Source of the DNA: Hyphomonadaceae bacterium
GTDB taxonomy: Bacteria; Pseudomonadota; Alphaproteobacteria; Caulobacterales; Hyphomonadaceae
Direction of reading: 5' to 3'
DNA length: 64,000 nt
NCBI GenBank assembly: GCA_024742355.1
Contig: JANSYM010000002.1
Span: forward strand, 310,001 to 374,000
Part shown: piece after piece, positions 1 to 64,000 of the stretch
Position numbering within the stretch: the stretch's first letter is position 1
How the letters are laid out: the number at the start of each line of letters is the position of its first letter
The notes under the pieces: generated by a model
What the model saw: only the letters and a program-made list of their open reading frames with translations
Database searches by the model: none
Told to the model about the DNA's origin: nothing
Position numbers and translations under genes: made by a program

Positions 1-116
1 ATCGCCAGGCCCTCCAGCGCGTGTGCGACAGGCGCATCCAGTCCGAACGGCAAATGCTCAAGTGATGTCCCGCCGGTCATGCCGTCCATGGGATGAGTTG
101 AATCAGACGTGCTCAT
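1..116 (-). CDS. N-terminal fragment of an unidentified protein (runs off the window)
   Basis: An ATG at 114-116 opens a frame that stays open to the window edge, giving 38 residues beginning MSTSDSTHPMDGMTG. The start codon overlaps the TGA of the Rieske-TPP gene (TGATG), so the two are probably co-transcribed and translationally coupled. The visible part is polar, with no signal peptide or recognisable motif. I do not recognise the family. Its main value is that it extends the redox island operon beyond the window. Confidence 0.55.
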   Translation of the reverse strand, partial: MSTSDSTHPMDGMTGGTSLEHLPFGLDAPVAHALEGLA

Positions 117-2110
117 CACAACAGCTCCGCATCGGTGATGACTTCAATCAAAGACGGGCCATCATGCGCAATCGCCTTGGCGAGCGCCGCGTCGAGCTCC
201 TCGCGTGTCTTGACCAGTTCGCCCATACCGCCGCAGGAGCGGGCAAAGCCGGCAAAGCTCGGATTGACCAGGCTGGTCTGCCAGACTTCAAACTCGGCGG
301 CCTTCTGCTCCTTGGAGATTTTGCCCAGTTCGGAATTGTTCATCAGGACATGCGTGATGTTCATGCCGTATTTGACCGCAGTGGTGAATTCCATCGCGTA
401 CTGCCCGAAGCCGCCATCGCCAGAGACCGAGACAACCTTGCGGCCCTTGTAAGGCCCCTCTTCCTGTGTCGCCGCCCAGGCGCCCATGGCGGCCGGGAAC
501 GAGAAGCCGATGGAGCCGAGATAGCCTGACATCAGGACGCGCTGCTGGCCCGTCGGTTCAAAATAGCGCCCAAAGGAATAGGTGTTGTTGCCAACATCTA
601 CGGGCAAGATCGCATCCTCTGGCGCATGCCGTGTCAGCGCTTCGAACAAGGCCGCTGCGGAGACGCCTTTGCCACGGTCTTCACCGACGCGGCTTTCTTT
701 CTCGGCCCGCCAATGTGTCCAGCGCTCAGCAACTTCGCCGCGCATGTCGGTCGAAGCGGCGCCGCCGCGGGCCATCTCTGCCTTGAGCAGGTCTGCGGTA
801 ACGGCAACATCGCCCATGACCGGGACCGTCACCGGGTGACGCTTGGCAAGGCGCATCGGGTCAGTATCGACCTGAATGGTCGGGGCGCCTTCATAGATGC
901 CGGTATGGTCTGAGAAACTCGAGCCGAAGACCAGCAGCAGGTCCGCTTCATTCATGAACCAGCTGGCAATCGGGGTTCCGGACCGGCCCATGACGCCGGC
1001 GGCGAGTGGATGATCGTCGCCAATCTGCCCTTTGGCCTTGAACGTGGTGGCAACCGGCGCACCGAGTTGTTCGGCAAGCGCAATCACGCTCTCCATGCCA
1101 TTGAGCGCGCCATAGCCGACGATGATCATCGGGCGCTTGGCGCCTTTCAGCAGATCGGCCGCCTCTTTCAGCGCTGATGGCGGCGGACCAACGCAGAGAT
1201 TGGCCATTCGGCCCTCGGGCCCATAAGCCTCAGCCCCTTCCGGCGCCGGCTTCGGCTGGACATTGTCCGGGAACACCAGGTGCCCGACGCCGCGTTGCAG
1301 GATCGAGGTTTTGATCGCCTGCGTCATCAGCAGGGCATGATCAGAGGTCAGGTGCACGGTCTCGGAAAACTCGGCGACAGCTTCAAACGCGGCTTCCAGA
1401 TCAATGTCCTGGAAGGCGTGCACGCCGACGACCTGGTCCTGGACCTGGCCCGTCAGAGCCAGTGCCGGGGCACCGTCGACCTTGGCATCCCAGAGCCCGG
1501 TCAGCAGATTGGTCGCGCCTGGGCCAGCAATCGTCAGAGCCGCTGCAGGGTGTCCGGTCAGCTTGCCGTATCCGGAACAGGCGAACGCGGCGGCGCCTTC
1601 ATGGCGAATGCCGTAATAGCGCAGATTGCCTTCGGCTTCCTGCACGCGCAGTGCATCCGCCAGACCAAGATTAGAGTGGCCAACCATACCGAACACGCTG
1701 GTAACGCCCCAATTGGTCATCGTCTCGGCCATCACGTCGGCAATCGTCCGGGCGCGTGGCGGCAATGCCGGAACGCCGACATAGATGCCATCATCACGGA
1801 TATCGACATCGAACATGTCCTGGCCGGTATCTTCGTGCCCGCCAGGCGGCTTGCCGGTCAGCGGGTCAAAGTCCCAGCCATGCCACGGGCAGCGCAACCA
1901 GCACTCATCGTCAACGCCTTTCTCGATCGAGCCTTCACCAAGCGGACCGCCCTGGTGTGGACACTTATTGTCCATCGCCGCGTACTGGCCCTTGTGATGC
2001 ACCAGCGCGACCGATTGCGTGCCTGCGGTCGCGGATTTGACGCGCCCTTCGGCCACTTCATCGGTTTCGGCGACTTTGTGCCAGATCAATGTGGTCTTGT
2101 TGTCAGACAT
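116..2110 (-). CDS. Rieske [2Fe-2S]-thiamine diphosphate enzyme fusion
   Basis: 664 aa. Residues about 5-115 are a Rieske domain with C50-x-H52 and C74-x2-H77. From about residue 118 it is a TPP-dependent enzyme of the acetolactate synthase/pyruvate oxidase superfamily: a catalytic-Glu segment (RHEGAAAFACSGYGKLTG) lies in the N-terminal Pyr domain, and the TPP/Mg motif starts with GDG at 564 and ends with NN about 25 residues later. Known members decarboxylate 2-oxo acids; the substrate here is unknown. The fused Rieske domain suggests that electrons are passed to or from the TPP intermediate, as in oxidative decarboxylation (inference). An upstream in-frame ATG exists, but the start at 2110 is chosen because GAGGGGAG lies just upstream of it. 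The protein has no signal peptide and is probably cytoplasmic. It is divergent from the Rieske-glutamate synthase gene. Confidence 0.87.
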   Translation of the reverse strand: MSDNKTTLIWHKVAETDEVAEGRVKSATAGTQSVALVHHKGQYAAMDNKCPHQGGPLGEGSIEKGVDDECWLRCPWHGWDFDPLTGKPPGGHEDTGQDMFDVDIRDDGIYVGVPALPPRARTIADVMAETMTNWGVTSVFGMVGHSNLGLADALRVQEAEGNLRYYGIRHEGAAAFACSGYGKLTGHPAAALTIAGPGATNLLTGLWDAKVDGAPALALTGQVQDQVVGVHAFQDIDLEAAFEAVAEFSETVHLTSDHALLMTQAIKTSILQRGVGHLVFPDNVQPKPAPEGAEAYGPEGRMANLCVGPPPSALKEAADLLKGAKRPMIIVGYGALNGMESVIALAEQLGAPVATTFKAKGQIGDDHPLAAGVMGRSGTPIASWFMNEADLLLVFGSSFSDHTGIYEGAPTIQVDTDPMRLAKRHPVTVPVMGDVAVTADLLKAEMARGGAASTDMRGEVAERWTHWRAEKESRVGEDRGKGVSAAALFEALTRHAPEDAILPVDVGNNTYSFGRYFEPTGQQRVLMSGYLGSIGFSFPAAMGAWAATQEEGPYKGRKVVSVSGDGGFGQYAMEFTTAVKYGMNITHVLMNNSELGKISKEQKAAEFEVWQTSLVNPSFAGFARSCGGMGELVKTREELDAALAKAIAHDGPSLIEVITDAELL

Positions 2111-2265
2111 TATTTGTCTCCCCTCGCTTGCTTTCCGCTGCCCTATCGAAAACAGTACGGTATGGCATATCAAAAGTCGTTCACATTTTTTTGGGGTCTT
2201 GTGATTGGCCAGCCATAGAGTCGCTCGATACAGGCGGGGCAACTGATTGAGAGGGGAGCGTTCTG
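2111..2265. promoter_or_regulatory. Divergent promoter region of the redox island
   Basis: 155 bases separate the start codons of the two divergent Rieske fusion genes. It carries a strong ribosome binding site for each side (GAGGGGAG on both strands) and an AT-rich centre with a run of T at about 2188-2194. Both transcription units must start here, so this is the obvious place for shared control. I see no operator that I can name. Confidence 0.5.
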
Positions 2266-3882
2266 ATGAACAAGATTGCTATCGCGAAATGGGATGACCT
2301 GGCCGACCGTCAGCCCGAATATGCCATTGTCGGCGAGGTCGACCTGGTGGTCGTGCGATTTGATGACACCGTGTCTGTCTTCTATGGCCGCTGCCTGCAT
2401 CGCGGCGCGCTGATGTCGGACGGCCATGTCGACGCCAATGACAATCTGATTTGCGGCGTCCACAATTGGGACTATCGCCTGGATAGCGGCGTCTCCGAGT
2501 ATGAGAATTCCGAGGCCTTGCCGAAATTCCAGTCCTGGATTGAAAGCGGCGACGTTCTGGTTGACGAAGACGAGATCAAGGCCTGGGGCTTCGCCAATCC
2601 GCAACCTTATCAGCGTGACCAGTATCTCGGCCTCTACCAGGACCCGAGCCATGGCGAGCATGAAGAACCGCTCAATGGCCTGATCCAGCAATATGCCCGC
2701 GACGGCCTCAGCAAGGTCGGGCATCATGGCGTGGTCGACGCGATGGGGGTTCCTGGAAAAGATCTGCCAAAATGGGACGACATCCAGATCATCACGGCGC
2801 AGCTGCACAAGATGCCCTTGTTGGACGATGAACCCGTGGACACGCGGACGGTGATTGGTCCGAACGCCCAGAAGCCTCTGCATCTCGATATCCCGCTGTT
2901 CGTGTCGGACATGAGTTTCGGCGCCCTGTCCGAGCCCGCCAAAGTCGCGCTGGCGCGCGGCGCCGAGCTGTCGGGCACCGGCATCTGTTCCGGCGAAGGC
3001 GGCATGCTGCCCGAGGAACAGGAAGCCTGTTCGCGCTATTTCTACGAGCTGGCATCGGGCCGGTTCGGCTTTTCCTGGGACAAGCTCGAAAAGGTCCAGG
3101 CCTTCCACTTCAAGGGCGGCCAAGGTGCCAAGACCGGCACGGGCGGACACTTGCCCGGCAACAAGGTCAAAGGGAAAATCGCGCTGGTGCGCGGTCTGAA
3201 AGAAGGCGAATCTGCCATCTCCCCACCGCGTTTCCCGGATTGGACCGAGGTCAGCCAGATCAAGGATTTCGCCGATCAGGTCCGCGATCGCACCGGCGGC
3301 ATCCCGATTGGCTACAAACTCTCGGCGCAGCATATCGAGAAGGATATCGATGCTGCCCTGGAAGTCGGGGTCGATTATATCATCCTCGACGGACGCGGCG
3401 GCGGCACCGGCGCGGCGCCGACCATCTTCCGGGACAATATCTCCGTGCCGACCATCCCGGCTTTGGCGCGGGCGCGCAAGCACCTCGATGATGCTGGCCG
3501 GAGCGACATCTCGCTGGTCATCACCGGCGGATTGCGCAAGCCGGCTGACTTCGTCAAAGCCATGGCGCTTGGCGCCGATGCCATCGCGGTTTCGAACTCG
3601 GCCATGCAGGCGATTGGCTGTATCGCCATGCGCGCCTGCCACACCAATAATTGCCCGGTTGGAATCGCCACCCAGAAGCCGCACCTGGTGTCGCGACTGG
3701 TGATCGAGAAGTCGGCGCATCGTCTCAAGAATTTCTTCGACGCCTCAACCGATCTCATGAAAGTTATGGCGCGCGCGTGCGGACATAGTAAGCTGGCGGA
3801 ATTCAACGCCGACGATCTGACCACGTTCAGTCGTGAAATGTCTGATCTTTCCGGCGTCGCCTATGCGGGAGTGGGACGATGA
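2266..3882 (+). CDS. Rieske-glutamate synthase (FMN domain) fusion
   Basis: 538 aa. Residues 1-105 are a Rieske domain (C43-x-H45, C63-x2-H66). Residues about 150-520 are the FMN-binding synthase domain of glutamate synthase, with the [3Fe-4S] cysteines C452, C458 and C463 at the C-x5-C-x4-C spacing typical of GltB. It lacks the N-terminal glutamine amidotransferase domain and the C-terminal GXGXG domain of full GltB, so it cannot release ammonia from glutamine by itself. Stand-alone FMN-GltS proteins are known and some act on amines (family knowledge); the substrate here is unknown. GAGAGGGGAG precedes the ATG. First gene of a five-gene overlapping operon. Confidence 0.88.
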   Translation: MNKIAIAKWDDLADRQPEYAIVGEVDLVVVRFDDTVSVFYGRCLHRGALMSDGHVDANDNLICGVHNWDYRLDSGVSEYENSEALPKFQSWIESGDVLVDEDEIKAWGFANPQPYQRDQYLGLYQDPSHGEHEEPLNGLIQQYARDGLSKVGHHGVVDAMGVPGKDLPKWDDIQIITAQLHKMPLLDDEPVDTRTVIGPNAQKPLHLDIPLFVSDMSFGALSEPAKVALARGAELSGTGICSGEGGMLPEEQEACSRYFYELASGRFGFSWDKLEKVQAFHFKGGQGAKTGTGGHLPGNKVKGKIALVRGLKEGESAISPPRFPDWTEVSQIKDFADQVRDRTGGIPIGYKLSAQHIEKDIDAALEVGVDYIILDGRGGGTGAAPTIFRDNISVPTIPALARARKHLDDAGRSDISLVITGGLRKPADFVKAMALGADAIAVSNSAMQAIGCIAMRACHTNNCPVGIATQKPHLVSRLVIEKSAHRLKNFFDASTDLMKVMARACGHSKLAEFNADDLTTFSREMSDLSGVAYAGVGR

Positions 3883-4109
3883 GTGAAGCTGCAGCCGAGA
3901 CGCTGGTCATGGCACTGGGCCTGTATTTCCTGGTCGGGGCATTGGTCGGCCTGGCTTACATGTTTGGTGGTGCCGGGCGAATTGACCCGGCTGCAAAAGG
4001 CAAGGGATTGCCGATCCGCGTCAGGCTGTTGATCTTCCCGGGTATTGTTGGTCTCTGGCCGCTCATGCTGACCAAGCTGTTCACGCAGAAGGAGCCGCCA
4101 GTCTCATGA
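3879..4109 (+). CDS. Small membrane protein (76 aa) of the redox operon
   Basis: Two hydrophobic segments are visible, at about residues 9-29 and 47-64, separated by a short polar loop (GGAGRIDPAAKGKGLPIR). The start overlaps the upstream stop (ATGA), as does its own stop with the next gene, which supports real translation. No family recognised. A small subunit of the membrane redox complex is plausible from position alone. Confidence 0.7.
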   Translation: MSEAAAETLVMALGLYFLVGALVGLAYMFGGAGRIDPAAKGKGLPIRVRLLIFPGIVGLWPLMLTKLFTQKEPPVS

Positions 4110-4255
4110 AACGCGCGCATCGACGAGTCCATTTTGCGATGTGGACAATCATTGCCCCATTGATCCTGTGGCTGCTGTTTCTGGCCTTCGGGGATATTCC
4201 CCCCACACCACAAAACGAGGCGCTGCCCGATGCACTGACCGAGGAGGCGACCTGA
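4106..4255 (+). CDS. 49-aa single-pass membrane micropeptide of the redox operon
   Basis: ATG at 4106-4108 overlaps the TGA of the previous gene, and its TGA at 4253-4255 overlaps the ATG of the next. The product starts MKRAHRRVHF, has one hydrophobic helix (about residues 11-28, MWTIIAPLILWLLFLAF) and ends in an acidic tail. Positive charges lie before the helix, so the N terminus is expected inside. It is too short for most gene callers. The overlapping codons on both sides are the main evidence that it is a gene. Function unknown. Confidence 0.6.
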   Translation: MKRAHRRVHFAMWTIIAPLILWLLFLAFGDIPPTPQNEALPDALTEEAT

Positions 4256-5301
4256 TGTCTCACGACTACAAGATGGTGCAATGGAACCCGTTCAAGAAGC
4301 GGTTTGATGTATGGATGCTGAGCGGCATCGCACTTTATCTGGTCGCGTTCGTGGCGCTGACCTATGCGACGCAGCCCGCGGGCAACAGCTTCACGCCAAT
4401 CCAGGCCATGATCCGGGCGACCGGCACCCTCGCCTTTCTGATGCTCAGCTTCATCCTCTGCATCGGTCCGGTGGCGCGCTTTACCCACAGGTTCAAGCCG
4501 TTTCTTTACAATCGACGGCATATCGGGGTCGTCACCTTTTTGATTGGGCTGGTGCATGGTGGCCTGGTCCTGCTCTGGTATCACGGATTTTCCGAGACCA
4601 ACGCATTCGTCTCATTGTTCGTTTCCAACCCCGAATATGGAAGCATTTCAGGATTTCCGTTTGAAGTGCTCGGCTTTATCGCGCTGATCATCATGTTCCT
4701 GATGGCTGCAACGAGCCATGATTTCTGGAACGCCAATCTCGGTCCCGGTACCTGGAAAGCGCTGCATATGGGCGTCTATGTCGCCTATGCCTTGCTGGTC
4801 GCGCATATCGCTCTGGGCATTCTACAGTTTGAAAAACGGCCCATCTTCTTCGCGATCCTGGGAACCGGCGCCCTGTTCGTGATCGCGCTGCATCTGATAT
4901 CCAGCATTGCCAGCCTGCGCCTGTCAGACCGTATCGGACACGAAGGCTGGCTGCGCGTGGCGGAAGTCCATGAACTCGAAGACACACGCGCAAAGATCAT
5001 CCGCCCTGTAGATGGCGACGCCATCGCCGTGTTCCGGGATGGCAACAAGATTGCCGCCGTCTCCAATATCTGCCGTCATCAGGGCGGACCGCTCGGCGAA
5101 GGCAAGGTCGTGGACGGCTGCATCACCTGTCCCTGGCACGGCTTTCAATACCGGATGGAGGATGGCCAGTCGCCACCGCCCTTTACGGAGAAGATCGCCA
5201 CCTATGCCACGCGCATCATTGACGGCACGGTCTACGTAAATCCGAAGCCAAATGAACCCGGCGCGCCACAAGCGCCGAGCGAAATAGGAGTCAGCGCATG
5301 A
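4255..5301 (+). CDS. Cytochrome b-like ferric reductase domain-Rieske fusion
   Basis: 348 aa. Residues about 20-225 form about six transmembrane helices of the ferric reductase-like (MsrQ/NOX) type, with candidate haem histidines H89, H101, H171 and H184. Residues about 230-330 are a Rieske domain (C273-x-H275, C292-x2-H295). It would move electrons between membrane haems and a [2Fe-2S] centre on the cytoplasmic side. A longer reading frame upstream exists, but the ATG at 4255 is preferred because it follows GAGGAGGCG and overlaps the stop of the small membrane protein (TGATG). It is the likely membrane partner of the two soluble Rieske fusions. Confidence 0.85.
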   Translation: MSHDYKMVQWNPFKKRFDVWMLSGIALYLVAFVALTYATQPAGNSFTPIQAMIRATGTLAFLMLSFILCIGPVARFTHRFKPFLYNRRHIGVVTFLIGLVHGGLVLLWYHGFSETNAFVSLFVSNPEYGSISGFPFEVLGFIALIIMFLMAATSHDFWNANLGPGTWKALHMGVYVAYALLVAHIALGILQFEKRPIFFAILGTGALFVIALHLISSIASLRLSDRIGHEGWLRVAEVHELEDTRAKIIRPVDGDAIAVFRDGNKIAAVSNICRHQGGPLGEGKVVDGCITCPWHGFQYRMEDGQSPPPFTEKIATYATRIIDGTVYVNPKPNEPGAPQAPSEIGVSA

Positions 5302-6047
5302 GCCAAGATGACTTTTTTATCGGATGGGCCAAAACACCTGAAATCGATCGCCGTTTCATGATGGGCGCTGGCTTGAGCATCATCACAGGCACCGCGGCTG
5401 TCGGCATCGGCATTGCCGCGCGGCAACGACCCGTCGGCCCCGGCACGTGGAATATGGGCGAGGTGCGCGAATGGCGCGGCATCGCCACGGCCGAGCCTTA
5501 TGGCATGCTGAGAACGCTCGATCTGGACGGCACCGAACGCACGGCGCTGCTCGGCTGTCAGGGCAAATGCGGTGTCAGCGCCAAGATTGGCGCGCTGGCA
5601 GGCAAGCCTGTTGTGGTCAAAGGCTCTCTCATTCAGCGCGGCCGTCACACCATGATCGCCGTGATTGATGGCCTGGACTGGATTCGCGAGGACCCGGAGG
5701 GCAGCGTTGACGGGCTCGCCTTCCCGCAACCTGAGCCGATTATGGACGTCTCCCTGGAAGGGGAGATTCTGGACACGAAATGCTGGTTCGGCGCCATGCG
5801 TCCGGCGCAAGGCAAGACGCACAAATCCTGCGCCAGCCTGTGCATTCGCGGCGGCCTGCCGCCAGCCTTCTATGTCCGCGACATGAAAGACCAGACGGCT
5901 TTGATGATCATGACCTCAGGCGGATATGGTCACAATAAGGACCTTCTGCCTTATGTCGCTGATCCGGTCGCGATTACCGGGCGCTTGCAACGCCTTGGCG
6001 ATCTGTTCCTGCTGGATGCGCCGGTAAGCGCGATCACAAGGCTCTAA
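5298..6047 (+). CDS. Membrane-anchored cysteine-rich protein of the redox operon
   Basis: 249 aa. One transmembrane helix (about 21-41) follows a short N terminus. The remainder has a CQGKC pair (C87, C91) and a striking motif, KCWFGAMRP (C162), then KTHKSC (H175, C178), LCIRGGLPP (C182). I have seen this Cys/His signature in uncharacterised proteins near Rieske proteins but know no assigned function. The spaced Cys/His residues could bind a metal or haem. The start overlaps the previous stop (ATGA). Its stop shares four bases with the convergent gene. Confidence 0.75.
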   Translation: MSQDDFFIGWAKTPEIDRRFMMGAGLSIITGTAAVGIGIAARQRPVGPGTWNMGEVREWRGIATAEPYGMLRTLDLDGTERTALLGCQGKCGVSAKIGALAGKPVVVKGSLIQRGRHTMIAVIDGLDWIREDPEGSVDGLAFPQPEPIMDVSLEGEILDTKCWFGAMRPAQGKTHKSCASLCIRGGLPPAFYVRDMKDQTALMIMTSGGYGHNKDLLPYVADPVAITGRLQRLGDLFLLDAPVSAITRL

Positions 6048-6820
6048 TTGGTCGCCCCGAAGCTCGCGCCCGTCTTGTCGAAATAGGCACGCCAGAAGGC
6101 CCGGACCTCGTCAATCGGCAAATCATATTCCTGACGTGGCACAATCCGCGCGACGACGTTGACGCCGTCCATCTGCGGCACTTGCTGAGACAGCGACGCG
6201 TCCGAATAGGCGGCGAGATCAGCACCTGTGCGATAGAATGAGAAGCCGTCAGAATGCTGCATCAGGTCCGACACGATGACCAGGCGCCGGTTCTGGCGAT
6301 TGCTCTGGAAATCGGCCCGGTCACCAACGGAATAGAGCGCCTCAAATAGAGGCGAGCTTGGCTGACTGGTGGTCTTCAGCGTTTCACCGACCGTATTGGT
6401 CAGCGGCAGATAGAATTGCTCGCGCCAGGTGTCGTCGATCATGCGCGGGTTTTGCAGGATCGGATTGGCATCCTCGACGCTGCCTGGCGAACACTGCGTA
6501 TACAGCGTGGTCGGATCAAACGGTGTGGCGCTGTTGGGCAAGACGACGCTGAGCCGCCCGAACCGCGGCAGGCTGCGCGCCTCATTGTCGATCAGCTCAT
6601 CGACCCAGGCGAGATCATTCTCACTGAACGGATCAGACTGGTCGATCAGGATGATCGTGTGCGCCGGATCCTTGCGATCCATTCGGCACGCCGTGTCCAT
6701 ATCAAGCGCCGGCGCGGAATTGAACGCCGCGACGGAGAACAATCCGATCACCGAAAACAACATCACGCCAATCGCGCTACGCCAGAACCAGGGGCCTCTT
6801 TCTCTAGGACGCGCCATCAT
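6044..6820 (-). CDS. VWA-like membrane-anchored hypothetical protein
   Basis: 258 aa. One N-terminal transmembrane helix (about 12-33) is followed by a probably periplasmic domain. HTIILIDQSDPFSENDL resembles the first strand and metal-site start of a von Willebrand A-type fold, and RRLVIVSDLMQHS resembles a later strand of such a fold. The canonical DxSxS is altered to DQSDPFS. The last four bases overlap the cysteine-rich gene tail to tail. It follows the larger membrane protein by 14 bases, so both are likely one operon. GGAG lies upstream of the ATG. Function unknown. Confidence 0.65.
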   Translation of the reverse strand: MMARPRERGPWFWRSAIGVMLFSVIGLFSVAAFNSAPALDMDTACRMDRKDPAHTIILIDQSDPFSENDLAWVDELIDNEARSLPRFGRLSVVLPNSATPFDPTTLYTQCSPGSVEDANPILQNPRMIDDTWREQFYLPLTNTVGETLKTTSQPSSPLFEALYSVGDRADFQSNRQNRRLVIVSDLMQHSDGFSFYRTGADLAAYSDASLSQQVPQMDGVNVVARIVPRQEYDLPIDEVRAFWRAYFDKTGASFGATN

Positions 6821-6834
6821 TCATCTCCGTGCTT

Positions 6835-8418
6835 TCAGGCCGACTTCGCGTCGTCCCGGTTTTGACTGGCCATGCGGGCTTCGCGGACTTTAGCGACTTC
6901 CTTGTTGACCTGTTTCTGAATCGAGGACAGGCCCTTCTGGACCGACTGGATATGCGTCTCGAGCCATTCGCGCGACAGATTTAGCGCGGTCAGGTTCTGC
7001 TCGATCGTCTTGATCGCCGCATTGGCTTGCTCACGCTCCTTGGTCAGGTCGAAGCCAGGCAGGTTTGGCGTCACAATCTCATCGAAATAAGCCGGGATCG
7101 CCGCCTGCTCACCAAGCTTGTCGCGGAACTTGTTGCGGGCGCGGCGATGCGCCTGCCGGTAGGCGATCTTCAGCGAGCGCTCCTGGTCACCTGCCTTGGC
7201 CGCGATGCCGACCGCCTTGTCACGATTGGCCTCGAGGACATTGAGCGACTTCTCAATCTCGCGCTTGGCGGCCGTGTGACGCTTGTGCTGGGTTTCGAAC
7301 CAGAACCGGCAGCGGGTGAAATAGTCCGAAAGATCATCCCGGACGCCATTGCGCACAGCCTGGCGTTTCTCATAGGCCAGACGTTCCTTGCGCCAGACCC
7401 GGCCATAGCCCGGATAACGATCGGAAATCTTGTCATAGCCTTCATAGATGGCGACCCCGAATATCGTCAGGCCGATCAGCAACAGGCCAATGGCGACCAG
7501 CGAGTCCAGTCCGAATATGTTCGGGAACATGCTCGCGACAACCGCGCCAGGCGAAATGTCGAACATCGAGAAGCCGGCCAGCGATCCGGCATCCTGGGCC
7601 GCGTGCAGGCTGACCTCCACCGCGTCGCGGAAATGCGCGATGAAGAAGTTCAGCATAATGCCGAACGTGACCAGCACACCGGCGACAATCCCGCCGGCAA
7701 TCTTGAAGCCCTTGTCCGGATGGTTAAGGTAGCGCAGGCCAAAGAAGCCGGCGAGGACACCGGTCAGCACGTTCACGGCGCTGATGCCGAACGCGACCAT
7801 CATACCGCCCATCAGGCCGGATGACTGGGCATCCTTGAACAGCAGCGCGTTGAAACAGCCCTCAATGATCATGATCATCAGCAGAATGGCGAGGGTCTGC
7901 TCGACATTCTTCTTGATGTCTGGCGTGCGCTTGCCGATGCGGTCGCTGTGCTGCTGTTTGAAATGCTGAAGCTCGACCACGGTGGCATCGTGGTGATCAC
8001 GCGCCGATTCCGCGTCGTCGACCTCATAATGCCGGAACTCGTTCTCCTCGGCCTTGATAACCTCGCGCAGGTGATCGGGATGAATATCTGCTGGCGTGCA
8101 ATCCTGGATGAAGTTGCGGACACCGGCCGCAGTACCGCTCATCCAGGTTTCGAGGCTGCGGCGCACACCGCCAGCGCGCTCAGCAATTTCCTGCTCGCGC
8201 TCGCTCCACTGATCTTCGGTGATCGCCTCTGAGGCCGGGACGGCATCCTCGGCATCTTCCTGGGCAATCTTGCGTGTGCGCCCGCGGCTGAACCCGAGAT
8301 CGCCTTCCGACAGCTTGCCGCGAAGACCATGCTTGGCCAGCGACTCCTTCGCGCGGAAAGCCTTGATCGAATTTTGGTATCCAATGTCCGCGCCCCAGCG
8401 CACCGATTTTCTACTCAT
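6835..8418 (-). CDS. Polytopic membrane protein with coiled-coil domains
   Basis: 527 aa from the ATG at 8418; a slightly longer version from 8433 (ATG) or 8439 (TTG) is possible. A hydrophilic N-terminal region of about 170 residues with helical, charged sequence is followed by four to five hydrophobic helices (roughly 175-350). A long charged C-terminal region after that looks coiled-coil (many K/R/E/Q, no Pro). I do not recognise the family. Its partner is the VWA-like gene downstream. The pair could form an envelope complex (inference). Confidence 0.65.
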   Translation of the reverse strand: MSRKSVRWGADIGYQNSIKAFRAKESLAKHGLRGKLSEGDLGFSRGRTRKIAQEDAEDAVPASEAITEDQWSEREQEIAERAGGVRRSLETWMSGTAAGVRNFIQDCTPADIHPDHLREVIKAEENEFRHYEVDDAESARDHHDATVVELQHFKQQHSDRIGKRTPDIKKNVEQTLAILLMIMIIEGCFNALLFKDAQSSGLMGGMMVAFGISAVNVLTGVLAGFFGLRYLNHPDKGFKIAGGIVAGVLVTFGIMLNFFIAHFRDAVEVSLHAAQDAGSLAGFSMFDISPGAVVASMFPNIFGLDSLVAIGLLLIGLTIFGVAIYEGYDKISDRYPGYGRVWRKERLAYEKRQAVRNGVRDDLSDYFTRCRFWFETQHKRHTAAKREIEKSLNVLEANRDKAVGIAAKAGDQERSLKIAYRQAHRRARNKFRDKLGEQAAIPAYFDEIVTPNLPGFDLTKEREQANAAIKTIEQNLTALNLSREWLETHIQSVQKGLSSIQKQVNKEVAKVREARMASQNRDDAKSA

Positions 8419-8584
8419 ATTGCCCAATCCCATTAACAAAGTCGGCCCAGATATTAACCGTACTGAAAATCGGTGCTGGGCCTTAACAACCTCCTAAGAC
8501 CGAAAACTGAGTCCGCCGTGCGCGGGCTTAAATTTCCGTCATTAAGTTTTGAGGCTTGATTTTGTTAATGAAACTGGTGGGGCG

Positions 8585-10147
8585 CTATTCCCACTCAATC
8601 GTCCCGGGCGGTTTTGAGGTGATGTCATAGACCACCCGATTCACGCCTTTGACTTCATTGATGATTCTCGTCGCCACGCGGCCGAGGAAATCATGCTCAA
8701 ACGGGAAATAGTCCGCCGTCATGCCGTCTGTAGAGGTTACCGCGCGCAAGGCGAGGACGTTTTCATAGGTCCGCTCATCGCCCATCACGCCGACTGTGTT
8801 TACAGGCAGCAACACCGCGAAGGCCTGCCAGATTTTGTCATACAGCCCGGCATTTCGCAGCTCTTCCAGATAAATCGCATCGGCCTTGCGCAGCGTGTCG
8901 GCTTTGTCGCGCGTAATCTCGCCCGGAATACGAATGGCGAGGCCCGGGCCAGGAAATGGATGACGCCCGATAAACGCGTCCGGCAGGCCAAGCTCACGCC
9001 CAAGCGCGCGGACTTCATCCTTGAACAGGTCCCGCAGCGGCTCAACCAGCTGCATATTCATGCGCTCCGGGAGGCCGCCAACATTGTGGTGGCTCTTGAT
9101 CGTCACTGAAGGTCCGCCAATCGCGCTGACACTCTCGATCACGTCCGGATACAGCGTGCCCTGGGCGAGGAAATCGGCGCCGCCAATCTTCTTCGCTTCT
9201 TCCTCGAACACATCGATGAACAGTTTGCCGATAATCTTGCGCTTGCGCTCCGGGTCGCTGACGCCGTCCAGTTCGCCGAGGAACAGGTCTGAGGCATCCA
9301 CATGCACGAGCGGGATATTGTAATGCTCGCGGAACAGGCTGACGACCTGCTCGCTTTCATTCATCCGCATCAGACCATGGTCGACATAGACGCAGGTCAG
9401 CTGGCTGCCGATCGCTTCGTGAATGAGGACCGCAGCCACCGAACTGTCGACGCCGCCGGACAGGCCGCAAATCACGCGGCCGGAGCCCACCTGCTCGCGT
9501 ATTTTCTCAATCGCTTCGTCGCGATAGGCCGCCATGGTCCAGTCGCCTTTGAGGCCGGCAATCTTGTGGGTGAAATTCTCAAGCATTTTCGACCCGTGCA
9601 GCGTGTGCACGACTTCCGGGTGGAACTGAGTGCCGTAGAATTGCCGTTCGGGGTCCGCAATCACCGCATAAGGCGCCCCGGCGGATTTCGCGATGACGAA
9701 AAAGCCATTCGCCATTTCCGCGACATGGTCGCCATGGCTCATCCAGACCTGCTCGCCTTCGCCATCAAAGGACAGGCCGTCGAGGATGGGATCGTCGAGC
9801 ACCTTGTCGATAAAGGCGCGGCCAAACTCGCGGCTGGTGCCGCTTTCGACGCGGCCGCCGAGCTGCTCCATCATCACCTGCTGGCCATAGCAGATGCCGA
9901 GCACCGGAACCTTGCGACTGAACACGGCAGGCGGGACGCGCGGACTGTCCTCCCAGGTCACACTGGCCGGACCTCCGGAGAGGATAACCGCCTGCGGATT
10001 ATAGCTTTCCAGAAAGCCGTCATCGACCTTGTTGAAGGGGTGAATTTCGCAATAAACGCCGCTTTCTCTCAGCCGGCGCGCGATGAGCTGCGTCACCTGG
10101 CTGCCAAAGTCGATAATCAGGGCGCGTTCGTGTTTGTTCTCAGCCAT
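8585..10147 (-). CDS. guaA: GMP synthase (glutamine-hydrolysing)
   Basis: 520 aa, the usual full length. It converts XMP plus glutamine and ATP to GMP in the cytoplasm. The N-terminal class I amidotransferase domain has the nucleophile motif GICYGQQ and a His-x-Glu in FHPEV. The ATP pyrophosphatase domain has the P-loop SGGVDSS, and the C-terminal dimerisation domain ends in the conserved KPPGTIEWE. Stands alone on the minus strand. Confidence 0.98.
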
Positions 10148-10191
10148 GCGGCCCTTTAGCTGAGTCCCGTCTCGGGCTCAACCGGGCTGTA

Positions 10192-10854
10192 TCAGGACCC
10201 GAAGGGTGAGCTCGGGCGACGACGTCCGAACAGACCACCGCCATCTTGCACCAGCGGCGTCGCTTTCTTGCGCGCCAGCGCGGGTTTGTGCACCGGACGC
10301 GGCTTCTGGCGCGATGCACTCGGCGTCGCAGGAACAGCGCGCGGTTGCTCCGGCTTGGCGCTTTGTCGGGGTGTCGGCGCAGGAAATGGGACCGGCGGCT
10401 GCGCGACTTCGACCGCTGTATCGGCCGGCACATGTCCGGCCTTGTAGGCTTGCATCAGCAAAGCCAGGCGTTTTGCCGGAATGCCGACCGCTGGAATGGA
10501 ATGGGTGCCACCGGCCAGGAACTTGGCCGCCTTGCCCATCGTCGTGCCCTCTTTGTTGACATGCGTGAAGGACACCATGTTCGCGGCAGTCACGACGCCG
10601 GACTTGATCTTGCGGGTACGGAAGTCGCCAATATCATCCCATTTATAGGATTTCTCCGACCACCAATTGCGAACGGTCAGGCCATCATGCGACAAGGACA
10701 GGCGCTGCAATACGCCTGAGCCGGTGAGGACAAAAAACACGGCCAGGATGAAACCAAAGCCCGGCACCAACAGAAATGACGCGGCAGCGCCTGCAAACCA
10801 TTTCCATGCGGTGGGTGTCAGCGTAGTGACGCCGTTCTCAGTCTTTACTGCCAT
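10192..10854 (-). CDS. Membrane protein with PH-like domain and basic Pro/Ala-rich tail
   Basis: About 220 aa from the ATG at 10854 (GGAGG lies upstream; an earlier in-frame start at 10869 is less likely). Two hydrophobic stretches at about residues 18-45 are followed by a region resembling bacterial PH-like domains (LSHDGLTVRNWWSEKSYKWDDI). The last 70 residues are rich in Pro, Ala, Arg and Lys and look disordered. The function is not known. Separated from guaA by 44 bases; same strand. Confidence 0.6.
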   Translation of the reverse strand: MAVKTENGVTTLTPTAWKWFAGAAASFLLVPGFGFILAVFFVLTGSGVLQRLSLSHDGLTVRNWWSEKSYKWDDIGDFRTRKIKSGVVTAANMVSFTHVNKEGTTMGKAAKFLAGGTHSIPAVGIPAKRLALLMQAYKAGHVPADTAVEVAQPPVPFPAPTPRQSAKPEQPRAVPATPSASRQKPRPVHKPALARKKATPLVQDGGGLFGRRRPSSPFGS

Positions 10855-10936
10855 TATTCGTCCTCCCAATCAGGGGGTTATGGCAGATCCGGTTGAAAGT
10901 GAGGCAAATCCGGGCGCGCAATTTACGCCGGGTGCA

Positions 10937-12244
10937 TTAACCGTGTTTTCTCAGCACCGCGAAGAAGAAACCGTCCGTTCCAGCGCTGCGCGGCGTCAGG
11001 CGTACGCTGCCCGACGGCCCCTGCCCCGCTTTGATGACGGCAATGCCTTCATCGGTCAGCAGGTCGCTTTCACTGGCATGCTGAACCGCGTCTTCCTGCG
11101 TCCACCCTTCGTTCGCGGCGAGGAACGCATCGACCCGGTCCTCGTCTTCCTCGACCAGGAAAGAGCAGGTCGCGTAGAGCAAGCGCCCGCCAGGTTTCAC
11201 ATAAGCCGCTGCCTTGGACAGCACTTCGTCCTGTTGCTCGATCCGCGTTGCGAGGGATCTGGGTTTGACCCGCCACTTGGTGTCCGGGCGTCGGCGCCAG
11301 GTTCCGGTTCCGGTGCACGGCGCGTCGACAAACACGCAATCCATTTGCCCGGCGAGCGCTTCAAGCGCTTCCGGCTCACGCGGATGCAGCAGTTGTACAT
11401 TGTGCGCCCCCGAGCGCTTCAAACGCGGAATGATGGCGCTGAGGCGCCGTCCATCAATATCATAGGCGAAGACCTGGCCTTTTCCGCCCATCGCCGCCGC
11501 AAGCGCCAGCGTCTTGCCGCCGCCGCCAGAGCAATAATCGAGGACCTGCTCACCAGGTTTCGCATTGGCCGCGGCCGCTGCAATCTGCGACCCGGCATCC
11601 TGCACCTCGACCCAGCCTTTTGAGTAAGCCGGAATATTATCCAGGCTCGCCTCACGCTGTGACGGGTCACGGGCCGGAATGTGATAGGCATGTTTTAGCA
11701 GCCGCGACGGTTCCGCCCTGGCGCTGCGCAAGGGCCCGCCGGCTTTCTCGGCATCGACTTTCAGCGTGTTGACGCGCAAGTCGACATCAGCGCGAACCGC
11801 CATGGCTTGCCCTTCGACAGCCGCCAGTTCCCCGAACGCGCGTTGCATGTGCGGCGTCAGCCATTCGGGATAATCGCCGCTGACATGCGCCTCGGCCGTG
11901 ACATCCGGCGCCATGACCAGACGCTCGCGCTCCTGCAGGGTCAGCGCACTCGGGGCGTGCTGCTCGTCCATGGCCTCATCAATGCGGCGAATGTCCCAGT
12001 TCCAGGCAAAGCTGAGCGCGCCGAGCACAAGCCCGCGCGGCGTATCATCGCCCATTGCATGGGCAATCGAATTGCGTTTGCGCAAAGCATCCAGGACCAG
12101 GCCTGAAACCCAGGCACGGTCTTTCGAGCCCGCATACCGCGCCCGCTTGCCCCAGTCGCGCGCCGCGACTTTGACCGGCTGGTGCCGCCCCAAAACATCG
12201 CTCAGAACGTCAATCGCTGCTGCTATCCGGCCACCATCACGCAT
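10937..12244 (-). CDS. RsmB/NOP-family rRNA cytosine-C5 methyltransferase
   Basis: 435 aa. An N-terminal NusB/RsmB-like helical part is followed by a SAM-dependent methyltransferase domain. SAM motif I appears as VLDYCSGGGGKTLALAA, the DAPCTGTG motif holds one conserved cysteine, and ATCSF holds the catalytic cysteine. It probably methylates a cytosine in 16S rRNA, but the exact target cannot be assigned. The start at 12244 is preferred over the upstream ATG at 12334 because GGAGAG sits just upstream and homologues begin close to RIAAAIDVL. Confidence 0.88.
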   Translation of the reverse strand: MRDGGRIAAAIDVLSDVLGRHQPVKVAARDWGKRARYAGSKDRAWVSGLVLDALRKRNSIAHAMGDDTPRGLVLGALSFAWNWDIRRIDEAMDEQHAPSALTLQERERLVMAPDVTAEAHVSGDYPEWLTPHMQRAFGELAAVEGQAMAVRADVDLRVNTLKVDAEKAGGPLRSARAEPSRLLKHAYHIPARDPSQREASLDNIPAYSKGWVEVQDAGSQIAAAAANAKPGEQVLDYCSGGGGKTLALAAAMGGKGQVFAYDIDGRRLSAIIPRLKRSGAHNVQLLHPREPEALEALAGQMDCVFVDAPCTGTGTWRRRPDTKWRVKPRSLATRIEQQDEVLSKAAAYVKPGGRLLYATCSFLVEEDEDRVDAFLAANEGWTQEDAVQHASESDLLTDEGIAVIKAGQGPSGSVRLTPRSAGTDGFFFAVLRKHG

Positions 12245-12473
12245 CAAGGCTCTCCTTATCGAGCGAGGTGTGTACGCGGCGCGGCCGCCAATGCAAAGAG
12301 GCGGAAGTCGGTTGAGACTGTCAGAGAATGACAAAGGCTCATGATTACGCTTGTTTCATAGAGGCATTTTTGGCGACGCGGGCACTCCCGCGACGCATTT
12401 TGGAGTCTGCCTGACAGGAGACTGAGCTGCAATCGTGCATGAAAATAGACTGAGGGGCACAGAGGATGAAACT

Positions 12474-13511
12474 GTGGGCTCAGACTATACGATTGAAGTT
12501 AAACATCGATTGAATCTCGGCGCGACGCCGGTCGATGTCAAAACCCTGTCCTTCTCGACCCCGAAGCGGACCATCGCGAGCGTTCTGTCGGAGACACATT
12601 CGGTCTTGTTGTTTTCGATCGGCGATACATTCCCGACATCTCGCATTCTGGTCAACGAGGACCCGATCGAGATTTCGGGTGGTGGCCGGGATCTCGCTTA
12701 TGTCGCCTGCCGCGCCTCGCGCACCGTCGATGTGATTCGCAAGACCGGGTATTGCAAACGCATCGACCTCCCCGGGGAACCACAGAGTCTGGCCTGGAAT
12801 GGCAGTTACAATCCGACCCGGCAAAAGATCATGGTGACCTGCCAGATGCCGGGCACTGCTGACGGCGTCGTGGTTGTCATAGATGAAGAGACGCTGTCGA
12901 TCACCAATGTCCTGGAGGTCGGCAAACAGCCGCGCGGCATCAGCCTGGATTGGCGGCGCAAACACTTGCTGGTCTCCAATTATGGCAGCGACTCAATATC
13001 GATCATTGACCAGGCGGGCACCCGCGTGCTCGCGACGTTGCCGACTGCGGGCCAACCCAGATCCATCAATGTGTCCTGGTCCAACCCGCAGGATGTCATT
13101 ATTGCTCTCGGTGGCGGCGGTATTCTGCAGCGGATGGACGCGTCGCGTTTTCCCCCGACCCTTTCCGGACTCACGGCGCTCAAGAAACCGACAAAACCGC
13201 CAACCAGTCTGGCGCCGTATTGCTGCACGCCTTTGGACGAGGATGAATTGTGGCTGGTCCCTGATCAAAATGCCGAAGCCATCGCACTGGTTGTTTCAGA
13301 CGAACGGGAATTGAAACAGGTCGATTATTGCCGCCTCGGCACCGATGACAAAAGTGAGGAAGGCCTCGGACAGGTGGTGATTTCCGGCCATGGCCTGCCA
13401 GGCTCTCTTTGTATCGCCAATCGCAAGCGTAAAGAGCTGATGTTCGCGCGCATGCAGCGCAAGAAACGTCCGCTGTCGCCGCGCAGAGCGCCTAGCCGCG
13501 GAACGCGGTGA
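12474..13511 (+). CDS. YncE-like beta-propeller protein
   Basis: About 345 aa from the GTG at 12474, which has AGAGG about 9 bases upstream; a GTG at 12435 would add 13 residues. Repeated blade-like units are visible, for example VGKQPRGISLDWRRKHLLVSNY followed by GSDSISIIDQ, typical of 40-residue YVTN/YncE propeller repeats. No signal peptide is visible, so it may be cytoplasmic. Ligand unknown. The C terminus is very basic. Its last 20 bases overlap the convergent RidA gene. Confidence 0.7.
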   Translation: MGSDYTIEVKHRLNLGATPVDVKTLSFSTPKRTIASVLSETHSVLLFSIGDTFPTSRILVNEDPIEISGGGRDLAYVACRASRTVDVIRKTGYCKRIDLPGEPQSLAWNGSYNPTRQKIMVTCQMPGTADGVVVVIDEETLSITNVLEVGKQPRGISLDWRRKHLLVSNYGSDSISIIDQAGTRVLATLPTAGQPRSINVSWSNPQDVIIALGGGGILQRMDASRFPPTLSGLTALKKPTKPPTSLAPYCCTPLDEDELWLVPDQNAEAIALVVSDERELKQVDYCRLGTDDKSEEGLGQVVISGHGLPGSLCIANRKRKELMFARMQRKKRPLSPRRAPSRGTR

Positions 13512-13878
13512 CCTCAATCTCGATCAACATTTCCGCTTCGATCAATCCGGCAATGACCATGGTCGCGGCGGGTCGGACCTCACCGAGATACTGTTCCAGA
13601 ACCGGCTGCACCTGAGAGACCAGGCCGCGATCGGCGACCGTGTATTGTACGCGGGCAATGTCGCGCATTTCGAAACCGGCCTCGGCGAGAACTGCGGCAA
13701 TGGTTTCAAAGCAATTGCGCGCCTGATCCGCGATGCCCTCCGGCATCTGCATGGATGCATAGTCATATCCTGTGACGCCGGAGACGAAACACCAATCGCC
13801 CTGAACGATCGCGCGGGAATACCCCATTGTCTTCTCGAACGGCGATCCGGTCGAAATGAGTTGGCGAGACGAAGGCAT
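13492..13878 (-). CDS. RidA family (YjgF/YER057c/UK114) protein
   Basis: 128 aa, normal length for the family. RidA proteins hydrolyse reactive enamine/imine intermediates made by PLP enzymes. The conserved arginine in EVRPAATMV and the terminal IEIEVTAF block are present. The subgroup is not archetypal RidA, so the exact substrate is uncertain. Divergent from the MAPEG gene. Confidence 0.85.
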   Translation of the reverse strand: MPSSRQLISTGSPFEKTMGYSRAIVQGDWCFVSGVTGYDYASMQMPEGIADQARNCFETIAAVLAEAGFEMRDIARVQYTVADRGLVSQVQPVLEQYLGEVRPAATMVIAGLIEAEMLIEIEVTAFRG

Positions 13879-13946
13879 GGCGCGTTCCTTTGCTGATATT
13901 CCGAAGCGCTTTACACTGCCGACAGGATTATTGGGAGGCTAAATCC

Positions 13947-14357
13947 ATGCACACCGTCATCTTGATCTGTTCTGCCAGCCTGGCGGTCCTGACCCTCTTG
14001 CTGGCATTCTGGACCAGTGCGCAGCGCGGGGCGAGCAAGACCATCGCCTATGGCGCGCCGCTTGATCCGACCTCAACCATGGCCAAGGCGCAGCGCGCGC
14101 ACGGCAACTCCGCCGAATATACGGCGCTTTTTATCGGCCTGTTTCTGGTCGTTGGCTTTGCTTATCAGGGCCGCGACCTCGGCGCGCTGGTGACCTGGAC
14201 GATAATCGCGGTGACCGTCGCCCGCGTCATCCACGCGCTCGGCATCCTGACCTGTCAGACACTGGAAAAGCCACATATATTGAAAGCGATCGGCGCGCTG
14301 GTGACCTATCTCGGCGGATTGCTGCTGGCAGGCCTGGCGATTTCCCAGGCCTTGTAG
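13947..14357 (+). CDS. MAPEG family membrane protein
   Basis: 136 aa with four hydrophobic helices and the family pattern KAQRAHGNSAEYTALF. MAPEG proteins include microsomal glutathione transferases and related enzymes; bacterial members mostly have unknown substrates. The start at 13947 is chosen over 13890 because GGGAGG lies 8 bases upstream. It ends two bases from the convergent enoyl-CoA hydratase gene. Confidence 0.8.
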   Translation: MHTVILICSASLAVLTLLLAFWTSAQRGASKTIAYGAPLDPTSTMAKAQRAHGNSAEYTALFIGLFLVVGFAYQGRDLGALVTWTIIAVTVARVIHALGILTCQTLEKPHILKAIGALVTYLGGLLLAGLAISQAL

Positions 14358-14358
14358 C

Positions 14359-15156
14359 CTATTTGCCTTCGAAGGTCGGCGCGCGCTTTTCCAGGATCGC
14401 GTTGACGCCTTCAATGTGATCCTCGGTGTGGTGCATCATGGACTGCGCCGCTGCCGACATTTCCATGATCGTCTCATAGCTGGCCGTTGTTCCGTGGCGC
14501 AGCAGCGTTTTCGCGACGCGCAGGCTTTGTGGGGGCTGCGCCGCCATGCGTGTAGCCAGCGCCATGGCTTCGTCCATCAGCGTCTCGCCGGGCACGGCGC
14601 GGGAAATCAGGCCCCAGTCCGTAGCCGTCGCAGCATCGATGACATCGCCGGTAAACAGCAGTTCTGCCGCGCGGCTGGCGCCAATAATCCGCGGCAACAA
14701 CCAGGCGCCGCCATCACCCGGGATCAGGCCCAGTTTCAGGAAGGTGACACCGAACTTGGCTTTCTCAGACGCAATGCGAACGTCGGCCATGCAAGCGACG
14801 TCGCAGCCCAGACCGATCGCGGCGCCATTGACCGCGGCAATCAGCGGAACTTCCAGATTGTAGAGCGACTTCACGATCTGATGGATGTTCCGGCGATACC
14901 CTTCGCGCACCGAATAAGGAGAGCCGGCAAACGCACCTTTACGATCGCGCATGGCCTTGACGTCGCCGCCCGCCGAAAAGGCGCGTCCGGCCCCGGTCAG
15001 GACAGCGCAGCGGATCGCAGGGTCTGCTTCGATTTCGGCGCAGGCTGCAACAACGGCAGCCCCATCGCCCTCTTGTCCGAGCGCGTTCATCATGTCCGGC
15101 CGATTGAGTGTCAGGATGGCAATCGGACCTTGCTTTTCAAGCTGGATAACGGACAT
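14359..15156 (-). CDS. Enoyl-CoA hydratase/isomerase family protein
   Basis: 265 aa crotonase fold. The oxyanion-hole regions are FSAGGDVKAMRD (about residues 61-72) and AAVNGAAIGLGCDVA, followed by the conserved DGGAWLLPRIIG helix. One catalytic glutamate position reads D in PGDGG, a substitution seen in several crotonase subgroups. Probably acts in beta-oxidation or a side-chain degradation step; the substrate is not fixed. The two acyl-CoA dehydrogenases lie nearby on the same strand. Confidence 0.87.
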   Translation of the reverse strand: MSVIQLEKQGPIAILTLNRPDMMNALGQEGDGAAVVAACAEIEADPAIRCAVLTGAGRAFSAGGDVKAMRDRKGAFAGSPYSVREGYRRNIHQIVKSLYNLEVPLIAAVNGAAIGLGCDVACMADVRIASEKAKFGVTFLKLGLIPGDGGAWLLPRIIGASRAAELLFTGDVIDAATATDWGLISRAVPGETLMDEAMALATRMAAQPPQSLRVAKTLLRHGTTASYETIMEMSAAAQSMMHHTEDHIEGVNAILEKRAPTFEGK

Positions 15157-15253
15157 GGGCGGGCTCCTCAGATTAGACGTGCCCTGATTTGGCAGATGCG
15201 CCCTCTCCTGTCACCACTTGCCTTGCGGCAAGTCCTGTGCGGTTTTGTCCGGG

Positions 15254-15824
15254 ATGAACACGATCGCCCACGTCATCGTCGCCTGCGCGGCGCTCAGCCG
15301 CCCGCAAAGCCCCCCGGCGAAATCTCGCAGTCGTGGCCGGGGCGCTGGTACCGGATGCCTCCATGTTCGTGTTCTTTGCCTGGAGCCGCCTGAACGGCTG
15401 GAGCGGCGAGGAGACCTGGAATGTCCGCTATTGGATGGAGCCTTGGCAGATTATTGGGGCGATCTCGAATTCCTTTGTCCTGTTTGCTGCGCTGCTGGCG
15501 TTGGCGCTGTGGCGCAAATGGACGCTGATTGCGCTCGCCGCAGCAGCCGCCCTGCTCCACATCGCACTCGACTTCCCGCTGCATGCGGATGATGCGCACC
15601 GCCATTTCTGGCCGCTCAGCGACTGGCGCTTCGAGTCACCGGTTTCCTATTGGGATCCGTCGGCTAACGGCCTTATCGGCAACGCAATTGAGACAATGAT
15701 TGTGATCGCCGCCACCGTGCTGCTATGGCGCCGGTTTACGGGCCTGAAATCGCGGATCGTGTTGGCGATGCTGCTCGCCTTACAGGTGGCAATGCTGATC
15801 GCCTGGATCAGTTGGGCGCGCTAG
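15254..15824 (+). pseudogene. Polytopic membrane protein gene interrupted by a +1 frameshift
   Basis: Reading starts ATG at 15254 (MNTIAHVIVACAALSRP). Just after a six-C run at 15310-15315 the sense frame shifts to the one giving RNLAVVAGALVPDASMF and on to the stop at 15824. Removing one C restores a continuous frame (SRPQSPRRNLAVV). Joined, it is about 189 aa with four or five hydrophobic helices. It resembles small integral membrane proteins of the YbcI/YdjM (metal-dependent hydrolase-like) type, often misnamed as CobQ. A sequencing error in the homopolymer is at least as likely as true decay. Confidence 0.65.
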
Positions 15825-16380
15825 CCGCGTCGACTGCTTCAGCGTCTTGCCGCGTATAGGTCCCGGTGAACCAGGCCGCCCATTCATCCGTTTCGGCATT
15901 GTATTGCTCGAAATGCTGGGTGACGGTGCCGTCCTCGTTGGGCGTCCATTCCCCGGTGAACGGCGAAGACTGGCCGGTCCCGTGATAGGTAATCGAGCCA
16001 ATCAGCTTCATCGATCCGATCTCGGTCAGACCGCCCTCATAATCGATGATCGCGCCGGCGCTGACCCAGACCTGGCGCCACTTGTCCGTGTCAGGGTTAT
16101 AGTAATTATAGCTCTGCCCGGTTGTGCCGCCCGCAGAGGTCCAGGACTCCAGGAGCAGGCAACCACTTTCCTCGCGAGTGATGGAATTGGTCCCGGCGAA
16201 CTGTCCATTCGGTGCCGTGACGCGCCAGTCGCCGACCCAGAAATCGAAATCATGATAGGCGTCCGCCTGGCACGGCGGCGGAGGTGAGGCCGGCGCCTGC
16301 GCTTCGGGTGTTGCCTCCTGCGCCAACGCACATCCGGCCAGGGCAAGCCCGGCCCCCGCACTCAAAATCAATCGACGCAT
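15808..16380 (-). CDS. Putative lipoprotein, DUF1579-like
   Basis: 190 aa. The N terminus MRRLILSAGAGLALAGC has a lipobox (LAGC) with Cys17, followed by a Pro/Ala-rich linker. The body (YHDFDFWVGDWRV, then a beta-rich sequence) looks like a lipocalin/DUF1579-type barrel. GGAGG lies just upstream of the ATG at 16380. Likely outer-membrane or periplasmic; ligand unknown. It overlaps the convergent frameshifted membrane gene by 17 bases. Confidence 0.68.
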   Translation of the reverse strand: MRRLILSAGAGLALAGCALAQEATPEAQAPASPPPPCQADAYHDFDFWVGDWRVTAPNGQFAGTNSITREESGCLLLESWTSAGGTTGQSYNYYNPDTDKWRQVWVSAGAIIDYEGGLTEIGSMKLIGSITYHGTGQSSPFTGEWTPNEDGTVTQHFEQYNAETDEWAAWFTGTYTRQDAEAVDAASAPN

Positions 16381-16390
16381 GTCATCCTCC

Positions 16391-16428
16391 AAATGAAAAC
16401 CCTGCCGCGCAGTTTTACGCGGCAGGGT
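16391..16428 (-). terminator. Rho-independent terminator of the acyl-CoA dehydrogenase genes
   Basis: An 11-bp perfect stem (16399-16409 with 16418-16428) and an 8-base loop are followed, reading on the minus strand, by TTTTCATTT. It lies 60 bases past the stop of the downstream acyl-CoA dehydrogenase. Confidence 0.8.
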
Positions 16429-16488
16429 CATTTGTCAAATCTCATGCGCCAAACAGAGCCTCTGGCGCGTCAGACTGCAGGGCCGGTC

Positions 16489-17646
16489 TTATTCAGCCGC
16501 TGCCTGGAATTCGTCAGCGCTCAGCGCGGTGTACCGGCGCATATGGTGGTCGACATTGCCGAATTCGCTGTCGATCATGGTCAGGCGCTTGAAATAGTGG
16601 CCGACGGCCAGTTCTTCGGTCATGCCCATACCGCCATGGATCTGGATCGATTCCTGTCCGACAAAGCGGCCGGACTGGCCGATACGCACTTTCGCGGCAG
16701 ACGCGGCTTTCTTGCGCTCAACCTCATCTTCGCCAAGCTTCAGCGTCGCCATATAGGTCATCGAGATAGACTGCTCATGCTCCATGAACATGTCTACCAT
16801 GCGGTGCTGCAGCACCTGGAACTTGCCGATTGGCGTGCCGAACTGCTTGCGCTGACGCGAATATTCGACCGTCATCTGATGCGCGACGCCCATGGCGCCG
16901 ACGGCTTCTGCACAGGTCGCGGCGATGGCTTCGTCGACAACGGTTTCGATCAGCGGCAGGCCTTCGCCTTCGGCACCGATCAGCGCGTCTGCGCCGACAG
17001 ACACATTCTCGAGGTAAACCTCGGATGCGCGACGGCCATCGACGGTTGGATAGTCACGCGTGGTGACGCCGTCCGCGCCTTTGTCCACGATGAAGACCGA
17101 AATGCCACCCGTGTCACGGCGATCGCCGCCGGTACGCGCGGTCACGATCAGCTTGTCCGCCCATGGCGCGCCGATGACGACGGCCTTGTGACCGTTAAGG
17201 ACATAGCCCGATCCGTCTTTCTTGGCCGTGGTTTCGAGGTCGGCCAGATTGTAGCGTCCGCGTGGCTCAGCATAAGCAAAGGCAAACGTGCTGGCGCCGC
17301 CCATAATGGCTTGCAGGTGTTCTTCCTTCTGCGCGGCTGAGCCGGCATGCTTCAGGAATCCGCCACCGCAGACCACGCTTGGCACGAACGGCTCAACAAC
17401 CAGGCCTTTGCCGAATTCTTCCATCACGACCATGGCATCGAGCGGGCCGCCGCCGAGGCCGCCATCGTCTTCGCTGAACGGCGCCATGAACAGGCCGAGC
17501 TCAGCAAATTGCGCCCACATTTCGGGACGCCAGCCGCTGTCGCTTTTGACGACGGCGGTGCGGGTTTCGAAGTCATATTGCTCGCGGATCAGCCGTGCGA
17601 GGCTGTCGCGGATCATGGTCTGCTCTTCGGTGAAATTGAAATCCAT
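16489..17646 (-). CDS. Acyl-CoA dehydrogenase (second of a pair)
   Basis: 385 aa. Flavin-dependent alpha,beta-dehydrogenation of an acyl-CoA, electrons going to ETF. The N-terminal helical domain starts MDFNFTEEQTMIRDS; GMGVAHQMTVEYSRQRKQFG and QIHGGMGMTEE are the family's FAD and C-terminal signatures. It follows its partner by 27 bases. The pair may form a heteromeric enzyme like the alpha2beta2 ACADs known in actinobacterial sterol degradation (inference). Confidence 0.9.
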   Translation of the reverse strand: MDFNFTEEQTMIRDSLARLIREQYDFETRTAVVKSDSGWRPEMWAQFAELGLFMAPFSEDDGGLGGGPLDAMVVMEEFGKGLVVEPFVPSVVCGGGFLKHAGSAAQKEEHLQAIMGGASTFAFAYAEPRGRYNLADLETTAKKDGSGYVLNGHKAVVIGAPWADKLIVTARTGGDRRDTGGISVFIVDKGADGVTTRDYPTVDGRRASEVYLENVSVGADALIGAEGEGLPLIETVVDEAIAATCAEAVGAMGVAHQMTVEYSRQRKQFGTPIGKFQVLQHRMVDMFMEHEQSISMTYMATLKLGEDEVERKKAASAAKVRIGQSGRFVGQESIQIHGGMGMTEELAVGHYFKRLTMIDSEFGNVDHHMRRYTALSADEFQAAAE

Positions 17647-17673
17647 AAGTCTTCCTCCTGTTGCCCGGTCGCC

Positions 17674-18870
17674 TTACAGGCCCAGGATCATTTTCGTGAT
17701 GATGTTGCGCTGAATTTCGTTCGATCCGCCATAGATCGAGGTCTTGCGGAAATTGAAATAAGTCGGCGCAGAATGGTGCGCATAGTCCGGTCCGATCGGG
17801 AACTCGTTTGAGCCATCTTCCGGGAAGCCGCGATGATCCGGCGCGCCATAGGTGCCGACCGCTTCCAGGGTCAGTTCGGTCAGGCGTTGCTGAATCTCGG
17901 TGCCTTTGACTTTCAGGATCGAGCTTTCCGGTCCAGGGCCCTTGCCCGCAGACTCACGCGCCAGGGTGCGCAGCTCGGTAAACTCAAGCGCCGTCAGGTC
18001 AATCTCGAGCTGGCTGATCTTGCGCGCGAATGTGTCGTCATTGATCAGCGGCTCACCGTCCAGCACTTCGGTCGATGCGATATTGCGCAGACGCTCAATG
18101 CCGCGCTTCGAGCGGGCCACACCGGCAATTCCGGAGCGCTCGTGGGCGAGCAGGAATTTCGCATAGGTCCAGCCCATATTCTCTTCGCCAACGCGGTTCT
18201 CGACCGGCACACGAACGTCGGTCAGCCAGACTTCGTTGACTTCGTGTCCGCCATCAATGGTGATGATCGGGCGAACCTCGATGCCGGGGGTTTTCATGTC
18301 CACCAGAATGAAAGAAATGCCTTCCTGAGGCTTCGCCGCATCCGGGTCGGTCCGGCACAGGAAGAAACCCCAATCGGCGTGCTGCGCCAGCGTGGTCCAG
18401 GTCTTTTGACCGTTGATCACATAATGGTCGCCGTCGCGAACGGCCGTCGTTTTCACACTTGCGAGGTCCGATCCGGCGCCTGGCTCGGAATAGCCCTGGC
18501 ACCACCACTCTTCACCCGACAGGATCTTGGGAAGATAGCGAGCTTTCTGCTCTTCATTGCCAAAGGTGTAGATCACTGGCGCAACCATGGAGACGCCGAA
18601 AGGCAGCGGCATCATCGCGTCGACGCGGGCATTTTCTTCCGACCAGATATAGCGCTGGGTCGAAGTCCAGCCGGTGCCGCCATATTTCTCAGGCCAGGCT
18701 GGGGCTGACCAGCCCTTTTTGCCCAGAACCTTGTGCCAGGCGAGGAATTGGTCGCGAGTCAGATCTTCACGGCTGCCAATGTCCTTCAATTCTTCGGGAT
18801 AATTCTCTTCGATAAAGGCGCGAACCTCTGCGCGAAAGGCGATTTCTTCAGGCGAAAATTCTAGATTCAT
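17674..18870 (-). CDS. Acyl-CoA dehydrogenase (first of a pair)
   Basis: 398 aa. Typical signatures are WCQGYSEPGAGSDLAS and, near the end, RKTSIYGGSNEIQRNII. The larger N-terminal domain is like the chain often paired with a second ACAD. Chain-length preference cannot be read from sequence. Operon leader of the two-gene unit that ends in the hairpin at 16399-16428. Confidence 0.9.
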   Translation of the reverse strand: MNLEFSPEEIAFRAEVRAFIEENYPEELKDIGSREDLTRDQFLAWHKVLGKKGWSAPAWPEKYGGTGWTSTQRYIWSEENARVDAMMPLPFGVSMVAPVIYTFGNEEQKARYLPKILSGEEWWCQGYSEPGAGSDLASVKTTAVRDGDHYVINGQKTWTTLAQHADWGFFLCRTDPDAAKPQEGISFILVDMKTPGIEVRPIITIDGGHEVNEVWLTDVRVPVENRVGEENMGWTYAKFLLAHERSGIAGVARSKRGIERLRNIASTEVLDGEPLINDDTFARKISQLEIDLTALEFTELRTLARESAGKGPGPESSILKVKGTEIQQRLTELTLEAVGTYGAPDHRGFPEDGSNEFPIGPDYAHHSAPTYFNFRKTSIYGGSNEIQRNIITKMILGL

Positions 18871-18993
18871 GACGAGACTTCCCGGGATTTTCTTAGCAAT
18901 ATTTGCTCACTTAGTGCCGCGCGCACGTGCGAAAAGCAAGTTAACGCGAACGTAAACGTCACTTTGTCTCAGATACCGTCGCGGAAGGGAAAT

Positions 18994-19992
18994 TTATTTT
19001 TGCGGCTGACCCAAAAAAGGTGCGCAAGCCGTTCGCAGCAATCCGATCGCCGCCGCCGATCCCATCCCGCCGCCTGTATTGAATTCGAACTCGGCCATGG
19101 GCGTCATGCCCAGACGCTCCAGCGCTGCTTCATGCGCCGGTCGGCGCGTCACATGGGCCGCCCGGACATGGTCAATTCCCTCGGGATTGAGGGCATGAAC
19201 AATCCCGGCGGCAATGGTCGTCGCAAAGCCATCAATCAGAATTGGAATGCCCTGCTGCCGCGCTGCGATGATCGTGCCGACACACGCCGCCAGTTCGCGC
19301 CCGCCAAGACAGCGCAAGGCTTCCAGGGGGTCAGAGAGATGTCCGCGATGTGTCCGTAGAGCCTCGTTGACGATATCCATGCGCTGCTGGTTCATCTCTG
19401 ACGGGACTTGCGGTCCAGGGCGGACCCAATAGTCGGACGAGCCGCCATAAAGTGCACAGGCGACCGCGGCGGCAGCCGTACCGATTCCGGCGCCGACGAC
19501 GCCGAGTGCGATCAGGTCAGGTTCGCCTTCCAGCGCCTCGAACCCATAAGCAATCGTCGCGGCGCACTCTTTCTCAGTCATCGCCGCTTCTTTCGCGATG
19601 TTCTTGGTCGGCTTGTCCAATGCCAGCTCGAACACCCGGATATTGGCCTCCACTTGTGTGGAGATGGCCGAGAGCGGCGCGCGGCCCTCTCTCAGAGCGT
19701 CAACTTTTTCGCGGGTGCTGTCGATCGAGGACAAGGTCACGCCATTTTGCGAAATTCCGTGCGACCCCGCAAAGATTGCGAGTGTCGGCTTTTCGAGGCG
19801 CGGTGGATATCGGCGCTGCCATCCGGACAGCCAGGCGGCGCCATCGCCGAGTCGGCCAAAATCGCCTTCCCGGCCCATGCCGAGCAGTGCGTCGTAGACT
19901 TTTTGAGATGCGTCCGCATCGAAGGCGCTTGGGCGCAAGGCGAGCTCGCGCACATCATCGAACGGACCTGTTGTACTATCGGCTTCTGACAC
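18994..19992 (-). CDS. cobT: Nicotinate-nucleotide-dimethylbenzimidazole phosphoribosyltransferase
   Basis: 332 aa, near normal length. It makes alpha-ribazole phosphate for the lower ligand of cobalamin. The motif FAGSHGISQNGV (family FAGDHGV), the Gly-rich VVGAGIGTAAAAVACALYGG and the C-terminal GGGMGSAAA are present. No cobalamin riboswitch is visible in the 127 bases upstream. No other cobalamin gene is adjacent. Confidence 0.93.
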   Translation of the reverse strand: MSEADSTTGPFDDVRELALRPSAFDADASQKVYDALLGMGREGDFGRLGDGAAWLSGWQRRYPPRLEKPTLAIFAGSHGISQNGVTLSSIDSTREKVDALREGRAPLSAISTQVEANIRVFELALDKPTKNIAKEAAMTEKECAATIAYGFEALEGEPDLIALGVVGAGIGTAAAAVACALYGGSSDYWVRPGPQVPSEMNQQRMDIVNEALRTHRGHLSDPLEALRCLGGRELAACVGTIIAARQQGIPILIDGFATTIAAGIVHALNPEGIDHVRAAHVTRRPAHEAALERLGMTPMAEFEFNTGGGMGSAAAIGLLRTACAPFLGQPQK

Positions 19993-20119
19993 GGTGATTC
20001 CCTGGTGGCCTCCGGCGCGTAAAACGCCCTCATTTCAACGCCCAAGTCAATTCTGGATTTGGTAATTTGATAAATCTGTCGCAAGTATATTTTGAGAGTT
20101 ATCGTTTAAGGGTTTTGGC

Positions 20120-20326
20120 ATGACACGTCCGAACATTGAAAGCCCCTGTATCAAAGTCTGCGCCGTCGACGGCCAGACCGGCCTGTGCCTCGGCTGCGGA
20201 CGCAGCCTGAAGGAGATTGGCGGCTGGATGCAATTCGATGATGCCGGACGCCGGGACGTGATGGATCAATTGCCCGAACGCCTGGAACACTTGCGGGCGA
20301 TCGGCAAACTCGGGGCAACGGCATGA
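20120..20326 (+). CDS. DUF1289 small cysteine protein
   Basis: 68 aa, matching the DUF1289 pattern SPCIKVCAVDGQTGLCLGCGRS with four regularly spaced cysteines, probably a metal site. The function of the family is not established. Its stop overlaps the next start (ATGA), so it is coupled to the aspartic protease gene. Confidence 0.85.
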   Translation: MTRPNIESPCIKVCAVDGQTGLCLGCGRSLKEIGGWMQFDDAGRRDVMDQLPERLEHLRAIGKLGATA

Positions 20327-20868
20327 AGACGTCTCATATCATCACGACATTTCTTTTGGCGGCTGGCGTTTCGGCGGTCATTGGCTTGTATCTCGACCCC
20401 AAGCTCGAAGCTGAACCGGCAACAGAGGCAGCGGCGCCCGCTGCGGCAGCGCCAAGTGTCGCCTCCCTGGCCGTGGAAGAGCCCACGACCTCAATCCGAC
20501 GCAAGGCGACGATCTACAACCGCGCGGACGGCCATTACTGGACACGCGCGCTGGTCAACAAGAAGTCCAGTGTCGAGTTCATGGTCGATACCGGCGCCAG
20601 CGTCGTTGCGCTGACCTATAAGGACGCCCAGAAAATGGGACTCCGCCCTGACCAGCTCGATTATCGCTGGGAGATTCGCACCGCGGGTGGCAAGACCATG
20701 GGCGCGAGCGTCCTGGTCGACACGATTCAGATCGGACAGGTCAAAGTTAAAAATGTCGAGGCGATGGTTCTGCGCAATGACCTCGAACAGTCCCTGCTCG
20801 GCATGAGTTTCCTGCGCGAACTATATTCCTATGAGTTTCGCGGCGAGCGGCTGATCATCCAACAATAG
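20323..20868 (+). CDS. Retropepsin-like aspartic protease, membrane anchored
   Basis: 181 aa. One N-terminal transmembrane helix (about 5-22), an Ala/Pro/Glu linker, then a single-lobe pepsin-like domain of the TIGR02281/clan AA type with the active-site motif FMVDTGASVVALT and a later LLGMSFL. Single-lobe members work as dimers. Substrate unknown. The last 14 bases overlap the convergent TSUP gene. Confidence 0.87.
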   Translation: MKTSHIITTFLLAAGVSAVIGLYLDPKLEAEPATEAAAPAAAAPSVASLAVEEPTTSIRRKATIYNRADGHYWTRALVNKKSSVEFMVDTGASVVALTYKDAQKMGLRPDQLDYRWEIRTAGGKTMGASVLVDTIQIGQVKVKNVEAMVLRNDLEQSLLGMSFLRELYSYEFRGERLIIQQ

Positions 20869-21679
20869 TGTCGTACAGCATCTTGGTCGCGACAATGGCG
20901 AGCAGGATGGCGAACAGGCGCTTGAGCAATTGCGCATCAAGCTTGTGGGCCAGGCGTGCGCCGACGGGTGCCATGGTGACCGTGAACACTGAAATCAGCG
21001 CAAAGGCGGCGATATTGACGTAGCCGAGCGAGAATGGCGGGCGCCCCTCAAGGCCCCAGCCAGTATAAATAGCGGTGATTGCACTGGGCAGGCCGATGGC
21101 GATGCCAAATCCGGCCGCCGTCGCCACGGCCTGGTGAATGGCACGGCCATAAATGGTCATCAGACTGACCCCAAACGTCCCGCCGCCAATCCCCATCAGG
21201 GCTGACAGGACGCCAATGCCGGTTCCGAACCCGGCGCGGCCCGGCCCGGTCGGCATGTCCTCGGCCAGGCGCCAGCCCGGGCGGCCAAAGAAAAGCTGCG
21301 CCGCGAGCAGATAAGCCATGGCGCCGAAAAAGGCCTTCAGAGCCGCCGCTGACATCAGGCCGGCGACCAGTTGCCCGCCCAGCGCGCCAATGATGATCCA
21401 CGGCGCCCAGGTGCGGATGATCTGCCAGTCGACGGCGCCGCGTTTATTGTGGGCCATGACCGAACGGGCTGAGGTCAGGATGATCGTTGCCAGAGAGGTG
21501 GCGATCGCGACATGGCTGGCTGTACCGGAAAAGCCGAGGCTTTCGAACAGGATGATCAGCACCGGTACAATAATGGCCCCGCCGCCGATTCCGAAGAGTC
21601 CGGCTGCGAGGCCACTGACCAGTCCACACCCGGCCAGGGCGAGAATCAGGGTGCCGTATTGTGCGAGAAAATCAGCCAT
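20855..21679 (-). CDS. TSUP (TauE/SafE) family permease
   Basis: 274 aa with about eight hydrophobic helices and the family glycine-rich loops GLFGIGGGAIIVPVL and MGIGGGTFGVSLM. Members move sulfite, sulfonates or other organic anions across the inner membrane; the substrate here is not known. The C terminus overlaps the convergent protease gene. Confidence 0.9.
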   Translation of the reverse strand: MADFLAQYGTLILALAGCGLVSGLAAGLFGIGGGAIIVPVLIILFESLGFSGTASHVAIATSLATIILTSARSVMAHNKRGAVDWQIIRTWAPWIIIGALGGQLVAGLMSAAALKAFFGAMAYLLAAQLFFGRPGWRLAEDMPTGPGRAGFGTGIGVLSALMGIGGGTFGVSLMTIYGRAIHQAVATAAGFGIAIGLPSAITAIYTGWGLEGRPPFSLGYVNIAAFALISVFTVTMAPVGARLAHKLDAQLLKRLFAILLAIVATKMLYDTIVG

Positions 21680-21718
21680 GCGCGTTCGCCTAGTCCAAAC
21701 GCAGCGGTGAGGGAAGCC

Positions 21719-22267
21719 TTAGCCGAATTGGGCGATGACATCTTCGATGCTGGCGCCCGGACGCCCGAGAATCGCGGCGACTTGCGCGCGTTGCTCGATG
21801 GCCAGCCAGATTCCGGCAACTTCGAGATCGACCACTGACCATTCGCCGCGGCGCTCAATCACGCGCCAGCGAATCTTCATCTCGCCTTCGTCACGGCGGA
21901 CTTGAGTCGTAATGATGCTGTCACGCGCATTTCGCGCCTGTGAGGCGACGACGTTTACTTCAACACCTGAGAATTGATGCGCATTGGCTTCGATCTGGCG
22001 CCGCAGATAATCTTCGAACGCGTTGATAAAGCGAGCTTTTTCCGCCGGTGCGAGCGAGCGGCCATAACGGCCGAGCGTAAAGCTCGCAATCGCGGTCGTA
22101 TCGATGTGAGACAGAACGGCGTCCGCAACGCGGGTATTCTCGCTCTCGGCAATGTCGGTTGCCGCTGAGCTGACCAGCGCTTCGGCGCTGTTGAAATCAT
22201 TGCTGCCAGCGGTCGCGAGGGGCGCCGTTGCCAGGAGTGCTGTTGATAATATCAGTGCCTTCAACAT
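21719..22267 (-). CDS. MlaC/Ttg2D-type periplasmic phospholipid-binding protein
   Basis: 182 aa. Signal peptide MLKALILSTALLATAPLATA is followed by the Tol-Tgt2/MlaC domain: DTTAIASFTLGRYGRSLAPAEK, then a beta-rich half that includes KIRWRVIERRGEWSVVDLE. MlaC shuttles phospholipid between the outer membrane and the MlaFEDB complex. The rest of an mla operon is not adjacent, although an MlaD-like gene is at 29252-29749. Confidence 0.82.
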   Translation of the reverse strand: MLKALILSTALLATAPLATAGSNDFNSAEALVSSAATDIAESENTRVADAVLSHIDTTAIASFTLGRYGRSLAPAEKARFINAFEDYLRRQIEANAHQFSGVEVNVVASQARNARDSIITTQVRRDEGEMKIRWRVIERRGEWSVVDLEVAGIWLAIEQRAQVAAILGRPGASIEDVIAQFG

Positions 22268-22520
22268 GGGAGGATCCTTGCATTTCTCACGCCACTTCGG
22301 GCGCTTCGGATCTCATTTGGGGACGCAATTGTGCACGAACTAGGGCACGAAACGACATAGGGGGTATGCGGATCGCGTATGGTTGTTTTCGGGCAACACT
22401 TTACACGCAGATGCGTGACAAGCGGCGCAGAGATGGCGCTGGGGATGGCAGAAATGCCGCCGAAACGCGTCTGAAACGAGCTGAACCGATGCGACGTGCG
22501 GCGTGTTTTTGATCGCAGTC

Positions 22521-22721
22521 TCAGCCGCCGCCGACGAACTGAACCACTTCCAACCGGTCACCATCTTGTAGCAACGTCTCAGCGTGCTCCGCTTTCGGGA
22601 CGATTTCCAGGTTCCGTTCGATGGCAATTCCGCGCGGATCTTCGGTCATCGACAGGACCAGCGCCTCGACGGTCGTGCCGTCGGCAATTTCCTGGCCTTC
22701 GCCGTTCAAGAATATCCGCAT
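22521..22721 (-). CDS. thiS: ThiS-like sulfur carrier protein
   Basis: 66 aa beta-grasp protein ending in Gly-Gly-Gly (VVQFVGGG). The carboxyl glycine of ThiS is thiocarboxylated and gives sulfur for the thiazole of thiamine. The start at 22721 is chosen because AAGGAG lies about 8 bases upstream and it starts at the conserved MRIFLNGE. No thiG or thiF is adjacent here; it is divergent from aroQ. Confidence 0.82.
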
Positions 22722-22788
22722 CAGACCGGCTCCTTCTGCATAGTTTAGGCTTGCCAAGCTTTCCGTTCCGCCGCAAGAGCGTGTGACC

Positions 22789-23217
22789 ATGACGCAACAG
22801 ATATTTGTTCTCAATGGACCGAATCTCAACCTGCTCGGAACACGCGAGCCGGAAATCTATGGCGCCGACACGCTGGACGATATCGAACAGCGCATGCGCG
22901 CCGCCGCGCCAGACGCCGAAATCACCTTTCGCCAGACCAATTCGGAAGGCGATCTGGTCGACTGGGTTCAGGAAGCGTCGAAGAAAGCCGACCATCTGAT
23001 CATCAATGCCGGCGCCTACACCCATACATCTGTCGCTCTGCATGATGCCCTGCGCGCCTGTAATGCCGAGATCATCGAGGTACATCTCTCGAATCCCGCG
23101 GCGCGCGAAGCGTTTCGCACGACAAATTATGTTGCCCCTTGTGCCAGTGCCAGCATTGCAGGTTTTGGCGCGTCCGGTTATTTGATGGCCTTAACTGCCA
23201 TCCTCCAAAAGACATAA
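22789..23217 (+). CDS. aroQ: Type II 3-dehydroquinate dehydratase
   Basis: 142 aa. Shikimate pathway step 3. The N-terminal [20 protein letters not shown] is the type II signature with the active-site Arg and Tyr, and [14 protein letters not shown] and [13 protein letters not shown] carry further catalytic and binding residues. A GTG at 22783 is an alternative start. Placed directly before accBC, a common order in this class. Confidence 0.96.
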
Positions 23218-23238
23218 AGACTGAGGAGCCCGTCCCCA

Positions 23239-23721
23239 ATGTCCACAAGCAAGTCAAAACTCGATGCCGGCCTCGTCCGCGAACTCGCGGCGATCCTGCG
23301 CGAAGCCGATCTCGGCGAGGTAGAAATCGAGCATGATGGTCTGCGCATCCGCGTCAGCAAGGCCACCTCGATGGCGCCGACTGCGCCCGCGGTTGTGCAT
23401 GCCCCGGTTGCCGCAGCCCCTGCGCCTGCTGCTGCCCCGGCCGCCGCGCCGGCCGCCCCCGCCGCGGCCCCTGCCGCCGCAGCGCCAGCCAACGCGATTA
23501 CCAGCCCGATGGTTGGCACCGTCTACATGTCGCCAGAGCCCGGCGCCAAGGTCTTTGTCAGCGTTGGTGACAAGGTCAAGAAGGGCGACACGCTGATGCT
23601 GATCGAAGCGATGAAGACCTTCAATCCGGTCCTCGCCGAAGCGGCTGGCACGGTGAAAGAAATTCTCGTCGACGACGCCCAGCCTGTCGAGTTTGGCGAG
23701 CCATTGATCGTGGTCGAATAA
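23239..23721 (+). CDS. accB: Acetyl-CoA carboxylase biotin carboxyl carrier protein
   Basis: 160 aa. The N-terminal domain (about 1-55) is joined by an Ala/Pro linker (about 52-90) to the biotinyl domain. The biotin-accepting lysine is in EAMKTFNPV. It carries carboxybiotin between AccC and AccAD for malonyl-CoA synthesis. AGGAG lies upstream of the ATG. Followed by accC after 12 bases. Confidence 0.96.
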
Positions 23722-23733
23722 GGACACGAAACG

Positions 23734-25074
23734 ATGATTGAAAAAGTCCTCATCGCCAATCGCGGTGAAATCGCCCTGCGCATCCACCGGGCGTGCAAGG
23801 AAATGGGCATCGCCACGGTCGCGGTCCATTCCGAAGCCGACCGTGACGCCATGGCTGTGCGTCTCGCGGATGAAAGCGTCTGCATCGGCCCGGCGCCGAG
23901 CTCAGAGAGCTATCTGAAAAAGTCGCAGATCATCGCGGCGGCCGAGATTACCGGCGCCGACGCGATCCACCCCGGCTATGGCTTCCTGTCAGAGAATGCG
24001 CAATTTGCCGAAATGGTCGAAGCCCATGACTTGATCTTTATCGGGCCGACGGCCGAGCATATCCGCAATATGGGTGACAAGATCACCGCCAAACAGACCA
24101 TGATCGATGCCGGCGTGCCCGTCGTGCCTGGCTCCGAGGGCGGTGTGTCCTCGATCAGCGAAGGCAAGAAGGTGGCCAAGAAGATCGGCTATCCGGTCCT
24201 CGTCAAAGCTGCCTCTGGCGGCGGTGGCCGCGGCATGCGCGTCGCCGAGACCGAGAAGGATCTCGACTCAGCCATCAAGTCAGCCAAGACCGAAGCGAAA
24301 GCGGCCTTCGGCGATGATGCGGTCTATCTCGAGAAATATCTCGGCAAGCCGCGCCATATCGAAATCCAGCTGATTGCCGACACACATGGCAATGTCTGCC
24401 ATCTCTGGGAACGTGATTGCTCGCTGCAGCGCCGCCACCAGAAAGTGTTCGAGGAAGCCCCTTCCCCGGCCCTCAACCAGGCTCAGCGCGAAGAGATCGG
24501 TACGATCGTCGCCAAGGCGGTCAAGAAGATGGGCTATCGCGGCGCCGGCACGATGGAATTCCTCTATGAGGACGGCAATTTCTACTTCATCGAGATGAAT
24601 ACCCGCATCCAGGTCGAGCATCCGGTCACCGAAATGATCACCGGCATCGACCTGATCCGCGAACAGATCCGCGTCGCTGACGGCAAGAAACTGTCTTTCA
24701 CCCAGGAAGACGTTTTGCTGGTCGGCCACGCCATCGAATGCCGGATCAATGCCGAGCATCACGAGACCTTCGTACCCTCGCCTGGCAAGATCACCGATTT
24801 CCACGCCCCGGGTGGCCCCGATGTGCGCCTCGATAGCGCCGTCTATGCCGGCTATTCCATCCCGCCACATTATGACAGCATGATTGCCAAGCTGATCGTG
24901 CATGGCCGCACCCGCAATGAGTGCATCATGCGCCTGCGCCGCGCGCTCGACGAAATGGTCGTCGGCGGCGTCGAAACCACCCTGCCCCTGCACAGCCGCC
25001 TGGTCGAAGCCCAGGACGTGATTGACGGCAATTACGACATCCACTGGCTGGAGCGTTTCCTGGGACTGAAATAG
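23734..25074 (+). CDS. accC: Biotin carboxylase subunit of acetyl-CoA carboxylase
   Basis: 446 aa, standard length. ATP-grasp enzyme that carboxylates biotin on AccB. Visible signatures are the N-terminal [12 protein letters not shown], the glycine-rich ATP loop [12 protein letters not shown], and [14 protein letters not shown]. Operon end is marked by the hairpin at 25109-25134. Confidence 0.97.
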
Positions 25075-25108
25075 GCGAGCGCCTGGACGCATGGAATTGA
25101 ACGGGAAG

Positions 25109-25140
25109 CCCCGGGATCAGCGATGATCTCGGGGTTTCTT
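25109..25140 (+). terminator. Rho-independent terminator after accC
   Basis: An 11-bp stem (25109-25119 with 25124-25134, one G-U pair), a 4-base loop, then TTTCTT. It lies 35 bases after the accC stop. Confidence 0.85.
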
Positions 25141-25219
25141 CTGCGGAATGGAGTGGCGAGGGCGGCGTGCTGACCTGGTGGGTTTGCTATGTCGGGTTTC
25201 GGCGTCGGAGGGGAAGTAA

Positions 25220-25855
25220 TTATGCTAACGCCTCATATTCCCAAAATTCCTCATCTCCCCTTGTCTGTGAAATCACTTCGGCGAGCATCAGAGATACGTC
25301 GACACCCAGCTCTTTATGTAACCATAACGAAGCATGGCACTGAACATATTGGAGGATACTCCTTGCAAGGTATTTAGCGTCACTCCACTGCTCCTCGTGG
25401 TCCCAGCAGTAGATCGAGCCGTCATCTAGGTTAAGCAGCAGCCAATATGGATCACCGTTTGCAATGAAGAGCCACCCATTAGGTCGCGCCGGCAATTCTG
25501 GCGGAGGATCAATCAGTCCCCATCCAATCGGTCGGTCGTCCCACCAAGGCTCGTGAACATTTCGTTTTTGTAGACCGGAGTGAAATTTGCCATCGGATCC
25601 TTTGACAAACTCCGTCTGACCAATTTGCAGCGCATCAAAACAATATTGCTGAACAGCGGATAGAAATGTGCTCGGAAACTCGCAACGCAATTTGTCTTCG
25701 AGTTCTTCAACGAATACGGCTGACCACCCCGTGGACGCAAAAGTTCCCGAACTTACAGGCTGCTCTCCAGATCGAATAGCGATCTGTTCGAGACTCGCAT
25801 TTTGTTCACGCAAAATTCTTTGCAGATCCTGAAACTCGATCAGATCAATGCTCAT
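25220..25855 (-). CDS. SUKH (SMI1/KNR4) superfamily protein
   Basis: 211 aa from the ATG at 25855, which has GGGAG 10 bases upstream. The centre and C-terminal half match the SMI1/KNR4 fold: LEDKLRCEFPSTFLSAVQQY, then LFIANGDPYWLLLNLDDGS and IYCWDHE. SUKH proteins are often immunity proteins against contact-dependent or polymorphic toxins (family knowledge). The base composition is visibly richer in A/T than the flanks, suggesting transfer. It sits 83 bases downstream of a second SUKH gene, with no toxin nearby. Confidence 0.75.
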   Translation of the reverse strand: MSIDLIEFQDLQRILREQNASLEQIAIRSGEQPVSSGTFASTGWSAVFVEELEDKLRCEFPSTFLSAVQQYCFDALQIGQTEFVKGSDGKFHSGLQKRNVHEPWWDDRPIGWGLIDPPPELPARPNGWLFIANGDPYWLLLNLDDGSIYCWDHEEQWSDAKYLARSILQYVQCHASLWLHKELGVDVSLMLAEVISQTRGDEEFWEYEALA

Positions 25856-25938
25856 AAAGTCGTATCTCCCTGCGTACAGCGTACCCAGCCAATCGGATTT
25901 CGAACACCTGGTTTCGGCGCCAAAGCACACAGTATAAG

Positions 25939-26382
25939 CTAAAGAAAATCATCTGATTCAACCATGATGTATTCGAACAGATCAGGAGCTTTGGTCGATA
26001 ATACCTCTTTGTAAGCGACGTCCCACACTTTGACTTCTTCGGTTCGAAGATCGATGCAATGAAATTCATCGCCCTCATTGCTCAACAGAACAAAGAACTC
26101 CTTTGGAACTGAAACCAACGAGCGCTCGTTGGCAGTAAACCATACGCCGTCAGGAACAGTACTTGCACCGAACTCGTCGTTACCGATCATACCATAATAT
26201 TCGAGCGGCCCGACTGACATATGTCCCCATTCCTTGAGGTAGAAACGAAGCGATGGTGGAAACTTAGTGCCTAGGAATTCTTCTGCTTTCTCTATCAGTT
26301 GATCAGTAACGCCAATTCCAACATGGAACGAGCTGGAATGCTGCGCGACTAACATTTTGAGTTTCTGAAAGTTGTCCAACAT
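25939..26382 (-). CDS. SUKH (SMI1/KNR4) superfamily protein
   Basis: 147 aa, a typical stand-alone SUKH length. The signature is clear: TDQLIEKAEEFLGTKFPPSL then RFYLKEWGHMSVGPLEYYGM, followed by a Trp-containing strand and DEFHCIDLRTEEVKVWD. Likely an immunity-type or orphan SUKH protein. AT-rich relative to the rest of the window; the pair appears to be one small cassette. Confidence 0.83.
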   Translation of the reverse strand: MLDNFQKLKMLVAQHSSSFHVGIGVTDQLIEKAEEFLGTKFPPSLRFYLKEWGHMSVGPLEYYGMIGNDEFGASTVPDGVWFTANERSLVSVPKEFFVLLSNEGDEFHCIDLRTEEVKVWDVAYKEVLSTKAPDLFEYIMVESDDFL

Positions 26383-26510
26383 CCGTCACAGTTCCGCGCT
26401 GCCAGTAGTTATTCGCAGACTATGTCAGATGCATTGGCACACAAACAAGTTCTAAGTTTACTCAATGTCCGCTCTTGACCCAAAGCAGATCCATCTTTGC
26501 AGCCTCGCGC

Positions 26511-26661
26511 TCCCCACGGAGTATTCCGTGGGGTCCAGCAAGAGATATTGCGGCTCGGATCGAGAGAGGAGCGTTCGCTCCCGCACATGGAGGCGCGTGA
26601 ACGTGATGGACTACCCGATCAAGTCGGGTAGAACATGCCCAGACAGGGCTGGGCAGAGCGC
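26511..26661. repeat. Diverged copy of a three-hairpin intergenic repeat
   Basis: It has the same order of parts as the two 140-bp repeats at 38531 and 39054: CCCACGG...CCGTGGG, then GAGCG...CGCTC, then TGCCCAGAC...GCTGGGCAGAGCG. Similarity outside the stems is low, so it is an older or different subgroup. Confidence 0.55.
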
Positions 26662-26690
26662 CTGACGGCAAGAATGATGATACGCCGACT

Positions 26691-26764
26691 GTCCCGGACT
26701 TGATCCGGGATCTCGTGCGCGGGAGACCGGAAGCGTTGCCGGAGGTCCCGGGTCGAGCCCGGGA
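26691..26764. repeat. Two G/C-rich palindromes of the extragenic type
   Basis: CCCGGACTTGATCCGGG at 26693-26709 and TCCCGGGTCGAGCCCGGGA at 26746-26764. Both are near perfect inverted repeats. Such units are scattered in many alphaproteobacterial intergenic regions. They are separated by a shorter inverted motif. Confidence 0.6.
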
Positions 26765-26906
26765 TGAGCGGGTTTCCCGTTGAGCCTCATCCTGGGCGAA
26801 GCCTGTCCTCGCCAACCAGACGGACATTGACGACACAGGGATTTACCTCTGAACTATTCCCACGCGCGTGACGAAACCTGTTCCCGCGCAGATGAGAGGG
26901 TGCGAA

Positions 26907-27908
26907 TTGAAACAGGGTCGAACGATTTCGGGCTGCATGGCCGCTCTGCTCCTCGGTGGATGCGCACAATATGGAGCGGGGGCAGAGATTGGCGCCGCGC
27001 CAGAGCCTACCCTTTGCGCGATCGAACTGATCGTTCTGGGAGCGGGTCAAGATGCCGGGGCGCCGCAAATCGGTAATCCGCAGGACCCGGCCTGGGCCGA
27101 CCCTGCTTTGCGATTGACGCCAACCTCGATTGCGCTGGTCGATCATCTCGACGGTCATCGCTACCTGTTCGAAGCCACGCCTCGGATCACGCAGCAAATG
27201 AACCTGCTCGATACATTGGCGCCGGGCACGGGCGACGGACTCGGCTTGTCAGGCGTGTTTCTGACGCATGCCCATATCGGGCATTATGCCGGCCTGATCT
27301 ATTTAGGCCGCGAAGCCGCTGGCGCGTCAGATGTTCCCGTCTACGCGATGCCGCGCATGGCGGATTATCTGCGATCGAACGGCCCCTGGGGGCAATTGGT
27401 GGATCTGGAGAATATCCGGATCACGGCGCTTGAAGACCGCACGCCACAGGCTTTGTCCTCAACCATCAGGGTCACCCCGTACCGCGTCCCACACCGCGAT
27501 GAATATTCCGAAACCGTCGGCTTCGTGATCGAGACAGGGAGCAAAAGCGCCCTCTTCATTCCCGACATTGATAGCTGGGATGAATGGGAAGCGGACTTTG
27601 ATCTCCGCCTGGAGGATTTGCTCGAACAGGTCGATTTCGCCTTCATCGACGCGACCTTCTATGACGATCATGAGCTGCCGGGGCGTGACATGACATTGAT
27701 CCCGCATCCGCGCGTGGCGGCAACAATGGAACGGCTGGAAAACCAACCGACCGACATCCGATCACGGGTCCAGTTCATCCACTACAATCACACAAACCCG
27801 GTCCGGTTCACCGACTCCGAAGAGACACAAGGCGTATATGAGCGAGGCTTTCACATCGCCCGCGCCGGCGACAGGCACTGTTTGGACGTGCGTCGAGAAC
27901 GGCGCTGA
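26907..27908 (+). CDS. PqqB-like MBL-fold hydrolase, putative lipoprotein
   Basis: About 333 aa from a TTG at 26907 with GAGAGG about 8 bases upstream. GTG 26868 and ATG 26892 are in frame but lack a ribosome site. From that start the N terminus is a lipoprotein signal (LLLGGC lipobox). Metallo-beta-lactamase motif 1 appears as THAHIGH, not the usual HxHxDH: the Asp is replaced by Gly. IVLGAGQDAGAPQIG resembles the N-terminal strand of PqqB. No pqq genes are adjacent. It could be a degradative hydrolase with PqqB ancestry; substrate unknown. Confidence 0.7.
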   Translation: MKQGRTISGCMAALLLGGCAQYGAGAEIGAAPEPTLCAIELIVLGAGQDAGAPQIGNPQDPAWADPALRLTPTSIALVDHLDGHRYLFEATPRITQQMNLLDTLAPGTGDGLGLSGVFLTHAHIGHYAGLIYLGREAAGASDVPVYAMPRMADYLRSNGPWGQLVDLENIRITALEDRTPQALSSTIRVTPYRVPHRDEYSETVGFVIETGSKSALFIPDIDSWDEWEADFDLRLEDLLEQVDFAFIDATFYDDHELPGRDMTLIPHPRVAATMERLENQPTDIRSRVQFIHYNHTNPVRFTDSEETQGVYERGFHIARAGDRHCLDVRRERR

Positions 27909-28104
27909 ACGGAAGATGTTGTCTACCGGTGGCGTCGAAGCGGACGAGCGTAAGGACGCTTGTGCTCGGTCATGCGGCAAGTCTGACATGAAGCGGTGCG
28001 GGGTACAATCTTGTCTACGATTGGCTCAGTTGCGCCCACCCCGAACGAGGAAACCCCGCCATCCCCCAATTGTCCTTCCTCCCCAACTCAAATAAACTCC
28101 CGCC

Positions 28105-28770
28105 ATGTCAGAGCGATTTGATACGACCGATCTGCTGAACTGCTATCGGCGCGGGGTGTTTCCGATGGCGGACTCGCGTGAGGATATGCGGCTCTTCCTG
28201 ATGGACCCGGATATTCGCGGGATCCTGCCGCTGGAGACGTTTCATGTCCCGACCCGTTTGCGCAAGACGGTGCGCAAGACGCCGCTGCGGATCACTGCCG
28301 ACACCGCCTTCAATCGCGTCATCGAGGCCTGCGCGGAACCGCATCCGACGCGGCCGGCGACCTGGATCAATGATGCTATCCTGAACCTCTATGCGGCGCT
28401 GCACCGCGAAGGCCATGCCCATAGTGTCGAGTGCTGGGACGAAGACGGCGCGCTGGTGGGCGGCCTCTACGGCGTGTCACTGGGCGGGGCGTTCTTTGGC
28501 GAGAGCATGTTCTCGCGCCGCACCGATGCGTCGAAGATTGCGCTGGTTCACCTGGTCGCGCGGCTGCGGGTTGGCGGCTACAGCCTGCTCGATGCGCAAT
28601 TCCACAATCCGCACCTGGAACAATTCGGGCTGCAGGAAATCACCCGCGACGCGTTTCGCGATCGGCTCTGGGCAGCGCTCCGCCTGGAGGGAGATTTCTA
28701 CTCGTTCGCGGCAGCCGGGTTGAGCACCGACGGGTCGACCGCACTGCAGGCAATCACCCAGATATCATAG
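28105..28770 (+). CDS. aat: Leucyl/phenylalanyl-tRNA-protein transferase
   Basis: 221 aa. It adds Leu or Phe to N-terminal Lys/Arg of proteins, making N-degrons for ClpS/ClpAP. It has the family's opening DLLNCYRRGVFPMADSR, the core GGLYGVSLGGAFFGESMFSR, and the C-terminal ALQAITQIS. Standard length. The last 73 bases overlap the convergent DUF2155 gene. Confidence 0.97.
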   Translation: MSERFDTTDLLNCYRRGVFPMADSREDMRLFLMDPDIRGILPLETFHVPTRLRKTVRKTPLRITADTAFNRVIEACAEPHPTRPATWINDAILNLYAALHREGHAHSVECWDEDGALVGGLYGVSLGGAFFGESMFSRRTDASKIALVHLVARLRVGGYSLLDAQFHNPHLEQFGLQEITRDAFRDRLWAALRLEGDFYSFAAAGLSTDGSTALQAITQIS

Positions 28771-29255
28771 ACCGGATGCTCGAGCGCGCTGAGGCCGGGC
28801 GATGAAGCAAACATCCAGCCGCTGAAGCGGATATCGGCGTCTTCGCTTTCCGATTCCTCGAGTTCTTCAGGCGTCAGGTCGCGCGGTTCCGCCATGGTCT
28901 GAACCTGTTTCGACGTGGCCGAGGTAATGCGCAGGAAAGCGGCGCTTTCCGGTGGCTCTTCCGGCGGCGTCTGGAAACATGTGTCGAGATCGACCCTCAG
29001 GGAGCCATAGACCTTGGGCTCACCGACAATCATGTCGAAATCGGTCGAGCGCCCGGTAATCTTGTCGAGCGCGCGCAGCGTAACTGTGTCATGCTGGCGA
29101 TAGGTGCGGTTCTGGGTGGGTGTCAGGTCTTCGCCCTCGTCCTCGCCAAAGAGCAGCGTTTCGAGATCGGTCGACTCGGATTCGGTCTCGTTCTGGGCGA
29201 TCGCAAACGCCGCCAGACCCAAGCCGCAAACCCCAAGAAGCGCGACGCGAATCAC
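28698..29255 (-). CDS. DUF2155 domain protein, secreted
   Basis: 185 aa. Signal peptide (about 1-20), an acidic linker rich in Glu, then the DUF2155 domain with TVTLRALDKITGRSTDFDM, FRISGWMFASSPGLSALEHP (here IRFSGWMFASSP) and YDIWVIAC. In this class it usually lies between aat and the NDUFA12 gene, as here. Function unknown; probably periplasmic. The MlaD-like gene overlaps its start by 4 bases. Confidence 0.85.
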   Translation of the reverse strand: MIRVALLGVCGLGLAAFAIAQNETESESTDLETLLFGEDEGEDLTPTQNRTYRQHDTVTLRALDKITGRSTDFDMIVGEPKVYGSLRVDLDTCFQTPPEEPPESAAFLRITSATSKQVQTMAEPRDLTPEELEESESEDADIRFSGWMFASSPGLSALEHPVYDIWVIACSAVDPSVLNPAAANE

Positions 29256-29749
29256 TCGCCGCCTCCGCCATTACCGGATGCGAAGGACGCGAACAGCGTC
29301 ATCAGATCGACCGAGCCCTGGGCATAGAGGATCTCGCCGCAGCCTGTGTCGCCGAACAGTTCTTCGCCTTCATTGCAGGCGATAATCTCGCCAAAGCCTT
29401 CGGCCGGCTCGAGATTGATATAGGCACCGCCGAGCAGGCTTTCCGACTGCACGCGCGCGGTCGTACCGTCGCCAAGGGGCAGGATTTCAGAGGCCACGGC
29501 CAGGGTGACCAGGGCTTCGGCGCGATCACGATCAAGCGCGACGTCGCGTACGGTGCCGATCTTGACGCCGGCCATGCGGACATCGGTGCCGCGATCAATC
29601 GTGGCAGCGCTGCTGAAGCGTGCGCCGAGCTCAACCACTTCGCCGGTCGGTCCACCATCGGAGCCACGGGCCAGGCCAAACCACAGGAATGTGCCAGCAA
29701 CGATCAGGACAGCCAGTCCGACCAGGGTTTCAAAGATTGATTCACGCAT
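29252..29749 (-). CDS. MlaD/MCE-domain lipid-transport protein
   Basis: 165 aa. One N-terminal helix ([19 protein letters not shown]) anchors a single MCE domain: [20 protein letters not shown] and later [13 protein letters not shown] are characteristic. MlaD forms the periplasmic hexamer of the Mla phospholipid ABC transporter. The start at 29749 was picked over 29830, which would run far into NDUFA12 and spoil the N-terminal helix. It overlaps NDUFA12 by 8 bases and DUF2155 by 4. Confidence 0.87.
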
Positions 29750-30131
29750 TGGGGTCCCAGGCCTCGTAATCAGCATCCGCCTGACGACGCTCACCGCCCT
29801 CACGCAGCGCGCCTTTCGGACGATAGGCAAACGTAGTTCCGGTCATGTTTGGCGAATGATCGGTTTCCCACTCCTGACGGTTGAGCGGCGCGCTGGTTGG
29901 CGGCTCGTCCAGGGTGTAATGCAACCAGCCATGCCATTCGGCCGGCACCTTGGATGGCTCAGCCAGTCCATCATAGATGACATAGCGGCGCTTGCGCCCT
30001 TCGACAGAGGCCTTGCGGTCTTCAAAATAGCGATTGCCATAATCGTCAGTGCCGACATGGACGCTGCGCCGTTTAATGTCGAACCAGCCTCCAGGGCTGA
30101 CGCCATTCCACCAAGTAAAGAGCTTGAACAT
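29742..30131 (-). CDS. NDUFA12-family complex I accessory protein
   Basis: 129 aa, starting [10 protein letters not shown]. Typical blocks are [21 protein letters not shown] and [14 protein letters not shown], and a C terminus with YEAWDP. It is the bacterial form of the mitochondrial accessory subunit NDUFA12, found mainly in alphaproteobacteria. First gene of the minus-strand NDUFA12, MlaD, DUF2155 unit. Confidence 0.94.
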
Positions 30132-30257
30132 GTTTCACGTCCTGACAGTGATATTTGTCCGCAATATGGCGCGTGTGTGCGCGCGAATCTAGTTAGGACA
30201 GGCAACACATCATGTCGCGGGCAAGGTCAAGCCCGCTCTGGCTGGAGGGCGCAGTTC

Positions 30258-32501
30258 ATGTCTGCACAGGATCGTAATGCACAATTGCTGGAAACAGCGA
30301 TGGAAGAAGGCTTGATCAGCGCGGTGTCGGCGCTCTCGGATCTCTGCGCCATTCCGCTGACCAATCTGGAGTCAAAGGACGCGGCGCGCGCCGCCGCCAG
30401 CCGCCAGCGCCTGAACCGGACCAGCAAACTGGCCATGGCCGAGCTGCTGGAAGGCCTCAGCGATGCGCCGCAAAATGCCGAACTCGCCGAAGCCGTCGCC
30501 CGCGGCGTGCCGCTCGCTCTGATCGAGGAAGCCTTGCAGCAGGGGCACGGCTTTGACGCGCTCGCCACCACATTCCGCAATGACGCGATCGAATCAGCGG
30601 CACCGCCGGCCTGTCGCACAGACGGGGATCTGTCGGCGGATGAGATCAATGACCTTCGCCGGGCCGGTGTCGGGGCCTTCATCGCCAAGTCGAACCTGCC
30701 AGACCCGGACAGCCCTGCCCTCGCCCTCGATGTCGCGCGTTTCATCACGCCAGACGGATTTGAGGCAGATGTGCTTGACGATTTGATGGCCGCGGCCTCA
30801 GCCGAACATGGCGCAGGCCTGGTCGTGATCCCGTGCGGGCTCTCCGGCGCCCTGCTCGGTCTCGGCTTGCCTTATACCGCCGACAGCAGCGCCGCCCTCA
30901 CCGCCTTGCTGAAGCTGGTCCTGTCCGCCGCCAAGGGTACGAGCCTCACCAAGAAACATGCTGAATTTCTCGGGATGGAACCCCGCACCGCGCGTAAATC
31001 GAAGCGCGACATCTCGATGGCGCTGCTTCCGCTCTCCGTCCGCGCGCTGTCCCGGTTCCAGCCGGTCGCGCAGGGCCTGTCGCCGATCACGTCGCTGGTA
31101 GAAGCGATCGAGGAAGATGCGCCAAGCCTGCACATCCTGGCCCGGCTTGGCCTCGCCCGCAGTGCGCCAGAGACGCTGCCCACCCTGCTGACCGAGATCG
31201 ACGCCTCCGGAGACCTTGAGCTCATGCCGCATTTCAGCGGCGACATCCTGCGCACACGCGGTTTCTCCACCCAGGCGATCGACAAGGTTAAGAGCGCGCT
31301 TGGTGAGGGGCTGCCGCTGAACGCCGCCTTCTCGCGCTGGGTCCTGGGCGACGATATTATTTCCAACGATCTGCGCCTGGCGCCGGAGTCCTTCGACGCC
31401 GATGGGCGCGCCCTGCTCAAGACGATCGGCTTTTCGAAGCGCGAGATTGCGGAAGCCGAAGAAGCCCTGGATGGGCGCCCGGACAAGCTCGCCACCTCGG
31501 CCCTGCAGCAGGCGGGCATCGCTCAAACCGTGACAAGGCCCGAGATGATCGATCTCGCTGCCGCGCTGCAAAAATCGGCCGACATTCCGATCGTGCTCGG
31601 TCTAGGCGGGTCAGGCGAACTCGACATGGAGGCGATTCTGGCCGCCGATATCTCTGCCTGGCTGCCAGCCCTCGATTCCGAGATTGATCGCCTCACCGCT
31701 GATCGCATGGAGCATATCACGGCGCTGGCGGAAGACCTGATGGCCGAAGACGCGGCTCCGCAGACCTATATCGAAGCGCCCAGCGGGGTGTCCCGCACGC
31801 GCCTGCCAGATCGGCGCAAAGGCTATATCCAGAAGGCCACCGTCGGTGGTCACAAAGTCTATCTGCACACGGGCGAGTTTGATGATGGCTCGCTCGGTGA
31901 GATCTTTCTCGACATGCACAAGGAAGGCGCGGCTTTCCGCTCGCTGATGAACAATTTTGCCATCGCGGTGTCGTTGGGCCTGCAATATGGCGTGCCGCTG
32001 GAAGAATATGTCGACGCCTTCGTATTCACCCGGTTCGAGCCCGCTGGCGATGTCACCGGCAATGATCAGATCACCCGCGCCACATCGATCCTGGACTATA
32101 TCTTCCGCGAACTGGCAGTCTCCTACCTCGCGCGCGAAGACCTCGCAGAGCTTGGCGATGTCACCCATGACGGCCTAGGCCGCGGGATTGAGGACGGGAT
32201 CGAGAAATCCCACGCGCAGCCCCTGCCGGACGAAGCGGCACATCTGATCTCACGTGGATATTCCCGCGGACAGATCCCCGACAATATCGTCATCCTCAAC
32301 CGCAAGCGCGAAGAGCGCGAGGCCGAGCGCGCCGAAGATACGAGCGAGACCGATTCGGCAGACGAGGCCGACACGCCGCCTTACCTGCCGGATGCGTGCG
32401 AGAATTGCGGCAGCTTCACGCTGTATATGGACGAAGCCGACAATGAGACGGCCTGCGACACGTGCGGCCAGGTCGGTAAGGCTGAAGCGAATGATCAATA
32501 A
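30258..32501 (+). CDS. NrdJ C-terminal-like protein with TSCPD domain, no RNR catalytic half
   Basis: 747 aa from the ATG at 30258, which has GGAGG 10 bases upstream; the frame continues upstream but that is the antisense of NDUFA12/MlaD. From about residue 516 it closely matches the C-terminal part of the class II B12-dependent ribonucleotide reductase NrdJ ([40 protein letters not shown]). It ends in a zinc site (C714, C717, C733, C736). Earlier segments echo NrdJ only weakly ([47 protein letters not shown]). The NPCSE-type catalytic region, the ATP cone and the substrate loop cysteines of NrdJ are not visible. Not an active reductase by sequence. See findings. Confidence 0.8.
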
Positions 32502-32633
32502 TCTCAGCGCGCTGTCTGCATAAGCGATCTTAACCCTTTCAGGTGAGACCTGAATGCAACAGCCGTCCACTTGTCGGCCGCATTACCACAATTTCAGTTA
32601 TGAATGTGATCGCAACCGCGTATGGAAAATGTC

Positions 32634-33359
32634 ATGAAACTTCGGGACATCTCTGGTTTTGCAGCTTCCCTGGGCGCCATGGCAGCACTCGCGCTGCCCG
32701 TCGCCGCTCAGGAAACACCAAACCGGATCTCCTGGGCCCCCTCCTATAGTGGATCCTGCATCGATTGCTCGCTGGTCGGGCGCAACATGTCAGGCTGGAA
32801 CATTTCCAAGGCGAATTATCCAGGTGCCGACCTGACCTCGGCCAATCTGCGCAATGTGCAGGCCCTGGATGCGAATTTTGACAGCGTTCAGGCGGTTGGG
32901 GCCGATTTGCGAACCAGCGACTTTTCAGGGGCCTCCTTCTCGGAGGCGATCCTGATCGGGGCGCGCTTACAAGGGGCGAGCTTTAACGGCTCGAAAATGG
33001 CCGGCGTGGTGCTGACCGGCGCCGATGTCAGCGACGGCAAGTTCATCGGCACCACGCTGACCGGCGCGCAGATGCAATCCGCGACCATTCACAATGCTGA
33101 TTTCTCTGCTGCCAACATGGTTCTGGCGGAATTCTCAGCCGCCGACCTCACGGGTTCTGTGTTCGACAATGCGATCATGACCAATGTCGACTTGCGGGGC
33201 GCCAATGTGACCGAGGTCAGCTTCCGCGATGCGCGCCTGGCTGGGGCCGTATTCGATGCTGCGATCGGCATTGAAACCGCCAATTTCGAAGGGGCATGCG
33301 GGTCTGAAGACAGCGCCTTTCCTTCCGGTCTCGACTTACCGGATTGCGGCGGTTCCTAA
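32634..33359 (+). CDS. Pentapeptide-repeat protein, exported
   Basis: 241 aa. Signal peptide MKLRDISGFAASLGAMAALALPVAAQ, then two cysteines (CIDC) and a run of A(D/N)LXX-type pentapeptides from about residue 60 (for example GADLTSANLRNVQALDANFD). Such repeats form a right-handed quadrilateral beta-helix. Role unknown. An ATG at 32622 would add four residues. It ends on a shared CTAA with tatC. Confidence 0.88.
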   Translation: MKLRDISGFAASLGAMAALALPVAAQETPNRISWAPSYSGSCIDCSLVGRNMSGWNISKANYPGADLTSANLRNVQALDANFDSVQAVGADLRTSDFSGASFSEAILIGARLQGASFNGSKMAGVVLTGADVSDGKFIGTTLTGAQMQSATIHNADFSAANMVLAEFSAADLTGSVFDNAIMTNVDLRGANVTEVSFRDARLAGAVFDAAIGIETANFEGACGSEDSAFPSGLDLPDCGGS

Positions 33360-34189
33360 GCGTCGTTGAGCGCGGCTTCTTCTTCGGCCGCCTTGCGTTC
33401 CATCACTGAGACAATCCAGATACTGATCTCGTACAGGCCATAGACCGGTACGGTCAGCATGATCTGTGAAATGAAGTCGGGCGGCGTCGCAAAGGCGGCG
33501 ACGGCGAGGATGCCGACAATCGCATATTTGCGGCCCTTGCGCAGCGCGTCGGAACTGACCAGCCCGGCCCGGCCCATCAAGGCGAGGATGACGGGCAGCT
33601 GGAAAGACAGACCGAAAGCGGTCATCAGCGCAATGCTGAGCGACAGATATTCAGAGACTTTGATCTGCGCTTCGATCTGAACTGCGTCCAAGCCGCCTGC
33701 CTGCTGCTGGCTGAGCGCAAAGGCCATGACCAGTGGCATCATCACATAGAAGACGAATGCCACGCCGATGGTGAACAGGACCGGCGCCGAAACCAGGAAC
33801 GGCCAGAACGCGCCGCGTTCATTCTTGTACAGACCCGGCGCCACGAAGGCATAGACCTGCCAGGCCATGAACGGGAAAGACACGAACAGGCCGGCGAACA
33901 GCGCAATCTTGAGTTTGACGAAGAAGAATTCCAGCGGCGCCGTATAGATCAGGCGCGGATCCTCGGTAATGCCCGAGTTTCTGAACGCTTCCATGAATGG
34001 CTCGACCAGAATGTTGAATATCGGCCCGGCAATGAAGAAACAGCCAATCGTCGCCAGGACAAAGGCAATCAATGCCTTCATCAGGCGTGAGCGCAATTCG
34101 TTCAGGTGATCGAGCAGCGGCGCGCGCGAGCTTTCGACTTCATCCGGGATGACGTCCGGACGCTGATCAGCAGGCAGGTCCTTGGTCAT
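33356..34189 (-). CDS. tatC: Sec-independent protein translocase subunit TatC
   Basis: 277 aa with six hydrophobic helices and the N-terminal LLDHLNELRSRLM signature. TatC is the core receptor for twin-arginine signal peptides in the inner membrane. The C-terminal tail after the last helix is short, highly charged and typical. It follows tatB with a 4-base ATGA overlap. Confidence 0.96.
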   Translation of the reverse strand: MTKDLPADQRPDVIPDEVESSRAPLLDHLNELRSRLMKALIAFVLATIGCFFIAGPIFNILVEPFMEAFRNSGITEDPRLIYTAPLEFFFVKLKIALFAGLFVSFPFMAWQVYAFVAPGLYKNERGAFWPFLVSAPVLFTIGVAFVFYVMMPLVMAFALSQQQAGGLDAVQIEAQIKVSEYLSLSIALMTAFGLSFQLPVILALMGRAGLVSSDALRKGRKYAIVGILAVAAFATPPDFISQIMLTVPVYGLYEISIWIVSVMERKAAEEEAALNDA

Positions 34190-34596
34190 GAGGCGGCCTT
34201 GTCTTCAGGCTTGGCCGTCGGTTCAGGGGCGGCTGGCTCGGGGACGTCTGGCGTTCCAGCTGTGTCCGCCGCCGGCTTGTTCAGCTCTTCCTTCATCGCG
34301 CGCTCTTCGCGCATGACGCTCTCATTGATGTCTTTTTCAACCGATTTCAGCTCGTCCACGGCTTCGGTGACCGCATTGTCGCGCTTGAGGTCTTCGATCT
34401 CCTTGCGCAGATCGTCGAGCTCGGCCTGACGGGCAATATCATCGAAAGCGGCGCGAAACTCGTTCGCCATGCTGCGTCCACGCGCCACAAACTGGCCGAG
34501 CTTGCGCATGGTCAGCGACAGGTCTTTCGGGCCCAGAATGATCAGGGCAATGATGACCAGGAACAGGAGTTCGCTAAATCCGAATTGCGGCAGCAT
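34186..34596 (-). CDS. tatB: Sec-independent protein translocase subunit TatB
   Basis: 136 aa. N-terminal helix MLPQFGFSELLFLVIIALIILGPKDL with the conserved GPKDLP-like end, then an amphipathic helix (MRKLGQFVARGRSMANEFRA) and a charged, disordered tail. Partner of TatC in substrate recognition. Confidence 0.95.
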   Translation of the reverse strand: MLPQFGFSELLFLVIIALIILGPKDLSLTMRKLGQFVARGRSMANEFRAAFDDIARQAELDDLRKEIEDLKRDNAVTEAVDELKSVEKDINESVMREERAMKEELNKPAADTAGTPDVPEPAAPEPTAKPEDKAAS

Positions 34597-34629
34597 GTCG
34601 GTACGCCTTCCGCGCTCAGTTCAGGCCGA

Positions 34630-34848
34630 TTAGTCCTTCGACTCGGCCTTTTCCTTCTCAGGCGTGATATTGACCATATCTTCGCCCTCGACCGCTTTGT
34701 CGGCGGTGTCTTCTTCCTTCAGCCCTTTGCGGAAGCTGGTAATCCCCTTGGCGAGGTCACCCATGATGGACGAGATACGCCCCCGTCCGCCGAACAATAA
34801 CAGCGCGACGACGGCAACGATCAGCAATTGCCAGATACTTGGGGACAT
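34630..34848 (-). CDS. tatA: Sec-independent protein translocase subunit TatA
   Basis: 72 aa. Short helix [21 protein letters not shown], then FRKGLKEED amphipathic region. Pore-forming subunit of the Tat system. The order tatA-tatB-tatC is the usual one, with scpB upstream of tatA. Confidence 0.94.
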
Positions 34849-34935
34849 CCAGATTCTCCACGTTAACAGCGATGAGATAACGCGCCAGACCGCCTGTTAC
34901 AATGGCCTGACAGAGGTTTCAGTGGCAGAAAATCC

Positions 34936-35715
34936 CTAATGAACCTCTGCGTCATCCTCACCAATATAATCGGTTACGAAGTCAGCTTCTTCCTCTGGCT
35001 CGATTTCAGGGCCGAGGTCTTCGCCCTCATTATGCATGCTGGTGCCGTCGGAATAGAAGCCGTCCGGGATCACGTCTGAGAGCAATCCTTCAGCTTCCAG
35101 TTCGGCGCGGCCTGGCAACACGTCGAGGCTTTCGAGGCCGAAATGTTCGAGGAATTTGTCCGTGGTACCAAGCGTGACCGGGCGACCCGGTGTCCGGCGG
35201 CGGCCTTTGATCTTGACCCAGCCAGCTTCCATCAGGACATCAATCGTGCCTTTCGAGACGGCAACGCCGCGCACGGCTTCAATTTCGGCACGTGTAACCG
35301 GCTGCCCATAAGCGATAATGGCCAGCGTCTCGAGCGCCGCTTGCGAGAGCTTTTTCTGCTCATGGCGCTCTTCGACGAACAGATAGCCAAGGTTTTCAGC
35401 GGTCTGGAAGCGCCAGCGTCCGCCAACTTCGACCAAGTTCACACCGCGCGCGGCATAGGTCGATTTCAGCGTCATCAGGACGGCAGGCACATCGACACCC
35501 TGCGGCAGGATTTCAGCAATCTCGCTGGCTTCCAGGGGTTGGCCAGCGGCGAACAGGACCGCTTCGGCGCGGCGCACGGCTTCTGCCATGGCCTCGTCTT
35601 CCGCCTCATACAGGGTCTCGGCGGAACGTTTATAAGCAAATGAAAGTTGTTGCACGGCGCGGCGAATGTCCTCTGGAGCTTCTGCAATCGGGATCGAGGT
35701 CTCAGGCTTGGTCAT
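34936..35715 (-). CDS. scpB: Segregation and condensation protein B
   Basis: 259 aa. Tandem winged-helix core (about 40-200) with ETLAIIAYGQPVTRAEIEAVRG, YLFVEERHEQKKLSQAALE and RRRTPGRPVTLGTTDKFLEHF. ScpAB with Smc forms condensin for chromosome segregation. The N-terminal and C-terminal tails are longer and more acidic than in Firmicutes. It overlaps scpA by 4 bases. Confidence 0.95.
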   Translation of the reverse strand: MTKPETSIPIAEAPEDIRRAVQQLSFAYKRSAETLYEAEDEAMAEAVRRAEAVLFAAGQPLEASEIAEILPQGVDVPAVLMTLKSTYAARGVNLVEVGGRWRFQTAENLGYLFVEERHEQKKLSQAALETLAIIAYGQPVTRAEIEAVRGVAVSKGTIDVLMEAGWVKIKGRRRTPGRPVTLGTTDKFLEHFGLESLDVLPGRAELEAEGLLSDVIPDGFYSDGTSMHNEGEDLGPEIEPEEEADFVTDYIGEDDAEVH

Positions 35716-36527
35716 GGAGCAATCCCCTCTGGTTGCGGCGTTTTATTACGGAGATAAAGCGGGGCGAAATGGGCGTCCTGGCGGACATCCACATCGCCGT
35801 CGCGGGTCAGTTCCAGGGTCGCGGAGAAGACGCTGGCAGTGACGGAACGGGGTGGCAGGTCTGGATCGACGCCGACCATCTGGCGTCGAATATCGTCCAG
35901 GCTCGCCCATTCGGTCAGTTTCGGGCTGAGCGAACGCAGATTGTCCCGGGCGCTTTCCAGCGGCAGGACAAACTGGTTCTCAATCGTGTGCGGCGCTTCT
36001 TTCGCCTTGCGCTGGCGGATGCCGCCAAAGGCATGCATCAGGTGATAGAGCGTGGTGTCATATTCGGTTGTCTTGATGACTTTTGGCTGTTCCGGCAGGC
36101 CGCGCAGGAAGACGTCGCGTCCGAGTATATTGCCATCCATCAGCGCTTCCCCGGCCTCGCGCATGGCATCCAGGCGGCGCAGGCGGAAGGCGAGTTTGCG
36201 GGCATCATCCTCGGCGGAGACCTCACCGTCACCATCCTTTTTCGGCTTGGGCAGCAGCAGGCGCGATTTCAGGTAAGCGAGCCAGGCCGCCATGAGCAGG
36301 TAATCAGCCGCAAGATCGATGCGCTTGTCCTGTGCTTCCTCGATGAAAGACAGATATTGCGTCGCCAGCTCAAGGATGGAGACATGCAGCAAGTCGACTT
36401 TCTGTTTGCGCGACAGGTCGAGCAGCAGGTGCAGCGGGCCTTCATAGCCGGACACGTCGACGGCGAAGATGTCTTCGGCTTCGACATCCTCGTCCATTGT
36501 GACCAGATCATTGGAGACAAGTTCCAT
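35712..36527 (-). CDS. scpA: Segregation and condensation protein A (kleisin)
   Basis: 271 aa. Kleisin N-terminal motif YEGPLHLLLDLSRKQKVDLLHV and MAAWLAYLKSRLLLPKP are clear, with the winged-helix C terminus at the end. The start at 36527 is preferred over the longer frame beginning at 36731, which would lie inside nagZ. Two bases separate it from the nagZ stop. Confidence 0.95.
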   Translation of the reverse strand: MELVSNDLVTMDEDVEAEDIFAVDVSGYEGPLHLLLDLSRKQKVDLLHVSILELATQYLSFIEEAQDKRIDLAADYLLMAAWLAYLKSRLLLPKPKKDGDGEVSAEDDARKLAFRLRRLDAMREAGEALMDGNILGRDVFLRGLPEQPKVIKTTEYDTTLYHLMHAFGGIRQRKAKEAPHTIENQFVLPLESARDNLRSLSPKLTEWASLDDIRRQMVGVDPDLPPRSVTASVFSATLELTRDGDVDVRQDAHFAPLYLRNKTPQPEGIAP

Positions 36528-36529
36528 AT

Positions 36530-37573
36530 CTATACGTTCGCCTCTGCGCCTGACATCAGTTGATTGAATCGCGCCCAGCCTTGCTCGGAATCGAAATCCG
36601 TAGGCGCCTGTACCGCGCGCTCGGCCGCTTTCGCCCGGTCGAGCGCCGGCCCGGACAGCGATCCCGCCGCCTCGGCCACCTCTTCCATCTCTTTCAGGAT
36701 GCCGTCTGGCGCTTTCAGGAAGCCCGAACAATGCAGCAGCACATCGCAGCCTGCCGCGAGCGCTTTCGCTCCGCGATCTGCCAGCGCCCCGCCCAGCGCA
36801 TCCATGCCCAAATCGTCCGTCATCAGAAGACCATCAAATCCGATTCGGTTACGAATGGTTTCCGAAATGACGGTTTCGGAAACGGTTGTCGGCAAGTGTG
36901 GGTCAAAAGCCTCAAAGATCACGTGACAGGTCATGCCCATCGGCACCTGGTCGGCCAAGGCCTTGAAAACAGACATATCCTGCTTCAGCGTGTTTGCGTC
37001 AGCGCCCACCGCGGGCAGGTCGTAATGCGTATCCATGGTCGCCCGGCCCTGCCCCGGCATATGTTTGACGACGCCGACGACGCCGGCATCAGACAGACCT
37101 TTCAGGGCGGCCTCGGTGAGCGTGATGATTGCCTCTGCCGAATAGCCGAAGGCACGGTCACCGATCGCATCATGCGTGTCGACCTGGCGCAGATCGCAAC
37201 ACGGCGCGCAATCGGCGTGGATACCGAGGTCTGACAACTCACGCCCCATCAGGCGGTGGCCGAGATAGCAGGCTTCTTCAGCCGCCTCCGGGTGCAGGCC
37301 GAACAGGTCGCCATACACGCCCGCGGCCGGGAATCGCGGCCATTCCGGCGCCTTCAGACGGGCGACACGGCCGCCTTCCTGGTCAATGAAGATCAGCGCT
37401 TCTCGCCCGAGGGCGTCCTTGATGTCCGCCGTCAGAGCCTGCACCTGCGCCCGGTCCACACAGGACCGTCCCATGAGGATCACGCCCCATGGCTGAGCCT
37501 CACGCAAAAAGGCCCGTTCCTCCGCAAGGAGAACCGGGCCCGAAACGCTGGTGATGCAGGCAGATACGCTCAT
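36530..37573 (-). CDS. nagZ: Beta-N-acetylglucosaminidase of the NagZ family (GH3)
   Basis: 347 aa. It removes N-acetylglucosamine from anhydromuropeptides in cell-wall recycling in the cytoplasm. The DQEGGRVARL, KHMPGQGRATMDTHYDLP (family KHFPGHG..DSH) and catalytic nucleophile MTDDLGMDAL regions are in place. The PGHG histidine is Gln here (see findings). It overlaps the SPOR gene start by 4 bases. Confidence 0.93.
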   Translation of the reverse strand: MSVSACITSVSGPVLLAEERAFLREAQPWGVILMGRSCVDRAQVQALTADIKDALGREALIFIDQEGGRVARLKAPEWPRFPAAGVYGDLFGLHPEAAEEACYLGHRLMGRELSDLGIHADCAPCCDLRQVDTHDAIGDRAFGYSAEAIITLTEAALKGLSDAGVVGVVKHMPGQGRATMDTHYDLPAVGADANTLKQDMSVFKALADQVPMGMTCHVIFEAFDPHLPTTVSETVISETIRNRIGFDGLLMTDDLGMDALGGALADRGAKALAAGCDVLLHCSGFLKAPDGILKEMEEVAEAAGSLSGPALDRAKAAERAVQAPTDFDSEQGWARFNQLMSGAEANV

Positions 37574-38391
37574 CCACTGGCCTTCGCGACAACCATACAG
37601 TCTTTACCCGCCGCTTTGACATCGGCGCAAAACCCTTTTGCAGCCGCGCGGTCGGAAAAGGAGCCAATGCGCAGGCGGTAGAACACGCCGCGTGCGCCAA
37701 GGTCTGCGCGCTGGATGTCCAGCCGCGCGCCCATGAACAGGTCTGGCGCGCTGTCCTGCAGGCTGGTCCAGGCCGATTGTGCCGCGGTTTCGGAGCGCAG
37801 CGCCGCCAGCTGCACCTGGTAAGCACCCGCGGCCGAGAAGCGCGAGACGGTCTGCGCGCTGATTTCCTGCGGCGGTGGCTGCGGGCTTTGCGTCACCGGC
37901 TGGACGGCAGCGATTGTAATCTGAGGCTCGTCCTCGACCGGGTCCGGTGCCGCTTCGGCATAGACGATATTGGACGGCGCATCGGATGATTCGGTGGGCG
38001 GCAGCGGCCCGCCATCCAGAGCTGGCGAGGAACGGCGGCGAATGTCCACCGGATCGCGCGCGGCAGCCTGCTGAACCGCCGGATCGCCGAGGCCATCCAT
38101 GGAATCGTAATAGCCCTTGTCCTGACCCGCGACTTCAAGACCGCCGCGTTCGTCCGGAGAGCGTTTATATGGCGCATCATCCGACGCAATCACCGGAAGC
38201 CCACCTTCGGCCGGGCGCACGCCCTGGCGATAGGTGTTCCACACAACGCCTGCAAAGATCAGCAAGACGCCCAAAGCGAGAATCAGAATCAGCGGTCCCC
38301 GACCCGAATCATCGTCGCGAATCTCAAATCCGCGATATTCATCTTCATATGGGCCAAAATCATAGTCGGGCCCGTTCTGTGCACGGCTCAT
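37570..38391 (-). CDS. SPOR-domain membrane protein
   Basis: 273 aa. A cytoplasmic N terminus (about 1-33) rich in Asp/Glu/Tyr leads to one helix (PLILILALGVLLIFAGVVW), a long periplasmic linker and a C-terminal SPOR domain (about 195-273) with YQVQLAALRSE and YRLRIGSFSDRAAAKGFC. SPOR domains bind denuded septal peptidoglycan, so a cell-division role is likely. ATG at 38391 has AGGGGTG upstream. In an operon with nagZ and scpAB. Confidence 0.85.
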   Translation of the reverse strand: MSRAQNGPDYDFGPYEDEYRGFEIRDDDSGRGPLILILALGVLLIFAGVVWNTYRQGVRPAEGGLPVIASDDAPYKRSPDERGGLEVAGQDKGYYDSMDGLGDPAVQQAAARDPVDIRRRSSPALDGGPLPPTESSDAPSNIVYAEAAPDPVEDEPQITIAAVQPVTQSPQPPPQEISAQTVSRFSAAGAYQVQLAALRSETAAQSAWTSLQDSAPDLFMGARLDIQRADLGARGVFYRLRIGSFSDRAAAKGFCADVKAAGKDCMVVAKASG

Positions 38392-38753
38392 AAAAGCACC
38401 CCTGCCATCCATTGTTTCGTTAACAGCTAGGCTCGTTTTGTTAACGTTGCCTAAATTCCGCGACCGAAATGAGGCTGCAAAGATTACAGTTTTAGGAGTG
38501 CGATGGGTCTTGCGGGCTGGGGCAGCCATTCCCTCCAAGCGCTTCCCACGGCCCGGTCCGTGGGATCCATCACCCGAAGGTGCGGCGCTAGACCGGGAGA
38601 GGCATTGCCGCTCCCGATCTCAACGGCGAGATCACGTGATGGGCTGCCCAGACCAGGCTGGGCAGAGCGTTTGGTGGAATGTCTTAGGCTCAGCAAGATC
38701 AGTTCGAGATGAGGAGACGATGACAAGCCGATCCTACCGATGCATCTGCCGCC
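38392..38753. other. Intergenic region with repeat copy A
   Basis: 362 bases. It holds the promoter side of the SPOR gene (two GTTAAC sites near 38423-38447) and the 140-bp repeat at 38531-38670, then about 80 bases before the GIY-YIG start. Nothing else seen. Confidence 0.55.
38531..38670. repeat. 140-bp three-hairpin repeat, copy A (5' of GIY-YIG gene)
   Basis: Direct repeat with the copy at 39054-39193 (a few mismatches by eye). The parts are CCCACGG..CCGTGGG (a hairpin), CGGGAG..CTCCCG, and TGCCCAGACC..GCTGGGCA. The GIY-YIG gene lies between the two copies. Confidence 0.8.
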
Positions 38754-39050
38754 ATGGCTCGTTTCGACTTCATTGCGACCTATATCATGGCCAATCGCAA
38801 GAACGGCGCGATTTACACCGGGTCTGCGTCTGATCTTCCAGCGCGTGTGGGTCAACACAAGCAGGGCATCGGCTCCAAATTCACGAAAAAGTACGGCTGC
38901 ACTCGTCTGGTCTGGTTTGAGCAGTTTGAGGCGATGGAATTCGCGGTGCGTCGAGAAAAACAAATCAAGCGTTGGCCGCGGCAATGGAAGATCAATCTGA
39001 TTGAGGAATTCAATCCAGTTTGGCTCGATCTCTCCGCTGAATTGCTCTGA
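38754..39050 (+). CDS. Single-domain GIY-YIG endonuclease
   Basis: 98 aa. Family landmarks are Y-I-M (FIATYIMAN) and AIYTGSASDLPARVGQHKQG, with the conserved Arg and the Glu-rich helix (AVRREKQIKRWPRQWK). This is the short UPF0213/YhbQ-like class. Substrate unknown; some are mobile. It is enclosed by two near-identical 140-bp direct repeats, a possible sign of cassette movement. Confidence 0.9.
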   Translation: MARFDFIATYIMANRKNGAIYTGSASDLPARVGQHKQGIGSKFTKKYGCTRLVWFEQFEAMEFAVRREKQIKRWPRQWKINLIEEFNPVWLDLSAELL

Positions 39051-39053
39051 GCG

Positions 39054-39193
39054 CCCCTCAAGCGCTTCCCACGGCCCGGTCCGTGGGATCCATCACCCAA
39101 AGGCGCGGCGCCAGATCGGGAGAGGCGTTACCGCTCCCGACCTCAACAGCAAGATCACGTGTTGGACTGCCCAGACTGCGCTGGGCAGAGCGT
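39054..39193. repeat. 140-bp three-hairpin repeat, copy B (3' of GIY-YIG gene)
   Basis: Begins three bases after the GIY-YIG stop. Most bases match copy A, and all three stems are kept, including compensated changes in the loops. It ends 32 bases before the dgt stop. Confidence 0.8.
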
Positions 39194-39225
39194 CGTTTAG
39201 AGATCGAACCTCTTCGCCCCCAACC

Positions 39226-40428
39226 TCACAGCATACTTTCCATGCTGAACAGGCGGCGGTGGAGGTCGATGGCGTAATTGTCGGTCATGCCGGCAAGATA
39301 ATCACAGACCAGGCGGGCGCGGCGGACTTTTGGCGCCTGTTCGGCATCGCGGCGCCAGAGGTCGGGCAAGGTCTCCGGTTCGGCCATGAACAGGTCGAAC
39401 AATTCGCTCAGGATACGCTTGGCCTGGGAGCGCATGCGATTGACCTTGTAATGCTTGTACATGCGCTCATAGAGAAAGGCCCGCAGCGCCCGTTGATCGC
39501 GCTCCAGGTCGTCTGAAAAGGCGACCAGCGGTTCCGGCAACGCGCGCACATCAGCAGCGCTGGTCGGTTTGTGTTTCTCGACCCGTCGCCGCGTTTCAGC
39601 AACCAGATCGTCAATCCAGTGCCCGATCAGGCGGCGTACGCCTTCATTGACCACCTTTTTGCCGCGCAATGCCGGGTAATCGGCCTCGACCGAGCGGAAA
39701 ATGTCGCCAATGATTGGCAGGTCCTTCAGGTCTTCGATCGTGAACAGGCCCGCAGCAATGCCGTCGTCGATATCGTGATTATTGTAAGCAATATCGTCGG
39801 CCAGCGCAGCAACTTGCGCCTCCGGGCCGGCAAACTGATCGAGCTCCAGGTCTTCGAGCCAGGAGAAGTCGCGAAAGGCCGCCGGCAGGTCGGAAATCGC
39901 ATTATCGGCTGTAATCAGGGGGCCATTGTGTTTGACCAGCCCTTCCAGCATTTCCCAGGTCAGGTTCAGCCCCTGGAAGGATGGATAGGAATCCTCCATC
40001 CGGGTCACAACTCGCAGGGTCTGGGCGTTGTGATCAAAGCCTTCGAACGCGGTCATGCATTCATCAAGCTGGTCTTCGCCGGCATGCCCGAAGGGCGGAT
40101 GGCCGAGATCATGCGCCAGCGCCATGGCTTCGGCCAGGTCCTCATCCAGGCCGAGCGTCCGGGCCACCGAGCGGGCAATCTGCGCCACTTCCAGCGAATG
40201 CGTCAGGCGGGTGCGATAATGATCGCCCTCATGCGCGACGAAGACCTGGGTTTTCTGTTTCAGGCGGCGAAAGGCCGAGGCATGAATGATGCGATCGCGG
40301 TCGCGCTGAAACGGTGTCCGCGTGGCCGAATGCGGCTCTTCAATGAAACGCCCGCGTGAGTCTTCCCAGCGGGTTGCAAACACTGCCCTCTTTTCAGGGA
40401 TGTCCGGCGTCACTATCTTCTTGCTCAT
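39226..40428 (-). CDS. dgt: dGTPase-like deoxynucleotide triphosphohydrolase
   Basis: 400 aa, HD-domain enzyme that cleaves dNTPs to deoxynucleosides and triphosphate. The HD motif is HDLGHPPFGHAGEDQL; RTRLTHSLEVAQIARSVAR and AYNNHDIDDG complete the metal site. The ATG at 40428 overlaps the erpA ATG on the other strand. A longer start at 40467 exists but would lie within erpA. Confidence 0.92.
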   Translation of the reverse strand: MSKKIVTPDIPEKRAVFATRWEDSRGRFIEEPHSATRTPFQRDRDRIIHASAFRRLKQKTQVFVAHEGDHYRTRLTHSLEVAQIARSVARTLGLDEDLAEAMALAHDLGHPPFGHAGEDQLDECMTAFEGFDHNAQTLRVVTRMEDSYPSFQGLNLTWEMLEGLVKHNGPLITADNAISDLPAAFRDFSWLEDLELDQFAGPEAQVAALADDIAYNNHDIDDGIAAGLFTIEDLKDLPIIGDIFRSVEADYPALRGKKVVNEGVRRLIGHWIDDLVAETRRRVEKHKPTSAADVRALPEPLVAFSDDLERDQRALRAFLYERMYKHYKVNRMRSQAKRILSELFDLFMAEPETLPDLWRRDAEQAPKVRRARLVCDYLAGMTDNYAIDLHRRLFSMESML

Positions 40429-40753
40429 GAGCAATATTACCCTGTCTGAGTCGGCTGCGAAGCGCATTAAAGCGATTCTGGAGAAACAACCGGAAATGTC
40501 CTACTTAAGGGTTTCCGTCGAAGGCGGCGGCTGCTCTGGATTCTCATATAAGTTCGATCTTGATGATACGGCCAATGCCGATGACCTGATTGTCACCCGC
40601 AACGGAGTCAGCGTCCTGGTCGATGAGATGAGCCTTGAATTCATGGATGGCTCGGAAATCGACTTCTCGACCGAGCTGATCGGCGCAGCCTTCAAGATCA
40701 ACAATCCGAACGCCACAGCGGGCTGCGGCTGCGGGACCAGTTTCTCGATCTAG
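40427..40753 (+). CDS. erpA: Iron-sulfur insertion protein of the A-type (HesB/ErpA)
   Basis: 108 aa. Three conserved cysteines: GGGCSGFSY, and CGCG at the C terminus. The A-type carrier hands Fe-S clusters to target apoproteins. MSNITLSESAAKRIKAIL fits the canonical N terminus, so the ATG at 40427 is preferred over the in-frame ATG at 40400. Its start codon shares two bases with that of dgt. Stop shares CTAG with the next gene. Might also be named by another A-type family symbol. Confidence 0.9.
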   Translation: MSNITLSESAAKRIKAILEKQPEMSYLRVSVEGGGCSGFSYKFDLDDTANADDLIVTRNGVSVLVDEMSLEFMDGSEIDFSTELIGAAFKINNPNATAGCGCGTSFSI

Positions 40754-41538
40754 CGGCCCGTGTCATTCTCGGCGAAGGCGGCAAATTCCGATATTTCCTG
40801 ACGCACCTGACGCGGCAATAGCGTTTCAGGGCCACTCGCCATGCCCGACCAGATAATATCGCCGGTCGAGACAGACTGGGCGTGAATGGACATGGAAGGA
40901 TGGCCATCCCACAGGATCAGTTTGCCGCTGACGATCACGCTGGCATCGTTTTCTGTCGACACAACCAGCCCGTCATGGCGCCCGAGCTCGACGGCCAGCA
41001 ATTCCGTCACGGAGGCGGTCAGCGGGTCATATTGCGTATCGCCGGTCTCGTTGACCGCGCCGGCGAGGCTGATGCTGACAATGTCGCCCGCGACCGGCGT
41101 CGAATTGTAGACCCGGCCAAGCATGAAGACGAGCACTGCGATGAGCGGCAGCGCGGCATAAACCAAAGGCGGAATTCGTCGTCCGGCCGGGGCTTCGCCG
41201 ATGATTTCGCGCTCCGGCACGAGGGCCTGATCCGCCGCTGCAATCAGGCGATAGCCGCGCTTGGGCAATGTTTCGATAAAGGTCGGCGCCTTGGGATCAT
41301 CGCCAAGCGCGCGCCGGATATCCGAGATGACGACGGCGACACTGTTGGGGCTGACCGTGCGTCCGTCCCAGACCTGATCAATAATCTCTGAATGCGACAC
41401 CAGCTCGCCCGGTTTGCGCGCCAGCAATTCCAGCAGCGCCGCTGTGCGATGCTCAAGGCGGGTCGACCCGGCCCCGTTTTCGAGCATGCCGGTATCGGGT
41501 GCGAACGTCCAATGGGCAATCCGGATCGTGTCTGACAT
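40750..41538 (-). CDS. CadC-like membrane-bound winged-helix regulator
   Basis: 262 aa. N-terminal OmpR/CadC-type winged helix (about 1-95; LEHRTAALLELLARKPGELV and PKRGYRLIAA), then a single transmembrane helix (about 130-150) and a periplasmic domain. Such one-component regulators sense across the inner membrane. GGAAG is 7 bases upstream of the ATG at 41538; an ATG at 41544 is also possible. It is divergent from the exported DUF1080-like gene, a likely target (inference). Confidence 0.85.
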   Translation of the reverse strand: MSDTIRIAHWTFAPDTGMLENGAGSTRLEHRTAALLELLARKPGELVSHSEIIDQVWDGRTVSPNSVAVVISDIRRALGDDPKAPTFIETLPKRGYRLIAAADQALVPEREIIGEAPAGRRIPPLVYAALPLIAVLVFMLGRVYNSTPVAGDIVSISLAGAVNETGDTQYDPLTASVTELLAVELGRHDGLVVSTENDASVIVSGKLILWDGHPSMSIHAQSVSTGDIIWSGMASGPETLLPRQVRQEISEFAAFAENDTGR

Positions 41539-41668
41539 GCGCATACTTCCGACTGGGTACAGGCCAGAACCACCGCGGCAACGTGGCCTGTAGCTTCCTT
41601 AGCTTTTCTTTATTTGCCTCCTTTTGCGCAGCTGAACAACTGGGCATGTTACAAAGGAGACCTGCTTC

Positions 41669-42796
41669 GTGTTCACATCGACTCTCAAAACTGCGGCCAT
41701 CGCGTCGCTCATCGCCCTCGCCGCCCCCACACTCGCGCACGCCGCCGAGATTGAATTTGAAGGGCAGACCTGGACCGCCGGGGACAATGAGGGCAGCGAC
41801 GCGCGCGTTGAGGACTTTCTGGGTCGTCCGTCGCTGTTTCTTCGCCGCAATGTCGCGGCCCTGGAGACCGAGGACCTCGGCGACATGGTGATCGAGTACG
41901 AATATGCCTCAACTCACCCATCCGGGTTCATCGGTGTGAACTTCCGCGCCGATGCCGAAACCTCGAACCTGGAACAATTCTACACAAGGCCGCATCAATC
42001 GGGCCAGCCGGATGCGACGCAGTACATGGTCCTGACCAATGGATCGGCGACCTGGCAGCTGCATGCTGGCCCGAATGAGGCGGTCGCCACAGAGCTGCCG
42101 GCGCAGACCTGGATCAAGGTCCGGATCGTCGCAATTGGCGATCAGGCCGACATTTTTGTCGGTGACATGGACACGCCGCTATTTCACGTTCCGAAACTGC
42201 GCAGCACCAGCAAGTCCGGTCAGGTCGGTCTGTACGCCTCCGACCGGCCCTGGATGCGGGAAACCGGCGCCTATTTCTCAAATATCAACATCCGCGCGGC
42301 GACCGCCGACGACCAGATTATCGGCACTCCGAACGAAACCGAGCCATTGCCGGAGGGTTTGATCGAGACGTTCGAGGTGTCCAGCCCCTTCAAGGAAGAT
42401 GAGATTGCCTCTGTTTATACGCTGGCGGACCTCGCCGACGCCCCACAGAGCTGGACCGCGCTGACGGTCGAGGATGATGGCGTTGCCAATCTCGCCCGGG
42501 TCGCCCCCATTCAGGACGGCAACAATACGGTGCTGGTACGGATGAGTTTTGACTCAGACACGGCCGATACGCGGACGCTGAATTTCGGATATTCCGACCG
42601 TGTGCGGCTCTATGTCAACGGCAAGTTGGTCTATGCCGGAAATGCGCAATGGCGCGCGCGTGACCACCGTTTCCTCGGCACCGTGGCCCTGGTCGACTCC
42701 ATCGCTTTGCATCTCGAACCCGGCGAAACCGAAGTCATCGCCGCTGTTTCCGAAAGTTTCGGCGGCTGGGGATTCAAGGCCTCCCTGTCGGAGTGA
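41669..42796 (+). CDS. Exported protein with DUF1080/3-keto-disaccharide hydrolase-like domain
   Basis: 375 aa. GTG start with AAAGGAG about 10 bases upstream. Signal peptide (about 1-25, ending AHA). Residues about 28-210 resemble a concanavalin-like glucanase/DUF1080 domain, and the C-terminal half (about 230-375) is beta-rich with NGKLVYAGN, like a sugar-binding or LamG-type module. Probably periplasmic, acting on or binding a glycan; substrate unknown. Confidence 0.65.
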   Translation: MFTSTLKTAAIASLIALAAPTLAHAAEIEFEGQTWTAGDNEGSDARVEDFLGRPSLFLRRNVAALETEDLGDMVIEYEYASTHPSGFIGVNFRADAETSNLEQFYTRPHQSGQPDATQYMVLTNGSATWQLHAGPNEAVATELPAQTWIKVRIVAIGDQADIFVGDMDTPLFHVPKLRSTSKSGQVGLYASDRPWMRETGAYFSNINIRAATADDQIIGTPNETEPLPEGLIETFEVSSPFKEDEIASVYTLADLADAPQSWTALTVEDDGVANLARVAPIQDGNNTVLVRMSFDSDTADTRTLNFGYSDRVRLYVNGKLVYAGNAQWRARDHRFLGTVALVDSIALHLEPGETEVIAAVSESFGGWGFKASLSE

Positions 42797-42821
42797 TCAG
42801 TCTAGGAGTTTCTGATCACTC
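42793..42821 (+). terminator. Hairpin at the 3' end of the DUF1080-like gene
   Basis: A perfect 9-bp stem (AGTGATCAG with CTGATCACT, 42793-42801 and 42813-42821) encloses the stop codon region. There is no clear U-tract, so termination is only a guess. Confidence 0.3.
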
Positions 42822-42875
42822 TGCCTCTGCGTGGTGTTCGGCAACGGCGCTGCGCAGAGGCGCCACTTCGCTGAC

Positions 42876-43433
42876 TTAAGCTATGAAAAAGCCGCCCAGG
42901 TCTTTACGCATCCTGAGAATAGGCACGATCGTCCCGTCTTCGCTCGGCGTCGACAAATCCTCAATCAGCTCGTATCCGCACGCCTCATAAAGAGGACGTC
43001 CGGGTGCCGTCGATCCCAGCTCCATGACCTTGAACCCTTCGGCCCGGGCCGCATCCTCACCTGATCTCAGGAGAAAACGACCAATTCCGCGACGGGTAAA
43101 ATCCGGGTGCGTGTACATGGCTCTGATCTTCGCGGGTTCGGTGTCCGGATCAGCGAGACTGTCATCGCGCCCTGTCGTGTGGTTGCCGCCAAACAGTGTG
43201 CGTCGCCTTGACCAACCACCACACGCAGCGAGGACCTTATCCACATAGACCAGAAAATAGGTTCCATCCTCAATCAGTTGCGTATCGACGCCCATGGTTT
43301 CGCTTGATCGCGCGACTTGCTTCTCATCCAGGAATTTCGGCAACAGGTCCCGCATCGACGCGGCCATCAAAGCTTCGATGGCCGGCACATCGTCTAGCGT
43401 GGCGATTTTGAGGACCCGTTGGGATTCAGTCAT
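42876..43433 (-). CDS. GNAT family N-acetyltransferase
   Basis: 185 aa. The acetyl-CoA loop is visible in HPDFTRRGIGRFLLRSGED (family Q/R-x-x-G-x-G/A), with the C-terminal APGRPLYEACGYE typical of GNAT. Substrate unknown. Stands between the DUF1080-like gene and the TonB receptor on its own. Confidence 0.85.
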   Translation of the reverse strand: MTESQRVLKIATLDDVPAIEALMAASMRDLLPKFLDEKQVARSSETMGVDTQLIEDGTYFLVYVDKVLAACGGWSRRRTLFGGNHTTGRDDSLADPDTEPAKIRAMYTHPDFTRRGIGRFLLRSGEDAARAEGFKVMELGSTAPGRPLYEACGYELIEDLSTPSEDGTIVPILRMRKDLGGFFIA

Positions 43434-43485
43434 AATACGCGAACTCTAATCAAGCGCTGCATCGGTTCAATGCGCCTGATGTCGC

Positions 43486-43517
43486 AAAAGAAAAGGCCGC
43501 CCGATATTGGACGGCCT
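43486..43517 (-). terminator. Rho-independent terminator of the TonB receptor
   Basis: AGGCCG..CGGCCT stem (43494-43517, extended by an inner CC/GG), followed on the minus strand by TTTTCTTTTGC. 50 bases past the receptor stop. Confidence 0.7.
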
Positions 43518-43566
43518 GATCGAGATAGATGCCGCAACATTTGATGTTGCCGCGCCTAAATTGCCC

Positions 43567-46376
43567 TTAGAACGTAAAACGGGCTTTCAGATAGTAAGAC
43601 CCGCCATTGAAGCCGCTTGGCGAAGACTCTGGATAGAGTTGCCCAAGTGACGCAGCGTTCGGATTCTCGTCCGGGTAGTTGTCGAAGATATTGTTCGCAC
43701 CGATGATCAGCTCGATCTGATCATTCAGGTAATAAGCGAACTCCGCATCGACATTTATCTCAGCATCCTGGGTGCCGGTACCATTGCCGGTATCTTCCCA
43801 CTCACCGAAATAGTTGGCACGGGCCAGGAGACGCCAATTGTCCTGCTCATGCGTCACTGTGAACGCCCCTTTCAGCTCAGGCAGCAACTCCTCGAGCGAT
43901 GAGACGCGTCCAGCACTGATCGGATTGATTGAGCCAGCATCATCGACAGTCGTATCAATATAGGCGAACGAAATCGACGCGTTCGTGTCGCCCCGTTCTG
44001 TGATGTCCAGCGGGATCGTACCGACAACTTCAACGCCCTCAGTCGTGGTGTCGAAGCTATTGGTGAAGTAGCGGAACTGCGTCAGATCCTCAAAGCCGAC
44101 AAAATCGCTTCGATTGATGACGCTGGCATTGCCCAACTGGGTCAGACCATCACTTACGCTCGCGAACGGTCCAAGCCCATTCTGGTTGCCGACAAAGTCC
44201 AGCGCCGCCAGGAAGTCGACATTGGCTGACAACGCGATGCGGTCATCCACATCAATGTTGAAATAGTCGACTGTCCAGGTGGTCGGACCAACGTCGAACG
44301 CCGTACCGATTGTGAAGTTCTGGGCTGTTTCCGTGCCAAGCGCAGGACGTCCACCATCGCGGGATTCGATGAAGTCCGCAGCCAGCTGACCTGCGGCTGA
44401 CGACAATGGCAGCGTACCCTGATCAATCAGAACCCCGCCGACATTTTGTGTCGTCACGTTGGTTACATTGGCTTGGCCAGCCGTTGGAGCGTGGAACCCG
44501 GAAGACACGGTGCCGCGCAGACGGAAATTGTCCGTCACACGATACAGCGCACCGAACTTGTAGTCGGTCGTGTTTCCGAACGCATCATAATCTTCAAAGC
44601 GCAAAGCACCCTGAAGCGTCAGTGCATCAGTAACATCAGCCTCGAGATCGACATAGAATGCGTAGCTGGATTGGGTGCTCGTGCTCGACGCCGTAAAGCC
44701 ACCAAATCCGTTTGAGCTCGACGAGAAGCCTTGATCGGCAAGAGGTCCGAGCGCGAATGACGCTGGATCGCCAGCGGTAATTTCGAACTCTTCTTCGCGA
44801 TACTGCGTTCCGAATGCAACATTCAGGTCCGAAGCAAATCCGGACACGGGCAATGCGTAGCTGAAGTCTGCGTCGAAAATCGTTTCGGTCTGCTTATAGG
44901 CACCCGGTGTAAAGTCACGCGGCGTATTCGGCCCAGCGATGCGTTGATCGTATTGCGAATGAAGAACTCCGTATCACTCGCCCCATGCACGACGCTGAAA
45001 TCATAATTCAGACCGCTGCCAAGATCGAAGACACCCCGGACACCACCCGCGATCGACCAATCAGTATTGTCGCCGCCAAAGCGCGGCACGAAACCGCTTG
45101 GAATGGTCTCTACGAACGAGAAACAATTCGCGTCACCGGTGACCTGAGCAAGAATCGTCGGATCGGCAAGTGAGTTGTCGAAGTTTTGTAGCGGGATACC
45201 GGCAGGACAACTGCCCCCCGCTGCAAGACCATCCAGATCACCGACGAGGATTGATCCAGCGCCGCCTGCTGCAACAATACGTGCGCGGTAGTCTGCGGTG
45301 GATTCATTGTCACCTTGTTCAAATGCCTGCCCCGTTGCGGGGTCTGGCAGGAACGCACCTGTCAGAGCGTCCACAATCGGACCACGGTAGACCCCACCAC
45401 GATTGGTCGGGTTCCGGTAGAAGAATCCGCCCTCTGCGGTGCGTTGAGCATAATTACCAAATGCATACAGCTCGGTGTTCTCACCAATATCCAGTCCGGA
45501 ATTGAAGAACAGTTTGTAATTATCCTTCACATCTGGTTGCCCCCAATATTGCGGCACCTGATCGGTGTACGAGTTGATGGTCTGAAAGTCCGCAACCGCC
45601 GTATTCCCGGCTGCGATCAGAGCTTCAACATCACCACGTACGATGGACCGGACGGTGCCGTCTGTGTCGGACACTTCGCCGGTCAGGTTGAGGAATCCAT
45701 TCTCACCGAGCGGCAGGCCGATATTGCCGGCAATGCGATAATTGTCGCCATCACCCTCATAGGTCGAGCCGTAGACAGCCTCGACCGTGCCACCGCTCGA
45801 GTCTTCTCGCAGCTGGAAGTTGATCACGCCTGCAATCGCATCGGAACCATATTGCGAAGAGGCACCATCGCGCAGGATCTCAACCCTGCTGAGCGCAAGA
45901 GAAGGGATAACGCTAACATCTGCGCCCTGAGCACCGTCAGCGATACCGCCACCAAGGAACGAGATGACCGAACCACGATGACGACGCTTCCCGTTAAGCA
46001 GAACCAGCGTGTTGTCAGGCGAAAGGCCGCGAACATTGGCAGGACGAATGATCGTCGCCGCGTCTGAGATAGGCTGCGTGTTTACATTGTAGGACGGGAC
46101 GGCCGTTCTCAGGATCTCGGTAACATCATTGGTCCCCTGATTGACGAATTCTTCGCCAGAAAACACATCTACCGGCGCCGGCGTATCCAACGCGGACCGG
46201 GACGGCACGCGTGAACCGATCGAAATGACTTTTTGTAGCTCGAGATCCTCGTCGCTCGCTGTTTCATCGCCCGCTGTCTCGTCGCTCTGCGCCACCGCAA
46301 TTGGCGCGAGGGCCAGGAGCGAGGCACTGAGCGCCGCACTCGCAAATAGCCGGCTTCGAATTCTTGACTTCCGCAT
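43567..46376 (-). pseudogene. TonB-dependent outer-membrane receptor, interrupted by a frameshift
   Basis: Two overlapping frames make one receptor of about 936 aa. The N-terminal part has a signal peptide ending AVAQ, then the plug domain (RVPSRSALDTPAPVDVF, RGLSPDNTLVLLNGKRRH, DGASSQYGSDAIAGVINFQL). The C-terminal part is the beta-barrel with the terminal aromatic GGSYYLKARFTF. The break is near 44929-44934: one extra C/G in the run restores SLGPNTPRDFTPGAY and joins the frames. ATG at 46376 has GGAAGGA upstream. TonB receptors take up siderophores, vitamin B12 or glycans; the ligand is unknown. Confidence 0.88.
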
Positions 46377-46735
46377 TGTGTTTCCTTCCTTTTTATCGTT
46401 ATCGGACACGCCAGCTCGTGTTTCTTTATTTTGTCACTGGGCGTCGCCGATCAGAATTTGTGCGCGGCTGAATGGAGTCAATCGATCGGCGATCTTTTAG
46501 CGAAACAAACGGCCAACATTCGCTGCTATCATTATCCGGTCGTTGCAAAAATAATACACAACAGACAAGCAATTACAGGCATTTGCACGAAACAAAATCA
46601 CGCAACTCGAAACTCCTTTGCACGAGTTCATCGAATTCGCTCCCATCCCCGGTTGAATATTCCACTGAACGCTCAGGAAACAAAAAAAGCCGCCCCAGGT
46701 GGAGCGGCTTTTCCAGTGGTTTCAGGGACTTGGCC
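46377..46735. other. Intergenic region upstream of the TonB receptor gene
   Basis: 359 bases, AT-rich. It contains the TonB promoter side and, near the right end, the terminator of the nfeD unit. No gene is supported; long open frames here lack ribosome sites and family likeness. A small inverted repeat (AACTC..GAGTT) lies at about 46607-46627, not identified. Confidence 0.5.
46685..46712 (-). terminator. Rho-independent terminator after nfeD
   Basis: Stem AAAGCCGC/GCGGCTTT with a 10-base loop, followed on the minus strand by TTTTTTTG. 24 bases past the nfeD stop. The plus-strand side ends in TTTT and could work both ways. Confidence 0.8.
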
Positions 46736-47209
46736 TTAAGCCGGTCTGACTTTCAGGATGTTGCCTTCTGTCGCCTCAACGATCACGGCCGCGCCGGACG
46801 CCAGATTGGCGCCATCAATACTTTGCGCCGACCAGACTGTATCGCCGAGTTTGACCCGTCCGATCCCGCCGGTGAAATCGTCGGAGACGACGGCGCGCTG
46901 GCCCAAGGTCCCGGCCATGCGCTTGTTGAGCGTCGGGTGCTCTTCGACATTTTCGCGCATCCGGCGGAACAAGGTCCGGCCCATGATGAACAAGGCGGTC
47001 GAGGCGATGGCGAAGAAGACCAGCTGGCCCTGCCATCCGGCAATCCCGTCTGGCGCAATCGCTGTATAGGCGGAGGTGAGGCCGGCGGCGATCGAGACCC
47101 AGAGCAGGTCGAACGTGCCGAGCATCATCTCCAGCGAGAGGAGCACGAGCCCGACAGCCAGCCAATGCCAGGCTGTCGGTGGCCACAAAGTGAGGTCTAG
47201 TCCTTCCAT
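46736..47209 (-). CDS. NfeD-like membrane protein
   Basis: 157 aa. Three or so hydrophobic helices (about 10-80) and a C-terminal OB-fold domain (GRVKLGDTVWSAQSIDG). NfeD proteins pair with SPFH proteins in membrane microdomains and quality control. It lies 9 bases downstream of the SPFH gene, the standard order. Confidence 0.88.
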   Translation of the reverse strand: MEGLDLTLWPPTAWHWLAVGLVLLSLEMMLGTFDLLWVSIAAGLTSAYTAIAPDGIAGWQGQLVFFAIASTALFIMGRTLFRRMRENVEEHPTLNKRMAGTLGQRAVVSDDFTGGIGRVKLGDTVWSAQSIDGANLASGAAVIVEATEGNILKVRPA

Positions 47210-47218
47210 GGCGATACC

Positions 47219-48178
47219 CTAGTCTCTGTTCCCGGCTGGGGGAACCGCGGTGCGTCCACGCCCGCTGGCATCCTTGGCGGCATCGGTGAGGCCGCGAATA
47301 CCCTCAATCGTCCCGATGATCGAGCTGAACTCGGCCGGGATGATGACGGTCTTGTTGCCGCCCGCAGAGGCGAGCTTTTCAAACGCCGTGACATATTGCT
47401 GGCCGAGGAAGTAGTTGATCGCGTTGACGTCACCCTTGGCAATCGCTTCGGAGACGAAAGCCGTGGCTTTGGCTTCTGCTTCACCTTCACGCTCGCGCGC
47501 TTCGGCGTCCCGGAAGGCGGCTTCGCGCCGGCCTTCAGCTTCGAGGATTTGCGACTGTTTCAGGCCTTCGGCTTTCAGAATGGCCGACTGCTTGTCCCCT
47601 TCCGCGGTCAGAATTTCCGCCCGCTTGAGACGTTCCGCCTTCATCTGGCGCGCCATGGCTTCGGTAATGTCAGCTGGCGGCGACAGGTCGGCAATCTCGA
47701 TCCGGGTGACTTTCACGCCCCACGGATTGGTGGCCGCGTCGACCACGGACAGGAGCCGCGCATTGATATCGTCACGATTGGACAGGACCTCATCAAGGTC
47801 CATCGACCCGACCACGGTCCGGATATTGGTCAAGGACAGGTTGGTGATGGCGTTTTCGAGATTGTTCACCTCATACGCCGCCGATACCGGGTCAACGACC
47901 TGGATAAACACGACCGCATCACAGGAGACCTGGGCGTTGTCGCGGGTAATCACTTCCTGCGTCGGGATGTCGAGCACGGTCTCCATCATGTTCATCTTGC
48001 GCCCAATGCGCTGATAAAATGGCACGATCCATTCCATACCGGGGCCAAGTGTTCGAGTATATCGCCCAAAGGATTCAACTGTGTAGTTGTATCCTTGAGG
48101 CACGATTTTGATTGCCGAAAACAGCAATATGACGGCAGCGGCCGCCGCAATAATCGCGGTAAAAGCTACGGGTTCCAT
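47219..48178 (-). CDS. SPFH/band 7 (paraslipin/QmcA-type) protein
   Basis: 319 aa. One N-terminal helix, then the SPFH domain (about 20-180; [38 protein letters not shown]) and a coiled-coil C-terminal region with [20 protein letters not shown]. Assembles large cage-like oligomers in the inner membrane. The start at 48178 is supported by GGGAGG 9 bases upstream. Confidence 0.92.
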
Positions 48179-48251
48179 TTGTGGTCCTCCCTGATCTGAA
48201 CCTCCATTCACATGGGAAGGAATTTGCTGTTATTCAATAAGGATTCATCGA

Positions 48252-48286
48252 AAAACGGCGCATTTCCCATGGAAACACGCCGTTTT
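48252..48286. terminator. Hairpin terminator after the peroxiredoxin/before SPFH
   Basis: AAAACGGCG / CGCCGTTTT, 9-bp stem (48252-48260 and 48278-48286). On the minus strand the arm ends in TTTT after the peroxiredoxin stop at 48350, and the plus strand also ends in TTTT. Confidence 0.6.
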
Positions 48287-48349
48287 CCCTCGATTCCGTT
48301 ACGAAAGTCTGAGGGACTGTTTTAGTTTGAGACAGGTCTCAAATGTATA

Positions 48350-48832
48350 TTAGAGCTGCCCCAGCAAATAATCCGCGCTCGAGACTTCGAAACCGCCGCC
48401 CTGCTCGACGTTCAGTTCTTTGACCGTGCCGTCCTGGACCAGCATGGAGTAACGCTGCGAGCGCTGGCCCATGCCGAAGCCGCTGCCATCCATTTCCAGG
48501 CCGATCGCCGCCGCGAAGGCGCCATTGCCGTCGGCCAGCATGCGAACCTTGCCATCAACGCCATTATCCGCGCCCCAGGCGCCCATGACGAAAACATCAT
48601 TCACGGAAGTACAGACAATCTCGTCAATGCCCTTGGCGGCGAGGTCGCCCTGACGCTCAACGAAGCCTGGCAGGTGTTTGGCAGAACAGGTTGGCGTGTA
48701 CGCACCCGGCACAGCAAACAGGGCAATCGTCTTGCCGGCAAACACGTCGCTGGTGCTGCGTGGTTCCGGCCCATTTGCGGTCATTTCCATGAAGGTCGCT
48801 TCCGGCAATTTATCGCCAACAGAAATGCTCAT
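48350..48832 (-). CDS. Peroxiredoxin, Prx5/AhpE-like
   Basis: 160 aa. Peroxidatic cysteine in AVPGAYTPTCSAKHLPGF, followed by EIVCTSVNDVFVMGAWG, as in Prx5-type peroxiredoxins. Reduces peroxides in the cytoplasm; the likely reductant (thioredoxin or glutaredoxin) cannot be read. ATG at 48832 gives the usual MSISVGDKLP start. Confidence 0.93.
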   Translation of the reverse strand: MSISVGDKLPEATFMEMTANGPEPRSTSDVFAGKTIALFAVPGAYTPTCSAKHLPGFVERQGDLAAKGIDEIVCTSVNDVFVMGAWGADNGVDGKVRMLADGNGAFAAAIGLEMDGSGFGMGQRSQRYSMLVQDGTVKELNVEQGGGFEVSSADYLLGQL

Positions 48833-48948
48833 TGATAACTCTCCTCTGTATCTCAGCCATACATAGGCCCCTTCTAAAACCTCGCAATGACAAATGCTTG
48901 CCAAAATTACCCCGTCAGCTAGCGTCTCACTGAGTGAAGGAGAGTGGC

Positions 48949-49506
48949 GTGCAGGATCTGACCGGAAAATTGCTGGTGGCGATGCCAGGCATTGGAGACC
49001 CCAGATTTGCCCGTTCCGTGATCCTGATTTGCGCCCATAGCGATGATTATACGATGGGTCTGGTGCTGAATAAGCCGATTGATGATCTGACTTTGCCGGA
49101 GCTCCTGACGCAGCTCGAGATCGAACAGGATATCCAGGTCCCCGACACTTATGTCCTGAATGGCGGCCCGGTCGGCACGGATCGCGGATTTGTCGTCCAC
49201 ACCAATGATTATTACAGCGACAATGCCACCGTCGAAGTGGCCAGCGACTATTCGATGACAGCCACACGCGACGTGCTGCGGGCACTTGCCTCAGAGGGCG
49301 CGCCGAAAAATGCCGCGATGACGCTGGGCTATGCCGGCTGGGGACCTGGCCAGCTGGAGAATGAACTGAGCGAACATGCCTGGCTGATCGCCGATCCGCA
49401 TCCCGACATCATTTTCGGGGACGCCCACTCAAAAAAGTGGGAACTGACCCTCGGCATGCTGGGGATTGATCCAGCTCACCTGCACCAGACCGGCGGTAAC
49501 GCTTGA
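48949..49506 (+). CDS. YqgE/AlgH family protein
   Basis: 185 aa from GTG at 48949, with GAAGGAG upstream; GTG 48934 is also in frame. Conserved blocks are LLVAMPGIGDPRFARSVILI, GLVLNKP, NGGPVGTDRGFVVH and LGYAGWGPGQLENEL. Function not established; widespread in proteobacteria. The S9 peptidase gene follows after about 55 bases. Confidence 0.92.
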   Translation: MQDLTGKLLVAMPGIGDPRFARSVILICAHSDDYTMGLVLNKPIDDLTLPELLTQLEIEQDIQVPDTYVLNGGPVGTDRGFVVHTNDYYSDNATVEVASDYSMTATRDVLRALASEGAPKNAAMTLGYAGWGPGQLENELSEHAWLIADPHPDIIFGDAHSKKWELTLGMLGIDPAHLHQTGGNA

Positions 49507-49561
49507 GTGAATAAAAGACGATTGGGTTTGCCGAGCCGCGCCCAATTGCTACATCTTGTTT

Positions 49562-51652
49562 ATGATCCGCGCCGCGCTGCTTCTGTTTCTGGTTGCAAGT
49601 CTTCTGGTTCGTCCGGCCAATGCAGAGCCGCGACCAATGTCGCCAGTCGACATGATCGAGATGCCGCGCCTGTCGAATGGTACACTGTCTCCGGACGGGC
49701 GCTATTTTGCTTATTTGCGCTCGGAGACGGACTGGACCGAGAACCGGATCATCCATCGTTTGAAACTCATCGACCAGACCACCGGCGCCCCGTTCGAGAC
49801 CATGATTGTGCCGGCGGTCGGCGAGTCGCACAGCCGCGTCTGGTGGAAGCCGGACAGCACTGGGTTCATTTTCCTCAAGAAAGCGGAAGAACAAGACGCA
49901 GACCGCGATCATCAACAGGCTTTCTTCTATCACCTGGACCAGCAAACGACGACGCAGCTCACCGCGCATGGCGAAGCGGTGCTCGACATTCACTGGTCAC
50001 CTGACGGCGCTGGTTTCTATTTCGTCGCGGCCCAGCAGCAGCCCGGGAGCAGCCGGCGCTTGCTCAAGGCAGGCTGGTTGATCCCGCCCTTTGAGTCGAA
50101 TGCCAATCGCGACATCTGGTATTTCGATCTGGACACGCAGTCGGCCCGGTCGGTCGTGTCCGGCGACTTTTCTATCCGCCAAGTGTCTGTCTCACGCGAT
50201 GGCGGCACGCTCACTTACTCCCGCGTGCCCGATCATCGCTTTGATTCCGCCTATCGCGGCGAAGTCTTTGTCTGGCATCGCGACACGGACGATTCCGTGC
50301 GCTGGACCGGCAATATTCATGGCGAGGCGATGCCGCAACTGTCCCCGGATGGGTCGTCACTGGCTTATATCGCCACCGTGAATGAAGAGAGCGCGCCGTT
50401 TTACGAACCGAAAGTCTTCATCAAAACCGTGGCGCAAACGCCGCAGCGCCTATTGTCGCGAGAGCCGATGGAGGCGCTGAGCTTTGCCTGGGACCCATCT
50501 GGCGAAGGCCTGTTCATTCTCGGCAATACCGGGCTGCGGGCCAATCTCTATCATTATGATCTGGCCTCCGAAGAGTTGCGCCAGATTACGCGCGGTGACC
50601 AGAACGTCACCAACTGGACCTATGACAGCCAAACCGACACTCATATTGCGCGCATCGAAACAGCGCAGAATCCGGGCGAGTTTCAGATCATGCGCGATCA
50701 GAACACCGGGTTCGAACCGATCACCTCGGAATATGCCGACTGGCCAGAGCGGTTCTTGATGCCGCGGCAGGAACGGGTCAGCTGGCGCGCCCGCTGGGGC
50801 GCACGAATCGAGGGTTTGCTCGTTTATCCCGTCGGCTATCAGCCGGGCCAGCGCTATCCACTCGTCACCATCACCCATGGCGGGCCGCAAACCTCGTCGC
50901 GCTTCGGGACCTGGTTTGCGTCGAGCTATGTGCCAGTCCTGGCCGGGCAAGGCTATATGGTGCTGTTGCCCAATCATCGCGGCGGCACCGGCTATGGCGA
51001 CCGGTTCATGCGCGACATGGCCGGACGATATTTCCGTAATGCCCATCATGATGTCATGGCCGGGATCGACGCCATGATCGACCGTGGCCTGGCCGACCCG
51101 GATCGTCTGATCAAGATGGGCTGGAGCGCTGGCGGCCATATGGTCAACAAGCTGATCACCCACACGGACCGGTTCAAGGTGGCCTCGTCAGGCGCCGGAG
51201 CGTCCGACTGGCTGTCCATGCATGGCGAGAGCGATTCCCGCTTCGCGCGGCAGTTCATCTTTGGCGGCACCCCATTTGAGCGCGACGCGCCGCGCAGTCA
51301 GTACACACAGGATTCGCCACTTCGAAACGTCTCGCGCGTGACCACGCCGACGCTGTTCTTTGTCGGCGAGAATGACACCAGGGTGCCGCCGACACAATCG
51401 ATCCTGATGTATCGCGGTGTCCGCGCCACCGGCACCCCAACAGTTCTCTATCAAGCCGAGGACGAGCCGCATAATTTCCGAAAACCGGCGAACCAGCTGT
51501 TCAAGATCAATACCGAGCTGGACTGGTATGCGGGGTTCGCCCTGGGCGAACCGTATGAACCCGACCTGCCGGGGGCGGCATATCAGAACTCGCCAGCAAA
51601 CGTCGACCTGACGCAAGCTGGCGCAGACGCGGTCGAAGCCCCCTCACCTTAG
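49562..51652 (+). CDS. S9 family peptidase (prolyl oligopeptidase/DPP type)
   Basis: 696 aa from the ATG at 49562; a TTG six bases earlier is possible. Signal peptide MIRAALLLFLVASLLVRPANA, a beta-propeller (about 35-430) and a C-terminal alpha/beta-hydrolase domain. The nucleophile is in GWSAGGHM, the acid in ENDTRVPP and the histidine in EDEPHNF. Likely periplasmic di- or oligopeptidase. No clear ribosome site. It overlaps the convergent monooxygenase gene by 9 bases. Confidence 0.9.
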   Translation: MIRAALLLFLVASLLVRPANAEPRPMSPVDMIEMPRLSNGTLSPDGRYFAYLRSETDWTENRIIHRLKLIDQTTGAPFETMIVPAVGESHSRVWWKPDSTGFIFLKKAEEQDADRDHQQAFFYHLDQQTTTQLTAHGEAVLDIHWSPDGAGFYFVAAQQQPGSSRRLLKAGWLIPPFESNANRDIWYFDLDTQSARSVVSGDFSIRQVSVSRDGGTLTYSRVPDHRFDSAYRGEVFVWHRDTDDSVRWTGNIHGEAMPQLSPDGSSLAYIATVNEESAPFYEPKVFIKTVAQTPQRLLSREPMEALSFAWDPSGEGLFILGNTGLRANLYHYDLASEELRQITRGDQNVTNWTYDSQTDTHIARIETAQNPGEFQIMRDQNTGFEPITSEYADWPERFLMPRQERVSWRARWGARIEGLLVYPVGYQPGQRYPLVTITHGGPQTSSRFGTWFASSYVPVLAGQGYMVLLPNHRGGTGYGDRFMRDMAGRYFRNAHHDVMAGIDAMIDRGLADPDRLIKMGWSAGGHMVNKLITHTDRFKVASSGAGASDWLSMHGESDSRFARQFIFGGTPFERDAPRSQYTQDSPLRNVSRVTTPTLFFVGENDTRVPPTQSILMYRGVRATGTPTVLYQAEDEPHNFRKPANQLFKINTELDWYAGFALGEPYEPDLPGAAYQNSPANVDLTQAGADAVEAPSP

Positions 51653-52843
51653 CGGCTCTTCCCTGATATCGTAGGCAAAGAAAGGATCCTGGCGCGAGCG
51701 AATGATGCTCGGCGCCACCTTGCCCGCGAGCCACATCGGACCATAGGTCAGCGCCCGGCTGAGCGGGGTCGGACGGTGAAACAGCCTGGCATTTCCGCGC
51801 GAGGCGCGTTGAACCTGCGCCGTTCGCGGCAGCCTGGTTTCGAAATAAGTGGTCAGCGCTGCATCGAGATCATTCGGTGTCTCGGAGCACAGCTTGGCCA
51901 GCAAATAGGCATCCTCGATCGCCATCACAGCGCCCTGGGCCTGGAAGGGCAGCGTCGGGTGGCAGGAATCGCCGAGCAAGGCGACGCGGCCATCGACCCA
52001 TTGCGACAAGGGTGCACGATCAAACAGCGCCCACCGGAAATGCACATCCGCCTGTTCGATCAGATTGGTGACAATTGGATGCCAGCCCTTGAAGGCGGCA
52101 AGGACTTCGTCACGGGTCGCTTCTTCGGTCCAGGATTCCGACGTCCATTCTTCACGTTCGATGATGCCGACAAAATTGGCCAGCGTCCCGCCGCGCAGGC
52201 GATAGGTCACGGCATGGCGATGCGCACCGACCCAGACACAGGCGGTGGGCGGCGGCGCGAGATCGCCAAGCTGCGCCATCGGAACCACGGCCCTCCAGGC
52301 GATATTGCCGGTAAAGTCAGGATGCTCAGCGCCCAGCATCTGGGTGCGAATGACAGAGTGAATGCCATCGGCGCCAACCACAAGATCGCCTTCAACCGTA
52401 TCGCCAGAGTCCAGCAATACCCGCGCTTTCTCGGGCGTCTGGGTATAGGCCACGCATTCTGCGTCGAGGCGAACAGCATTTGGTTGACGCTTCAGCAGCA
52501 GGCGTCGCAGCGTGTCGACAAGGTCAGCGCGGTGCAGGTGCAGATAAGGCGCGCCCCAACGCTCCACGACGGCTTTCTGCGCTTCAATTTCAAAGATCTG
52601 CCGCCCCGAGCGGCCAAACCGCATTTCCAGCGCCCGCGGAACGAAGGCGTTTTCGGCAATTGCCTCTTCCAGCCCCATGGCACGAAACACTTTCATGCCG
52701 TTCGGGGTAATCTGGATACCAGCGCCAATCTCGCCGAGTTCCTGCGACCGCTCCAGCACCTCCACCCGCCAGCCGAAATGATGGAAGGTGAGCGCAGCCG
52801 TGAGCCCGCCAATCCCTCCGCCAACAATTACAGCCTTCGGCAT
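51644..52843 (-). CDS. FAD-dependent monooxygenase (salicylate hydroxylase-like)
   Basis: 399 aa. Rossmann motif VIVGGGIGGLTAAL at the N terminus, the DG motif (VGADGIHSVIRTQ) and the second FAD motif GDSCHPTLPFQAQGAVMAIEDAYLLA. Class A aromatic hydroxylase type; the substrate is unknown. No catabolic genes are adjacent. Confidence 0.9.
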   Translation of the reverse strand: MPKAVIVGGGIGGLTAALTFHHFGWRVEVLERSQELGEIGAGIQITPNGMKVFRAMGLEEAIAENAFVPRALEMRFGRSGRQIFEIEAQKAVVERWGAPYLHLHRADLVDTLRRLLLKRQPNAVRLDAECVAYTQTPEKARVLLDSGDTVEGDLVVGADGIHSVIRTQMLGAEHPDFTGNIAWRAVVPMAQLGDLAPPPTACVWVGAHRHAVTYRLRGGTLANFVGIIEREEWTSESWTEEATRDEVLAAFKGWHPIVTNLIEQADVHFRWALFDRAPLSQWVDGRVALLGDSCHPTLPFQAQGAVMAIEDAYLLAKLCSETPNDLDAALTTYFETRLPRTAQVQRASRGNARLFHRPTPLSRALTYGPMWLAGKVAPSIIRSRQDPFFAYDIREEPLR

Positions 52844-53008
52844 GGTCGCTTCGATCTCCGTGATTTTGGGCGCAATGAGAGCACCTTACCGCACCTGTCG
52901 GAATAAGGAATATCCGCATTAACTATAGTAATTTGTTGCAAATTCGAAATAAATTGCCAGACTAGCATTAACAAAAGCCAGAACGGCTTGTTTGGAGCTA
53001 GAAAACTC

Positions 53009-53503
53009 ATGCAACGGACCCAAGTTTCCGGCCTGCGATTGCTTGCCCTGATTGGTGCTGCCGGCCTTCTCTCTGCCCCTGCTCTTGCCCGCGATGTGAC
53101 CGTCTATGGCGGCGGTAAATCCCGTGTGGTCGAAACCGGCACGGACCGCCCGGTGAAAGTGATTGCCTGGGGCGAAAATCGACAGACCGCCTATCAGAAA
53201 CGGGTTGAGCGGTTCGCGCTCGAGCGCAAGGTCCAGAAAATCATCGACACCCGCGACACAGACGACGATATCGCCCTGTCCGACGCGATGATGCGGATCA
53301 TTGTCCGGGGCAACAAGAATGCGCGCGGACGATACAGCAAATATTATCCCTATCATTACCGCTCGGCCGGCTTTTACGAGCAATTGCAACGCGCCATGCG
53401 CGAGCAGCAGGCCGGCGTGCGCGTCTACCGCCAGAGCGTGCTCGATGATGTCTCCAGCGAGGACCTGCAAAGGGTCGCCGAGGCGCTTAACGACATGAAC
53501 TAA
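53009..53503 (+). CDS. Exported hypothetical protein
   Basis: 164 aa from the ATG at 53009 (22-residue longer start at 52988 also in frame only as MFGARKL). Signal peptide ending PALA, then a basic, helix-rich domain with YSKYYPYHYRSAGFYE. I do not recognise the family. Upstream 52844-53008 is AT-rich and could hold the promoter. Ends before a bidirectional hairpin terminator. Confidence 0.6.
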   Translation: MQRTQVSGLRLLALIGAAGLLSAPALARDVTVYGGGKSRVVETGTDRPVKVIAWGENRQTAYQKRVERFALERKVQKIIDTRDTDDDIALSDAMMRIIVRGNKNARGRYSKYYPYHYRSAGFYEQLQRAMREQQAGVRVYRQSVLDDVSSEDLQRVAEALNDMN

Positions 53504-53537
53504 GCTAACGCCCCTGGGGCTATCGGGGGGTTAAAAG

Positions 53538-53573
53538 AAAGCGCGCCGATCTTCTGACCGGCGCGCTTTTTTT
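53538..53573. terminator. Bidirectional Rho-independent terminator
   Basis: AAAGCGCGCCG / CGGCGCGCTTT with a 10-base loop, flanked by TTTTTTT on the plus strand and by AAAAG on the other side, giving a U-rich tail both ways. It separates the exported hypothetical gene (plus) from isocitrate lyase (minus). Confidence 0.85.
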
Positions 53574-53594
53574 GTTAGGCTTGGTTCGGGCTGC

Positions 53595-55220
53595 TTATTC
53601 AGCCGCGACGAACTGGTTCATCGTGTTGTGTGCGCCGCCCGCTTTCAGGGCGCGGTCGCCAGCAACCATTTCCTTGAAAGTGTCGCCAAGGTCGGAGCCC
53701 ACTTCGTGCTGGTGCTTCACAGCCGAGACGCCGCGGCGAATTTCTTCGCGTTGAACATTCTTCACATAAGCCAGCATCTTCTCTTCGCCGAAGTATCCGT
53801 TGGACAGTTCGTCCATGCCTTTGGCCGTGAGGTGGAAGGTCGGCAGCGTGATCAGGTTGTGGAACACACCGGCGCGGGCCGAGATATCGGTCTGGAAGCT
53901 TTGCAGACGCGCATCGGCTTCGATGCCGAGCTCCGTCTCGTCCAGCTTGGCAGACATCAGGGCAACATCGGCCGGATAATCATCCTCGGCAATCTTGCCT
54001 TCGGCGATCCACTGCTCGCGGACCTGTTTGCGCAGGTTCAGCGTCCAGTTGAAGCTTGGGCTGTTATTGTAAGCGAGCTTCGCGTTCGGAACGACTTCGC
54101 GGACCGCGTTCACCATGGAGGCGATATCGTCCACGTTCGGTGTGGCCGTTTCGATCCAGAGCAGGTCGGCGCCGCCTTCGGTCAGCGAGCTGATGCAATC
54201 TTCGATCACGCGCTCACGGCCCGTATTCTCCTGGAACTTGTAGAGACCGTTCGGCATCCGCACCGGACGCACGACTTTGCCATCACGCATCAGGGCAACT
54301 TCGCCATCCTTCAGCGGGTTGGCATCGGTGACCTCTTCGGTTTCGATCCACTTGATATATTCGGCCGCAGAATCGCCTGGCTCGTTGGAAACCGGGATTT
54401 TCTGGGTCAGGCCAGCGCCGAGACTGTCGGTGCGGGCGACGATGACGCCTTCATCCACGCCAAGCTCTTCAAACGCCATACGGCAGGCGCGCAGCTTGGT
54501 GACGAAGTCTTCGCGCGGAACCGTCACTTTGCCGTCCTGGTGGCCACACTGTTTCGCGTCAGACACCTGGTTTTCGATCTGCAGGCAGCAAGCGCCGGCC
54601 AGGATCAGCTCTTTCGCGAGCAGGTAAGTCGCGTGCTCGTTGCCGAAGCCGGCATCAATGTCGGCAATGATCGGCACAACATGGCTCTCGAACGTGTCGA
54701 TGCGGTAGATGATTTCATCGATCGCAGATTGGTCTGCGCCGGATTCGCGGGCCGCTTTCAGCTCCTGGAACAGGTCGTTGAGGGCAACTTCGTCGGCCTG
54801 GCGAAGAGAGATATAGATCTCCTTGATCAAGTCGGCGACGGCAGTCTTCTCATGCATGGACTGGTCTGGCAGGTGGCCAAAGCTGTTGCGCAGGCCAGCA
54901 ACCATCCAACCGGAGAGATAGATGTAAGTGCCCTTGGCAGTGCCGCGCATGCGCTTCACAGCCTTGATTTTCTGTTGCGCGTGGAAGCCTGACCAGCACC
55001 CGAGAGACTGGGTAAATTTGGACGAGTCCTCGTCATAGGCCGCCATGTCCTCGCGCATCACGTCTGCCATGGCGCGGGCAATATCGAGATGGGTATTATA
55101 GGTGTTCTGGATTTTCAGCTGCACGACGTCTTCGACGGTCAGGCCCGCGCGGGTGCGGCCTTCCGGGTAGCGCTTCAGCGTGTCTTCCATAAGCTGTTTG
55201 TAGGTTGGACGTTGGGTCAT
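53595..55220 (-). CDS. aceA: Isocitrate lyase (long form)
   Basis: 541 aa, the longer bacterial/eukaryote-like subgroup. Splits isocitrate to glyoxylate and succinate. The active-site loop reads DAKQCGHQDGKV, corresponding to the KKCGH region of the short form. GAGGATAG is upstream of the ATG. First enzyme of the glyoxylate shunt; only 40 bases from malate synthase. Confidence 0.97.
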   Translation of the reverse strand: MTQRPTYKQLMEDTLKRYPEGRTRAGLTVEDVVQLKIQNTYNTHLDIARAMADVMREDMAAYDEDSSKFTQSLGCWSGFHAQQKIKAVKRMRGTAKGTYIYLSGWMVAGLRNSFGHLPDQSMHEKTAVADLIKEIYISLRQADEVALNDLFQELKAARESGADQSAIDEIIYRIDTFESHVVPIIADIDAGFGNEHATYLLAKELILAGACCLQIENQVSDAKQCGHQDGKVTVPREDFVTKLRACRMAFEELGVDEGVIVARTDSLGAGLTQKIPVSNEPGDSAAEYIKWIETEEVTDANPLKDGEVALMRDGKVVRPVRMPNGLYKFQENTGRERVIEDCISSLTEGGADLLWIETATPNVDDIASMVNAVREVVPNAKLAYNNSPSFNWTLNLRKQVREQWIAEGKIAEDDYPADVALMSAKLDETELGIEADARLQSFQTDISARAGVFHNLITLPTFHLTAKGMDELSNGYFGEEKMLAYVKNVQREEIRRGVSAVKHQHEVGSDLGDTFKEMVAGDRALKAGGAHNTMNQFVAAE

Positions 55221-55260
55221 TTTACTATCCTCGTCTGGAATTTCTGTTCGTTTCTGGGAA

Positions 55261-56919
55261 TTAGTCGGCGCCGCGCAGGACGTCGTAGGCGGGTAAGGTT
55301 AGGAAGTCGGCGAGCGTGTCGCCAGTGGCGGTTGCCACGAACACTTCGGTGGCTTCAGGGTAGCGGCCATCGGCATAGGCATTGTCGCCCAGCGCCGACT
55401 TGATCTTGCCGAGCTCTTCATTGAGCAGGCGGTCAAACGCGGCCGCGGTGAAGGTCTCTGAGCCGCCGTCGGCGGTCTCGTACTCGGTGCCATGGGTCAG
55501 CCATTGCCACAGCTGGCTGCGGGAAATCTCGGCGGTCGCCGCGTCTTCCATCAGATTGTGGATCGGCACGGCGCCTTTGCCGCGCAGCCAGGCCGCTGTG
55601 TACTCGATGCCGACCGAAATATTGGTGCGGATACCGGCTTCAGTGACGGTGCCCGTATGCGGGGTCAGCAGTGAGGCCTCGGTAATATTCGGGAATTGAC
55701 GCTGGCTCAGGACCTGGTTGGCCTTGGGCATTTCGGCGTCGAACACTTCCATCGCGACCGGGACCAGGTCCGGGTGGGCGACCCAGGTGCCGTCATGGCC
55801 CTGCTGGGCTTCGCGTTTCTTGTCGGCGCGGACCTTGTCGAAGGCCGCCGTGTTGGCCGCTTCATCGCCTTTGACCGGGATCTGGGCCGCCATGCCGCCC
55901 ATGGCGTGGGCGCGGCGGCGGTGGCAGGTCTGGATCAGCTTCAGCGAATAGGCTTTCAGGAAGGCGCGATCCATCCCGACCTGGGCACGATCCGGCAGGA
56001 CATAGTCCGGATGGTTGCGCAGGGTCTTGATATAGCTGAAAATATAATCCCAGCGGCCGCAATTGAGGCCGACAATGTGATTGCGCATCACGTACAGGAT
56101 TTCATCCATCTGGAAGGCGGCTGGCAGCGTCTCGATCAGGACGGTCGCCTTGATCGTGCCGTTCGGAATACCGAGTGCGGCCTGGGCAAAGTTGAAAACA
56201 TCATTCCAGAGGCGCGCCTCCTGATAATTCTCCATCTTGGGCAGGTAATAGAAGGGCCCGCGCTCATTCTCCATCAGCTTCTTGCCATTGTGGAAAATGT
56301 GCAGGCCGAAATCGAACAGGCTGGCCGAGATCGGATTGCCGTCAACGGTGACGTGCGCCTCTTCGAGGTGCCAGCCGCGTGGGCGGACAATCATCGTCGC
56401 GGTCTCTTCGTTCAGGCGATAGGACTTGCCGCGCGCCTCATCATCAAAGGCGAGGTCGCCATTGGCATAGTCAATCATATTGGCCTGGCCTTCGACCATA
56501 TTGGCGAAAGTCGGAGACGAGGCGTCTTCGAAGTCGGCCATGAACATCTTGGCGCCGGAATTCAGCGCATTGATCATCATCTTGCGGTCGACCGGGCCGG
56601 TAATCTCGACGCGGCGATCCTGCAGGGCTTTCGGGACCGGGGCGACTTCCCAGACAGACTTGCGAATGTGTTCCGTTTCGAGCGGGAAGCCGGGCAGCTC
56701 GCCATCATCAAAACGCATCTGTGCCAATTTGCGATTCTCCAGCAGGATGCGGCGCTGGCCGCCAAATCGACGTTCGAGATCGGCGATGAACAGGAGTGCG
56801 CGATGCGTCAGAACACGCTCATACTGGGCTGGAACCTGGCCTACGACTTCCGCGGGCCGGCGGTGGCGAGGGGTTGGCTTGGCCGCTGAAACAGCATCTT
56901 GAATTAGCGTCGCATTCAT
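55261..56919 (-). CDS. aceB: Malate synthase A
   Basis: 552 aa. Condenses glyoxylate and acetyl-CoA to malate. RPRGWHLEEAHV, the catalytic region LNCGRWDYIFSYIKT and GKGAVPIHNLMEDAATAEISR are typical of malate synthase A (GlcB is longer). GGGAGATCGCG precedes the ATG. It is divergent from the ScfR-like regulator, and the spacer between them has operator-like repeats. Confidence 0.97.
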   Translation of the reverse strand: MNATLIQDAVSAAKPTPRHRRPAEVVGQVPAQYERVLTHRALLFIADLERRFGGQRRILLENRKLAQMRFDDGELPGFPLETEHIRKSVWEVAPVPKALQDRRVEITGPVDRKMMINALNSGAKMFMADFEDASSPTFANMVEGQANMIDYANGDLAFDDEARGKSYRLNEETATMIVRPRGWHLEEAHVTVDGNPISASLFDFGLHIFHNGKKLMENERGPFYYLPKMENYQEARLWNDVFNFAQAALGIPNGTIKATVLIETLPAAFQMDEILYVMRNHIVGLNCGRWDYIFSYIKTLRNHPDYVLPDRAQVGMDRAFLKAYSLKLIQTCHRRRAHAMGGMAAQIPVKGDEAANTAAFDKVRADKKREAQQGHDGTWVAHPDLVPVAMEVFDAEMPKANQVLSQRQFPNITEASLLTPHTGTVTEAGIRTNISVGIEYTAAWLRGKGAVPIHNLMEDAATAEISRSQLWQWLTHGTEYETADGGSETFTAAAFDRLLNEELGKIKSALGDNAYADGRYPEATEVFVATATGDTLADFLTLPAYDVLRGAD

Positions 56920-56934
56920 CGCGATCTCCCGAGT

Positions 56935-57050
56935 TTTGTAATGTTACAGCTCTATTTACAAAACCCGTGCCACGTCCACCCCAACCCCATATCTATTGGG
57001 TTTCATTGTTTGTTATGTAAATTCGCGTATGTAATGTTTGTAAATGTTGT
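56935..57050. promoter_or_regulatory. Operator-like repeats between aceB and the ScfR-like regulator
   Basis: A perfect 12-base palindrome TGTAATGTTACA at 56937-56948, then TTTACAAAA (56955-56963), TTTGTTATGTAAATT (57009-57023) and ATGTAATGTTTGTAAATG (about 57030-57047). All share the half-site TTTGTAA or its complement, and lie in the 145-bp divergent spacer. Probable binding sites for the adjacent regulator, from position and repetition. Confidence 0.6.
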
Positions 57051-57064
57051 TATAGGTAACGGCG

Positions 57065-58504
57065 ATGAAGAAGAAGCTCATTATCGGCCCGCGCATCAAG
57101 CGATTGCGGACCCAGCTCGGCCTCACCCAGGCTGAGTTTGCGCGCCGGCTCGATGTCTCGGCGACCTATGTCAATCTGATGGAAAGCAACCAGCGCCCGG
57201 TCAGCGCGGCGGTCCTGCTCAAGCTCGCCGAAGAGTTCGATATCAATGTCGCCGAGCTGGCGCAGGACATGGATGCCGGTCTCGTCAATGAGCTGGTCAG
57301 CGCCCTGCGCGACCCGGTCTTCGGTGATGTCAGCGCCGCCAAGAACGAACTGGAAGACCTGGTCGGCGCGAGCCCGGAGACGGTGAAGGCTTTCCTCCGC
57401 CTGCATGAGCGTTATCGCGAGCTGGCGCTCAGCACCTATTCCGATGCCAACCCGCTGGCCGATCGCGAGAAAGTGGAATTGCTGGAAGAGTCCGCCCGCC
57501 CAGTCGAAACGGTGCGGCAGTTCCTGCATGAGCGGAACAATTATTTTCCCGAACTGGATGAGACCGCGAGCGACTTCTATGCAAAGCTGACCGGGACCGG
57601 AAAAGCCATCGAAGTCGCCATTCAGGAACGCCTCGAACAGGTCCACAAACTGAAGGTGCGCGTGTTGCCAAGTTCGGCCATGCCATCCTCGTTCCGCTAT
57701 TTCGACCGGCACCGGGCCGGCATCGACATTTCCGAATTGCTGCACCCGACCGGGCGGCAGTTCCAACTCGCGTTCCAGCTCGTCTTCATCGAATATCGCG
57801 AGCTGATCGATGGCATTGTCGCGGCCTCCGACATCAAGGATGAAAGCGCGATTGGCCTGGCGCGCGTCTCACTCGCCAACTATTTCGCGGCGGCCTTGCT
57901 GATGCCTTATGACAAGTTCCTGAAGGCCTGCGAGAATACGCGCTATGATGTCGACCTGCTCAGCCATCGCTTCGGCACCAGTTTCGAGCAGACCGCCCAT
58001 CGCCTGACGACGCTGCAAAAGCCGGACGCCAAGGGCATCCCCTTCTTCTTCCTGCGCATCGATGCGGCAGGCAATGTCTCGAAACGCTTCAGTGCGGGTC
58101 GCTTCCACTTCTCCAAGTTTGGCGGCGCCTGTCCACGCTGGAACATTCACCGCACCTTCGAGCAGCCAGGCGAGACGCTGACCCAGCTCGTACAGATGCC
58201 GGACGAGACGACATATGTCTCCATCTCCAAGGCCATCACACGGTCACGCGGGCATCATGGCCGGCCACCGGCGCGCGTCGCCATCGGGCTCGGCTGCGAC
58301 AAGGCCTATGCCGACAATCTGGTCTATTTCGAACGGTCCAATCTCGGCTCTGAGGCGCCGACACCGATTGGTGTGAACTGCTATCTCTGCGATCGGCAGA
58401 ATTGCGCCTCGAGGGCGCATGCACCGCTCAATCGCAAACTCAAGTTTGACGCCCATGCGCGTGGCATCTCGCTGTTCGAGTTCGAACCGGTGCGGCCGAA
58501 ATAG
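57065..58504 (+). CDS. ScfR/RamB-type short-chain fatty acyl regulator
   Basis: 479 aa. N-terminal XRE helix-turn-helix (about 5-65; LRTQLGLTQAEFARRLDVSATYVN), then a conserved middle domain of the IrrE/DUF955 type and a C-terminal DUF2083 domain with cysteines in CYLCDRQNCASRAHA. Such regulators control glyoxylate shunt or propionate genes in response to acyl-CoA. Divergent from aceB, with half-sites in between. Confidence 0.9.
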   Translation: MKKKLIIGPRIKRLRTQLGLTQAEFARRLDVSATYVNLMESNQRPVSAAVLLKLAEEFDINVAELAQDMDAGLVNELVSALRDPVFGDVSAAKNELEDLVGASPETVKAFLRLHERYRELALSTYSDANPLADREKVELLEESARPVETVRQFLHERNNYFPELDETASDFYAKLTGTGKAIEVAIQERLEQVHKLKVRVLPSSAMPSSFRYFDRHRAGIDISELLHPTGRQFQLAFQLVFIEYRELIDGIVAASDIKDESAIGLARVSLANYFAAALLMPYDKFLKACENTRYDVDLLSHRFGTSFEQTAHRLTTLQKPDAKGIPFFFLRIDAAGNVSKRFSAGRFHFSKFGGACPRWNIHRTFEQPGETLTQLVQMPDETTYVSISKAITRSRGHHGRPPARVAIGLGCDKAYADNLVYFERSNLGSEAPTPIGVNCYLCDRQNCASRAHAPLNRKLKFDAHARGISLFEFEPVRPK

Positions 58505-58507
58505 AGC

Positions 58508-61500
58508 CTAGCCCCCGGAGATGAATTCGAGCTCCCAGGAGAATTGATACGTCCCCGGTCCAACGCGATATTGTGGCAGCGCGTCCGGCCCGCACGCCGC
58601 TGTGCCCAGGCCACGCATGGCCGCGTCCACATGCACCTCAATCGAGTCACCCGCTCGCAACTGTGCCAGCGTCTCGGCTTCGTTGAGGTCGTCTGTATGA
58701 TGCATTCGGGCGGTGAAGCTGAGCGGCTTGGGCAAGGTGATCCGAATACCTGAGCCATCAGCTTTGAGCAGCTGGAACCAGCGGGTCTCTTCATGCGCGC
58801 CATATTCCTGGGGTCGCACATAAGGATGGTATTGATCGGCGACGCTCGAGCGCCAGAGCCCGACCGTCTGGGCGCTTTTTCTGTCCGGATAGGATTCATC
58901 CGGCCCAAGCCCGAACCAGGCCAATTGATCATGGTCCGGCGCGACCAGGAATCGCAGACCAACCCGCGCCACATCCCGCCATGCATCCGGGACCACCAGC
59001 GCCTCGTCGAAGCGTATCCTGCCGTCCGGAAAACTGACCAGAGATGTATGGGTCAGCGCGTCATCACCCGCGCCCCGCCAGGTCCGAGTGAAGCATTTCA
59101 CCCGGCCAAGGTCAGTCTTGTGCGTGGATGCGTCCAGTGGGCCAGGCGTCAAGTCATTGAGGCCGTAGCCGACCCACTCGGCCGTGTGGTTCTGGAACAA
59201 GGGCCGCGCGCCAGGCTTGCCGCCATCATTGTCCGTTGGCGGCCGCCACAGCGTTGGCATTAGCGGTGACAGGACGACCTTGTCGGCGTAGGCAAGAATG
59301 CCTTCGATCTCGCCACCGTCGCCGAATTCCAGGACGAGCGGCCCATGTTGTAGCGACTGGGCGTCATGCGTCTGCTGCTCCGCACCCGCGAGGTCCAGAC
59401 CGGCCTGGTCTTCAACGTCGGGCGCCGCCAGGCACACCTGGTCCCAGGCCACGACATGTCCTTCAGGCGCCCAGCTCGTCGCATCAATGGTCCGCCATTC
59501 GAGCGTCAGATGCCACTCGGCATCCTTCGCCGGCGCGGCGGTGTAGGGAATGTCGAACGCTTCTGCATCACCGGCCGCGATTTTCGGCGACAGTGTCCCC
59601 TCTTCCACCCGCACACCATCTCGCGTCAGCTGCCAGTGCAGGGTCACATCACTCGAATCCGCGAAGACCCGCCGGTTGCGCAGGCGCATCTTGTGACCGG
59701 TCACAGCTTCAAGCACGAATGGCCGCGCCGCCCACATATATTCGCGCAGCGCCGGGTGCGGCACACCATCGGGGCCGACCAGGCCGTTTATGTTGAAATT
59801 CGCATCATTCGGCGTGTCGCCATAATGCCCGCCATAGGCCCAGTAGAAGCGTCCCTTCTCGTCCGCCTCAGCCAGGCCCTGATCGCGCCAGTCCCAGACA
59901 AAGCCCCCGGCCAGAGCCGGCTCGCTGAAAAAGGCGTCAACATAATCGGTGAGCGACCCGTTCGAATTGCCCATCGCATGCGAATATTCGCACAGCAGTA
60001 ACGGGCGATCATCCTGCTTCGTCTGCTCCGCCCAGCGCGCCCAGTCGACTATGTGATCGATCGGCGGATACATCGGACAGACGACGTCCGTTGCAACAAG
60101 CTCCTGCGCGGATGGCGCTTGCTGTGTGCTCTCTGGGGACCTTCCGAAGGGGAAACTCAGCCGCAGTGAGACTGCGCCCTCATAATGCACGAAGCGGCCA
60201 GGATCGAGATGGCGTGCCGCTGCCGCAGCCGCATCGTGTGCCGGTCCGTGCCCGGCTTCATTGCCCAGCGACCAACCGATGATGCACGGGTGATTGCGAT
60301 CGCGGGCGATCATTCGCACGGTGCGATCCACGATCGCCGCCTGGTATCCTGGATGATTGGCGACCTCGGTCCAGCGCGCATGGCATTCGACATTGGCTTC
60401 ATCGATGACATAGACTCCAAGCTCATCGGCGAGGTCGAGCAGGACCGGATCATTCGGATAATGCGCGGTGCGGACGGCATTGATATTGTGCCGCTTCATG
60501 GTGATCAGTTCAGCGCGAATATCATCCACGCTGCACGTCTTGCCATTTTCCGGATGGTGGTCATGGCGATTGACGCCAATCAGGACGATCGGCTCCCCAT
60601 TCACACGCAGGCGACGGTTTGACACTTCCACGCGCGTAAAGCCGATGAAGGTCTCATGGACTTCCCGGGTCGCCCCGTCGGGATCGAGCAGCTCTGTCAC
60701 AAGGCGATAGCGCGTGGGGCGCTCAGCCGACCAGGCCGCAGCCTCCGCAATCTCGATCGAAAGCTGCGCCGCATAGGATTTGAACGCATAGGATTGCGCC
60801 CATTGCGCGCCGGTCGACTGGCTGGTGTCGAATTGTTCGACCGGGACCGCCGCAGTTTCTGCGCAGATTTCGCCGGCCGGATCGCGTAGGGTCGCGCGGG
60901 CGCGGCAGCCAAATGAAGGCCCAGCCACTTCGACGCGGACATTGGCCGTGCCGGTTCGCGTTTGTGGGTCGAAATCAGTATCGACAATCATGTCCTGGAC
61001 ATGCGTCACAGCACGCGACTCCAGGAACACAGACCGGTGGAGGCCACCATGGTTCCAGTGATCCTGATCCTCGATCCAGGTCGCATCGCACCAGCGCACC
61101 ACCATCAGCGCGAGCTGGTTCGGTCCGGACTGCAACGCTGGCGTAAGATCAAACTCGCTCGGCAGCCGCGAATCCTTGCCCATGCCAATGAACTGGCCAT
61201 TGCACCAGACCATGACCATACTCTCAAAGCCGCCAATGTGCAGGATCGTGGAGCGCCCTTGCCAGTCGTCCGGCAGTTCGAAGTCGCGGCGATAGAGACC
61301 GGTCGGATTGTCCTCCGGCACATCCGGCGGGCGCGGGCAATCAAAGGGCATCTGCCAATTCGCATAATGCGGCAGGTCGCCCGTATTCTGCCGGGTCCAT
61401 ACGCCCGGCACGTGAATATCGCGCCAGGCAGCATCATCACTGCCGGCGGTTTGCCACCCGTTCGGCACCCGCTCCGGTCCCGGTGCGAGCTGAAACGCCC

Positions 61501-61645
61501 ATCGTCCATCCATAGACAGCCGCCAGGGCGATGTCCCCGTCTGCATTGCGGCGGCGTCCGGAAACGCCATCAGATTGGCGCGCGCTGGCAGCCGTCCGAG
61601 CGCCAGCAACGTGGGGTCTAGCAAGTGAGACAATGGAAGCGGCAA
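58508..61645 (-). CDS. lacZ: Beta-galactosidase, GH2 family
   Basis: 1045 aa, five-domain layout of LacZ. Acid/base glutamate in GWSLGNEAGHGP and nucleophile in LLCEYSHAMGNSNG, both in the central barrel; the N-terminal sugar-binding domain has TGLYRRDFELP and the last 250 residues the bgal small chain. Cleaves beta-galactosides in the cytoplasm; no signal peptide. A TonB receptor lies some 12 kb away, but no direct link is visible. Ends 4 bases from the regulator stop. Confidence 0.95.
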   Translation of the reverse strand: MPLPLSHLLDPTLLALGRLPARANLMAFPDAAAMQTGTSPWRLSMDGRWAFQLAPGPERVPNGWQTAGSDDAAWRDIHVPGVWTRQNTGDLPHYANWQMPFDCPRPPDVPEDNPTGLYRRDFELPDDWQGRSTILHIGGFESMVMVWCNGQFIGMGKDSRLPSEFDLTPALQSGPNQLALMVVRWCDATWIEDQDHWNHGGLHRSVFLESRAVTHVQDMIVDTDFDPQTRTGTANVRVEVAGPSFGCRARATLRDPAGEICAETAAVPVEQFDTSQSTGAQWAQSYAFKSYAAQLSIEIAEAAAWSAERPTRYRLVTELLDPDGATREVHETFIGFTRVEVSNRRLRVNGEPIVLIGVNRHDHHPENGKTCSVDDIRAELITMKRHNINAVRTAHYPNDPVLLDLADELGVYVIDEANVECHARWTEVANHPGYQAAIVDRTVRMIARDRNHPCIIGWSLGNEAGHGPAHDAAAAAARHLDPGRFVHYEGAVSLRLSFPFGRSPESTQQAPSAQELVATDVVCPMYPPIDHIVDWARWAEQTKQDDRPLLLCEYSHAMGNSNGSLTDYVDAFFSEPALAGGFVWDWRDQGLAEADEKGRFYWAYGGHYGDTPNDANFNINGLVGPDGVPHPALREYMWAARPFVLEAVTGHKMRLRNRRVFADSSDVTLHWQLTRDGVRVEEGTLSPKIAAGDAEAFDIPYTAAPAKDAEWHLTLEWRTIDATSWAPEGHVVAWDQVCLAAPDVEDQAGLDLAGAEQQTHDAQSLQHGPLVLEFGDGGEIEGILAYADKVVLSPLMPTLWRPPTDNDGGKPGARPLFQNHTAEWVGYGLNDLTPGPLDASTHKTDLGRVKCFTRTWRGAGDDALTHTSLVSFPDGRIRFDEALVVPDAWRDVARVGLRFLVAPDHDQLAWFGLGPDESYPDRKSAQTVGLWRSSVADQYHPYVRPQEYGAHEETRWFQLLKADGSGIRITLPKPLSFTARMHHTDDLNEAETLAQLRAGDSIEVHVDAAMRGLGTAACGPDALPQYRVGPGTYQFSWELEFISGG

Positions 61646-61742
61646 ATCAGGTCACCCGATACTCAGCAGCGCCCATCGCTGTTGATTGCATGAGTCTGGT
61701 TCCCCAAAACCGATACGATATCAATGCTTTTTTAGACGCGGC

Positions 61743-62684
61743 CTACCGGCGGCTTGCGTGTTCGGATAGTTTCAGATCGACGAGGGCATCGTCCTGCAGA
61801 ATCCGCAGCACGTCCTCGGGCGAGGCATATGCGCAGAAAATATCGCCGTTCGAGACGCGATGCAGAGGCAGGTCGAGCCGCAGCGCCTCGTTCGCCATTT
61901 CGTCCCGCCAATGCTCCGTCGTTTCAGACCCGATCAGGATGGCGGCGTTCACGCCCTGAAAATATCCGTCTTTCAACAGGGGATCCTCGGTCAGGCACAT
62001 GATGGCATCATAGTAGAGCATAGCCGCGTTATTCTCGAGGGCGAGCAGGCCAGCCTGCTCATAGTCGCGCATGTGCGCATCGACATAGGCCATATCACCA
62101 GGGCTTTTTCGCAGGATAGACCGGTACCAGGCGATCGGGTCATTCTTGATCAGCAGCTTCATGCCCGCATCGGCGACATGCAGTCCGCTTTTTGAGGAGA
62201 TCAGCTGTTTCAGCATCTCGCGAAACCAGGCCGGCTGAAAGACCTGCATGACGTCCTGATTGAAAATCGGATTGACGAACAGAACCCGGTCCAGTTCGGG
62301 CAGCATGTGGATCAGGCGATAACAGATCGGGTTAGAACTGCCGACCGGCATCAATATGATGTTCTTCAGTTGCAGCTTGTCGGCAAGTGCCCGCAACAGG
62401 GAGGCCTCGGCAATGGCCGCCGCCCCGGATGTCACGGGACCTTTGGCCATCATCACAACAGGCATTGGCGAGCTGTCGCCATAGCCCGGGCGTCGCACGA
62501 ACACGGTTTGCAGGCCAGCTTCCCACATCAGCTGGCAGAATGCTTTTGAGGGCGGCATCGCAAATTCAATTGAATGGAAGATCAGGAGCGGCTGTTTCTG
62601 TCCGATCTCTCCACCATAGATCATCACGTCGAACGCGAAGGCGTGCTCGCCAACCTTGATCGTCTGAAAAGACCGTTCGCTCAT
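61743..62684 (-). CDS. Alpha/beta-hydrolase-like protein
   Basis: 313 aa from the ATG at 62684; a longer start at 62747 is not supported. LLIFHSIEFAMPP and RRPGYGDSSPM resemble the oxyanion strand and following loop of alpha/beta hydrolases. The expected nucleophile elbow GxSxG reads MPVGSSNPIC, so it is altered. Catalytic activity is uncertain. Function unknown. Confidence 0.65.
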   Translation of the reverse strand: MSERSFQTIKVGEHAFAFDVMIYGGEIGQKQPLLIFHSIEFAMPPSKAFCQLMWEAGLQTVFVRRPGYGDSSPMPVVMMAKGPVTSGAAAIAEASLLRALADKLQLKNIILMPVGSSNPICYRLIHMLPELDRVLFVNPIFNQDVMQVFQPAWFREMLKQLISSKSGLHVADAGMKLLIKNDPIAWYRSILRKSPGDMAYVDAHMRDYEQAGLLALENNAAMLYYDAIMCLTEDPLLKDGYFQGVNAAILIGSETTEHWRDEMANEALRLDLPLHRVSNGDIFCAYASPEDVLRILQDDALVDLKLSEHASRR

Positions 62685-62879
62685 TTGCTGATCGTATCGT
62701 CGGCTGTTTGCACAACCGGCGCGTTCCCCTTCCCATGCAGATCCCAAGCCGGACCCCTGCTATTTGCACCAAGCAAGGTTTTCGCCCGCGTTTCAAATAA
62801 CGAGTTCGTGAGTGTATCCCGCTGACAATCGCATTCGCTCTGCGTATAGCGGCCGAGTTCTGCCCCGATGCCATCCCGA

Positions 62880-64000
62880 TCAGTGGAAATCACGGCTGTA
62901 AAACAGCTTCTTGGCCTGCTCGCGCGGGTGGCGAATGCCGGCGGCGATGCGGGCGCGGTGGGCGTCCTGAAGTTCAGCCGTGATCGCATCGGTGACAGCG
63001 CGGCGCTTGCCCGCTTGCGGCCCGGTCCTGTGGTCCGGCATCGGCCGCTTGGCCTCATCGGCATTGTCGCGCGAGGGCTCGATCGTCTCGCCGGCAAACT
63101 CAGGATAGCCGAGGCCATCCAGCAAATGCGAATGGTCCGAGATATGGGTGGCGATGACATGGGTCACCGTCCCCTCGCGCTGCAACTTGCCTTTCACATG
63201 CAGGAGCCGCCCGGCCATCACCTCCTTGCGAAACTTCTCAAACGTCTTCGGCCAGACGACAATGTTCGACACGGCGGTATCATCCTCCAGGGTCACAAAG
63301 ATCACGCCGCTGGCAGTTCCCGGACGCTGGCGGGTGATGACCAGGCCAGTGACAGAAAGCCAGGCGCCATCTGGTGTGGTGCGATGATGTTCGGCCGCAG
63401 AGAAATTCGGCAACCGGTCGCGCAACAGTCGGACCGGGTGATCGCGCAATGTCAGGCGGGTGGCGACATAATCCTCGAACACGCTTTCCTGCAGGCTGAG
63501 GCCAGGCAGCTGCGCCGGCACGTCCGGCAGGCCTTCCCCTTGCGCCTCGAACAAAGGCAGTGGCCGGTCACCGCCAAGGCCTTTCACCGCCCACAAGGCC
63601 GCGCGCCGCTCATGCTCATAGACCGCAAAGGCATCTGCTCCGGCGAGCTTTGTCAGCGCCCCGCGGCCAATCCCGGCGCGGCGCCAGATCGCCTCGATGC
63701 TGCCATAGCCGGCCCCGCGTGCGGCAGCGATCCAGTGTCCATCCTCTTCGGCAAAGCCCTTGATCTGGCGAAACCCCAGACGCACCGCCAGGCCGCCATT
63801 CGGCAAGGGTTCGAGCACATTGTCCCAGAAACTGTTCTCGGCGCAGACCGGCAGCACGACAACGCCATGCTGTCTGGCATCGCGGACAATCTGCGCCGGA
63901 GCGTAGAAGCCCATGGGCTGAGCATTCAGCAGGCCGCAGCAGAAAACCTCCGGGTGATGGCACTTGATCCAGGAGGAGGCATAGACCAGCAAGGCAAAAC
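62880..64000 (-). CDS. dnaE2: Error-prone DNA polymerase DnaE2, C-terminal part (runs off window)
   Basis: About 373 C-terminal residues are inside the window; the frame continues past 64000 (preceding codons give FALLVYASSW). It has the DnaE2 block WIKCHHPEVFCCGLLNAQPM, GFYAPAQIVRDA and a C-terminal OB-fold domain with LSVTGLVITRQRPGTASGVIFVTLEDD. DnaE2 works with ImuA/ImuB in damage-induced mutagenesis; those genes would lie outside. The PHP and catalytic palm domains are not visible here. Confidence 0.93.
   Translation of the reverse strand, partial: FALLVYASSWIKCHHPEVFCCGLLNAQPMGFYAPAQIVRDARQHGVVVLPVCAENSFWDNVLEPLPNGGLAVRLGFRQIKGFAEEDGHWIAAARGAGYGSIEAIWRRAGIGRGALTKLAGADAFAVYEHERRAALWAVKGLGGDRPLPLFEAQGEGLPDVPAQLPGLSLQESVFEDYVATRLTLRDHPVRLLRDRLPNFSAAEHHRTTPDGAWLSVTGLVITRQRPGTASGVIFVTLEDDTAVSNIVVWPKTFEKFRKEVMAGRLLHVKGKLQREGTVTHVIATHISDHSHLLDGLGYPEFAGETIEPSRDNADEAKRPMPDHRTGPQAGKRRAVTDAITAELQDAHRARIAAGIRHPREQAKKLFYSRDFH

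Follow-up and report, generated by a model that had tools for sequence, protein, structure and literature searches.

PoxB of Escherichia coli (PDB entries 3ey9 and 3eya) is composed of three ThDP domains with a catalytic Glu and a GDG...NN motif, and it reduces quinone via a C-terminal membrane arm. The large subunit of glutamate synthase (GltB; 7mfm and 1ofd) contains a glutaminase domain and a three-cysteine FMN/3Fe-4S synthase domain. In the ferric reductase domain superfamily (STEAP, NOX, and MsrQ/YedZ), four haem-ligating histidines lie in TM3 and TM5, full-length NOX/FRE proteins have FAD/NADPH-binding domains, and electrons flow outward in NOX and STEAP. Passages of PMC5676040 describe MsrQ as giving electrons to a periplasmic partner, and passages of PMC8315932 link methionine sulfoxide repair by MsrPQ to stress in other bacteria. 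Here, we analyzed a locus encoding proteins that resemble PoxB, glutamate synthase, and the ferric reductases, each fused to a Rieske domain. It represents a real, recurrent redox module and, as far as our literature search reached, an undescribed one: the full-text search returned no account of the gene set, in line with the first-pass annotation of this DNA, which could name no described pathway for it.

Gene content of the locus

The window is a stretch of 64,000 nucleotides starting at base 310,001 of contig 13 in an alphaproteobacterial genome of 3.46 Mb (Hyphomonadaceae). Six genes (A, B, C, C', D, and E) occupy positions 116 to 6047, with the following features.

1..119, minus strand: 5' end of a DUF1622 membrane protein gene (Pfam DUF1622, 64.8 bits; full protein of 145 aa, remainder left of the window)
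116..2110, minus strand: A, N-terminal Rieske domain plus three-domain ThDP enzyme, PoxB/acetolactate-synthase-like, 664 aa (Pfam)
2111..2265, no strand: divergent spacer between A and B, 155 bp (conserved blocks in the Hyphomonadaceae alignment)
2266..3882, plus strand: B, N-terminal Rieske domain plus FMN/3Fe-4S glutamate-synthase domain, 538 aa (Pfam)
3879..4109, plus strand: C, membrane protein of 76 aa (two hydrophobic segments)
4106..4255, plus strand: C', membrane protein of 49 aa (one hydrophobic segment)
4255..5301, plus strand: D, six-TM ferric-reductase-domain protein with a C-terminal Rieske domain, 348 aa (Pfam, hydrophobic segments, predicted model)
5298..6047, plus strand: E, membrane-anchored, predicted periplasmic Cys/His protein, 249 aa (sequence alignment; without Pfam family)

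The first-pass annotation had reported three Rieske domains with intact motifs, three different fusion partners (a TPP enzyme, an FMN glutamate synthase, and a ferric reductase), and two micro-membrane proteins, and the Pfam scores, the ligand residues, and the hydrophobic segments of C and C' bear this out, with all genes at the positions that it gave. It was also right that the plus-strand genes from 2266 to 6047 are coupled (ATGA at B/C, C/C', and D/E; TGATG at C'/D), that A is divergent across the 155-bp spacer, and that A is coupled to a gene beyond the left edge, namely the DUF1622 gene, which overlaps the end of A. Gene E was absent from its stated reasoning. Blocks of the spacer are conserved across four aligned Hyphomonadaceae loci, window included. 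Three of the seven Rieske domains of the genome are found within this 6 kb, all with intact C-x-H and C-x2-H ligands. A filter that favors intact copies (identity of 45, 50, and 35% for A, B, and D, respectively, and coverage of 90%) left 64 sequences of A, 90 of B, and 35 of D from the 106 loci searched, and the four Rieske ligands were retained in all of them (64/64, 90/90, and 35/35).

A contains three TPP-enzyme domains, preceded by the Rieske domain (63.7 bits). The Rieske ligands C50, H52, C74, and H77 are found in 64/64 filtered sequences, as are E171 and D565 of the ThDP motifs; G564 and N592 are each present in 60/64 and N591 in just 29/64. A thus shares with PoxB, its best PDB sequence match (E value, 3e-62), the three ThDP domains, the catalytic Glu, and the GDG region. 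The alignment stops at residue 530 of the 572 of PoxB, and A ends two residues further on, so that the C-terminal lipid/quinone arm (the last 42 residues of PoxB) has no counterpart in A, which has the N-terminal Rieske domain instead. A scored under the cut-off of every one of the 25 NCBIfam families listed, and a canonical acetolactate synthase is present besides A in 4/4 genomes checked; one exists elsewhere in the genome of the window.

B contains a Rieske domain (46.2 bits) and a Glu_synthase domain (PF01645, 303.1 bits). The three cysteines of the 3Fe-4S site that define the GltB synthase domain (C452, C458, and C463 in B) are conserved in 95/95 sequences passing the filter, and the alignment with glutamate synthase retains E244, K289, and R309, which we take to be equivalent to the active-site E, K, and R of that enzyme. 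B differs from glutamate synthase in its N terminus, in the absence of an amidotransferase (glutaminase) domain, and in a loop that reads AKTGTGGH instead of AKPGEGGQ; T290, T292, and H295 (95/95, 93/95, and 94/95 sequences) occupy the positions of P, E, and Q. Against the NCBIfam equivalog for GltB, B reached 134.7 bits over positions 865 to 1163 of 1490, below the cut-off of 1047. A canonical full-length glutamate synthase exists besides B in 8/8 genomes checked; the genome of the window also encodes one outside the locus. Among the matches listed, the closest named relatives of B are from Henriciella (Hyphomonadaceae) MAGs, with 90 to 91% identity.

D combines Ferric_reduct (53.6 bits) and Rieske (60.2 bits) domains, and its predicted model has the STEAP/NOX transmembrane fold plus the Rieske domain. 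Four histidines of the haem type, conserved in 35/35 filtered sequences, lie within hydrophobic segments 3 (residues 88 to 110; H89 and H101) and 5 (residues 169 to 192; H171 and H184), as in the superfamily. The FAD/NADPH-binding domains of full-length NOX/FRE were not found in D; Pfam gives the Rieske domain there, which stands in for them and, from the topology that we infer, should be cytosolic. D does not reach the cut-off of the MsrQ equivalog of NCBIfam (49.3 versus 130 bits). E matched no family of Pfam or NCBIfam at 1e-3, and an alignment of 25 sequences showed C162, H175, C178, and C182 to be invariant. D and the predicted periplasmic E recall MsrPQ, in which a membrane-bound haem protein likewise has a partner in the periplasm. 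That partner, MsrP, is of the molybdopterin type, whereas E lacks any family match.

Conservation and co-occurrence of the genes

We then looked into the neighborhood of B relatives in named genomes. At least 573 were confirmed, and the 80 best loci, those closest to the B of the window, were analyzed with up to 8 kb of flank on either side; in 25/80, one flank is shorter than 6 kb, and a gene missing there is uninformative. These best 80 include Roseobacteraceae, Paracoccaceae, Stappiaceae, Rhizobiaceae, Hyphomonadaceae, and Sphingomonadaceae, and near B they contain A in 52/80, D in 33/80, and D with E in 32/80. E accompanies D in 32 of its 33 loci and never occurs without it. A homologue of C occurs in 35/80 of the best loci; in 11, the C slot is a single longer ORF (116 to 145 aa) that may include C', the match to the C' half being weak. 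Other neighbors among the best 80 are a Na+/H+ antiporter (Na_H_Exchanger, 40/80), DUF5996 (11/80), an ECF sigma factor with a zf-HC2 anti-sigma factor (9/80), and DUF1622 (3/80, all Hyphomonadaceae). Restricting this set to the 55 loci flanked by 6 kb or more on each side gave A in 38, D and E in 28, and all three in 24, with none of A, D, E, and the antiporter in 7/55. A is encoded on the same strand as B in 48/52 of the best loci that carry it and on the opposite strand in 4/52; a frequent gene order in the best 80 is antiporter-B-C-D-E-small gene-A, and a second one is antiporter-B-A. Many marine alphaproteobacteria conserve the gene set, and haloarchaea share part of it. Relatives in cultivable marine bacteria, e.g., Roseibium, Ruegeria, and Hoeflea strains, are among the matches listed.

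The genes also co-occur beyond adjacency. With presence thresholds that differ by protein, 289 alphaproteobacterial genomes contain full-length Rieske-B (a full-length match starting at residue 1 to 6) in 8 cases, A in 13, D in 15, and E in 14 (strong matches, of 19 genomes listed). The first-pass annotation had called for this comparison, and full-length B is accompanied by A, D, and E in 7 of its 8 genomes, the remaining one (G074) being 67% complete. Hypergeometric p values, uncorrected for phylogeny, were 4e-10 for A-B, 2e-9 for B-D, 3e-7 for A-D, and 6e-23 for D-E; the A-B value was 8e-9 without the window's own genome and 2e-6 by family, assuming 156 families (the highest family label listed), both likewise uncorrected. 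The genes may be dispersed and still co-occur: the three modules reside on three separate long contigs in one genome (G123) and are scattered across about 67 kb in two others (G009 and G143). The clustering of the genes is not due to chance, given that 6 kb hold three of the seven Rieske domains and that the same genes are found together in other genomes.

The first-pass annotation saw the gene set correctly, but neither its idea of one fixed pathway nor its direction of electron flow (see below) is supported. The set falls into the modules A, B, and C-D-E, all three of which also occur without the other two, and Rieske-B is missing in 6/13 genomes with A and in 8/15 with D. On three Rhizobium plasmids examined, of five with D, D-E has neither A nor B nearby and lies near genes for an SDR, a CoA transferase, OpgC, and a different ThDP enzyme (28% identical to A); a CoA transferase-OpgC-ThDP-TPR set is again found beside D-E in G009, and in another genome (G216) the D gene is followed by one for a Rieske-FMN-reductase protein. 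In a sample of 378 Pseudomonadota genomes, a B relative with a Rieske or other N terminus was present in 40 and A in 5, 5/5 of which have full-length Rieske-B. Neither A nor B was found, at the thresholds used, in 2/2 same-genus and 2/2 same-family genomes of this sample, so the set is accessory.

A search of 72,556 plasmid records identified full-length B on three plasmids, all haloarchaeal (59 to 60% identity), and A on four haloarchaeal plasmids (60 to 62%) and one from Mycobacteroides (52%). All three B-bearing plasmids also carry A, and that of Haloferax has A alone. A and B are 1.4 kb apart in Salinirubellus and about 17 kb apart in Halorubrum, and in Halorarius A is followed by the genes for a Na+/H+ antiporter and a K+ channel, then by two small genes and B. 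According to the deposited annotations, pirin, peroxiredoxin, DsrE, and MerA-type genes are neighbors in haloarchaea, and the Mycobacteroides plasmid has a Na+/H+ antiporter 3 kb from A.

The N terminus of A and B relatives varies. In B, a tandem CDGSH replaces the Rieske domain in Vibrio fortis (Pfam) and in four sampled alphaproteobacteria (read from sequence), and 0/4 genomes with CDGSH-type B have A or D. CDGSH and Rieske domains have unrelated folds and share a His-ligated [2Fe-2S] cluster. The slot can even be empty, as a Pseudoalteromonas relative (L162) has neither domain. A tree of the B domain covering 34 of the best 80 loci (of at least 573) placed the five CDGSH-type sequences and L162 in one clade (98/95) and the three haloarchaeal sequences together (97/100); the tree is unsettled, and support for the Rieske group is weak (74/0). 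One genus outside the Alphaproteobacteria has both types, Rieske in G307 and CDGSH in G295. Among five A relatives (Pfam), three have CDGSH before Rieske, and two of these also have a 4Fe-4S domain (Fer4_19), some carrying two CDGSH, one Fer4_19, and one Rieske in series. Given this variation, the N-terminal slot looks like an exchangeable unit for electron transfer or sensing. CDGSH-Glu_synthase and CDGSH-Rieske proteins are listed as architectures in PMC5859297 and FRD-Rieske in PMC3591440; these are the same single fusions as in some B and A relatives and in D, and the passages that list them draw no link from one to another or to a ThDP enzyme.

A proposed electron export module and its alternatives

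We tentatively propose that A, B, and C-C'-D-E, with the domain content, conserved ligands, and co-inheritance described above, form a cooperative redox module wired by their Rieske [2Fe-2S] domains. A would most likely decarboxylate a 2-oxo acid at ThDP, with FAD as presumed cofactor, and pass electrons to its own Rieske domain, which would replace the PoxB-type membrane arm to quinone. B may be a cytosolic FMN/3Fe-4S oxidoreductase of the amino/imino-acid type that exchanges electrons via its Rieske domain. D would accept electrons at a cytosolic Rieske domain and lead them through two putative b haems to the outer face, reducing E at its periplasmic Cys/His domain and/or the quinone pool, with C and C' as candidate small subunits of D. 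The cluster probably moves electrons outward across the membrane. The first-pass annotation, whose interpretation is partly supported overall, had electrons run from the haem protein through Rieske centers to the TPP or FMN enzyme; outward flow is likelier, because D has a predicted STEAP/NOX fold, four haem histidines, and a Rieske domain expected in the cytosol. A bolder form of this proposal, possible but less secure, is an as yet undescribed system of electron export wired by Rieske domains, in which cytosolic ThDP and glutamate-synthase-type enzymes, each tied to a separate His-ligated [2Fe-2S] domain (Rieske or, in some relatives, CDGSH), would feed a STEAP/NOX-fold di-haem D, with Rieske replacing the flavin domains, and then E as a new periplasmic Cys/His protein, A-B pairs having been transferred between bacteria and haloarchaea.

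It is doubtful that A and B instead use their Rieske domains as gates, with His-ligated [2Fe-2S] clusters that respond to redox state or pH by turning the enzymes on or off, D-E being a separate, co-regulated conduit. Such a role would suit the slot of B relatives that holds Rieske, tandem CDGSH, or nothing, the serial clusters of some A relatives, and the ECF sigma and anti-sigma genes near B in 9/80 of the best loci; yet the same type of Rieske domain occurs in D, where it most plainly reads as a wire, and the conserved 3Fe-4S cysteines of B imply that an internal electron path is maintained. Inward flow, from quinol or haem through D and its Rieske domain to those of A and B for reductive chemistry such as ammonium-dependent glutamate-type synthesis by B, appears unlikely. 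B does keep E244, K289, R309, and the 3Fe-4S site, and the cluster encodes no other electron donor for it, but the substitutions at T290, T292, and H295, the missing amidotransferase domain, and the full-length glutamate synthase present in the 8/8 genomes checked argue against this reading, as does delivery by MsrQ, of the same superfamily as D, to a periplasmic partner (PMC5676040).

The antiporter near B in 40/80 of the best loci, the antiporter and K+ channel between A and B in Halorarius, and the annotated antiporter near A in Mycobacteroides would fit A and B as metabolic helpers of these transporters in ion or pH homeostasis. We consider this improbable: no such gene is a neighbor in the window, the genome as a whole yielded a single match, at 27% identity, and D-E would be left unexplained. 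Least probable of all is that independent genes without shared function were assembled by transfer of accessory islands, as the patchy distribution among same-genus and same-family genomes, the variable gene order, and the modules found alone might suggest; against it stand the co-occurrence without adjacency in G123 and the recurrence of A with B in a different domain of life.

Within the preferred reading of outward flow, the module might serve electron disposal or supply under oxidative or electrophile stress, at which neighbors in some lineages hint, among them the haloarchaeal genes named above. In a presumably gammaproteobacterial family (f175; same phylum, other class), 3/5 loci have B among genes for cytochrome b561, YceI, pirin, and CDGSH proteins, and an old yellow enzyme, a GST-type protein, and a nitroreductase are each encoded in two of these three; B adjoins msrA in one of the three, and in a fourth locus of the family an msrA-msrB gene is close by. 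In 2/80 alphaproteobacterial loci (the best 80 of at least 573), the cluster is bordered by OxyR-like and KatG genes.

Significance

If our proposal is true, D would represent a further way to feed a STEAP/NOX-type membrane haem protein, through a Rieske domain where others use quinol or flavin domains, and A would be an oxidase of the ThDP class whose electrons leave by an iron-sulfur wire and not to quinone. It would also suggest that Rieske and CDGSH clusters can be interchangeable at one enzyme position, which makes the role of prokaryotic CDGSH domains directly testable by comparing Rieske-B with CDGSH-B, and the cultivable marine bacteria among the matches listed lend themselves to simple tests.

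Flanks and A-B spacer

The spacer that separates A (the Rieske-ThDP enzyme) from B (the Rieske-glutamate-synthase-domain protein), at window positions 2111-2265, contains two blocks, GCATATCAAA and GTGATTGG, which are nearly or fully conserved in all four of the Hyphomonadaceae loci aligned. The blocks are a possible promoter or operator. Two genes adjoin E, the membrane-anchored Cys/His protein, at the other end of the cluster:

6044-8439, minus strand: two genes of 258 and 534 aa, convergent with E

Both are retained next to E in the two Henriciella loci (2/2), and a Pfam search placed them in no family above its cut-off. To the left of the window, locus L003 carries a 1557-aa open reading frame (9012-13685), the 3' end of which adjoins that of the DUF1622 membrane protein gene; its sole Pfam match at 1e-3 was a short Dyp-type peroxidase C-terminal stretch.

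Variant forms and D-E neighborhoods

In Ruegeria arenilitoris (L081:9714-10652), the antiporter gene and B are accompanied by only two pieces, an E-like one (131 aa) and another (134 aa) that matches the Rieske part of A. These pieces are decayed or reduced versions. A B relative on a Pseudoalteromonas plasmid (L162:7887-10028) lacks the Fe-S N terminus and has an additional C-terminal domain of ∼250 aa.

Near D (the ferric-reductase-domain protein) and E on a plasmid of Rhizobium leguminosarum WSM1689 (L163), genes for a sigma-70 factor, DUF1109, and the chlorite dismutase and NrsF families are annotated. In genome G218 (L175:8962-14345), our sequence reading places three putative TRAP-transporter genes directly after the D-E pair and one small gene; genes of a similar kind come after A in L043, L051, and L057.

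Neighbors of A relatives

Two loci, from genomes G130 and G232 of one family, hold A relatives containing CDGSH, Fer4_19, and Rieske domains and adjoining ilvD:

L180:8988-13560, A relative and ilvD (from Pfam)
L182:5676-10190, A relative and ilvD (read from sequence)

A valyl-tRNA-synthetase-like gene lies close to the pair. Together, these neighbors hint at a link between A and branched-chain 2-oxo acids.
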